From Candidatus Uhrbacteria bacterium (GTDB lineage Bacteria > Patescibacteriota > Patescibacteriia > JACQRZ01): 37,116 bases of DNA. Numbering within the stretch: the stretch's first letter is position 1; each line of letters begins with the position of its first letter. The stretch spans positions 1-37,116 of the forward strand of contig JACQSA010000018.1 in the NCBI GenBank assembly GCA_016206145.1, given 5' to 3'. Positions 1 through 37,116 of this stretch are shown here, piece after piece. The translations under genes and the position numbers were made by a program. The notes beneath the pieces are model-generated. The model saw only the letters and a program-made list of their open reading frames with translations. It had not been told where the DNA came from and did no database searches.

Positions 1-14
1 ATTGAACACAAAAT

Positions 15-1448
15 GTGTTCAATAAATATATGTCCTTAGGCCATAAAATCATTCTCAATACAGGCTTCCAGATTTTTGCCAGAATTGTAAGTACTCTATT
101 GGCGGCTATTACTCTTGGACTTTTAACGCGTTACCTAAAACAAGAGGGGTATGGCGCCTTTACTATTGCCACCACATTCCCCCAATTCTTTGGAGTGTTC
201 GCTGATTTTGGGCTTTCCCTTATCGGCATTCAAATGATTTCCGAGGCTGGAGGAAATCACGCACGGAATTATCATGCAATTTTCACCCTTCGATTCGTTG
301 TTACATTGCTATGCACTCTTCTTGCGCCTCTTGTTGCATTGTTTTTCCCTTACCCAATGATAGTCAAGTTTGGCATTGCGATTATTTCGGTAAGCATCTT
401 TCTTTCTTCGCTCATTCAAATATCCACAATCCAATTCCAAGTAAACCTCGCGATGGCAAAACCGATGATCGCAGAAATCGTAAGTAAAATTTTTCTTATT
501 GTCGGCATCGGCATCGCAGTAATTTGGCAAGCAGATCTTTTATTTATTCTCTGGCTTATAGTGATCAACAATCTGATTCAATTATCATTGTTGCTTTTTT
601 GGAGTAATCGTTACTGTCGTCTGCGCTTTGTATGGGACATTCGTCTGTTCACAGAAATAGTAAGGCGTTCATGGCCTATCGGGCTTTCCATCATCTTTAA
701 TCTTGTATATCTCAAAGTAGATACTATTATTCTCTCGCTTTACTATCCTCGAGAGATAGTCGGGGTGTATGGCGGGGCATATAAGGTATTTGAAGTTCTT
801 GTTACTTTCCCGGGAATGTTTATGGGGATTGCGCTCGCGAGCTTTTCTCGCTCGTGGTCAGGGGGCGACAGGATTTCCTTTCAAAGATACTTCCAAAAAA
901 GTTTCGACTTTATGATGCTCTCTGCGCTACCTATTGTGATCTTTACTCCATTCGTTTCGCGTCCTCTCTTAAAAATTCTCCTCGGACAAGACTTTGAAGC
1001 ATCCGGAGAAATCTTAAACATCTTAACGATCGCAGCGGGATTGGTGATTATAGGATCTTTCTTTGGACATTTGATAAATGTAATCCATAAACAGAAAGTC
1101 ATGTTGGGGGGGTATGCGGCAGGAGCACTTCTGGGACTTATTGGATACGTTATCACCATACCTATCTTCTCTTACTGGGGAGCGGCATGGATGACAGTAG
1201 GTGTGGAGCTTCTTGTACTGATCGCGAGTGCTTTTATATTCCTTCGCAGTACGAAAATCTCTATCAATTTTGGATCAACAAAACGAATACTGATCGCAAC
1301 ACTTACTGCTGCCCTTTTTCTTGGGATATTCTCTTCATTACCGACTATTGTCACTCTGCTTATAGCGTGCGCCATCTATACCGGAACTCTCTACCTTTTT
1401 GGCGTAATACCGAAAAATCTTGTCCATGAACTGTTCAGAGGACGCTAA
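15..1448 (+). CDS. Polysaccharide biosynthesis / Wzx-like flippase (MATE/MVF-type, ~12-14 TM)
   Basis: 477-aa polytopic protein with an N-terminal '...LNTGFQIFARIVSTLLAAITLGLLTRYLKQEGYGAFTIATTFPQFFGVFADFGLSLIGIQMIS' typical of O-antigen flippases. GTG at 15 or ATG at 30 could be the start. Confidence 0.85.
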   Translation: MFNKYMSLGHKIILNTGFQIFARIVSTLLAAITLGLLTRYLKQEGYGAFTIATTFPQFFGVFADFGLSLIGIQMISEAGGNHARNYHAIFTLRFVVTLLCTLLAPLVALFFPYPMIVKFGIAIISVSIFLSSLIQISTIQFQVNLAMAKPMIAEIVSKIFLIVGIGIAVIWQADLLFILWLIVINNLIQLSLLLFWSNRYCRLRFVWDIRLFTEIVRRSWPIGLSIIFNLVYLKVDTIILSLYYPREIVGVYGGAYKVFEVLVTFPGMFMGIALASFSRSWSGGDRISFQRYFQKSFDFMMLSALPIVIFTPFVSRPLLKILLGQDFEASGEILNILTIAAGLVIIGSFFGHLINVIHKQKVMLGGYAAGALLGLIGYVITIPIFSYWGAAWMTVGVELLVLIASAFIFLRSTKISINFGSTKRILIATLTAALFLGIFSSLPTIVTLLIACAIYTGTLYLFGVIPKNLVHELFRGR

Positions 1449-1481
1449 TTCGAAGAAACCGCCACGGTAACCACACAGCTC

Positions 1482-1510
1482 TTGCCTTTTCCCAAGCCCT
1501 CTGCTAGGAT
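1482..1510 (+). promoter_or_regulatory. Candidate sigma70-type promoter for the rpsF-ssb-rpsR operon (TTGCCT-N17-TAGGAT, extended -10 TGC)
   Basis: TTGCCT at 1482-1487, TAGGAT at 1505-1510, 17-nt spacer, TG at 1502-1503. Alternative -10 TATATT lies 7 nt before the ATG at 1530. Confidence 0.4.
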
Positions 1511-1529
1511 GAGCGATATATTTTCTGCT

Positions 1530-2111
1530 ATGAATCATTACGAAGTACTCGCTATTATCACAAGCACTCTTGCAGATACTGAGGTGCCGTCTGCGATTGT
1601 AAAAATTGAAGAAACACTCAAGAAACATGAGTGTACTATCCACTATTCTCAAAACCTTGAACGCCGGAAGTTGGCATATCCGATTGCCCACCAACAATAC
1701 GGATCGTATGCGTTAATCGAGTTTGATTGCGCGCCCGAGCATATCGGGAGCCTTGAGCACGATTTTCGCCTTGCTCCTGAACTTCTTCGTCATGTGATAG
1801 TAAAACGTTCTGAGGTTGGAAAACCGCGGCCACTATTTAAAGAGGTAGAAGCTTCCTTCACAGAAAAACGGCCTGCTCGAAAAGAGATAAAAACCGTAAG
1901 TCTTGATGAGGCGCTACAAACTGTTGAACAAGAAACAAAAGAAGCGCAGAAAAATCCCGCACATGCACAAGAATCTTCTGTCCAGCCATTACGCGAAGAT
2001 CTTATGGCGGCGCAACCCGGAAGCCCCGACATATCACAGCCGCTAAGTGACGAGGATCTCGAAAAACAATTGAATGACAAGCTCGCCGAAATTCTCAAAG
2101 ATGGAATTTAA
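1530..2111 (+). CDS. rpsF: Small ribosomal subunit protein bS6 with acidic/low-complexity C-terminal extension
   Basis: 'MNHYEVLAIITSTLADTEVPSAIVKIEETLKKHECTIHYSQNLERRKLAYPIAHQQYGSYALIEF' is bS6-like; followed by ssb and rpsR in the canonical order. The ORF is open from 1482; the start at 1530 is preferred because MNHYE begins the conserved domain. Confidence 0.88.
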   Translation: MNHYEVLAIITSTLADTEVPSAIVKIEETLKKHECTIHYSQNLERRKLAYPIAHQQYGSYALIEFDCAPEHIGSLEHDFRLAPELLRHVIVKRSEVGKPRPLFKEVEASFTEKRPARKEIKTVSLDEALQTVEQETKEAQKNPAHAQESSVQPLREDLMAAQPGSPDISQPLSDEDLEKQLNDKLAEILKDGI

Positions 2112-2127
2112 AAAATAAAATCCTTCT

Positions 2128-2592
2128 ATGGACTTAAATAAAGTGATGATTATCGGTCGAGTTACTAAAACTCCGGAATTACGCTCCACGCCCTCAGGAC
2201 AAAGCGTAACGACATTTAATGTTGCTACGAATCGTTCTTATACTGATTCCTCAGGACAGAAGCAAGAAAAAGCAGAGTTTCACAGCGTAGTTGCATGGGG
2301 TAAACTTGCTGAAATCTGTAGCCAATATCTTACGAAAGGACGCCGGGTGTATATCGAAGGCCGTCTTCAAACTCGTGATTGGGTAGGACAAGATGGATTG
2401 CGGCGCTACTCAACAGAAACCATTGCCGAAAACATGATTATGCTTGATGCGCCGTCTGGAGCAAGCGGTATGTCTTCAAGACGAGGAGAAACTCCCACTG
2501 CCGCCGCCAGCTCAGACTTTATGACAGACACAAACGATGGCGGTCAACCACCACAACAAGTAGAGCAGACGATTGAAGAAATTCCATTTTAA
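2128..2592 (+). CDS. ssb: Single-stranded DNA-binding protein
   Basis: '[85 protein letters not shown]' and C-terminal tail EEIPF. Confidence 0.97.
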
Positions 2593-2603
2593 TATATCTT
2601 TCT

Positions 2604-2846
2604 ATGGCCGTACGACAAACAAGAAAAACACAGCAATCAAGAAAACCGCGTGAATGTTTTTTTTGTAAAAATATCAATACTGAAATAGATTATAAAGATG
2701 TTGCACTTCTAAGACGATTTATTTCTTCGTACGGAAAGATAGCTCCACGGAAACGAAGCGGAGTATGCGCAAGCCATCAAAGAAAACTTTCACTTGCTAT
2801 CAAACGAGCACGCATCATGGCTCTCCTGCCATTTGTAATCCAATAA
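2604..2846 (+). CDS. rpsR: Small ribosomal subunit protein bS18 (Zn-ligand, C+ form)
   Basis: '[62 protein letters not shown]'; CxxC plus CxxH; follows ssb. Confidence 0.95.
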
Positions 2847-2850
2847 TCCA

Positions 2851-3420
2851 ATGGCAATATTGCCCACTCTCAACTCTATTCGCGTAGGGGTTACTGTGCT
2901 TGTGCAGGGCGAACCATATCAAGTGTTATGGGCAAATTTCGTCCGTATGCAACAGCGCAAACCTGTCATGCAAACAAAGCTGAGAAATCTCAAGAACGGA
3001 AAAGTTCTTGAAATGAGCTTCAAACCAGGTGACAGTGTGGAAGAGGCGGATCTCCAAAAAAGAAAAAGCAGCTATCTCTACCGTGATGCCAATGGGATTT
3101 ATTTTATGGACGCTGAAACCTATGATTCTGTGCAGATCGATTCTGCTTCTCTCGGCGACCGTATGCTGCTCCTGCAAGAAGGGATGTTGGTAGATATCCT
3201 TTTCTTTAACGATTCTCCTATTAGCGTAAGTCTTCCGCCAAAAATTGACCTCAAAGTTACTTCAGCTCCACCGCCTATCAAGGGCGACTCTGCAAGTAAT
3301 GTAACAAAAAGCATAACCCTTGAGACGGGCCTTACACTTCAAGTTCCTCTTTTTATTAAAGAGGGAGATATGATACGCATCAATACGGATTCACTCGAAT
3401 ACGTAGAGCGAGTAACCTAA
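2851..3420 (+). CDS. efp: Elongation factor P
   Basis: Three-domain EF-P layout; 'KLRNLKNGKVLEMSFKPGDSVEEADL' and C-terminal 'TLETGLTLQVPLFIKEGDMIRINTDSLEYVERV'. Confidence 0.93.
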   Translation: MAILPTLNSIRVGVTVLVQGEPYQVLWANFVRMQQRKPVMQTKLRNLKNGKVLEMSFKPGDSVEEADLQKRKSSYLYRDANGIYFMDAETYDSVQIDSASLGDRMLLLQEGMLVDILFFNDSPISVSLPPKIDLKVTSAPPPIKGDSASNVTKSITLETGLTLQVPLFIKEGDMIRINTDSLEYVERVT

Positions 3421-3430
3421 GACAGAACCC

Positions 3431-4525
3431 CTAGCTCACGGCTACAGCTTCGCCTGTCGGCGCCTCTTCTGTTTCGTTTTGAGAGGGCACCATTTGAACC
3501 TCTGCGCTTTGTGCAAGCAATTCATTCAAAACATCTGAACGAATCTGAGTAAAAAGCTCTGCATGTTCTTTAAGAAATTGCTTTGCAACCTCTCGACCCA
3601 CACCAAGCCGCGTTTCGCCATACGAGTATGTGTTTCCTGTTTTACTGATCACGCGTTGAGTAACGGCAGTATCCAATAAATCTCCCGAAAGAGAAATTCC
3701 CTCATTATACATGATATCAAATTCGGTTGTCTGAAATGGCGGAGCAACTTTATTTTTGACTACTTTCACTTTTACTCTGCCTCCGATCACTTTGTCGCCG
3801 AGTTTAATCTGAGCTGCTTTGCGCACTTCAATTCGAATAGATGAATAAAACTTAAGCGCTGTTCCACCGGTAGTTGTTTCTGGGTTGCCAAAATATACGC
3901 CAATTTTTTGGCGTGTTTGATTGATAAAAATCACGATTGTTTTTGTTTTTCCAACGATAGCGGTTAATTTTCGAAGTGCCTGCGACATGAGACGGGCCTG
4001 TAATCCCATATGGCTATCCCCCATATCTCCTTCGATCTCTGCCTTTGGTGTAAGGGCTGCTACAGAGTCGATAACGATCACATCAACCGCATTTGAACGC
4101 ACAAGGGTCTCAACGATCTCAAGCGCTTGTTCTCCGTTGTCAGGCTGTGAAATAAGAAGTTCACTTACGTTAATGCCTAGACGCCGCGCGTATTCCGGAT
4201 CCAACGCATGTTCCGCATCAACGAACGCCGCAATACCTCCCAATTTTTGAACCTCTGCAATCACGTGTTGGGTAAGGGTAGTCTTGCCGGAAGACTCCGG
4301 TCCATAGACTTCAATAATACGACCACGCGGCATACCTCCGACGCCTAAAATAATATCAAGGCTCAATACGCCTGTAGAGATGGAGTCCACATTCATTCGC
4401 TTTGCATCACCGAGCTTCATAATCGAACCTTCTCCAAATCGATCGCGAATCTGATCGATCGCTTCTTTTACTGCACGTATTTTTTCTTTGTCTCCCAATC
4501 GCATGTCAACATCATTTTTTGCCAT
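3431..4525 (-). CDS. recA: Recombinase RecA
   Basis: Walker A 'GPESSGKTT', '[18 protein letters not shown]', '[36 protein letters not shown]'. Confidence 0.98.
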
Positions 4526-4545
4526 ACTCGCTTTTCTGTTTAAGG

Positions 4546-5337
4546 TTAAATTGCGTCTTTTTTCGAAAAGAGTGCGCGCGGAACTTGAGTGCTTCTCGTC
4601 GTGGATTCATCAAACGGTTTTTGAGAGAAAATTACTGTACGCTCTTCGCTGCGGGATTGGCCAAATTTTTTTGCAGCAGTGACAGTGATGACGTTCACTC
4701 CCTCTTGCAGTCCTACCATCTGCCGAAAAACTCCCTCCTCGCTTTTTACCACATGTTCACCGTTGATCGTTACCTGCGCATGGGTATCTACACGGCCAAC
4801 CACCTCGATTGTATTGACGGCGCTGAGCGAATTATTATATGGGCTCACAATCAAAAGCTCTGGCGCGCGCATCATCCGATACCCCAAAAAAACAATATAA
4901 GAAAAACAGGCAGTGGCAATGAGTGCAGTCACGCCGGTGCGTATGATATGCGGAGTTACCCAAAAGTGGGATGCTCGAACTTTTGGCGCCAACGTGGATG
5001 GCGCGTCGTCATCTCGCGCAGAAGCATAAAACGGTTTTGCCGCTCTATACAGTTCGCAGACTTCCTCCCACTCAAACCCTACGTATGTGCTATACATGCG
5101 GAGTACGTTTTTTAAGTATACTTCTTCGCGAAACGCTCCAAATTCATTATTTTCAATACGCTCAAGATGTTTTCTCTGAATCACAAGAGTCCTTGCCACG
5201 TCATCCAGAGTCAATCCATGGGCAAAGCGTGCGGAACGAATATGATCACCAAGCGTACGCACGGTGCGTACTGGCGTACGGGTAAATGTCGCCATATTTT
5301 TCAGTCCCATCTTAACCTTAGTGACAGAATTGTTCAA
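4546..5337 (-). CDS. RodZ-like protein: N-terminal HTH, single TM, C-terminal Ig-like/PEGA-like domain
   Basis: '[62 protein letters not shown]' (HTH_25) followed by a TM and '[36 protein letters not shown]'. 4-nt overlap with ftsK. Confidence 0.8.
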
Positions 5338-7547
5338 GGGGATAGGTTTTCTCCCTCATTCTGCGCACGAAAACCGTCACTTATTTCCATAGACAAAATC
5401 TCGCGGGGCTTTGCGCCATCAGCAGGACCGATAAATCCTTGCGCTTCGAGTAGGTCAAGAATACGTGCGGCGCGAGCGTACCCCACTTTTAATCGCCTCT
5501 GAAGCAGTGAAGCTGACGCCTTTCCCGCCTGCATAATAACCTCACGTGCATCGTCGAGGAGCGGATCATCATCGCCGCTTCCATCGTTAAAACCTCCGCC
5601 AATACTCGTATCACTTTTAAAACTCGTAATTCCGTCATCATATGTAACCTCGACGTTTTCTTTCAGCGCACCCACGATACGCTCAATCTCAGTATCAGAC
5701 ACATATACGCCTTGCAAGCGTGTGGGCTTGGAAAGTTCAGCAGAAACAAAAAGCATATCGCCCCTCCCCACAAGCCGCTCTGCCCCGGAAGTGTCAAGAA
5801 TAGTGCGAGAATCCATTTGCGATGCCACTGCAAACGCAATACGAGAAGTAATGTTTGCTTTTATCAACCCGGTAATCACATCAACCGACGGACGCTGGGT
5901 TGCGAGCACGAGGTGAATACCCACTGCGCGTGCCATCTGTGCAAGCCGAATAATAAGACTTTCTGCCTCAACGCCAACAGTAACCATAATATCGGCAAGT
6001 TCATCAATAATAACAACGATATAGGGAATTTTTTCAGCTCCCGACATATTGTATGAGGCAATATCACGTTTTCGCGCTCGTGAAAGCAGATCAAACCGCC
6101 TATCCATTTCTGCAATAGTCCATTTCAAAGCATGAATTGATTTTTTTACGTCTGTAATGACGGGGGTGAGAAGATGGGGAATTCCGTTATAACACGGAAG
6201 CTCAACGCGCTTTGGATCTACCATAATAAATCGAAGGTCTTCCTCAGTGTTTTGAAAAAGCAAACCAATAATAAGACTGTTGATACACACTGTCTTGCCG
6301 GACCCTGTAGACCCGGCGATAAGAAGATGAGGCATGCTTGCAAGGCTTGCGATTTTTACGCGACCGCCCACATCTTTTCCAAGAATAACGGAAAGGTTGC
6401 TGGGTCGCTTGCGAAAATCCTCCGATTCCAATGCTTCTTTCATGGAAACCCGGGCAATTTTTTGATTTGGCACTTCAACGCCAACGAGCGACTTTCCCGG
6501 AATGGGCGCTTCGATACGAACCGATTGAGCCGCAAGAGACAATGCAAGATCATTATGAAGCGCGACAATAGAAGAAACCTTAATTCCATCGGCTGGCTTG
6601 AGCGTATATTGCGTCACGGTCGGACCAATATGAATCTCCCCCATTTCCACCGGTATCCCGAAATTTTCCAATGTTTTTTGGATGACAATCTTATTTGCCT
6701 TGATATCTCCGCTTGTCGGTTGGGAATTTACAGATTCCAAAAGATCCAATGAAAGGTGGATTTTGCTTTTCACTTTTGGCGCTAATATCTGTATTGATCC
6801 GTTTTCACTCTTTCCTTCAAAGGAAGGTTTCGGCGGCGACGTCGATAGGTTCTCTTCCTTTATGTTCAGTTCTTTTTTTGAAAAATCAGGTACGGGAGGA
6901 AATGAAGCCTCTTGGTGTTCACGCTCAAATTGTACTTTCTTTTCAGTGTGCAGTTTCCCACTCAAAATCCGGATAATGGCGGCCCACATCACGTGCAGAG
7001 TACTGAAAAGGGATTCCAGAGAAACATTAAGAATAATGAGAAGAGAGCTTGTGCACAATGCAACCAATACAAGCAGTGTCCCCCAAAATCCAAGAACACT
7101 TATGAGCGAATATGCAAAAATAAATCCGATAAGCCCTCCCCCGTCACCCGCACTCGCTTTGAGATATGATTCTTCGGGTAAAAATTGCACATGCCAAAAC
7201 GCAGTGAAAGAAAATAAAAATAACAATGCGCCAAATATAGATATCCATGACAAATGATATTCATTGCGATATCGAAATAATGCCCCTCCCCACAGAATTA
7301 ACAACAGAGGGAATACGTATTTTGCTGCGCCAAAAAAAAGAGAAAGCCCTTGAGAAATGGCATCGCCCGCACGGCCTGCTCCCCCCACAAGGCTCAAAAG
7401 AAAAAGAATGCCTCCGGTAACAAAAAAGATGGCTTGTATCCCTTGGCGTACATGCGGGGTAAGGGCATTCCAAAAATTCTTCGCCGGGTTCAAAGACATC
7501 CTTTTTCTTTGGCGTTCTTCATTTTTCCTCTCTTTGTTTTTTTTCAT
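5334..7547 (-). CDS. ftsK: DNA translocase FtsK/SpoIIIE
   Basis: N-terminal 4-TM region, Walker A 'LIAGSTGSGKTVCINSLIIGLL', 'PSVDVITGLIKANITSRIAFAVASQMDSRTILDTSGAERLVGRGDML', C-terminal gamma winged-helix domain. Confidence 0.97.
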   Translation of the reverse strand: MKKNKERKNEERQRKRMSLNPAKNFWNALTPHVRQGIQAIFFVTGGILFLLSLVGGAGRAGDAISQGLSLFFGAAKYVFPLLLILWGGALFRYRNEYHLSWISIFGALLFLFSFTAFWHVQFLPEESYLKASAGDGGGLIGFIFAYSLISVLGFWGTLLVLVALCTSSLLIILNVSLESLFSTLHVMWAAIIRILSGKLHTEKKVQFEREHQEASFPPVPDFSKKELNIKEENLSTSPPKPSFEGKSENGSIQILAPKVKSKIHLSLDLLESVNSQPTSGDIKANKIVIQKTLENFGIPVEMGEIHIGPTVTQYTLKPADGIKVSSIVALHNDLALSLAAQSVRIEAPIPGKSLVGVEVPNQKIARVSMKEALESEDFRKRPSNLSVILGKDVGGRVKIASLASMPHLLIAGSTGSGKTVCINSLIIGLLFQNTEEDLRFIMVDPKRVELPCYNGIPHLLTPVITDVKKSIHALKWTIAEMDRRFDLLSRARKRDIASYNMSGAEKIPYIVVIIDELADIMVTVGVEAESLIIRLAQMARAVGIHLVLATQRPSVDVITGLIKANITSRIAFAVASQMDSRTILDTSGAERLVGRGDMLFVSAELSKPTRLQGVYVSDTEIERIVGALKENVEVTYDDGITSFKSDTSIGGGFNDGSGDDDPLLDDAREVIMQAGKASASLLQRRLKVGYARAARILDLLEAQGFIGPADGAKPREILSMEISDGFRAQNEGENLSP

Positions 7548-7593
7548 ACGCGATAGAAAAATATAACTTGGCTAGTATATCATAATTGCAAGT

Positions 7594-7631
7594 AAGAAAA
7601 AACAGGAATATGCATATACCATATCCCTGTT
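7594..7631 (-). terminator. Rho-independent terminator of the rpoBC operon
   Basis: Minus strand AACAGGGATATG-(GTATATG)-CATATTCCTGTT (12-bp stem with one G.U) followed directly by TTTTCTT; 15 nt past the rpoC stop codon. Confidence 0.85.
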
Positions 7632-7646
7632 CATCAAAATAGTCTT

Positions 7647-10600
7647 CTATTCTTTTTTACTGTTATAGCCAGTACCCACCGGAATCAAACGGCCGATAAT
7701 GACGTTTTCTTTAAGACCTTGAAGATAATCAATTTTGCCCGTAACTGCGGCATTGATAAGTACGCGCGCTGTTTCTTGAAATGACGCTGCGGACAGCCAG
7801 CTTTGAGTGGAAAGGGAAGATTTGGTAATACCCATAAGCAAGTAGTCGCCTTTTGCCTCTTGCGTGCCGCTTTCCTTAGCGCGCGTATTTTCCTGAATAA
7901 ATTCTGTCCGTTCTACCACTTCGCCGGGAAGAAGGTTTGTATCTCCTCCTTCTGTCACATATACCCGGGAAAACATCTGCCGTACGATTACTTCAATATG
8001 TTTGTCGTTCAGCTTTTGGCCTTGAGAAAAATAAATGCGTTGGATCTCCCGAATAATATATTTCTGCGTTTCCGTCGTGCCGCGATACTTATAAAGTAAT
8101 TGAAGATCCATATTCCCCTCGGTAAGCCGCGTGCCGGGGCCGACAAGATCGCCGTCTTTGACGACTACATAGAGATTTTGAGGGACTACATACTCTTTGA
8201 CCTTAGATACAGTACACGAAACTGTAATTGCATCTTTGCCTATCTTTACAATACCCCCTCGTTCTGCGTGAAGTTCGTGTGCGCCAACAAGAGCGAGTAC
8301 ATCGCCTGCGTGTATTGACTGGCCGTCTTTCACTTCAATTGTCCGCTTGGTTCGCTTTTTCTTTTTCCCTTCTCCTTCCTCTTCTTGATCGGAAGGTGCG
8401 CTCTCCTGCCCGCCGCGCAAACGATATACATCGTCTTCTTGCGCTTCGTGGTGTATGGCGACCACTTTTTGTCCTTCTACGCCTCTTACAATTTCTTTGC
8501 CAGACTCATCAACAACTGATCGTTGCTTCTTTGAAATTGAAACAGTGCCTGCGACTTCACTTATAATCGCGCGTACTTTTGGTATGCGAGCTTCAAAAAG
8601 TTCTTCCACGCGAGGAAGGCCCTGTGTAATGTCGACTCCCGCAACACCGCCAGTATGAAAGGTACGCATAGTAAGTTGTGTTCCCGGTTCACCAAGACTT
8701 TGCGCGGCAATAATGCCGACTGCCGTACCTTCCTTCACCAGTGAATTATACGCGGGATCAAGTCCGTAACACTTCTGACACACTCCCCGAACAGAAGCGC
8801 ATGTAAGGAGCGAACGGATACGCAGGTGTTCTATTCCGCTTGCACGCAACGCGCTGACCTGCTCTTTGGTAATGTATTCACCCCGTTTTATAATCACTTT
8901 GCCTTGCGCGTCGGTAATGTGCTGAGGGCTCACACGTCCGAAGGCGCGCGCATAAAAATCAAGATCAAATTCCGCCCCTTCCTGCTTCGTGATTTCCAAT
9001 CCTTCTTTCTCAAGACAGTCTGACTCTGTAATAACTACGTCCTGAGCGACATCAACCAAACGGCGAGTGAGATATCCTGCGTTTGATGTTCTGAGCGCGG
9101 TATCTACAAGACCTTTTCGAGCTCCATGGGTAGAAATGAAATACTCAAGCACGCCAAGGCCTTCTTTAAAACTGCTTTTCACCGCAAGCTCGATAATTTC
9201 ACCGGATGGGTTTGCCAACAGTCCCTTCATACCAATAATCTGATTCAATTGGGCCCATGTACCGCGCGCGCCAGATTCAATAATGGTAGCAACTGAAGAT
9301 CCTTTCGGGAGTGCCTGTTTGGCAAGTTTTGAAATTTTATCTCGAGTCTCTGTCCAAATACCAATAATTTTATTACGGCGCTCCTGAAAGGTGAGCAGAC
9401 CGATTTCGTATTGGCTCTGCACTTCATCAATGCGCTTCGTCGCTTCTTTGATAAGCTCAGGTTTTTCAGAGAGAAGCGGAATGTCGTCCATGCCAAAAGA
9501 AAGGCCTGATTGCGTAAGATAATGCGCGCATGTCTCTTTAATCTCATCAAGAATGCCTGCGGTAATATCCATCCCTGTCATTTCAAGACATAAAGACACG
9601 ATTTCGCCCATCTTTTTCTTGTCAATCGTATCGTTCCAGTACGGCAACGTAGCAGGGAGCAGATTATTAAAAATAATTCTTCCAAGGGAAGTTTCCAGGC
9701 GCGTATGCGGGGCTTCCACACGCGCGCGTGTTGCAAGGCCTTCTGATACGCGGACAAGAATCTTTTCATTCAAACGGATAGAATCAAGTGAATATGCAAG
9801 GATCGCCTCCTCTTCTGAAGAAAATTTCTTAATGGCTCCCTGGTCTTTTGTGTCCTCCCCCTGCGCAAACGCTGTCATATAATACGCGCCCCAGACAATA
9901 TCCTGGCTCGGCATCGCGATCGGATGCCCTGTGGCAGGCTTTAAAAGATTTCGAGAAGCAAGCATTATGGTTGAGGCCTCTTGACGGGCTTCTTCGGAAA
10001 GCGGAACATGCACCGCCATCTGATCGCCGTCGAAGTCTGCGTTGAATGCAGCACATACAAGCGGATGAATCTGAATTGCTTTCCCTTCAATAAGTACTGG
10101 CTTGAATGCTTGAATGCCAAGCCGATGGAGTGTGGGCGCACGATTAAGGAGCACATACGAATCCTTTACGATCTCTTCAAGGATGTCCCATACTTCAGTC
10201 CATCCCGCTTCGATAAAGCGAGTCGCGCTTCGCACGTTAAATACATATTCCTGCTTTATAAGGCGGCTAATGACGAATGGCTTAAAAAGATCAAGGGCCA
10301 TTGTTTTTGGAAGACCGCATTCATGCAGTTTCAGGTGTGGTCCGACGACAATGACACTGCGCCCGGAATAATCAATGCGCTTACCCAAAAGATTCTGTCG
10401 AAAACGCCCCCGTTTGCCCTTCAACATATCTGCAAGAGATTTTAGTGTTCTCTTTTTCCCGGTAGATGCAATGACGGTTTTCCCGTGGCGGGCGGAATTA
10501 TCAATGAGCGCATCCACTGCTTCTTGAAGCATGCGTTTCTCGTTTCTGCAAATAACTTCCGGGGCCTTGAGTTCAATGAGTTGTTGCAGTCGATTATTGC

Positions 10601-11603
10601 GATTGATCACTCGACGATATAAATCATTGAGGTCTGAAGTAGCAAATCTGCCTCCGTCGAGCGCAACCATAGGGCGAAGATCCGGAGGAATAATAGGGAT
10701 CGTTGAAAGAACCATTGATTCAGGCCGGATTCCGTTTGCAATAAAACTTTTCACGAGTTTTGCTCTGCGGATAAGGCGCTCACGTTTTACGCCGCCTGCA
10801 ATTTCAATCTCCTTGTCAAGATGTGTCTCAAGCTTCGCGAGATCAGTACGCGCAAGAAGCGTACGGATCGCTTCCGCGCCGATCCCGGCTTCAAAAAGAT
10901 GCCCATACCGCAACGAAAGGTCGCGATAGGATTGTTCACTGAGAATTTTGAATGGTTTTAAGCTCTTTAATTCTTCCTCAACAATCTTTGTGCGTTCGTC
11001 GAGTTTTGCATATGCGGCGGCTTTTTCCTTCTCGATTTCTTGCTTTGCTTTTTCTTCTTGCACGGAAGAAAATTTGCGCGCAATCTCATTTTCCACACTT
11101 TTCCGTTTCGTCTTGTATTCCTCGCGCAACGCGTCGAGCGTTCCTTTCTTCGCAGATTCAGAAACATTCATAATGATAAAACTCGCAAAGTAGATGACTT
11201 TCTCAAGATTTTGAACCGAGAGATCTAAAGTCAGGCCGATCTTTGAAGGCACACCGCGAAGAAACCATATGTGGGAAACAGGAGCTGATAAGTCAATATG
11301 GCCCATACGCTCACGACGCACGATAGATCGAGTGACTTCCACTCCGCACTTATCGCAAACAATACCCTTATACCGAATCTTTTTATATTTTCCGCAATAA
11401 CATTCCCAATCCTTTGTCGGACCAAAAATCCGTTCTGAAAAAAGTCCGTCTTTTTCAGGACGCTGGGTGCGATAATTGATTGTTTCAGGACGCGTTACTT
11501 CGCCGTACGACCAACGATGAATATCTTCGGCTGACGCCACCTTGAGGCGTATTGCATCGAAATCTTGCACTGTAACACTATCTCTTGTTTCTTCGCGGTT
11601 CAT
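7647..11603 (-). CDS. rpoC: DNA-directed RNA polymerase subunit beta'
   Basis: '[16 protein letters not shown]' active site, zinc ribbon '[24 protein letters not shown]', second Zn site '[13 protein letters not shown]'. Confidence 0.99.
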
Positions 11604-11608
11604 AGTAA

Positions 11609-14600
11609 CTATTGTTCTTCCGGTTTGATTTTTAAAAGCTCCACATCTAACGCAAGTCCTTTCAACTCTCTGATCAACACATTAAACGCCTCTGGCACAT
11701 TTGATTTCACAATTTTTTCACCCTTGATGATCGCCTCATAGGCTTTTGATCTGCCGGAGATATCATCAGACTTGATCGTAAGGATTTCTTGAAGCGTGTG
11801 AGCTGCCCCATACGCCTCGAGTGCCCATACTTCCATTTCTCCAAAACGTTGCCCGCCTGATTGCGCTTTTCCTCCCAATGGCTGCTGAGTGATTAAAGAG
11901 TACGGTCCGATTGAACGCTGATGAATCTTGTCTTCCACCATATGAATAAGTTTCATCATGTACATCACGCCAACCACGCTTTTTTCTTTAAAATATTCGC
12001 CTGTCCGTCCGTCAAATAGCTGAAGTTTTCCGTCATTGGGAAATCCTGCTTTCACAAGATTTTGCCGAATCGTGTCTTCTTGAATGCCGTCGAGCGCAGG
12101 GGTTGCGATATTGATATTCATTGTATGGGCAGCAAGTCCGAGATGGGTTTCGAGAAGCTGCCCCAGATTCATACGGGAAATCACGCCCAACGGTGAAAGT
12201 ATAATATCCACTGAAGTGCCGTCTTCCAAATGTGGCATATCTTCCATAGGCACCACACGGGAAATCACGCCCTTGTTGCCATGACGGCCTGCCATCTTGT
12301 CTCCCACTTGAATTTTACGTAAATGTGCAACAGTGATTTGCACGGTTTTGATCACTCCTGCAGACATTTTGTCTCCATTCTCGCGAGAAAATACCTTAAT
12401 ATCAATAACCTTGCCGTGCTCGCCATGCTCAAGATACATGGAAGAATCGCGGATGTCCTTTGCTTTTTCTCCAAAAATGGCCCGCAACAATTTCTCTTCC
12501 GGAGAAAGTTCGGTCTCGCCTTTTGGCGTAATCTTTCCTACCAATATGTCACCGGAAGAAACTTCTGCGCCAATACGCACAATGCCGTCTTCATCGAGAT
12601 CCTTTAATTTCTCTTCGCTCACGTTTGGAATATCGCGGGTGATCATTTCCGGTCCGAGTTTTGTATCGCGTACGGCAAGTGTGTAATTCTCAATATGAAT
12701 CGAGGTGAAACGGTCGTCATGCATAAGGCGATCCGAAATAAGAATGGCGTCCTCATAATTGCCAAGCTCCCATGACATAAATGCAACAACTACGTTTTGC
12801 CCAAGCGCAAGCTCTGCATTTTCTGTGGATGGCCCATCGGCAAGTACAGTACCTGACGCAACCTTGTCCCCTTTTGTGCAAAGCACTTTTTGGTTGATGC
12901 AAGTGGAAGCGTTTGACCGCCGAAATTTTGCCAGCGAATAATTTACAATCTCTTGATCATCTTTTTGCACAGTAATTTGATCACCCTCGACCCCGATCAC
13001 AGTGCCGGAAGTGTCGCTTACAAGCATACGGCCGGAATCAAGCGCAACGCGGTATTCCACTCCAGTACCAATACGTGGCGCATCAGGACATACAAGAGGA
13101 ACTGCTTGACGTTGCATATTTGAACCCATCAATGCACGAGCGGCATCGTCGTGTTCAAGGAATGGGATCAGAGAAGTTGAAATGCTTACGATTTGATTTG
13201 GCGCAACATCCATGTATTCCACGTGCTCAACTTGATCCAATGCCGGCTGTCCATATTTTCTCACCTCTGCTTTATCATTGATAAAATGTCCTTTCTCATC
13301 AAGCGGCGTGGGTGCGGCAGTTGTGATATGGCGTTCCTCAGTGAATGCGTCGAGATATACGACATCATCTGTTACCACAGGAGTTCCTTGTTTGTCTTTG
13401 GTGACTTTTCGAAAGGGGGTTTCAATAAATCCGTACTCATTGAGCCTAGCGTAGGAAGCAAGATGGCCCACCAACCCGATATTTGGGCCTTCCGGAGTTG
13501 CGATAGGGCAAATACGGCCATAATGCGTAGGATGCACATCGCGCACTTCAAAACCAGCGCGCTCGCGAGAAAGGCCTCCAGGCCCAAGAGCAGAAATGCG
13601 TCGTTTATGTTCGAGTTCTGAAAGCGGATTGGTCTGATCCATAAACTGAGATAACTGCGAAGACATGAAAAACTCTTTCACCGCAATAATCACCGGCCTC
13701 GCATTGATAAGTTTTGCGGGTGTAATCACGTCGATATCCAATGTGCTCATGCGATCTCGAATAATACGCACCATGCGGCCAAGTCCGATGCGAAACTTAT
13801 TCTGCACAAGTTCACCAACTGCGCGAATGCGGCGATTTCCCAAATGATCGATATCGTCAGGCTCAACCTGAGAGTTATTGTATTTGACGATTTCTGAAAT
13901 AATTGCAACGAGATCTTCTTTGTGAAGAACGCGACCGTCTTTTGTTTTTGTCAAAAAATCAAGATCAAATCGCAAGTTCATTTTATGCCTGCCAACTCTT
14001 CCAAGATCGTAGCGGTCAAACCAAAAAAACATATCAGTGATCAAAGAACGGGCATTATCGGGAGTTGCGAGATCCCCGGGACGAATGCGTTTGTAGATTT
14101 CCACCAAACCTTCTTCTTCGCTCTTTGCCAAGTCTTTTGCCAATGTCGCCTCAATATGATGCCGATCGGGATCAGTATCCACTTTCGCAAATAACGACTG
14201 GATTTCCTCGTCACTGCCGTATCCGAATGCTTTCAGAAGAGAAGTAACGGCGACTTTGCGTTTACGGTCAATTTTTACCCATATGCAATTGTTTTCGTCT
14301 GTTTCAAATTCAAGCCACGCACCTCTGTTTGGAATAATTTTTGCGCCATAATGCCGCCGATCTGAACCACGGTGGATCTCAGAGGTAAAGAAGACTCCGG
14401 CAGAACGTATTAATTGCGATACCACAACGCGCTCAACACCGTTGATAATAAAGGTACCGCGGTCAGTCATGAGAGGAAAATCTCCCAAATAAATATCTTG
14501 GTCCTTCTCTTCGTTTGTCCGTTTATTTACCAGTTTTGTCTTTACCCAAAGCGCAGATTCAAATGTGAGATTTTTTGCAAGGCTTGTCTTTTCGTCAAAT

Positions 14601-14818
14601 TTTGGCTCGTCAAAATAATACCCAATAAAACTCAGCTCCAAGTCGCGGCCCGCGATATCTTTAATGGGAGAGATTTCATCAAAAAGTTCTTCAAGACCGG
14701 TGTCTCGAAACCAACGATATGAATCCATCTGAACCTCGATTAAGTGAGGAAGAGGAATCACGTTATGCTCCTTTGTGTAATAGGCTCTTGTGTGGAGCTG
14801 TTGTCCCTGTATGTTCAT
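11609..14818 (-). CDS. rpoB: DNA-directed RNA polymerase subunit beta
   Basis: 'SQLSQFMDQTNPLSELEHKRRISALGPGGLSRERAGFEVRDVHPTHYGRICPIATPEGPNIGL', 'KMAGRHGNKGVIS'. Confidence 0.99.
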   Translation of the reverse strand: MNIQGQQLHTRAYYTKEHNVIPLPHLIEVQMDSYRWFRDTGLEELFDEISPIKDIAGRDLELSFIGYYFDEPKFDEKTSLAKNLTFESALWVKTKLVNKRTNEEKDQDIYLGDFPLMTDRGTFIINGVERVVVSQLIRSAGVFFTSEIHRGSDRRHYGAKIIPNRGAWLEFETDENNCIWVKIDRKRKVAVTSLLKAFGYGSDEEIQSLFAKVDTDPDRHHIEATLAKDLAKSEEEGLVEIYKRIRPGDLATPDNARSLITDMFFWFDRYDLGRVGRHKMNLRFDLDFLTKTKDGRVLHKEDLVAIISEIVKYNNSQVEPDDIDHLGNRRIRAVGELVQNKFRIGLGRMVRIIRDRMSTLDIDVITPAKLINARPVIIAVKEFFMSSQLSQFMDQTNPLSELEHKRRISALGPGGLSRERAGFEVRDVHPTHYGRICPIATPEGPNIGLVGHLASYARLNEYGFIETPFRKVTKDKQGTPVVTDDVVYLDAFTEERHITTAAPTPLDEKGHFINDKAEVRKYGQPALDQVEHVEYMDVAPNQIVSISTSLIPFLEHDDAARALMGSNMQRQAVPLVCPDAPRIGTGVEYRVALDSGRMLVSDTSGTVIGVEGDQITVQKDDQEIVNYSLAKFRRSNASTCINQKVLCTKGDKVASGTVLADGPSTENAELALGQNVVVAFMSWELGNYEDAILISDRLMHDDRFTSIHIENYTLAVRDTKLGPEMITRDIPNVSEEKLKDLDEDGIVRIGAEVSSGDILVGKITPKGETELSPEEKLLRAIFGEKAKDIRDSSMYLEHGEHGKVIDIKVFSRENGDKMSAGVIKTVQITVAHLRKIQVGDKMAGRHGNKGVISRVVPMEDMPHLEDGTSVDIILSPLGVISRMNLGQLLETHLGLAAHTMNINIATPALDGIQEDTIRQNLVKAGFPNDGKLQLFDGRTGEYFKEKSVVGVMYMMKLIHMVEDKIHQRSIGPYSLITQQPLGGKAQSGGQRFGEMEVWALEAYGAAHTLQEILTIKSDDISGRSKAYEAIIKGEKIVKSNVPEAFNVLIRELKGLALDVELLKIKPEEQ

Positions 14819-14826
14819 GCGCGTAT

Positions 14827-14858
14827 ATTTTATGAACTCGATCCCTCGATACTGTCAA
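14827..14858 (-). promoter_or_regulatory. Candidate rpoBC promoter
   Basis: Minus strand perfect -35 TTGACA (14853-14858) and -10-like TAAAAT (14827-14832, 20-nt spacer) or CATAAA (18-nt spacer), 8 nt upstream of the rpoB ATG. Confidence 0.5.
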
Positions 14859-15198
14859 GAAAAACAAAAAATTTCACCGGGCTTATTGTTTCGGTGAATT
14901 TCTTATGTGTACGTGTTTAATTACTCGCCCTCATTCCTATAGAAGTGGTGGTTATGTGGGATGGGGTTCCACGTTATTTCGATAACACGCCTTGATATAA
15001 AACAGATAAATACTACTATGGCTCTTTGCCCTTGTCAAGGGTTTGTGGCCTCTCCTAGAATTCCAAGGATCACAAATCCTAAATTTTGTTTAAATTATAA
15101 AGAAATTCTCGTTTTTCTCTTCTATCGCATTATTTTGAACAATTTTAGGTATCAACAGAAATACCCCATTCATACACAGGTTATCCACATTCTATACG

Positions 15199-15273
15199 TG
15201 GTGCACCCGCCAGGAATCGAACCTGGATTTCGGGCTTCGGAGGCCCATGTTCTATCCATTGAACTACGGATGC
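15199..15273 (-). tRNA. tRNA-Arg (anticodon CCG), CCA end encoded
   Basis: Minus strand GCATCCGTAGTTCAATGGATAGAACATGGGCCTCCGAAGCCCGAAATCCAGGTTCGATTCCTGGCGGGTGCACCA; acceptor stem, D-arm, 7-nt loop CTCCGAA, T-arm GGTTCGATTCC all present. Confidence 0.95.
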
Positions 15274-16292
15274 GAACGTGTATATGTTCTGCGCACCGCT
15301 CGAACGCATGAATACAGTGTATAGAGAAATGGGGAAAAAATACAATCTCTGGCAGAAGGGTATGATATCACAGTACCCCCAAATCCTTTCTTGAAGCGTG
15401 TAAGTCCTGCCCATGGATGAGAAGGGTCGTCTGTATCGGCGACTCCCCAAAAATCATAATATCGATACCCAAACATTTTCGCTTCTTTGATGATATGCCA
15501 ATGTAACGCAAATGGAGCCATGATATTCCTCTGCGCTGATGAGCTTGCGCCATGGACATATGTCGCAGTATCTCCAAAAAATAACACAAGCGCTCCGGCG
15601 AGCAATTGTTCATTTGCATATGCGGTGTACAAACGGACAAACGGTTGCGGATAATTTTGTGGCGATTTTTTTTGAAATAATTGAAAAAGTGTGCGATAGT
15701 ACGCCTCTTGGTGAAGATGAAAATGGTCCCTCTGCGCTGTTTCTTTGAGTAAAAACAAAAATTCTTTTTGTATCTTCGAGGAAGGAAAATCGTCAACGCG
15801 TATCTGGACTCCGTGCTTACCCGCCAGGCGTATATTGTATCTTGTTTTTGGATGCATCTCGGCCAACAGAGCCTCTTCGGTTTTGTCCAGCTCTATAAAA
15901 AGCGTTGTTTGAGGTTGGGTGGAAACGATTTTTTTTTGAGCGCGGCAGAAAAAAAAATCATTCGTTCCTTTCTGAGACTCCCAGCGTAAAAAAACAGCCT
16001 TTGTCCTTTTTTGCACTTCCTGCAGCTCTTTTTTCAGGCGAATGTCTTCCTCCTCTCCATACTCTCCTACCGGACCGTGCGGCAGATAAAGATAGGAATA
16101 TCCTGCCGCAAGCGCGTAGACAAACATTTGGATAATTGCAGTGCCCTTCCCCTCGCTGTATAACGAAAAACGCTCAACCCTATGCCCTATGATTTTTTGA
16201 AACTCCCCCCACTCATAACTTTGCAAAAATGGGGAGTGCGGTTGTCCTGCTACGATCGTATTCCATGCGCCAATGTCAAGTAGGTGCCTCAT
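15264..16292 (-). CDS. FemAB/FmhB-like peptidoglycan bridge aminoacyltransferase (GNAT-fold)
   Basis: 'SPFLQSYEWGEFQKIIGHRVERFSL...YLPHGPVG', 'MHPKTRYNIRLAGKHGVQIR', 'ALHWHIIKEAKMFGYRYYDFWGVADTDDPSHPWAGLTRFKKGFGG'. Stop TAG at 15264-15266 lies within the tRNA. Confidence 0.9.
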   Translation of the reverse strand: MRHLLDIGAWNTIVAGQPHSPFLQSYEWGEFQKIIGHRVERFSLYSEGKGTAIIQMFVYALAAGYSYLYLPHGPVGEYGEEEDIRLKKELQEVQKRTKAVFLRWESQKGTNDFFFCRAQKKIVSTQPQTTLFIELDKTEEALLAEMHPKTRYNIRLAGKHGVQIRVDDFPSSKIQKEFLFLLKETAQRDHFHLHQEAYYRTLFQLFQKKSPQNYPQPFVRLYTAYANEQLLAGALVLFFGDTATYVHGASSSAQRNIMAPFALHWHIIKEAKMFGYRYYDFWGVADTDDPSHPWAGLTRFKKGFGGTVISYPSARDCIFSPFLYTLYSCVRAVRRTYTRSHP

Positions 16293-16296
16293 ATGC

Positions 16297-16863
16297 CTAC
16301 TTCCCCAGGGATTTCAAGGCGGCTTTCATGCGTTCCTCTACTTCAATAAGAGTGTCAGGAAGGGATTGTACAACGCTTCGCGCAATAGTGGACGAATAGC
16401 CAAGACGGATGAGCGCTTCGGTAATATCGCTGTCATCTCCACTGCCGCCATCTTCTGCGACGATCACTCCTATACGGTCGCGCAATTCTATTAAGATGCG
16501 ATCGGCTGTCTTTCCCCCTACCCCTGATACGCCCGTAAAAATTGTCCTGTCTCCGCGTGCGATTGCCGCTTTTATTTTTTCAACCGGCGCCGCATTCACT
16601 ATAGAGAGCGCACTTTTTGGGCCAACGCCAGAAACGGATAATAGTTGTTCAAAAAAATCCACCTCGTGTGCACCGATAAAGCCATAGAGTTCCATGCTGT
16701 TCTCCCGTACATGGTGATGGAGATAAAGCGCTATCTCTTGCCCCTCACTGATCTTATGAAGAAGCGCTTCTATTACCGCGATGCGGTATCCAATATCCTG
16801 CACAACTACAATAACTTTCCCTTTTTCTCGACGAAGTATAGTTCCTTTAATATATGCAAGCAT
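16297..16863 (-). CDS. ruvA: Holliday junction branch migration protein RuvA
   Basis: 'MLAYIKGTILRREKGKVIVVVQDIGYRI', HhH 'LLSVSGVGPKSALSIVN' and 'GVSGVGGKTADRILIELRDRI'. Confidence 0.96.
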   Translation of the reverse strand: MLAYIKGTILRREKGKVIVVVQDIGYRIAVIEALLHKISEGQEIALYLHHHVRENSMELYGFIGAHEVDFFEQLLSVSGVGPKSALSIVNAAPVEKIKAAIARGDRTIFTGVSGVGGKTADRILIELRDRIGVIVAEDGGSGDDSDITEALIRLGYSSTIARSVVQSLPDTLIEVEERMKAALKSLGK

Positions 16864-16866
16864 ACA

Positions 16867-19845
16867 CTACGTCATAAATGCGCATGCCACGCGCGCACCT
16901 TCGATCGTACACTCTTTACCATCTGTTGTCTGGTCAAGGGTAATGTCGGTAGCAAGAGTTGCCTTTGCGATGCTATCTTTGTGTTGGGAAATAATCATCT
17001 TGAGATTCTCATCTTTTGTACTTAATACGACCCTCACGTGATCTTTCACTGTAAGACCTACCTCTTTACGGCACGCATTGATCGTGCGCACGAGTTCACG
17101 CACGAGCCCTTCTTGTTTCAATTCTTGCGGAATATCTGTGTGAAGAGCCACAAACCCATCTCCTTGCATTTCTGAAACCCATCCCTGCCCGACAGGTGGT
17201 TTGTCTTGCACTGCGATTTTCTTCACATTCAACTCCTCACAAAGAAGCTCTTGCAATTCATCGTTCAAAAGAAAACTAACAGAAAGGGCGGGAAGCGGCT
17301 GTCGAACTTTAATGCCGCTCTTTGCTCGAAGCGCGTGGCCTATTTCTACAATTCTCCGGACAGTGGCCATGTCCTCCTCGATATTCTGTTCGCGAGAAAA
17401 AGTATTTGCCTGAGGAAAAAAATCAAGGTGGACAGAAAGCAATGCCTTGCCCTCAAGGGCTTGGTATATCTCTTCAGCAATGAAAGGAGTAAAGGGCGCA
17501 AGTAATTTACTTATCTCGCGCAGACACAAAAAAAGCGTTTCCCTTGCGTGTGTCGCAATGTCTTTGTCGCTGCTCTTGCATCGCTCGCGAGATCTTCGCA
17601 CATACCACTGAGAAAGATCTGAAATAAATGAAGACAAAAAAGTGGTTGCGCCTACAAGATGGTATGTGTCCAAATTCTTTGCCACTCCCTCGATACAACC
17701 GGACAAACGAGAAAGGATCCATTGATCAAGGACTGGAAGGCGCTTTGTCGCAAGAGTAAGAGTAGAGGTGTCCGCGTCTCCCTTCTCGGCGAAAAGAAGA
17801 TAAAATTGCAATACGTTTTTGAGGGTATTTATTATCTTATTGTATGTCTCGCGCACTCCGTGTTCAGAAAAATTCAAATTTTCCCCATGCATAACCGGCG
17901 AAGACGCAAGATAAAAACGTAGTGCATCCGCGCCGTACTGATCGAAAATATAATTTGGATCCGGGTAATTTTTAAGCCGCTTACTCATCTTCTTTCCGTC
18001 TTGAGCAAGCACAATGCCGTTTACAATCACGTGCAAAAACGCGGGCACTGTTCCTGCTGGTACGGGAATAGAAGGCTTGTCTCCTCTGCTGAGCGCTGTG
18101 GCAAGCACATGAAGGGTATAAAACCATCCCCGCGTTTGATCCTGTCCTTCGGCAATAAATTCTGCGGGAAAGCCGCGTTCAAATTTTTCTTTATTCTCGA
18201 AAGGATAGTGTGCCTGCGCATAAGGCATAGCGCCTGATTCAAACCAACAATCAAGGACTTCGGGAATCCGATGGAATACTTTTCCGTTCTTTCTTATCTC
18301 AATGCCATCAATCATGTGCTTGTGTAAATCGCTCACAGATACGCCTGACAACTTCTCCAATTCCTCAACGCTTGAGATGCATATGGTTTCTCCCTCTTCA
18401 CTTCTCCAAATAGGAAGTGGCGTGCCCCAAAACCGTGTCCGAGATATTGCCCAGTCACGAGCATTTTCCAACCATTTACCGAACCTCCCTTCTTTCATGT
18501 GTTCGGGCACCCATGCAATCTTTCCATTATTCGCGAGAAGATCATCTTTAATCTGAGTAACCCGCACAAACCAGCTACTTGTGGCGTAATTCAGCAGAGG
18601 GGTCTCGCATCGCCAGCAATGAGGGTAACTATGAGTGTATTTCTTTTTGGAAAAAAGTGCTCCGTGATGCGCAAGCCACTTAATAATCTCAATATCCATT
18701 TTTGAAGGATCCTCTTTTGGTTTGACCTCTTGCGAGGCAAAGTCTGTCACGTCGCCGGTACACTTTCCGTCCATTCCGACATATTGTACAAACGGGATAT
18801 TTTCTCTCGATCCAAGCTGATAGTCGTCCTCGCCAAATGCAGGAGCAATATGAACAACGCCGGTCCCTTCATCTGTGTTTACAAAATCAGCGGTCACCAC
18901 GCGAAAAGAATTTAGGTTGCCAGAAAAGTACGGAAAAAGCGGCTTATAGGTAAGGCCGACAAGATCCTTGCCTTTGAGTATTCTTTTGTGCTGTTCGTAT
19001 CTATCCGAAATAATGTCTTGATATTCTTCTATCTGATCTTGGGCAATGATAACAATATCTCCTGCGCCCTTTTCTTCAAGCATTACGTATGTGATCTTTT
19101 CGCCTACTGCAAGAAGCACATTGCCGGGCAATGTCCATGGTGTCGTAGTCCATACAAGAATAGAGATGGGTTTTGTTATTCCGAGAATTTCCTCCGCGTT
19201 TGTGAGAGTAAACTTTACTGTCGCGGTAATGTCAGTGATTTCCTTATATCCTTGCGTTACTTCAAAATTAGAGAGCGCCGTAGCGCACCGTGGGCATATA
19301 TGCATTGCCTTTTTCCCTTCATAGATCAAGCCCCGTTCCCATGCCTGCGCAAACACCCACCACACGCTCTCCATATAGGAAAGCTCCATGGTCATATACG
19401 GGCGATTCATATCCACCCATCGCCCCATGCGCGTAATGGTCTTTTTCCATTCCTCTGCGTATTCAAGCACTTGAGCGCGGCAGGTTTCATTGAATGCGGC
19501 AATGCCGAAATTTTCAATATCTTTTTTTGTTTTGAGGTTCAGTTTTTCTTCAATAATGTTTTCAATGGGCAATCCATGGCAATCCCATCCCCACACGCGT
19601 TCCACGCGATAGCCCTTCATGGTCCAGTAGCGAGGAATGATGTCTTTGAGAAGAGATGCGACAATATGTCCGTAATGCGGCAGTCCCGTGGCAAAAGGTG
19701 GTCCGTCATAAAAAACGTAGGGCATGTGTTCATCACGCACGGCAACCGATTTTTCAAAAATGGCGTGTTCTTCCCAAAAATCTAAAATCTTTTTTTCGCG
19801 CTCGGATACTGAATGTGCGTCTGGCATAAAGAGAGCTTGTGGCAA
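16867..19845 (-). CDS. ileS: Isoleucyl-tRNA synthetase (IleS2/eukaryote-like type)
   Basis: 'DGPPFATGLPHYGHIVASLLKDIIPRYWTMKGYRVERVWGWDCHGLPIE', 'DGKKMSKRLKNYPDP'. TTG start at 19845 or ATG at 19827. Confidence 0.97.
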   Translation of the reverse strand: MPQALFMPDAHSVSEREKKILDFWEEHAIFEKSVAVRDEHMPYVFYDGPPFATGLPHYGHIVASLLKDIIPRYWTMKGYRVERVWGWDCHGLPIENIIEEKLNLKTKKDIENFGIAAFNETCRAQVLEYAEEWKKTITRMGRWVDMNRPYMTMELSYMESVWWVFAQAWERGLIYEGKKAMHICPRCATALSNFEVTQGYKEITDITATVKFTLTNAEEILGITKPISILVWTTTPWTLPGNVLLAVGEKITYVMLEEKGAGDIVIIAQDQIEEYQDIISDRYEQHKRILKGKDLVGLTYKPLFPYFSGNLNSFRVVTADFVNTDEGTGVVHIAPAFGEDDYQLGSRENIPFVQYVGMDGKCTGDVTDFASQEVKPKEDPSKMDIEIIKWLAHHGALFSKKKYTHSYPHCWRCETPLLNYATSSWFVRVTQIKDDLLANNGKIAWVPEHMKEGRFGKWLENARDWAISRTRFWGTPLPIWRSEEGETICISSVEELEKLSGVSVSDLHKHMIDGIEIRKNGKVFHRIPEVLDCWFESGAMPYAQAHYPFENKEKFERGFPAEFIAEGQDQTRGWFYTLHVLATALSRGDKPSIPVPAGTVPAFLHVIVNGIVLAQDGKKMSKRLKNYPDPNYIFDQYGADALRFYLASSPVMHGENLNFSEHGVRETYNKIINTLKNVLQFYLLFAEKGDADTSTLTLATKRLPVLDQWILSRLSGCIEGVAKNLDTYHLVGATTFLSSFISDLSQWYVRRSRERCKSSDKDIATHARETLFLCLREISKLLAPFTPFIAEEIYQALEGKALLSVHLDFFPQANTFSREQNIEEDMATVRRIVEIGHALRAKSGIKVRQPLPALSVSFLLNDELQELLCEELNVKKIAVQDKPPVGQGWVSEMQGDGFVALHTDIPQELKQEGLVRELVRTINACRKEVGLTVKDHVRVVLSTKDENLKMIISQHKDSIAKATLATDITLDQTTDGKECTIEGARVACAFMT

Positions 19846-19848
19846 AAT

Positions 19849-19880
19849 TGAGTCTGTAGAAAATTGTTTCTACAGACTCA
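19849..19880. repeat. Perfect 14-bp inverted repeat with 4-nt loop in the ileS leader
   Basis: TGAGTCTGTAGAAA-ATTG-TTTCTACAGACTCA. Confidence 0.95.
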
Positions 19881-20054
19881 TCCCGAGGTCGCCAAAGGCG
19901 GCAATCGAGGGATCGAGTCCTTAATATTAAGGTCTATCTCATAGAAACATCACAAAATAGGTCAGTAAAAAACGTTTTTCTACAGTCTCAAATTAGTTTT
20001 CTCGACGATTGACCATATGTGCGATAAGCTGTTAATCAGTATACCCAAAAATCT

Positions 20055-21560
20055 ATGTACTACAAGACCTATCTCCTTACCTTAAGCGTACTGCTATTGA
20101 TGCTTTTTTCATACCTTCACAGTACTCCTGTATTTCCAGATCCTGACTCCTTCTATCACGCGCGCATTACTGCATTGATGGTGGAGAAAAAAAATATCAT
20201 TACTGATTTCCAGTGGCTCCCTTTCACGACCCTAAAAAAAAATTTCATTGATCATCATCTTATCTATCACCTCTTCCTCTCTCCATTTGTTGCTGTCCTA
20301 GGGCCTTTGTGGGGAATAAAAATTGCAAGCAGCTTGGCGGCGACTGCCGTGTGGATAGTATTTTGGCTGTTGGCATGGCACCTCGTACCTATTAAAAATT
20401 CGCATAAAAAAGCTGCTCTCATATCGCTCTTTACTGTAAGTCTTCTTTTTAATGAGACCTTTTTTTTGCGCATGAATCTTGAAAAAATCCCGGCAGTATC
20501 CGTCCTTTGGCTTTTTGGCGGAGTGTATTCGATCTTGTATAAAAAAACGAAGCTTGTTTTTTTTCTTTCTTTTTTTTATGTATGGTTGCATTCCGGATGG
20601 CCGCTCCTGCCATTGATTGCTCTATTGACACGCGATCGCGCCATTATTCTTGCGAGCTTTCTCGGCGCGCTTGCCGGCCTTATCATCAATCCATACTTTC
20701 CGCAAAACATTTCCTTTTATCTCATTCAAATCTACGACATCGCGATAATCAATTATCGCCACATCCTCCCTGTAGGATCTGAGTGGTATCCTCCGGGTTC
20801 AAAAATGATTATATGGAACCTTCCTGCGATTTTTTTCTACTGCATCTCAACAATTCTTCTTTTTGCTCGGCCAATATTCCCACCTTCTTGCGGCAATACA
20901 AAAAGAAGCCCGCGGGAGTGGTTTCTTTTTTGCGTGTCTACTCTTTTTTTTCTGCTCACCATAAAATCCGCTCGCCACGGTGAATACTTTGTTCCTTTTG
21001 CGACTCTGTTTGGAGCGCTTGTGATAATCCCCCATCTATACAGTATCACGGCAGAAGAAATGCAGAAAAAAATCATGGCATTTCTTTGGAGAGGATTTTA
21101 TTCAACGTTCGGTGTGCTTACATTTGCATCTCTCCTTATGATTGTGCTGTTGAATTCGCTGTGGAATGTGATTCGCACATTCACGCAAGGTTCTACGATA
21201 TATAAATATGAAGGGGCTGCCGCTTTTCTTCAAAAATTAACCAAAAAAAATGAAATCGTATTTCATGACCGGTGGGATTCAATGTATCCATTATGGTATT
21301 ACAACCAAGACAATAGGTATATTTCCGGATTTGACCCCACCTTTTTATATAAAAAAAATCCGGAGCTGTTCTGGATGTATGAACGCATCTCGCAAGGAGC
21401 AATTCAAAAAAATATCGGAGAACGCATATATTCCCTCTTTGGCGCCCGCGCGATCATGGTAGAAAAAGAAAACAAGCCCCTGCAGGCTGCTCTTAAAAAG
21501 GATGAAAGTGTAAAAAAAATGTACGAGGACAAATTCCTAGAAATTTACCAATCTTACTAG
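20055..21560 (+). CDS. STT3-like / GT-C family polytopic glycosyltransferase (putative oligosaccharyltransferase)
   Basis: N-terminal 'FPDPDSFYHARITALM' (DxD-type), 'DHHLIYHLFLSPFV', multiple TMs, C-terminal 'FHDRWDSMYPLWYYNQDNRYISGFDPTFLYKKNPELFWMYERIS'. Confidence 0.7.
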   Translation: MYYKTYLLTLSVLLLMLFSYLHSTPVFPDPDSFYHARITALMVEKKNIITDFQWLPFTTLKKNFIDHHLIYHLFLSPFVAVLGPLWGIKIASSLAATAVWIVFWLLAWHLVPIKNSHKKAALISLFTVSLLFNETFFLRMNLEKIPAVSVLWLFGGVYSILYKKTKLVFFLSFFYVWLHSGWPLLPLIALLTRDRAIILASFLGALAGLIINPYFPQNISFYLIQIYDIAIINYRHILPVGSEWYPPGSKMIIWNLPAIFFYCISTILLFARPIFPPSCGNTKRSPREWFLFCVSTLFFLLTIKSARHGEYFVPFATLFGALVIIPHLYSITAEEMQKKIMAFLWRGFYSTFGVLTFASLLMIVLLNSLWNVIRTFTQGSTIYKYEGAAAFLQKLTKKNEIVFHDRWDSMYPLWYYNQDNRYISGFDPTFLYKKNPELFWMYERISQGAIQKNIGERIYSLFGARAIMVEKENKPLQAALKKDESVKKMYEDKFLEIYQSY

Positions 21561-21575
21561 AAAGACTAAGCTACC

Positions 21576-21995
21576 TTAGACACCCCTATTTCCCCAAATA
21601 ACTCCGGATAGTGCATTGGTTACAAACCATGTAACGGCAAACGATGCAAGCACGATTGCGATGCCAATGATAGAATTTTTGATATAGCCTTTGGCAGCTG
21701 TTGTCTGTTTCTCGTCTCCTCCCGCAGTCATGTAGAGAAAACCCGCGTAGACCAAAAGGCATACCATAAAAAGCCCCAAGAATCCAAGAATAATATTAAG
21801 GATTCCCACGATAATGTCTGCAGGGTGGCGTACTTTATTCGGATCTGTAATCTGAAACGCCTTAAGAAATGTTCTCCATGCGCTTCCCTCTCCCACGACA
21901 ATATCTTTGATATTTTTTTGCGCGCTTGCTCCCTCTATGAAAGACCCTGCCGCAAAAAAAAGTGTAAGAAAAATGAAAGTAATAATGCGGTTCAT
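21576..21995 (-). CDS. VirB2/TrbC-like (T4SS_pilin-type) small two-TM protein, paralogue 1
   Basis: Signal peptide 'MNRIITFIFLTLFFAAGSFIEGASAQ'; 'ILNIILGFLGLFMVCLLVYAGFLYMTAGGDEKQTTAAKGYIKNSIIGIAIVLASFAVTWFV'. ORF extends to 22049 but the start at 21995 fits better. Confidence 0.75.
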   Translation of the reverse strand: MNRIITFIFLTLFFAAGSFIEGASAQKNIKDIVVGEGSAWRTFLKAFQITDPNKVRHPADIIVGILNIILGFLGLFMVCLLVYAGFLYMTAGGDEKQTTAAKGYIKNSIIGIAIVLASFAVTWFVTNALSGVIWGNRGV

Positions 21996-22005
21996 AAAAA
22001 AGGTG

Positions 22006-22422
22006 TTATTCCTCCTTTGTTGCAGTGCCCACAAGCTGCGTGAGGACAAAATTTGTAATTACGTATGCAGACACCAGAATAAGAATGCCTATGACTGAGC
22101 TTAAAATACGATCTCTTGCTGATTTTGTTTTCTTCTCATCGCCGCCTGCGTTCATCCACTCTACTCCCGCAAAGATCATCTGGATCACAAAATTGATTCC
22201 AAGAAACCCCAAAAAAATCTGAATAATAAGCGCAACCATTGTCGGGATATTTTGAGGAGCAATGCCTTCGCCGAACAGGGCTTTTTTTGCGTTTTGTAAT
22301 TGATCGCTCAGTGGTCCAGCGGCGCTTGCTCCAAAACCCGCAAGCACAAGCGCACTCACTACTACTCCCCCGGTAGCTATTTGTATTGCTCGATTTACTA
22401 TGTGTGATATTCGATGGAGCAT
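22006..22422 (-). CDS. VirB2/TrbC-like pilin-type protein, paralogue 2
   Basis: 'IIQIFLGFLGINFVIQMIFAGVEWMNAGGDEKKTKSARDRILSSVIGILILVSAYVITNFV'. Confidence 0.75.
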   Translation of the reverse strand: MLHRISHIVNRAIQIATGGVVVSALVLAGFGASAAGPLSDQLQNAKKALFGEGIAPQNIPTMVALIIQIFLGFLGINFVIQMIFAGVEWMNAGGDEKKTKSARDRILSSVIGILILVSAYVITNFVLTQLVGTATKEE

Positions 22423-22430
22423 ATCTTTTA

Positions 22431-22862
22431 TTATTTTGGGAATCCTGCGGATTCTTGAAGCGCGCCGATAAAAAATTCTGTTATTGCATACGCGCCCAAT
22501 ACAATCGCCATGCCCACAATCGCTTGGAACATAAGCCCCATTGCCTCTTTAACTGTCTTTTCTTCGCCTTTTGCCTCCATATATTTAAACCCGCCGTAAG
22601 TAAAGAGAATCAAAAAGATGAGGCCCAAAAGTCCGAGCGCAACTCGAATGACATCGCCCACTACTGTGCCAATGGTCCGCGTGGTGTCTATCCCCACTCG
22701 CTCGCCTACATTAGTAAGCATCACATTGATTTTGCCTCGCACGCTTCCTTCCGGCGCTTCCGTTTCTGCGGCTATCGGTAAGGCAAACAACATTGCCGCC
22801 TGCATCACGAACAGCATTGCGCACATCATCCCAACTAACATATTTTTACTTGTAAGGCTCAT
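22431..22862 (-). CDS. VirB2/TrbC-like pilin-type protein, paralogue 3
   Basis: Signal peptide plus 'VIRVALGLLGLIFLILFTYGGFKYMEAKGEEKTVKEAMGLMFQAIVGMAIVLGAYAITEFF'. Confidence 0.75.
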   Translation of the reverse strand: MSLTSKNMLVGMMCAMLFVMQAAMLFALPIAAETEAPEGSVRGKINVMLTNVGERVGIDTTRTIGTVVGDVIRVALGLLGLIFLILFTYGGFKYMEAKGEEKTVKEAMGLMFQAIVGMAIVLGAYAITEFFIGALQESAGFPK

Positions 22863-22863
22863 G

Positions 22864-23175
22864 CTATTTTATAATATTTTTGGTAAGCTCGCCAACAACG
22901 AAATTCGTAATCGCAAATGCCGCAAGGATGAGTATAAGTCCGACAACCGAGTGGAAAATAAAACCGCGAGCGGCATTCACTTTTTTTTCTTGCCCTTCCG
23001 AGAGAAGCCAGAGCATGCCTCCATACACCATGAGGCCTAAAAAAATCAAGCCCAAAACAGCGAAGAGTCCGTTTAGGACTCCTCCGACAAGCTGTGGAAC
23101 ATTTCCTTGCGTATTGAAAATATTCTCTCCGGCCTTGTTCAGGCCCGTGCCATTGATATCTAGGGCGAACTTCAT
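22864..23175 (-). CDS. VirB2/TrbC-like pilin-type protein, paralogue 4 (no obvious signal peptide)
   Basis: 'VLNGLFAVLGLIFLGLMVYGGMLWLLSEGQEKKVNAARGFIFHSVVGLILILAAFAITNFVV'. Confidence 0.72.
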   Translation of the reverse strand: MKFALDINGTGLNKAGENIFNTQGNVPQLVGGVLNGLFAVLGLIFLGLMVYGGMLWLLSEGQEKKVNAARGFIFHSVVGLILILAAFAITNFVVGELTKNIIK

Positions 23176-23186
23176 TGGACTCTAGC

Positions 23187-23582
23187 TCATCCAAGGAGCT
23201 GTTCTTCAAATGTAGTAACAACAAAGTATGCAATGCCCCATGCGGCGAGGATTAAGACCAAACCAATAAACCCCTGAATCAAAAGTTTGCGGGCTGTTTC
23301 AAGGCGCTTTTCATTGCCACCGGCAGTCATCCACATAAAACCTGCTGCCAAAATGATAACCACCGCGATCAACCCGAGGAACCCAAGAAGGATATTGAGA
23401 ACCTTAATAATAGTGTCTCGAAGGTCTTGACGGGCCTGTTGAGGAACGCTTACATTTTGGAATAAGTTTACTCCCCTTCCAAATTCTTCCACACCATAAG
23501 CAGTCGGCGCGGGCACTACTGCAATTGCCGCCATACTGAGCATCCCCATAAGAAGTGATGTCGCGAGTATTCGCTTGATCAT
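23187..23582 (-). CDS. VirB2/TrbC-like pilin-type protein, paralogue 5
   Basis: Signal peptide 'MIKRILATSLLMGMLSMAAIAVVPAPTAYG'; 'VLNILLGFLGLIAVVIILAAGFMWMTAGGNEKRLETARKLLIQGFIGLVLILAAWGIAYFVV'. Confidence 0.78.
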   Translation of the reverse strand: MIKRILATSLLMGMLSMAAIAVVPAPTAYGVEEFGRGVNLFQNVSVPQQARQDLRDTIIKVLNILLGFLGLIAVVIILAAGFMWMTAGGNEKRLETARKLLIQGFIGLVLILAAWGIAYFVVTTFEEQLLG

Positions 23583-23610
23583 ATATATTCGTTAATAAAT
23601 TATTTCCTTG

Positions 23611-23634
23611 TCATTCCTGCGTAGGCGGGAATCT
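23611..23634. repeat. REP-like intergenic palindrome
   Basis: TCATTCCTGC-GTAG-GCGGGAATCT; stem ATTCCTGC/GCGGGAAT with one G.T pair, of the widespread 'TCATTCCCGCG...GCGGGAATC' class. Confidence 0.8.
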
Positions 23635-23678
23635 AGACTATTATACCACTTCTATAAAAACCGCAATGGGGATAAAGA

Positions 23679-24164
23679 TTACGAACTATATTCAGGCTTT
23701 GAATCTCCTCCACCTGGCGCAGTACTATCCATAATTGCAGGTGGCGCGGATGCCGGAGCCGCCCCACCACCCCCACCAGGCGGTACTGTAGGCGGCAACA
23801 GAATCCCGAGCAAAAACTGCACTATGATATAACTCCCAAATATAAGCGCTAGACCCAATGCCCCCCACGTCAAGGTATCCCAACCCTGTTTGATCTTTTT
23901 CTCTTGTCCCTGCGCGGTCATCCATGTAAACCCGCCATACAGAAAAATCAAAAGCGCAACTGTTCCCACAATGCCGAATAAACCTTTAAGGATGAGATTG
24001 ACAAGCTCGGGAACATTGTCGGCAGAAATCGGATTGACTAGACACACATACTTTGATTTATCACACTCCTGCGCGGCAAAAGCTACTGACGACGACAAAA
24101 AAAACGCACACATCACTATTGCCAGCACACTCACTGCGAATTTTTGTTTTTGATTTCTGCTCAT
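23679..24164 (-). CDS. VirB2/TrbC-like pilin-type protein, paralogue 6 with Pro/Gly-rich C-terminal tail
   Basis: Signal peptide; 'ILKGLFGIVGTVALLIFLYGGFTWMTAQGQEKKIKQGWDTLTWGALGLALIFGSYIIVQFLLG' then 'PPTVPPGGGGGAAPASAPPAIMDSTAPGGGDSKPEYSS'. Confidence 0.75.
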   Translation of the reverse strand: MSRNQKQKFAVSVLAIVMCAFFLSSSVAFAAQECDKSKYVCLVNPISADNVPELVNLILKGLFGIVGTVALLIFLYGGFTWMTAQGQEKKIKQGWDTLTWGALGLALIFGSYIIVQFLLGILLPPTVPPGGGGGAAPASAPPAIMDSTAPGGGDSKPEYSS

Positions 24165-24321
24165 GGTGTTTATTGTACCACCTATACCATTTAGAGTACA
24201 GAGTATGTAAATATCCCTCGACTCACATGAGATAGCAAGAATAACCTGCTTTTTTTATGCAAAATGGGATCTGACACGGTTTTTCCACAAAAGACCAAAA
24301 CAACAAGGTTTTGCGGAGTAA

Positions 24322-24579
24322 CTATTCATACAATTGTGCATGTGTCCCAACCTGATCAAAAACAATCTCTTCCCCGCGTATTAGATATAATGCTCGATAA
24401 TCTCCCGTGATGTTTATGCTTCCGTATGCTTTATACGCTCCCTTAAGTACATGGTTGTGCAGAAGCGGATCAAAGGAATTCTTGGAAAACCGTTCGACGC
24501 GTTCTACGAGTTGTTCTCGAACGCGGGAGGGAAGTTTCTTTGCCTGCTTAAGGAAATACTTCGAATACGAGATGTTCAT
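24322..24579 (-). CDS. RelE/YafQ/ParE-superfamily toxin (putative mRNA interferase)
   Basis: 'MNISYSKYFLKQAKKLPSRVREQLVERVERFSKNSFDPLLHNHVLKGAYKAYGSINITGDYRALYLIRGEEIVFDQVGTHAQLYE'; 4-nt overlap with the upstream antitoxin. Confidence 0.88.
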   Translation of the reverse strand: MNISYSKYFLKQAKKLPSRVREQLVERVERFSKNSFDPLLHNHVLKGAYKAYGSINITGDYRALYLIRGEEIVFDQVGTHAQLYE

Positions 24580-24857
24580 CGAAGTTCGTCGCGCAAAAAG
24601 TCAACGGCTTCTTTGTTGTTGCGAAAACGATAATAATCCCCTTTTTCGAGTTGCGCGCGTGATTGAGCAAGCATTTTACGGGTCCGCGCATTTGGCACAG
24701 GCGGCATATCAAAAGTAACGCTTTCTTCCGAAGCGAAGCGACGCAATTCGTTATTCAACACTGCATTTATGCTGATACCAAGCTTCTTGGCAACCCGCAT
24801 CGCGCGATTCTTGATATGAGGATCTGTTTTTATATTGATAACGGAGTACATGTTCAT
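24576..24857 (-). CDS. RelB/DinJ-like antitoxin
   Basis: 'MNMYSVINIKTDPHIKNRAMRVAKKLGISINAVLNNELRRFASEESVTFD' (RHH) followed by a toxin-binding tail. ORF runs to 24899 but the ATG at 24857 abuts the promoter. Confidence 0.85.
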   Translation of the reverse strand: MNMYSVINIKTDPHIKNRAMRVAKKLGISINAVLNNELRRFASEESVTFDMPPVPNARTRKMLAQSRAQLEKGDYYRFRNNKEAVDFLRDELR

Positions 24858-24893
24858 ACCAAAAGTATACACTTTTGGTACTTTCAGTGTCAA
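24857..24893 (-). promoter_or_regulatory. TA operon promoter and operator
   Basis: Minus strand TTGACA (24888-24893)-N18-TATACT (24864-24869), overlapped by the inverted repeat TACCAAAAGT-ATAC-ACTTTTGGTA (24857-24880). Confidence 0.8.
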
Positions 24894-24904
24894 GAGCAAG
24901 TTTT

Positions 24905-25074
24905 AATGGTCGCAATCTGATGGGGCCTCTGCCTGTCATACAAAATGGGACCATGCATCGTTTTCCTAGAATATTTTCGCATCAGATCACAGACCCGGGT
25001 ATCCTCTTTTTGTGTAGATCGACAATCTCTTTTCTCTGTAATGGCGTTAATCTCGTTCTTTTGTGAATAGTCAT
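24905..25074 (-). pseudogene. Decayed N-terminal fragment of an IS481-like transposase (frameshifted)
   Basis: Minus strand frame 1 'MTIHKRTRLTPLQRKEIVDLHKKRIPGSVI*' (24982-25074), continuing in a shifted frame as 'CDLMRKYSRKTMHGPILYDRQRP', resembling the HTH of IS481 transposases. Confidence 0.5.
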
Positions 25075-25104
25075 ACGGTTGCCTACAGGATTTCTTACGT
25101 CTTA

Positions 25105-25418
25105 CTATTCAATACGAACCCCCGTTTTTTTTATTTCATACACAATCGGATCGGCGCTGCTTGCAAATTCTTTCACTGTAAACCCATGAGGTTCAATGCG
25201 TGTATCCACACTCATTCTTAAATCCCAAAGCAATAACCTGTTTTTATCCAAGTTCCTCTGCAATTTGTCAGAAACAACTGCGACATCAATGTCGCTCCAT
25301 ATATTTGCCTTTTTTTTGCGTGCGAGCCAAAAAGGTACATCGCAGAAAACGGATATTGCGCTTGACGCAACGCACGTGCGTAACGCTTTGCTATTTTTTT
25401 CGCTTGACTTCTTGGCAT
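25105..25418 (-). pseudogene. MNT-type nucleotidyltransferase, reading frame split at an A8 tract
   Basis: Frame 1 'MPRSQAKKIAKRYARALRQAQYPFSAMYLFGSHAK..' and, one frame away, '..KKKANIWSDIDVAVVSDKLQRNLDKNRLLLWDLRMSVDTRIEPHGFTVKEFASSADPIVYEIKKTGVRIE'; together they rebuild the GSxAxG-(N)-SDIDV signature. Break at the T8 (+) tract 25310-25317. Confidence 0.8.
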
Positions 25419-25569
25419 AGCCGTTTATACAATGAATCAATTTTAGACTTAAAAATCCTCATATACATGAGAGGTGTTTTTCGTTGTGTGAAAAATAGAG
25501 AGGTGTATGCCATTTTTCGAGTTTCGTAATTCAGAACAGAATTGGAGGTGGGGAAGCCTTTGGAGGTGA

Positions 25570-25818
25570 GAGTACGGGAATCAATCACAAAAAGCATTTC
25601 TCGATGAATGGCAGGCCAAACGTCCTCATGATTATCTTTCATGGGTCAACCAAAATGAGTCTGATGAAAAAATTGAACGACTGCGTACATGCGTGAATCG
25701 CGGGCAGCCGTTTGGTAGTAATTCATGGACGGAAAGAATAACAAAAGAGTGGATACCTGAGTCAACTTTTCGCAGAGAAGGAAGGCCGAGTAAGCAAAGA
25801 ACTAAAAACTATTCCTGA
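25570..25818 (+). pseudogene. C-terminal remnant of a REP-associated (Y1/RAYT-type) transposase
   Basis: 'FLDEWQAKRPHDYLSWVNQNESDEKIERLRTCVNRGQPFGSNSWTERITKEWIPESTFRREGRPSKQRTKNYS*' matches the typical RAYT C-terminus (WVNxP...RxxRRGxPFG...W...GRPxK); no N-terminal catalytic part found. Confidence 0.75.
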
Positions 25819-25853
25819 CACCGTTTCCACCGTTTCCACGCGGGCTCACGGAA

Positions 25854-25913
25854 GTTTCACCGACATTTTTAAGTGATAGAACCGAGGCGGTTTCACCGAC
25901 CTAGTTAAATGAT
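25854..25913. repeat. Imperfect direct repeat (24 bp, 20/24 identical, 36-bp period)
   Basis: GTTTCACCGACATTTTTAAGTGAT (25854-25877) and GTTTCACCGACCTAGTTAAATGAT (25890-25913). Confidence 0.8.
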
Positions 25914-25978
25914 TTGACACGGGGGTGTATTCGATTTCACTGATGAAAAAAAATGAGACCTAACACTGTTTTCCTTAA

Positions 25979-27025
25979 TCATAATGCTATTGGCTCCTTA
26001 ACGGTCTCACACTCTTTCCCGATAGTATAGTCTCCAGCACTAAACGGCTTACTCCAACAAACTTCCTGCTCTGTTGCCCCAACTCGATTTGTTGGAAAGG
26101 GACAGAAATAAGCAGGCGTATTTTTAATACGGACTGGAGTAGCGTTAAATTCTTCTTGTAAAAATTGCTTGCACCTTTCTAGCTTCATCCGACGAGCTAC
26201 TTTCCCACCGTCAACCTTCACTCCACAACATCCTCCCATTACTTCGCTTATATCAAGACCTCCCCCCCCGCAAAAACCATTATAACAGTTCCCTGATACA
26301 CATTCACAATCTGATTTGCATGCTTTTGCATTCGCAATGGTTCCCCTACAAGCTGTGCCTGATGGTACAGTTGGAGGAGGAGGAGTAATAATTTTTGCAG
26401 GAGCGGCAAGGGCTTTTGCGAGTTCTGATGATGACATTGCCCGGTAACAAAGGGCATCCTTATGTATTTGATACCACTGCTCGCCAGCGCTTTGAAACGC
26501 AAGCTTCCCTGAACCTCCCGTGAGCGTCACAACGATCAAGTTCACTCCGACCCATGCGCCGAATACTATTAAAAGTCCGATCACGGCATTTTTCAATGTA
26601 GTCATACCTGCCTGTATGCGTTTTTCTGTTCCCCCGGCAATCAACCATTGAAACCCGCCCCAGACAAACATCAAAAGCGCAAGACTTCCGACCACACTGA
26701 GAAGCAAGTGATATGCTGACAAGACAGTCTGGACAATACCTGAAAGGCTGTGATAACAAGATATTTCTTCCCCATCATGAATGACACTGCCACATCCGCC
26801 AATCAAAAAACCTGTGGCTCCCTTCTCTGGTCGAGATCCTTTAATCAATTCGTTATCTAAGCAATATTGAACAGCCTCAACAGGCGCTGCAAAAAAAATC
26901 AATGAAGCCGAAAAGACAATCATCGTCAATACAGATACAAGTTTCCAGCTATGAAAGAATCTGTGGCTCCCCGATCGGACCGAGGATGATACTATAGGCA
27001 TACAATCGTTCATATCAATACCCAT
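25979..27025 (-). CDS. Large pilin-type/TrbC-like protein, paralogue 7, with C-terminal Cys-rich domain
   Basis: 'SAYHLLLSVVGSLALLMFVWGGFQWLIAGGTEKRIQAGMTTLKNAVIGLLIVFGAWVGVNLIVV' matches the pilin-array core; followed by 'CRGTIANAKACKSDCECVSGNCYNGFCGGGG' and further cysteines. Confidence 0.75.
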   Translation of the reverse strand: MGIDMNDCMPIVSSSVRSGSHRFFHSWKLVSVLTMIVFSASLIFFAAPVEAVQYCLDNELIKGSRPEKGATGFLIGGCGSVIHDGEEISCYHSLSGIVQTVLSAYHLLLSVVGSLALLMFVWGGFQWLIAGGTEKRIQAGMTTLKNAVIGLLIVFGAWVGVNLIVVTLTGGSGKLAFQSAGEQWYQIHKDALCYRAMSSSELAKALAAPAKIITPPPPTVPSGTACRGTIANAKACKSDCECVSGNCYNGFCGGGGLDISEVMGGCCGVKVDGGKVARRMKLERCKQFLQEEFNATPVRIKNTPAYFCPFPTNRVGATEQEVCWSKPFSAGDYTIGKECETVKEPIAL

Positions 27026-27038
27026 TCTGGATTATTTG
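27017..27038. repeat. 22-bp direct repeat, copy 1, at the left edge of the PIN cassette
   Basis: AATACCCATTCTGGATTATTTG; identical to 27732-27753. Confidence 0.97.
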
Positions 27039-27418
27039 CTTGATTGAGTAGGAGGCGTTCCTATAGAATTTCGCAAATCAAGATTTGGAATGCTCTTAAA
27101 ATCCTTGATGTTCTTTGTGATTAGTGTGAAGCTCCACTCTAAAGCCGTTGCTGCAATAAGAAGATCAGGAAGCCGAGTTGATCGTGTTCTACCAAGTTCC
27201 CCTGCGCGTTGCGCGATACTATTGTCTACGCTCACTGGCGTCATTATGCTCATTAGATCAATCAGTGATCGAATGTCATCATCTCCTAACCCGGGATAGC
27301 GTAACGCTTCAGCGACTGTAATAGTTGAGATATAAAATTCCGTTTCCTTTGGAGCAGAGGAAAGAATATTTTCTGAGAGATGCAAGAGAAGAATATTTGT
27401 GTCAAGTAACACTCGCAT
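27032..27418 (-). CDS. PIN-domain (VapC-like) ribonuclease toxin
   Basis: 'MRVLLDTNILLLHLSEN', 'STITVAEALRYPGL', 'RLPDLLIAATALEWSFTLITKNIKDFKSIPNLDL'. Confidence 0.88.
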   Translation of the reverse strand: MRVLLDTNILLLHLSENILSSAPKETEFYISTITVAEALRYPGLGDDDIRSLIDLMSIMTPVSVDNSIAQRAGELGRTRSTRLPDLLIAATALEWSFTLITKNIKDFKSIPNLDLRNSIGTPPTQSSK

Positions 27419-27436
27419 AAAGTGGCGACAATGTCG

Positions 27437-27673
27437 CTAATTCCAATCGTTGCGAACCTTCCTCTGCCAGATAAGAATATCTTTTTCCGAATATTTATTA
27501 CGCGTTACTCCTCCCGTACGTGTAAGAATACTGTTTTTTGTACTGTAATTGCCAGAAACTGGAGAAATGCAAACAAGGCGGTCCTTTAATCGATGAAGCG
27601 CTTCATCGATATGCTCAAGTTCGCGATATATTGACTGAGACTGAATTGGTTCTTGGTGCATATTGGGTTCCAT
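27437..27673 (-). CDS. Putative cognate antitoxin of the PIN toxin (no recognised family)
   Basis: Small ORF directly upstream of the PIN gene, same strand, 18-nt gap; 'MHQEPIQSQSIYRELEHIDEALHRLKDRL...KYSEKDILIWQRKVRNDWN'. Called by position. Confidence 0.5.
   Translation of the reverse strand: MEPNMHQEPIQSQSIYRELEHIDEALHRLKDRLVCISPVSGNYSTKNSILTRTGGVTRNKYSEKDILIWQRKVRNDWN
27589..27610. repeat. Perfect 22-bp palindrome inside the putative antitoxin gene
   Basis: ATCGATGAAGC|GCTTCATCGAT, no spacer. Confidence 0.97.
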
Positions 27674-27729
27674 ATAATTCAATACTAGCAAATAACGCAG
27701 TATAAAGCAATCCACACGCACCGTTCAAC

Positions 27730-29157
27730 CTAATACCCATTCTGGATTATTTGTTTCGTTTTAGTAAGCAACCCCCCAAAAAAAGTCTTTTGTTCTTCCG
27801 GAGTGCCGCCTTTGCCAAGCAGTGCTTCGGTGATCAGGCTCGCCATGGCGCGCTCCATTGTATCCGGATTTTTTCCATAAAACCATGTTTTTGCCATCAG
27901 GAGTTGTGCCGCAAACGGATAGAGCGCATCAGCCTTTTTCTGACCCTCGATCAGATCTCGAAGCGCAGTCGGTTTGCGCGTACTCTCAAGATATTTCTGC
28001 GCTTGTTCTTTTGCAGTGGCAAACAAAAGAAAATCCCATGCATAATCTTTACGCGCGGATCTTTTTGATACGACTTCAACCCAATAATTCGCCATAGTCG
28101 CAGGAACTTCGGGATTTAATTGAGGCAACGGCACCACTCCATAGCGGATCCGCGGATTGAGTGCGCGCAGCTGGTCCAAATGATACGAATACCCAAACAT
28201 CATTGCAGTACGCCCTTGAGTGAATGCCTCAAAGCTGTCTGAAAATTTCTCATCCCATGTATACAATTCCGAAGTGGGTGAGGCAAAATCAGTATAAAAC
28301 ATCAATGCGTTTATGGAGGGGTGCACTGAATCGTCTTTGATGTAATCAGGAATCCTGTCAAAAGTAATGCCCGTAGGGCTGCTCATTTGCGCGCCATTCT
28401 GCATCATCAAGGTAGCAAGGATATCTGTCGATCGCTGCACACTGCCCGCTCCCCCGAGCGCGGCACCGGAAATTTTGATCTCGCGCGTATTGGGATCGCG
28501 GACAGTTAAGCGCCCTTCAGAAACCATATTGGTAAACTCTGTCCAGCTTCGTGGCGGAGCTCCAATGCCTGCGTTATTAAACAGGTCTTTGTTGTAAAAA
28601 AGCGCAAGCACATCGACAAAATATGGAACCCCCACAAGAACTGTTTTGCCGTCAATATTCCTTATGACATCGCTGGTTACTGCGTCAATAAATTGCTCTT
28701 GCAATTCACGAATGGTGGGCGCAGGAATATCTTGCAGTTTGATGTCTGTTTTTTTTTGAAATCCGCTTGACGTCTGAATAAAAAACGCAATCTTTCTGGT
28801 GTCAGGCACCGGCTCAATTTTGGGTTCATATTTCCCCATCCATGTATTGTGGATAGAAAAAATATCCGGTCCGCGATTTTCTGCCAAAGCATTGACTAAT
28901 TCAGACTCATATTCTTCAAATCGAAGCCGCCTATATTGGATAGTAACATTCGGATGCTTTTGTTGATATTCGGCAATAATATCCTGTATCGCTTGATCGC
29001 CATCAAACACTCGCCAATAAGTAAGTGTGACGGGCAGTTTTGCCTCTTTGAGTTCTTTAGACGACGGACCTTTTGGTTTTAAGGCGATAAGCGCTGCAAG
29101 CACCCCAAAGATTACTACAAGCGCGAGTCCTAAAATAAGCAGTATTCGATTTTGCAT
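27730..29157 (-). CDS. Extracellular solute-binding protein (family 1, sugar-type ABC transporter SBP), membrane-anchored
   Basis: N-terminal TM 'MQNRILLILGLALVVIFGVLAALIAL'; 'VTLTYWRVFDGDQAIQDIIAEYQQKHPNVTIQYRRL', 'GVPYFVDVLALFYNKDLFNNAGIGAPPRSWTEF'. Confidence 0.9.
   Translation of the reverse strand: MQNRILLILGLALVVIFGVLAALIALKPKGPSSKELKEAKLPVTLTYWRVFDGDQAIQDIIAEYQQKHPNVTIQYRRLRFEEYESELVNALAENRGPDIFSIHNTWMGKYEPKIEPVPDTRKIAFFIQTSSGFQKKTDIKLQDIPAPTIRELQEQFIDAVTSDVIRNIDGKTVLVGVPYFVDVLALFYNKDLFNNAGIGAPPRSWTEFTNMVSEGRLTVRDPNTREIKISGAALGGAGSVQRSTDILATLMMQNGAQMSSPTGITFDRIPDYIKDDSVHPSINALMFYTDFASPTSELYTWDEKFSDSFEAFTQGRTAMMFGYSYHLDQLRALNPRIRYGVVPLPQLNPEVPATMANYWVEVVSKRSARKDYAWDFLLFATAKEQAQKYLESTRKPTALRDLIEGQKKADALYPFAAQLLMAKTWFYGKNPDTMERAMASLITEALLGKGGTPEEQKTFFGGLLTKTKQIIQNGY
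27732..27753. repeat. 22-bp direct repeat, copy 2, at the right edge of the PIN cassette (3' end of the SBP gene)
   Basis: AATACCCATTCTGGATTATTTG; encodes the last residues ...QIIQNGY of the SBP. Confidence 0.97.
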
Positions 29158-29161
29158 ATGA

Positions 29162-29998
29162 TTAGTATATCCCAAGCGCTGCAAATGCACCACCGAGCGC
29201 ACCGATCGTGATAAGAGGAAGCGCAGGAATAGGATGATGGCGGCTTACAATCAAAAGATGATTCAGTGTGATGCCCACCAGCATGCCTGCAACGCTCGCG
29301 ATTGCCGCAGGGAGGCTTGCGCGCACAAGGCTCGCAGAAAAGATCATGGGCAGTACGATATCCCCTCCTCCAACGATTAAAAAGCCGCTGCCAGGCTGCA
29401 CGTCGCGGATCTGCGCAAAATACTTTTTCACTGTATCCGGAACAAACAACGCAAAACTTGCTTGGCGCCGTATCAATTCATGCGCAAGAAGGATCATGTG
29501 CTTTGTAATGTACACAGCAATGATGTCATATACGGATAATGCCAAAAGGAGAAGCGCGGCAAACAGAAAATGAAACTGCAGTCCGAATATCGGGCCAATG
29601 CCCACGGCGGCTGCAATGACAACCATATTATGCACCCATACGGCAGGAAGAAGAAACAAAGCGCATAAAAACAGTGCGGAAACAAGCAGAGAAAGCTCGG
29701 GCGGAAACACTAAAAGAAAAAGCTTCATAAGTCCAAGAAAAACCACAAACAAAAACAAAAACCGATACAATGCACGCCCTTTATATAAATGGAGGAGAAT
29801 AAGGAGCGCGGCTGTTGCTGTAAAAAAGAGGATAAGAAACTGAAAAAAAACGGTTTGCGCTGATTCGGTTTCCCAAAAAAGAAACGGGTCTGTGGTCACA
29901 AATACAGGGGCTTGAGATGCGATAAACACTGCCGTGCCCTGCGCAAGCCCGAAAAGTGCAAGTGTGGAAAAAAGCAATGAGAGGCGAAGGCGAGTCAT
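29162..29998 (-). CDS. Presenilin/SPP-family intramembrane aspartyl protease
   Basis: Polytopic; catalytic motifs in order: YD in 'LALSVYDIIAVY', GxGD in 'FLIVGGGDIVLPMIF', PAL in 'HPIPALPLI'. Confidence 0.87.
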   Translation of the reverse strand: MTRLRLSLLFSTLALFGLAQGTAVFIASQAPVFVTTDPFLFWETESAQTVFFQFLILFFTATAALLILLHLYKGRALYRFLFLFVVFLGLMKLFLLVFPPELSLLVSALFLCALFLLPAVWVHNMVVIAAAVGIGPIFGLQFHFLFAALLLLALSVYDIIAVYITKHMILLAHELIRRQASFALFVPDTVKKYFAQIRDVQPGSGFLIVGGGDIVLPMIFSASLVRASLPAAIASVAGMLVGITLNHLLIVSRHHPIPALPLITIGALGGAFAALGIY

Positions 29999-30013
29999 TG
30001 AAGAAGGGTCCCG

Positions 30014-30376
30014 CTAGGCGTGATAGTGATCTTGCGTGTCGAGATACGATAATGCAATACTGGAAAAAAAGATTGCGATATCGCGAAACACCACGTCAAG
30101 AAGAGTAAGATTTGAAATGATGATCCCAAGCATTACACTTGCCGATAGTATCCCTGCAAAAAAAACATATCTTCCCCATAGAAGCCACGCAGCAAGAATC
30201 AATTCTCCAATAGAAAATAGGGTGAGGAGTGTATGTTCTGGGATCATGTCACGGATAAACTTCGGAAAGTACCCTACCCACGAAATAGGATCAAGGAATG
30301 CCGCGATGGCGGCGTATCCAAATACGCTCGCAAGGCCAATTCGAAGAAGAAAAGATACAACCCGCTCTTTTTTCAT
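30014..30376 (-). CDS. DoxX-like small 4-TM membrane protein
   Basis: 'LLRIGLASVFGYAAIAAFLDPISWVGYFPKFI...LLTLFSIGELILAAWLLWGRYVFFAGILSASVML'. Confidence 0.65.
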   Translation of the reverse strand: MKKERVVSFLLRIGLASVFGYAAIAAFLDPISWVGYFPKFIRDMIPEHTLLTLFSIGELILAAWLLWGRYVFFAGILSASVMLGIIISNLTLLDVVFRDIAIFFSSIALSYLDTQDHYHA

Positions 30377-30498
30377 AAAATTATCTATGAATAATCATAC
30401 CATTTTTTTTATCGGAGAACAACGTGGACAGCTTCACGCCTGCGAAAAGAGAAGCAAGATTTCCCTTACGATCAAGATCGAAAAAAAGAATACGTTCG

Positions 30499-31908
30499 CT
30501 AATACCGATACTCTTCGTTTTTGTATGGCCCCTGCGCGCGTACGCCGATATATGTTGCCTGTGCGTTGGTCAGTGTTGTGAGATGAACGCCTAGTTTTCC
30601 AAGGTGCAAACGCGCCACTTCTTCATCCAATTCTTTTGGCAGGCGGTACAGCCCTGCGGAAAGTTCATTTTGCCATAAATATATTTGCGCCAATGTTTGG
30701 TTGGAAAAACTAGTGCTCATGACAAAAGAGGGATGTCCCTGCGCGCAACCGAGATTGACGAGCCTTCCTTCTGCAAGAAGATAGATTTCATGTCCGTCGT
30801 TAAACCGATACTTATCTACCTGGGGCTTGATGGACTCCCGCTTCACACCTGACAATGCATTGAGCGCATCCACCTGAATCTCGTTGTCAAAATGACCGAT
30901 ATTACAGACAATTGCCTGATCTTTCATTTTTTTCATATGCGCAAGACGGATCACGTCGCAGTTGCCTGTCGCAGTCACATACAGATCTGCCAACCCAAGA
31001 GTTTCTTCAACGGTTTTTACTTCATACCCTTCCATGGAAGCCTGCAACGCGCAAATCGGATCGATCTCAGTAACGATCACATGCGCCCCGAAATTTTTTA
31101 ATGCCTGCGCGCAGCCTTTCCCCACTTCTCCATATCCACACACAACCGCGGTTTTGCCGGCAATCATGACCCCTGTTGCCCGCTTTATTCCGTCCATTAA
31201 AGATTCACGACATCCATAGATATTATCGAATTTCGATTTCGTCACTGAATCGTTTACATTCACTGCGGCAAATAATAACTTGTTTTCTCGCACCATCTGT
31301 TCAAGACGATGCACTCCCGTAGTGGTTTCTTCTGATATTCCACGAATCTTTTTTGCCATGCGTGTCCATCGTATTGGATTTTTTTCGTATTCACGGGAAA
31401 GCAACCGCATCAACTCTCGCATGTCCGGACTTACGGATTTTGTGCGCGTTTTTAGAAGAGCGGAGGTTTTTTCCACCTTGACCCCCATATGAATAAGTAG
31501 CGTAGCGTCTCCTCCATCATCAACGATTAAATTTGGGCCATGTTCGTTGCCAAAATCGGTCGAGCGCTCAAGGCACCACCAATACTCAGACAGGCTCTCG
31601 CCTTTCCATGCAAACACGGGAATGCCTGCTTTTACAATTGCGGCGGCGGCATGGTCCTGAGTAGAAAAAATATTACAGCTTGACCATCGGATATCAGCTC
31701 CCAATGCGCACAACGTTTCTATCAACACAGCAGTCTGTATCGTCATGTGCAGTGAACCGGTGATGCGCGCGCCGCGCAAAGGCTTTTTCTTCGCATGTTT
31801 TTTTCGGATCGCCATAAGGCCTGGCATTTCATGCTCGGCAATGGTGATCTCCTTTCGTCCCCACTCGGCAAGCGAAAGATCTGCGATTTTAAAATCAAAA
31901 TTTTTCAT
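30499..31908 (-). CDS. ahcY: Adenosylhomocysteinase (S-adenosyl-L-homocysteine hydrolase)
   Basis: '[30 protein letters not shown]', '[37 protein letters not shown]', C-terminal 'EEYRY'. Confidence 0.97.
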
Positions 31909-31915
31909 AAAAATC

Positions 31916-32851
31916 TTATTGGTATGTCTCTTGATAGCGCCTTTCAAATTCTTCCAAAGAAAAGCAATGATTCTGTGTTCCGTACTGCTCTATTGCATAC
32001 GCGGCGCTTACGCTTCCTGTGCGTGCGCAAGTTGTAAGATCTTTTTTTTGGGCATATGCCCAAAAAAATCCTGCGCGATACGCGTCACCGGCTCCGGTGG
32101 GATCTACAATCTGGCGCGGCGCGGATGCGCGCACTTCCATCATTTCCGCTCCATGATTGCTAAAAACCTGCGAGCCTTGCGCACCTCGAGTTATGATAAG
32201 TGTTTTTATTGTTTTAGACAACTCTTCTTGCGTATGGCCTGTTATTTTTTCCGTCAGGCGCATTTCGTAATCATTCACAATATAAAAAGAGCAACGCGGT
32301 AACAATTCTTCAAGCTCTTTACCGGAAAATCCGGGAAGCTGTTGTCCCGGATCAAATACAAATGGAATTTTTTTTGAAGCAAACGAGCGTGCGTGCGTGA
32401 TCATTGCCTCACGAAGCGTAGGCACTACCATGCCAAGACCATACTCTTCTGAAACATCCTCTATGCGAAGATCTCCCGCATGATCCGACGCGCCATTGTG
32501 ATATGCCGTGATTTGATTATCATCTTTATCGGTCAGGATAGATGCGTAAGACGTCAGGCGGCTCTCATGTTCCGCAATATATTTCGTGGAGATTCCATGC
32601 GTGCGGAGATAGTTATAATACTCACGGCCGTCTTTGCCAAGCACGGAAAGAATAATAGGGTTAGCGCCAAACAGTTTCATTGTATATGCGATGTTTCCGG
32701 CGCACCCTCCATAATTTTTTGAAATATCATCCACTAAAAAACACACGTTCAAAATATGGATCTGATCGGGTAATATGTGGTCTTTAAATCGACCGGGAAA
32801 ATCCATGATAGAATCGTACGCAAGCGAACCGGAAATGAGAATGTTCTTCAT
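31916..32851 (-). CDS. PfkB-family kinase, adenosine kinase/ribokinase-like
   Basis: '[28 protein letters not shown]', '[20 protein letters not shown]'. Confidence 0.88.
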
Positions 32852-34053
32852 ACCATTTCTTTATATATCCCGCCAAAATCAATTCCTCCCACTATTCCTT
32901 TTACAATATATTTTTCCGCGATCATTGTCTTTGCTTCAATAAATTTCTCACTCACACATCCGTTTTTTATTGCCTCAATGCTTTCAATATACGCGGAAAG
33001 TTCGTCTGCCGCTTTTACTATTTCTCCGTCGCACGGATCGTGCTCGTCGGTATTGTACCGACGATTTATCTCATCCAATGATGCGATATGGCGCTGTCCT
33101 TTTTCTTGAACAGAATTTTCCGCGTCAAGTTCTGTGAAGAGATGAATTTCATCATGAAAAAAACTAGGAAGAAGCGGATATACGATTTTTGCCATCTGCT
33201 CTTTTTCGTACTCGATAATAAGTTCGCGCAAGCCTTCTGAAGAACGTTTGACAGGCGCAATAATATCACGGGTAAGCACTTCAGGTAAATCGTGAAACAA
33301 TCCTCCAAAAGTATTATTATAGATGCGCTTACCGCACGCCCCCAAAGAAAGAGAATACAGATACGAGATCATAGCAACGAAATAGCAATGCCCGAGAACA
33401 GATGTTTTTGGGATTCTGTGGACATGCGCCCATCGCGCCTGAAAACGAAGTTGGCCGCACAAATCAACAAATCCTTGAAGTCCTTTTTCCTTCTGTATTT
33501 CCTGAATGCCTTGTAAGTCCTCATATTCATGCACGCGGCGCAGAAGCGCTTCGCGAATTTGAGACATTTCAAACCCGTGCGGATTTGCGCGTTCGATAAT
33601 ATCAAATTCCCATATCGAAGCCAAAATACTTGCCGCCGAAAGAAGTCTTTTCTCTTGCGTGGCGTCTTCTGTAAGATGCTGCCCGAAACGGTTGGCAAGC
33701 GAGCTATCCACCGATGCAAGAAACGGCGAGACTTCCTTTGAAACAAAATCCATCAATCTCAGATATTGATCAGGACGTGTTCGAATCGCGTAAAGCACTG
33801 GAGATTTAATATCTGTAAGCACTATCTTTTCCAAACAAGAAAACAAACTCTCTTCGATAAGAACGTTCCAAGAAATTTTCTTTTTTCTCTCTTCAAATCG
33901 TCCAAGCACATATGCAATAAACAGCGTGTGCGCATGCTTGTCAAGTTCTGTAAATTCAATAGGGCGGAGTTTGTCATTCCACCGCTGAATATACGCTGCT
34001 TGAAAAAAATTAAAAACGAAATCTTTTGTGATCATATATCCCCAAACAAACAC
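32848..34053 (-). CDS. HD-domain phosphohydrolase
   Basis: 'VLGHCYFVAMISYLYSL...YNNTFGGLFHDLPEVLTRDIIAPVKRSSEGL'; 4-nt overlap with the PfkB gene. ATG at 34035 is a possible start. Confidence 0.8.
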   Translation of the reverse strand: MFVWGYMITKDFVFNFFQAAYIQRWNDKLRPIEFTELDKHAHTLFIAYVLGRFEERKKKISWNVLIEESLFSCLEKIVLTDIKSPVLYAIRTRPDQYLRLMDFVSKEVSPFLASVDSSLANRFGQHLTEDATQEKRLLSAASILASIWEFDIIERANPHGFEMSQIREALLRRVHEYEDLQGIQEIQKEKGLQGFVDLCGQLRFQARWAHVHRIPKTSVLGHCYFVAMISYLYSLSLGACGKRIYNNTFGGLFHDLPEVLTRDIIAPVKRSSEGLRELIIEYEKEQMAKIVYPLLPSFFHDEIHLFTELDAENSVQEKGQRHIASLDEINRRYNTDEHDPCDGEIVKAADELSAYIESIEAIKNGCVSEKFIEAKTMIAEKYIVKGIVGGIDFGGIYKEMV

Positions 34054-34604
34054 GCATAAAGGTGTGCGCGTTCATCCTTGTCATACCGCGCTTTTAATAA
34101 AGGCCCTGTCAAATCTGTGTTTCGAAATGCAGGATCGTCAGGAAGCAGTAAAAAATCATCAAATGAAATTCGAAGTTCTTCAATCTTTTCGCCGCTATCA
34201 AGAGAGGGTTCTGCTGTCTTTTTGCAATCTCGTGCGATATAGGTATAGATGTTCCATTTCATTCGCGACCGAAACGGTTCATGCTGCCTCCACATACTCC
34301 AATCAGAAGATTGGTATCCCATTTCTTCGCGCAATTCCCGCTTGCCGCAATCCACAGCGCTTTCACCTTCATTTCTTCTCCCTCCGGGAAGACTCAAAAA
34401 GGGTTCTTCGCTATCAGATTGCATCTGCCGTTGCAATAGAATCTCCTGCCCTACTATTGCAATAATCTCAACCGAATCGCTTCTGACAATACACTCATAC
34501 ACTTCCGTTGTTCCATCATACATTATTGCATCCCATTGCCATATTTCATACATGACGCCTTTAAAGGCGAGACGCGCATTGAGAGGAAGATTTTTTCTGT
34601 TCAT
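34032..34604 (-). CDS. Nudix hydrolase
   Basis: Nudix box 'GRRNEGESAVDCGKRELREEMGY' matches GX5EX7REUXEEXGU. Confidence 0.9.
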   Translation of the reverse strand: MNRKNLPLNARLAFKGVMYEIWQWDAIMYDGTTEVYECIVRSDSVEIIAIVGQEILLQRQMQSDSEEPFLSLPGGRRNEGESAVDCGKRELREEMGYQSSDWSMWRQHEPFRSRMKWNIYTYIARDCKKTAEPSLDSGEKIEELRISFDDFLLLPDDPAFRNTDLTGPLLKARYDKDERAHLYACLFGDI

Positions 34605-34622
34605 AAGCTATTTTGCAAAGGG

Positions 34623-35447
34623 CTATACTTCACTATGTTCTTTACAATACGCGCGAAATAATGTCTGCAGTTCCCGTGTCTTGGAAAATGGCCCCTTACA
34701 TTCATGCGTGTCTATATAACGAAGCGGCATTACGTTCATTGACGTGCTCGTGATAAAACATTCACTATATGTGGCAATCGCTTTTAGGGATATTGGCGCT
34801 TCTTGAATCTTAAACCGCCCTCGAGCCGCCTCCAGAATAATTTTTTTTGTGATTCCATCCAATACAAATTCGCGGGGCGGCGTAATGAGAACATCGTCCT
34901 TAAACGCAAAAAAATTCGTGCGCGTACCTTCTCGAATTGTTCCCTCTTTGTCAATAAGAAGCGCATCTAGCGCGCCGTGCGCGAGCGCTTCCCGATATGC
35001 CAAGAAACCTAAGAGCAGATCCTTTGTTTTCGCATTTGGAATCCTTCGCTCTCCCGCATATGTAATCGCTTTTGCTCCGTCACGATATAAGGAATCAGGA
35101 TAAAAAGTAAGACCCCCGAGAGGAATGCAATACAGTGTTGCCTGACCCAAGGCATCAGGATCTCCGATCAAAAGAATCCGTAACAATGCATCTTTCAACG
35201 CGTTTATTTCTACTGTTTTTTTGAGCCAAGAAAGAACATCTTTTGTGGTAAACGAATGAACAATCCCGATCAATGCGGCAGACTCAAACAACCGCTCGAT
35301 ATGATAGGTGGGAAAAAAAATTTTCCCTTGAACCACCTTGAGCGAAGAGTATACGCTGAAATCGAAAAAATATCCTTTATCAAATACCGATATGCACGCG
35401 TGTGCTTCATCAACTGCGTTACCATTTACTATACATGTTCGCTGCAT
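34623..35447 (-). CDS. Class IV aminotransferase (BCAT/DAAT/ADC-lyase fold)
   Basis: 'DKGYFFDFSVYSSLKVVQGKIFFPTYHIERLFESAALIGI', 'ALLIDKEGTIREGTRTNFFAFKDDVLITPP', 'DGITKKIILEAA'. Confidence 0.88.
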   Translation of the reverse strand: MQRTCIVNGNAVDEAHACISVFDKGYFFDFSVYSSLKVVQGKIFFPTYHIERLFESAALIGIVHSFTTKDVLSWLKKTVEINALKDALLRILLIGDPDALGQATLYCIPLGGLTFYPDSLYRDGAKAITYAGERRIPNAKTKDLLLGFLAYREALAHGALDALLIDKEGTIREGTRTNFFAFKDDVLITPPREFVLDGITKKIILEAARGRFKIQEAPISLKAIATYSECFITSTSMNVMPLRYIDTHECKGPFSKTRELQTLFRAYCKEHSEV

Positions 35448-35463
35448 GCGTACGGCAAATGAG

Positions 35464-36516
35464 TTAAGCGGTTGCAGTGACTGGTACAGAATACTGCCGT
35501 GCCGGTTCTGCGCATACTGTTTCGATCAGACGCGCGCATACTTTATACGGATCCATATTTGCGGCTGGTCTGCGATCTTCAAGATACCCACACCCATTTT
35601 TTGCGGTATAGATTGGTATACGGATTGATGCGCCCCTGTCTGAAACCCCATATCGAAATTCTGTAATGGGACATGTTTCATGTTTCCCTGTAAGACGCTC
35701 CTCGTTCCCTGCTCCGTAGACTGCAATATGCTCCTTGTGCCGTGCGCTGAGACGCTGACATGCTTCTTCTATAACTTTCAATCCTCCGAGTGCGCGCATT
35801 GCTTTTGTGCTGAAATTCGTATGCGCTCCTGCGCCGTTCCAATCTCCAAGCAGTGGTTTTGGCGCAAGAGAGACGGTCACTCCATACGCTTCTCCAAGGC
35901 GATGCAAGAGCCATCGAGATAGCCATAATTCATCTGCAACTTCCAAAGGACCCACAGCGCCTACCTGAAATTCCCACTGGCCCGGCATAACTTCTGCATT
36001 GATGCCTGAAATATGAAGACCCGCTACAAGACATGCTTCAAGGTGGGCCTCCACAAGATCTCTTCCGCTTACCTTGTCTGTTCCGACACCACAATAATAC
36101 GGACCTTGCGGACCGGGCACGCCTTCTTGCGGCCATGCAAGGGGCTTTAAACCTTTATAGAGGGTATACTCCTGCTCAATGCCAAACCATGGCTCATGAT
36201 CAACAAATCTCTCTGTAACTTCCCGAAGGTGCGCACGGCTATTGCTCGGATGGACTGTCCCGTCAGGATTTAATACCTCGCAGAGCACAAGCACGTGCGG
36301 ATTTCCTCGAATAGGGTCCTGCACCATTCGTACGGGCTTGAGAATACAATCGCTGGACCTCCCTTCTGCTTGTTCGGTACTTGATCCATCAAATGCCCAG
36401 TCGGGAAGCTCGGCAAGTGAGCGGACTTCAGTGTCGAGTATCTTTGTCTTAGAACGAAGCGAGGCGGTGGGCGTGTACCCATCGAGCCAAATGTACTCAG
36501 CTTTTATTGCTGCCAT
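35464..36516 (-). CDS. glnII: Glutamine synthetase, type II (eukaryote-like)
   Basis: 'KAEYIWLDGYTPTASLRSKTKIL', 'WAFDGSSTEQAEGRSSDCILKPV', 'GIEQEYTL', 'GPQGPYYCGVG', 'GINAEVMPGQWEFQVG'. Confidence 0.94.
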   Translation of the reverse strand: MAAIKAEYIWLDGYTPTASLRSKTKILDTEVRSLAELPDWAFDGSSTEQAEGRSSDCILKPVRMVQDPIRGNPHVLVLCEVLNPDGTVHPSNSRAHLREVTERFVDHEPWFGIEQEYTLYKGLKPLAWPQEGVPGPQGPYYCGVGTDKVSGRDLVEAHLEACLVAGLHISGINAEVMPGQWEFQVGAVGPLEVADELWLSRWLLHRLGEAYGVTVSLAPKPLLGDWNGAGAHTNFSTKAMRALGGLKVIEEACQRLSARHKEHIAVYGAGNEERLTGKHETCPITEFRYGVSDRGASIRIPIYTAKNGCGYLEDRRPAANMDPYKVCARLIETVCAEPARQYSVPVTATA

Positions 36517-36702
36517 AAAAATGTGGTTAGCGGTTAGGGCATAAAGTCTAGGGCATCTCTTTTTATAATATACACCTCGTGCCTCAAACGCCGACTCTTC
36601 TCTTTATCTTATAGAAACGATGCATTCCTGCAAGCCCCCTTTTTCCACATATTTACCGATATGCTCTATTTATTCTCTTTCCCATTCATAATTTCATATC
36701 GT

Positions 36703-37089
36703 CTATTTTTGATGAAGCGTACAGCCGGTTTTTTCTGCCAGCTTTTCTAAAGATACCTCACCAGACTCGCGGCTTGAATCAGCAAATTCCCATGTCGGGT
36801 ATCCATCTATTTTTTTTTCAGTACACGCTGGCAATTGTCCTTTCCCGTCAGCAGTTGAACATTCTACATACGGCAATAATTTTGCCGACTTGCCAAACAT
36901 TTTCTTTTGATTCTGGCAATGAGGACACCAAAAGGCTCCATAAAAGGTTGCGCCTTTATCTTTAAGACATCGGGCGAAATCGTCGAGAGGGCTTGGCTTA
37001 CTTTCCGATAATGCGAAGGCATAAATCCCTGCCGCGATTACAATACCCCCGAGAGAAAAAAGAATTATCTTTGTTGTATTTTTTTTCAT
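36703..37089 (-). CDS. Membrane-anchored thioredoxin-fold protein resembling the Trx domain of VKOR fusions (CPHC)
   Basis: N-terminal TM; 'ATFYGAFWCPHCQNQKKMFGKSAKLLPYVECSTADGKGQLPACTEKKIDGYPTWEF'. Confidence 0.85.
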   Translation of the reverse strand: MKKNTTKIILFSLGGIVIAAGIYAFALSESKPSPLDDFARCLKDKGATFYGAFWCPHCQNQKKMFGKSAKLLPYVECSTADGKGQLPACTEKKIDGYPTWEFADSSRESGEVSLEKLAEKTGCTLHQK

Positions 37090-37116
37090 TTTCTATTCCT
37101 TGAATAATAAGTACTG

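What the first reader, a model, noticed from the sequence alone, without database searches (positions are those of the whole stretch)
21576..27025. Expanded array of seven divergent VirB2/TrbC-like pilin paralogues with no visible secretion machinery
Six consecutive minus-strand genes, and a seventh after an interruption, share one architecture: secretion signal (absent in paralogue 4), TM1 with G[FL][LV]G, [YAW][GA]G[FVM]x[WY][ML]xxxGxEK[KR] at the turn, then TM2 with [IV][IVL]G[IL]x[IL]V..[AG][ASY]. They are too divergent to be recent duplicates, and no VirB4/VirB6/VirD4-type gene occurs in the window. This could be a heteropolymeric surface filament or pore family relevant to an episymbiotic lifestyle. 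The pilin family itself is known; what the many-paralogue array does is the open question.
Basis: partly seen in the sequence, partly recalled or inferred. Interest (0 to 1): 0.75.

Follow-up and report, generated by a model that had tools for sequence, protein, structure and literature searches.

The report
Ordered seven-pilin operon in Uhrbacteria relative
Seven related but clearly different pilin genes sit in a row in a tiny, probably host-dependent bacterium; such rows are already known from its phylum, but here the same pilins occur in the same order across a whole class of these bacteria, which suggests that each one is a fixed part of a single surface machine rather than an interchangeable variant.

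Summary
Seven minus-strand genes (21576-27025) all pass Pfam's cut-off for PF18895 T4SS_pilin. The genome belongs to a relative of Candidatus Uhrbacteria (Patescibacteria). "No secretion machinery" is true only of the window: the genome carries VirB4, a TrsD-like protein, PrgI/VirB3 and a 796-aa partner on contig C58, a VirB6-like gene on C39, a VirD4-like hit on C35, and three more pilins on C5. Pilin arrays of 2-11 genes with about 25% identity were published for Patescibacteria in 2025 (PMC12102498), so the kind is known.

What the comparison adds: the paralogues are orthologous by position. In 10 genomes from 8 genera, gene order agrees in 459 of 462 comparisons (shuffled 0.50, never above 0.61). 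The order holds across the class (372:32) but not in other classes of the phylum (220:204). A second, virB4-linked pilin locus behaves oppositely: it duplicates within lineages, and its pilins are often fused to wall-hydrolase-type domains.

Best reading: a heteromeric T4SS pilus, or channel-lining assembly, with specialised subunits, built by remotely encoded machinery. Antigenic or host-range variation, the published suggestion, fits this array poorly. Polymerisation, function and substrate remain inferred.

The parts
   Evidence: PF18895 8.8e-9; orthologue present in 10 genomes, first gene of the array; tail not modelled confidently
23679..24164 (-). pilin A2 (group g2), 161 aa, Gly/Pro-rich tail
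   Evidence: PF18895 4.4e-10 and PF04956 9.6e-9; orthologues in 10 genomes
23187..23582 (-). pilin A3 (group g3), 131 aa; among the best conserved and the most often tandemly duplicated group, candidate major subunit
   Evidence: PF18895 9e-9, NF045849 40.6 bits over cut-off 40; 85-88% core identity to the two closest relatives; AF2 hairpin
22864..23175 (-). pilin A4 (group g4), 103 aa, no signal peptide
   Evidence: PF18895 6.6e-7; orthologues in 10 genomes; N-termini compared
22431..22862 (-). pilin A5 (group g5), 143 aa
   Evidence: PF18895 5.3e-6; group in 7 of 10 genomes
22006..22422 (-). pilin A6, 138 aa
   Evidence: PF18895 4.6e-7; clear orthologues in G003 and G004
21576..21995 (-). 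pilin A7, 139 aa (start at ATG 21995)
   Evidence: PF18895 4e-8; clear orthologues in G003 and G004
27730..29202 (-). extracellular solute-binding protein (PF01547), upstream of the array in all 10 genomes where the array start is seen
   Evidence: orthologues
29162..29998 (-). presenilin/signal-peptide-peptidase-type GxGD intramembrane protease (PF06550), upstream of the SBP throughout the family
   Evidence: PF06550 2.9e-20, all 9 aligned members match; invariant YD, GGGD and PALP-type motifs; archaeal PSH 4hyc 8.6e-21
24322..24899 (-). inserted toxin-antitoxin pair (YafQ/ParE-like toxin, RelB antitoxin) interrupting the array; not part of it
   Evidence: absent between the orthologous pilins of G003 and G004
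20055..21560 (+). unannotated polytopic protein converging on the array end, with a GT-C-like 'FPDPDSFYHAR' motif; association only partial
   Evidence: similar gene found in the array-A loci of G001, G003, G004, G005 and G006; no Pfam or PDB match

Best explanation
The array is the pilin operon of the genome's own type IV secretion system, encoded away from the rest of the machine. Each paralogue is a specialised, non-interchangeable subunit of one VirB2-like heteromeric assembly: a pilus, or the subunit ring or channel at its base. Shown by sequence: family, hairpin, gene set, conserved order, presence of the rest of the T4SS in the genome. Inferred: most subunits enter the membrane through Sec, with the loop in the cytoplasm and the termini outside; the VirB4/PrgI/VirB6 complex extracts and polymerises them; A3 is the main building block; A1, with its large outside tail, is a tip, cap or anchor; the other locus supplies wall-hydrolase-tipped pilins that open the cell wall. 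In these presumed episymbionts the device would contact the host cell and move protein or DNA.
For: All seven pass PF18895. VirB4, PrgI, TrsD-like and a 796-aa partner lie on C58, the VirB6-like gene on C39, a VirD4-like hit on C35; relatives have VirB6-like, 796-like, PrgI, TrsD, VirB4 and a 203-aa gene in that order. Order of reciprocal best hits across genera 459 concordant: 3 discordant, shuffles mean 0.50, maximum 0.61; class-wide 372:32, and no signal in other classes, 220:204. Groups g1-g4 occur in 10 of 10 genomes. Tree: g1, g2, g3 each one side of a branch; the genome label needs 62 changes in array A but only 11 in the other locus. T4SS pilins are essential for epibiotic growth in Southlakia epibionticum (PMC10633639).
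Against: No direct evidence that the proteins polymerise, meet one another, or use this T4SS; array and virB4 are unlinked (about 575 kb apart on one contig in G016). Conserved order could reflect co-expression of several separate homopolymers. Pfam membership rests on a 60-70-residue hairpin. Foldseek and a PDB profile search found no solved pilin.
Confidence: 0.55

Rival explanations
1. Variation store: the paralogues are alternative pilins, diversified to evade recognition or widen host range, as proposed for Patescibacteria arrays by analogy with Bartonella and Anaplasma.
For: Published suggestion for such arrays (PMC12102498); low identity within the array; lineage-specific extra copies in G001, G005, G010; toxin-antitoxin insertions show that the locus tolerates change.
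Against: Variation by turnover or conversion should make paralogues cluster by genome. They cluster by position: 62 genome changes on the tree against 11 for the other locus, order kept across the class. That behaviour does fit the virB4-linked locus.
Confidence: 0.12
2. Several separate devices: each paralogue forms its own homopolymer (different pili, rings or pores) used at different times, co-expressed from one operon.
For: Different tails and one member without signal peptide; nothing shows physical contact between paralogues.
Against: Only one virB4 locus per genome was found to serve up to 11 pilins; fixed gene order and a core set of four in every genome argue for joint use.
Confidence: 0.18
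3. DNA-import (Ced/Ted-like) apparatus: the T4SS and its pilins bring in host DNA or nucleotides rather than export effectors.
For: Archaeal Ced/Ted systems reduce to VirB4, VirB6 and VirB2-like pilins, and CedA1 is used without signal-peptide cleavage (PMC9905601), as in signal-less A4; Patescibacteria generally cannot make nucleotides and relaxases are rare (PMC10633639, PMC12102498).
Against: The S. epibionticum T4SS was read as a delivery device in the same study that showed natural competence (PMC10633639); no Ced-specific gene was tested or found; relaxase not searched here.
Confidence: 0.08
4. Not a filament: the hairpin is a generic membrane anchor or assembly module, and the array proteins are membrane scaffolds.
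For: In the second locus the same hairpin carries amidase, NlpC, SLT, VanY and C39 domains; T4SS_pilin hits also lie in open frames of 2000-3400 aa.
Against: Six of the seven array members are little more than the hairpin, like known VirB2 proteins; two reach TrbC/VirB2 or Mbov_0395 pilin cut-offs; series of such pilins are essential T4SS genes in S. epibionticum (PMC10633639).
Confidence: 0.07

Closest known systems
VirB2 arrays of Patescibacteria (Quinonero-Coronel et al. 2025, PMC12102498)
   Same: Same Pfam family, 2-11 tandem pilins, about 25% mean identity, sometimes interrupted by another gene, not always near virB4; VirB4 of MPF-FATA relationship present in the genome.
   Different: The paper treats the arrays as highly variable and suggests host-range or antigenic variation; in the parts read here it does not report positional orthology, the class-wide fixed order, the contrast with a second hydrolase-fused locus, or a linked presenilin-type protease.
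T4SS pilin series of Southlakia epibionticum (Wang et al. 2023, PMC10633639)
   Same: Series of T4SS pilins in an episymbiotic Patescibacterium; T4SS close to Gram-positive conjugation systems but with pilins.
   Different: There the pilins lie inside the T4SS gene cluster and are shown essential; here array and virB4 cluster are far apart and nothing is tested by experiment. In sampled genomes of other classes the class-specific order was not found.
Archaeal Ced/Ted pilins CedA1 and TedC (PMC9905601)
   Same: Small two- or three-helix VirB2-type pilins with VirB4 and VirB6 partners; CedA1 is exported without cleavage, like signal-less A4.
   Different: One pilin type forms each solved filament, no array; no sequence match was found here.
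Mbov_0395 / ICE pilin-like conjugal transfer protein (NCBIfam NF045849)
   Same: Best NCBIfam match of A2-A7; A3 passes its cut-off.
   Different: A model of a mycoplasma conjugative-element protein; most array members fall below its cut-off.

Membership tests
PF18895 T4SS_pilin | whole-protein score above Pfam's gathering cut-off (26.6 bits) | tested here: met
   all seven, 26.9-39.9 bits
PF18895 T4SS_pilin | two-helix hairpin joined by a short loop | tested here: met
   AF2 of 23187-23582: helices 48-85 and 91-130; hydropathy of all seven
PF04956 TrbC/VirB2 | score above 27.9 bits | tested here: not met
   only 23679-24164 passes (35.8 bits); 23187-23582 has 18.8; the others give no match
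[quoted passage not shown]
   7 genes, core identity 25-43%
VirB2 arrays of Patescibacteria | VirB4 of the patescibacterial T4SS present in the genome | tested here: met
   C58:4477-6381, with PrgI and TrsD-like genes
Patescibacterial T4SS (MPF-FATA-like) | VirB6-like membrane protein | tested here: met
   C39:30-3575, orthologous to genes next to the virB4 cluster in relatives, three of which show weak, below-cut-off TrbL/VirB6 matches
Patescibacterial T4SS (MPF-FATA-like) | VirD4-type coupling protein | tested here: inconclusive
   PF02534 hit 25.3 bits (cut-off 20.1) on C35, partial profile coverage
Conjugative T4SS | relaxase | not tested
   no relaxase search was made; rare in Patescibacteria (PMC12102498)
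Conjugative-type pilus | subunits polymerise into an extracellular filament | not testable with these tools
   needs microscopy or proteomics
Antigenically variable pilin family | paralogues turn over, convert or cluster by genome | tested here: not met
   array A clusters by position, not genome; the virB4-linked locus does cluster by genome

The most novel reading that the evidence does not exclude
A class-specific T4SS pilus in these episymbiont-type bacteria is a true heteropolymer with at least four dedicated subunit types encoded in a fixed gene order, combined with a second set of pilins whose outside ends are swappable cell-wall hydrolases; in the Uhrbacteria lineage its subunits or their signal peptides are processed by a presenilin-type intramembrane protease encoded just upstream.
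Probability: 0.25. Interest if true: 0.8.

Novelty: new member of a known kind. Interest (0 to 1): 0.5.

Why it matters
Solved conjugative-type pili are described with one pilin type each (PMC9905601 compares six). An array whose paralogues keep identity and order over a whole class points to division of labour among subunits, and makes the open question (variation or specialised parts?) directly testable in any cultivated or enriched member. The contrast with the second, virB4-linked locus, where pilins duplicate within lineages and carry wall-hydrolase-type domains of several unrelated families, also offers a possible answer to why these bacteria mostly lack a VirB1 homologue.

Tried and rejected
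Foldseek of the pilin model against PDB: only helical-hairpin noise, no pilin. PDB profile search with the pilin alignment: no match. AF2 of pilin A1: tail mostly below pLDDT 50, so no fold search. Promoter and terminator scan: no more sites than in shuffled sequence. Pfam and PDB searches for the STT3-like neighbour: nothing, so glycosylation is not claimed; N-x-S/T sites occur in only three of the seven pilins. Presenilin-type protease as a general T4SS partner: rejected, because outside the family it does not neighbour pilins in the 12 class genomes that have it. Phylum-wide fixed order: rejected (220:204), which also serves as a negative control for the method. Own-genome VirB6 by Pfam TrbL alone: not detected, found with a relative's protein. 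Literature: no paper with Uhrbacteria, pilin and type IV secretion together, and none relevant linking presenilin-type proteases to Patescibacteria.
Full report
OBSERVATION. The seven minus-strand ORFs are present as described. Each passes Pfam's curated cut-off for PF18895 T4SS_pilin, 26.9-39.9 bits against 26.6. The best NCBIfam model for six of them is the Mbov_0395 pilin-like conjugal transfer protein; only 23187-23582 reaches its cut-off. Transcription order is A1 (25979-27025), A2 (23679-24164), A3 (23187-23582), A4 (22864-23175), A5 (22431-22862), A6 (22006-22422), A7 (21576-21995). A3 to A7 are separated by only 1-11 bases, counting A7 from its likely ATG. Core hairpins are 25-43% identical, mean 34%. 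A4 lacks a signal peptide, as do its orthologues in G003 and G004. The gap between A2 and A1 holds a RelB/YafQ-type toxin-antitoxin pair; in G003 and G004 the two pilins are adjacent, so it is an insertion.

ORGANISM AND MACHINERY. The closest named relatives of A3 are Candidatus Uhrbacteria MAGs, 65% and 59% identical. The genome is 922 kb in 61 contigs, 95% complete. The window lacks T4SS genes but the genome does not. C58 encodes VirB4 (P-loop_TraG 1e-29), a TrsD-like protein, PrgI/VirB3 (3.4e-9), a 796-aa and a 203-aa protein. C39 ends inside or just after a VirB6-like gene, orthologous to the gene beside this cluster in relatives, where weak TrbL/VirB6 matches fall. A VirD4-like match is on C35. 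Three more hairpin proteins lie on C5, one carrying an Amidase_2 domain.

TWO PILIN LOCI WITH OPPOSITE EVOLUTION. All 11 genomes of the family have PF18895 proteins. Ten show array A, the window array, with 7-11 genes. All 11 have a second set (locus B) of 1-5 mostly longer proteins, which lies about 9-18 kb from virB4 in the seven relatives whose contigs allow the measurement. In array A the order of reciprocal best hits between genera is concordant in 459 of 462 cases; 1000 shuffles average 0.50 and never exceed 0.61. Groups g1 to g4 are found in all ten genomes. On an IQ-TREE phylogeny g1, g2 and g3 are each one side of a branch with support 99/80, 96/77 and 84/90; g4 and g5 are less clean, as expected from 67 columns. 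The genome label changes 62 times across array A members but only 11 times across locus B members, where the minimum is 10. Groups were first assigned on a FastTree run of the same data, so their monophyly is partly circular; the order test and the label counts do not use them.

HOW FAR THE ORDER REACHES. In 12 genomes from other families of the same class, picked for having a cluster of PF18895 hits, the order again agrees with the window's family, 372 against 32, with 0 of 1000 shuffles as high. The pooled result is strong; single genomes with short arrays (G031, G012) are not significant alone. The recurring pattern is a g1-like gene, often C-tailed, then g2, g3, then g4/g5-like genes. In arrays from other classes of the phylum there is no agreement, 220 against 204. 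Fixed order is therefore a property of the class, and the test does not return it everywhere. virB4 is present in all 12 class genomes and unlinked from the array: about 575 kb apart on one contig in G016 and about 220 kb in G023.

LOCUS B. Of 36 locus-B proteins, the tails match Amidase_2 (3), NlpC/P60 (2), Peptidase_C39 (3), SLT transglycosylase (1), VanY (1) and, below cut-off, 3D (2). At least one member above cut-off is found in 8 of the 11 genomes. This could replace the missing VirB1 function noted in PMC12102498; that link is inference.

NEIGHBOURS. Upstream of A1 in all ten genomes lie a solute-binding protein and a presenilin/SPP-type GxGD protease (PF06550 in all nine aligned members, archaeal PSH 4hyc at 8.6e-21, invariant YD, GGGD and PALP-type motifs). 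The neighbouring genes further out change, which argues for a functional link; but outside the family the protease does not sit near pilins, so any role in pilin processing would be lineage-specific. It is a hypothesis.

MECHANISM. Steps shown: pilin family, hairpin, gene set, order, co-occurrence with a T4SS. Steps inferred: Sec export of most subunits, extraction and polymerisation by VirB4/PrgI/VirB6, joint use in one assembly, A3 as main subunit (among the best conserved groups and the most often duplicated), A1 as tip, cap or anchor, and use against or with a host cell. Essentiality of T4SS pilins is shown only in Southlakia epibionticum (PMC10633639). DNA import, separate homopolymers, variation store and membrane scaffold are kept as rivals.

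NOVELTY. Patescibacterial pilin arrays are published (PMC12102498), so the array is a new member of a known kind. The positional orthology, its class-wide reach, the contrast between the two loci, the hydrolase-fused pilins and the linked protease were not found in the papers searched and read; most subscription journals are not in that library.

Noticed in passing
L115:4438-8307 (G006 C22:37437-41306); also G003 C7 and G010 C9: VirB4 is interrupted near its P-loop by an intein: LAGLIDADG_3 and Intein_splicing domains match in G006; G003 and G010 have the same split match in frames of 1244-1299 aa.
   Followed up: partly
window 24322-24899 and 27032-27721; G005 C1:239597-240192; G006 C32:6809-7457: Toxin-antitoxin modules recur inside or beside the pilin array at different positions: the RelB/YafQ pair of the window has a 69-72% identical copy inside the G005 array, and the PIN module a 72% identical copy inside the G006 array.
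   Followed up: partly
L015:9491-10465, L076:4137-5195, L082:6860-8080, L074:6312-7331 and others: T4SS_pilin-type hairpins fused to peptidoglycan-hydrolase or papain-like domains of at least five families in a virB4-linked locus, duplicated within lineages.
   Followed up: yes
window 29162-29998: A bacterial presenilin/SPP-type intramembrane protease, single copy in the family; in other genomes of the class it is patchy and in several lies near secY and ribosomal-protein-like genes.
   Followed up: partly
G004 C19:17928-26783 and open frames of 2000-3400 aa in G016, G030, G035: Very large open reading frames: several contain a T4SS_pilin match, and one of 2951 aa lies next to the VirB6-like gene in G004; possible giant surface proteins of the T4SS.
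   Followed up: no
L014:3869-4480 (C58): 203-aa protein downstream of virB4, conserved in relatives, one apparent membrane helix plus a small soluble domain, no Pfam match; a candidate for the missing VirB8-like subunit.
   Followed up: no

Follow-up and report, generated by a model that had tools for sequence, protein, structure and literature searches.

A toxin-antitoxin unit between two copies of a gene's 3' end in Candidatus Uhrbacteria, and the recurrence of this architecture in related Patescibacteria

A locus of a tiny, groundwater-type member of Candidatus Uhrbacteria raises the question of how a small toxin-antitoxin (TA) unit with no recombinase gene of its own could have entered a conserved gene cluster and left the genes on both sides intact. 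The window considered in the current analysis is a stretch of 37,116 nucleotides (assembly GCA_016206145.1, contig JACQSA010000018.1, positions 1 to 37,116 of the forward strand). It encodes a solute-binding protein (SBP) of an ABC transporter, followed by a PIN-domain protein with a small ORF upstream of it and then by a T4SS_pilin-type gene, all of them on the minus strand. The features of the locus are collected in Table 1.

Table 1. Positions of the features at the SBP-pilin junction, numbered along the window
Feature	Position	Strand	Remarks
T4SS_pilin-type gene	25979..27013	-	Ancestral downstream neighbour of SBP
Left repeat copy	27017..27038	+	Original SBP 3' end (QIIQNGY on the minus strand); supplies the PIN stop
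Inserted segment, 693 bp	27039..27731	-	Promoter, antitoxin and PIN toxin
PIN-domain (VapC-like) toxin, 128 aa (predicted)	27032..27418	-	PF01850; D6, E37 and D85 conserved
Putative antitoxin, about 78 aa	27437..27673	-	Conserved upstream of PIN in G008 and G038
Promoter-like TTGAAC-18-TATACT	27699..27728	-	Consensus match only; just inside the right repeat copy
Right repeat copy	27732..27753	+	Last 22 nt of the SBP frame now used
ABC-transporter solute-binding protein (SBP), 475 aa	27730..29157	-	Gene with the duplicated 3' end

The inserted segment contains little beyond the promoter, the antitoxin and the PIN (VapC-like) toxin, and these two genes are the only ones in it. As in VapBC modules, a PIN protein scoring above the Pfam cut-off (39.7 bits against PF01850, cut-off 23.6) is preceded by a small gene in the same orientation. 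The module differs from VapBC in that the toxin remains under the NCBIfam VapC cut-offs and the antitoxin lies outside the known families, the small ORF having matched none of these, VapB families included. PADLOC also gave no match for the module. The PIN protein is predicted to be active as a toxin. Its three conserved acidic residues are invariant in the orthologues compared, and it matches the VapC structures 7by2 and 3zvk at a distance. A C-terminal extension of about 9 residues, which is not seen in the orthologues, ends in the left repeat copy. The linkage of the small ORF to the PIN gene is kept in three genomes, the identity of the small ORF being 58% in G008 and 23% in G038.

A second TA pair (24322-24899, minus strand) is situated between pilin genes of the same cluster and comprises a toxin of the ParE/RelE type (PF05016, E-value 8.7e-5) and a RelB-like ORF upstream. 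Pilin 1 and this RelBE pair are separated by an MNT-like nucleotidyltransferase ORF with the motif WSDIDVAVV (25105-25440, minus strand) and by an apparent leftover of a REP-type Y1 transposase, from its C-terminal part (NRGQPFGSNSWTERI; about 25500-25820, plus strand); both have been identified by eye.

A preliminary description of this DNA had reported a perfect 22-bp direct repeat around the PIN gene and its putative antitoxin. The repeat, AATACCCATTCTGGATTATTTG, is present in two exact plus-strand copies at precisely the positions given there, and the number of copies expected by chance in the window is 0 even when 3 mismatches are allowed. No other exact direct repeat with copies less than 6 kb apart is as long in the window, the runner-up being 17 bp, and the longest repeat obtained in 60 Markov-shuffled windows is 16 bp. 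A search for further copies beside other TA modules, which had been proposed, returned only the two copies of the window and none next to another TA module; no third copy at 3 or fewer mismatches is present in the whole 922-kb, 61-contig genome. The partial match TGAACG noticed in the flanks is real, and on both sides the flanks beyond the 22 bp retain an imperfect similarity that is weakly above that of shuffled sequences (p about 0.009).

The right copy encodes the C-terminus of SBP (...KQIIQNGY), as had been described, and is followed by a new TAG stop (27732-27730) that is formed across the insertion joint (TAT T/AG, the stroke marking the joint). In the frame of SBP, the left copy translates as QIIQNGY and is still joined to a TGA (27017-27015), one base and then the ATG AAC GAT of the pilin start (ATG at 27013). 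It also supplies the TAA stop of the PIN gene (27034-27032), in agreement with the preliminary description, but the ATG at 27025 that was taken there as the first of the pilin gene, and to which the ORF can be extended, is probably not the start. The junction in G001 reads exactly TGA-T-ATG, as at the left copy. The SBP proteins of family relatives terminate in QIIQ(E/N)GY or a like sequence, the stop codon often being TGA, and the pilin start follows a few to about 60 bases after the SBP end. Because of these TGA ends and the junction in G001, the left copy is regarded as the ancestral junction, and SBP as having been completed anew by the right one.

SBP is present in 131 of 144 related genomes. 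All the readable junctions within the family have a T4SS pilin gene directly after SBP and a single SBP 3' end, which is identical to the 22-mer at 14-18 of 22 positions in five family relatives; G007 is without an SBP match and the junction of G002 is unreadable, its SBP lying at a contig edge. The order of SBP and pilin is mostly the same in class-level relatives. No relative with a readable junction has a TA module at this position. All of these empty sites belong to genomes of other genera or families, the nearest relatives being other genera. With SBP and pilin adjacent there, the module is seen to be a derived insertion in the present lineage, at which the SBP 3' end has been duplicated and both neighbours have remained intact. 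The earlier proposal of a cassette inserted at the end of the SBP gene with the flanking genes restored is borne out by these comparisons, in which relatives from other genera run SBP directly into pilin with one copy of the repeat. Neither two copies with unrelated or no cargo nor an empty site devoid of the repeat has been seen.

An orthologous TA pair (PIN 72% and antitoxin 58% identical) is encoded in the same SBP-pilin cluster of G008, where it separates the second pilin gene from the third. In G038, which belongs to another family, a TA pair with 65% identity in PIN lies between direct repeats of about 150 bp that are 1125 bp apart. The module is, judging from sequence comparison, one that moves. 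It was not found in viral contigs; the close relatives in the contig collection are two Uhrbacteria MAGs only. A 23-bp repeat around the TA pair of G008 was considered as an insertion scar and rejected, as it stems from pilin gene paralogy, and the repeat of L214 was rejected likewise.

The G008 pair stands two pilin genes further along the shared cluster. This could mean that the TA unit formerly had such a downstream place in the SBP-pilin cluster and reached the SBP junction through a tandem duplication and a subsequent deletion, and the tightness of the insert around the TA genes agrees with such a movement. However, two events would be needed, the insert holds no remnant of a duplicated pilin gene, and a second PIN of the same type was not found elsewhere in the Uhrbacteria genome. 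We consider this history unlikely.

The surroundings of 67 PIN loci in related genomes have been surveyed against windows drawn from 20 stretches of 20 kb picked at random, with bracketing defined as flanking by direct repeats of 16 bp or more. Repeat-bracketed PIN loci number 11 of 67, compared with 25 of 840 control windows, which overlap and are not independent (p = 2e-5); when the Uhrbacteria locus and three doubtful loci are left out, 7 of 63 PIN loci are bracketed (p = 0.005). The corresponding counts are 7/30 for HicA, 3/30 for ParE and 0/30 for NUDIX loci, three earlier NUDIX matches having proved to be contig-end artefacts that are gone in the final count. Pooling of the PIN, ParE and HicA loci of related Patescibacteria gives 21/127 against 25/840 (p = 3e-8), with some of the bracketed TA matches being due to paralogy or dispersed repeats. 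The architecture of the Uhrbacteria locus thus recurs around TA units in related Patescibacteria genomes.

The repeats at these Patescibacteria loci strongly favour gene 3' ends, as is found for most of the annotated brackets. At 13 TA loci and three further inserts, one of the repeat copies overlaps with the 3' end of the outer gene or is no more than 20 nt away from it; repeats at gene 5' ends are confined to two loci (L129 and L302). The repeats are unrelated in sequence, involve different genes and range from 22 to 132 bp, the Uhrbacteria locus having the shortest. The other TA loci have repeats of 28 bp (L140), 86 (L144), 51 (L148), 67 (L157), 77 (L163), 71 of which 9 are coding (L175), 132 of which 17 are coding (L185), 71 (L225), 51 (L232), 83 (L242), 79 (L273) and 116 (L293), L163 and L242 falling just outside the strict exact-repeat count. 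The three inserts with other or unassigned cargo, in which no TA was recognised, show the same pattern (L205, L212 and L196).

The two copies at L205 (110 bp) are identical over the first 77 bp and have all their 8 differences, mostly synonymous (such as TCC/AGT for serine), in the last 33 bp. Such a pattern is hard to produce by uniform drift and easy by recombination, and it therefore favours homology-assisted illegitimate recombination. It fits a recombination between the resident gene end and a diverged incoming one, and the weak flank similarity at the 22-mer is compatible with, and not proof of, the same route. The copy differences pooled over loci comprise 33 synonymous and 33 nonsynonymous changes, a ratio of 0.29 that is only weakly below the expectation from drift combined with selection on whichever copy is used; it was rejected as decisive for recombination, since this selection makes it only suggestive.

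Repeated arrangements of other kinds have also been observed in the surveyed genomes. L211 (G050:C7:1-20000) contains, at 7925-11400, three consecutive cassettes of an AbiE pair, a RelBE pair and an AAA-DUF4143-like gene (named by eye), separated by four copies of CTCTACGAAAGAG in the same orientation within a longer similar context, which resembles an array of addiction-gene cassettes. At 1774-2148 of the same locus (G050:C7), a 33-bp direct repeat similar in sequence to the 5' portion of a tRNA gene flanks a small GIY-YIG-like ORF. A direct repeat of 40-45 bp at 411, 1153 and 2550 of L164 (G085:C12) encloses first a PIN toxin gene and next an AbiEii-like pair (both named by eye), and a repeat of up to 130 bp at 4547, 5419 and 7354 of L193 (G005:C1) encloses a DUF805-like gene, followed by NUDIX and HicAB-like genes. 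In L232 (G005:C9, 313-2151) the 3' end of one gene is present as three successive copies, two of which have a ParDE-type pair of opposite orientation between them.

Islands that are integrated by tyrosine recombinases at gene 3' ends restore the gene end and carry the displaced copy on the far side. The Uhrbacteria locus has this architecture of an integrated island, SBP being restored and the displaced copy lying on the far side, and the perfect core with weakly similar flanks, together with three tyrosine recombinases encoded in the genome, would suit a site-specific integration in which the 22-mer is the att core and the module a passive circle acted upon by a tyrosine recombinase in trans. 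Unlike such islands, it is only 693 bp long, has no recombinase gene in the insert and shares no att site with the comparable loci, whose repeats are unrelated, 28-132 bp long and situated in different genes; moreover, no further copy of the 22-mer is found in the genome and there is no stable fold at either copy. Site-specific integration is accordingly judged quite unlikely. Of the two descriptions offered earlier for the repeat, att-like core or target duplication, the latter has held, and the former is opposed by the lack of an integrase, an attC-like fold and another copy of the 22-mer.

An integron gene cassette was also considered and rejected, as both copies fold no better than shuffled sequences. 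A general integron-like system suggested by G038 was likewise set aside, the palindrome in question being found in G038 and not in G000 or G008. This imperfect palindrome of about 42 bp (AACGGCTCAATA..TTTGCGATCGCAAATA.TTGAGCCGTT; L080, L125-L128) has about nine copies, three of them at an exact spacing of 898 bp.

Non-autonomous transposition, in which a transposase acting in trans would have produced the target-site duplication, agrees with the clean insertion, the perfect duplication and a weak inverted similarity (17 nt, 82%) of the left copy to 27687-27703. It is very unlikely, however, in view of the absence of terminal inverted repeats at the exact ends of the insert and of repeats that vary from 22 to 132 bp among the sister loci, unlike target duplications of fixed length. 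Both a single integrase with its att site and a fixed-duplication transposase are disfavoured because the repeats are variable in length and unrelated in sequence. A chance repeat or an artefact of metagenome assembly, for which the shortness of 22 bp and the 61 contigs speak, is very unlikely given the zero chance expectation, the reading frames running across both junctions, the same TA in the same cluster of G008 and the many independent loci of the same architecture.

Homology-assisted illegitimate recombination is the likeliest route, and we think it probable that the TA unit was inserted in this way at the SBP/pilin junction with a 22-base duplication and has been retained by addiction. 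A minimal unit of promoter, small antitoxin and PIN/VapC-like RNase has entered the SBP/T4SS-pilin junction of the conserved cluster, and the terminal 22 coding bases of SBP were duplicated in the event. The SBP-side copy completes SBP with a new stop codon, and the far-side copy keeps the old SBP stop and the pilin start and incidentally ends the PIN gene. Short homology to incoming or intragenomic DNA would assist the recombination, with no dedicated recombinase. ComEC (PF03772) was not found in the Uhrbacteria genome, so that an uptake of the DNA by transformation is only conjectural.

A deletion between the repeats would restore the empty site exactly, and the toxin would poison the cells that lose the antitoxin; repeat-bracketed inserts would thus persist mainly when they carry an addiction module. 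The excess of TA units among the bracketed loci can be explained by such addiction, as removal through the repeats would be traceless and punished by the toxin. Toxicity is not necessarily the cause of this excess, because accessory DNA is often flanked by short repeats in general and the inserts with no recognised TA (L205, L212 and L196) share the pattern, and the enrichment may be an effect of accessory DNA rather than of toxicity.

Restriction-modification (RM) genes were reportedly found by Nobusato et al. in 2000 and Furuta et al. in 2010 to be inserted with long target duplication. The Uhrbacteria locus belongs with this kind of insertion and is not itself an RM insertion. Insertions of RM genes with long target duplication have been described as having no recombinase of their own, target direct repeats of variable length and an empty allele in relatives (PMC3874152, PMC3031569, PMC1643837). 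The present locus shares with them an addiction-type unit devoid of a recombinase and target repeats that bracket the insert and vary among loci (22-132 bp); an empty allele is seen here at the level of other genera and families. It differs in its cargo of a PIN toxin and a small antitoxin, in its host among the Patescibacteria and in its repeat of 22 bp as against the order of 100 bp. It is kept apart from integrase elements, integron cassettes and transposons because a defining feature of each was looked for and not found. In three other species, 10-18% of variable segments are flanked by repeats of at least 5 bp (PMC2884548). Those segments, which come from cultured species, are similar in being short inserts with short flanking repeats and no mobile-element enzymes; the duplication of a gene 3' end seen here is not described for them in the portion of that paper considered here.

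The bias to 3' ends is the most interesting part of the case. It is conceivable, if doubtful, that TA units of these Patescibacteria spread as recombinase-free cassettes parasitic on gene ends, which would use a copy of the 3' end of a host gene as homology arm, enter by a single crossover, leave the gene intact and have their reversal blocked by toxicity. The debate on how small transposase-free addiction modules move has rested chiefly on RM genes from a small number of cultured species. One insertion documented precisely before and after the event, together with many parallel cases in ultra-small bacteria, provides concrete junctions at which gene 3' ends as points of entry, and toxicity as the keeper of repeat-bracketed inserts, can be tested.
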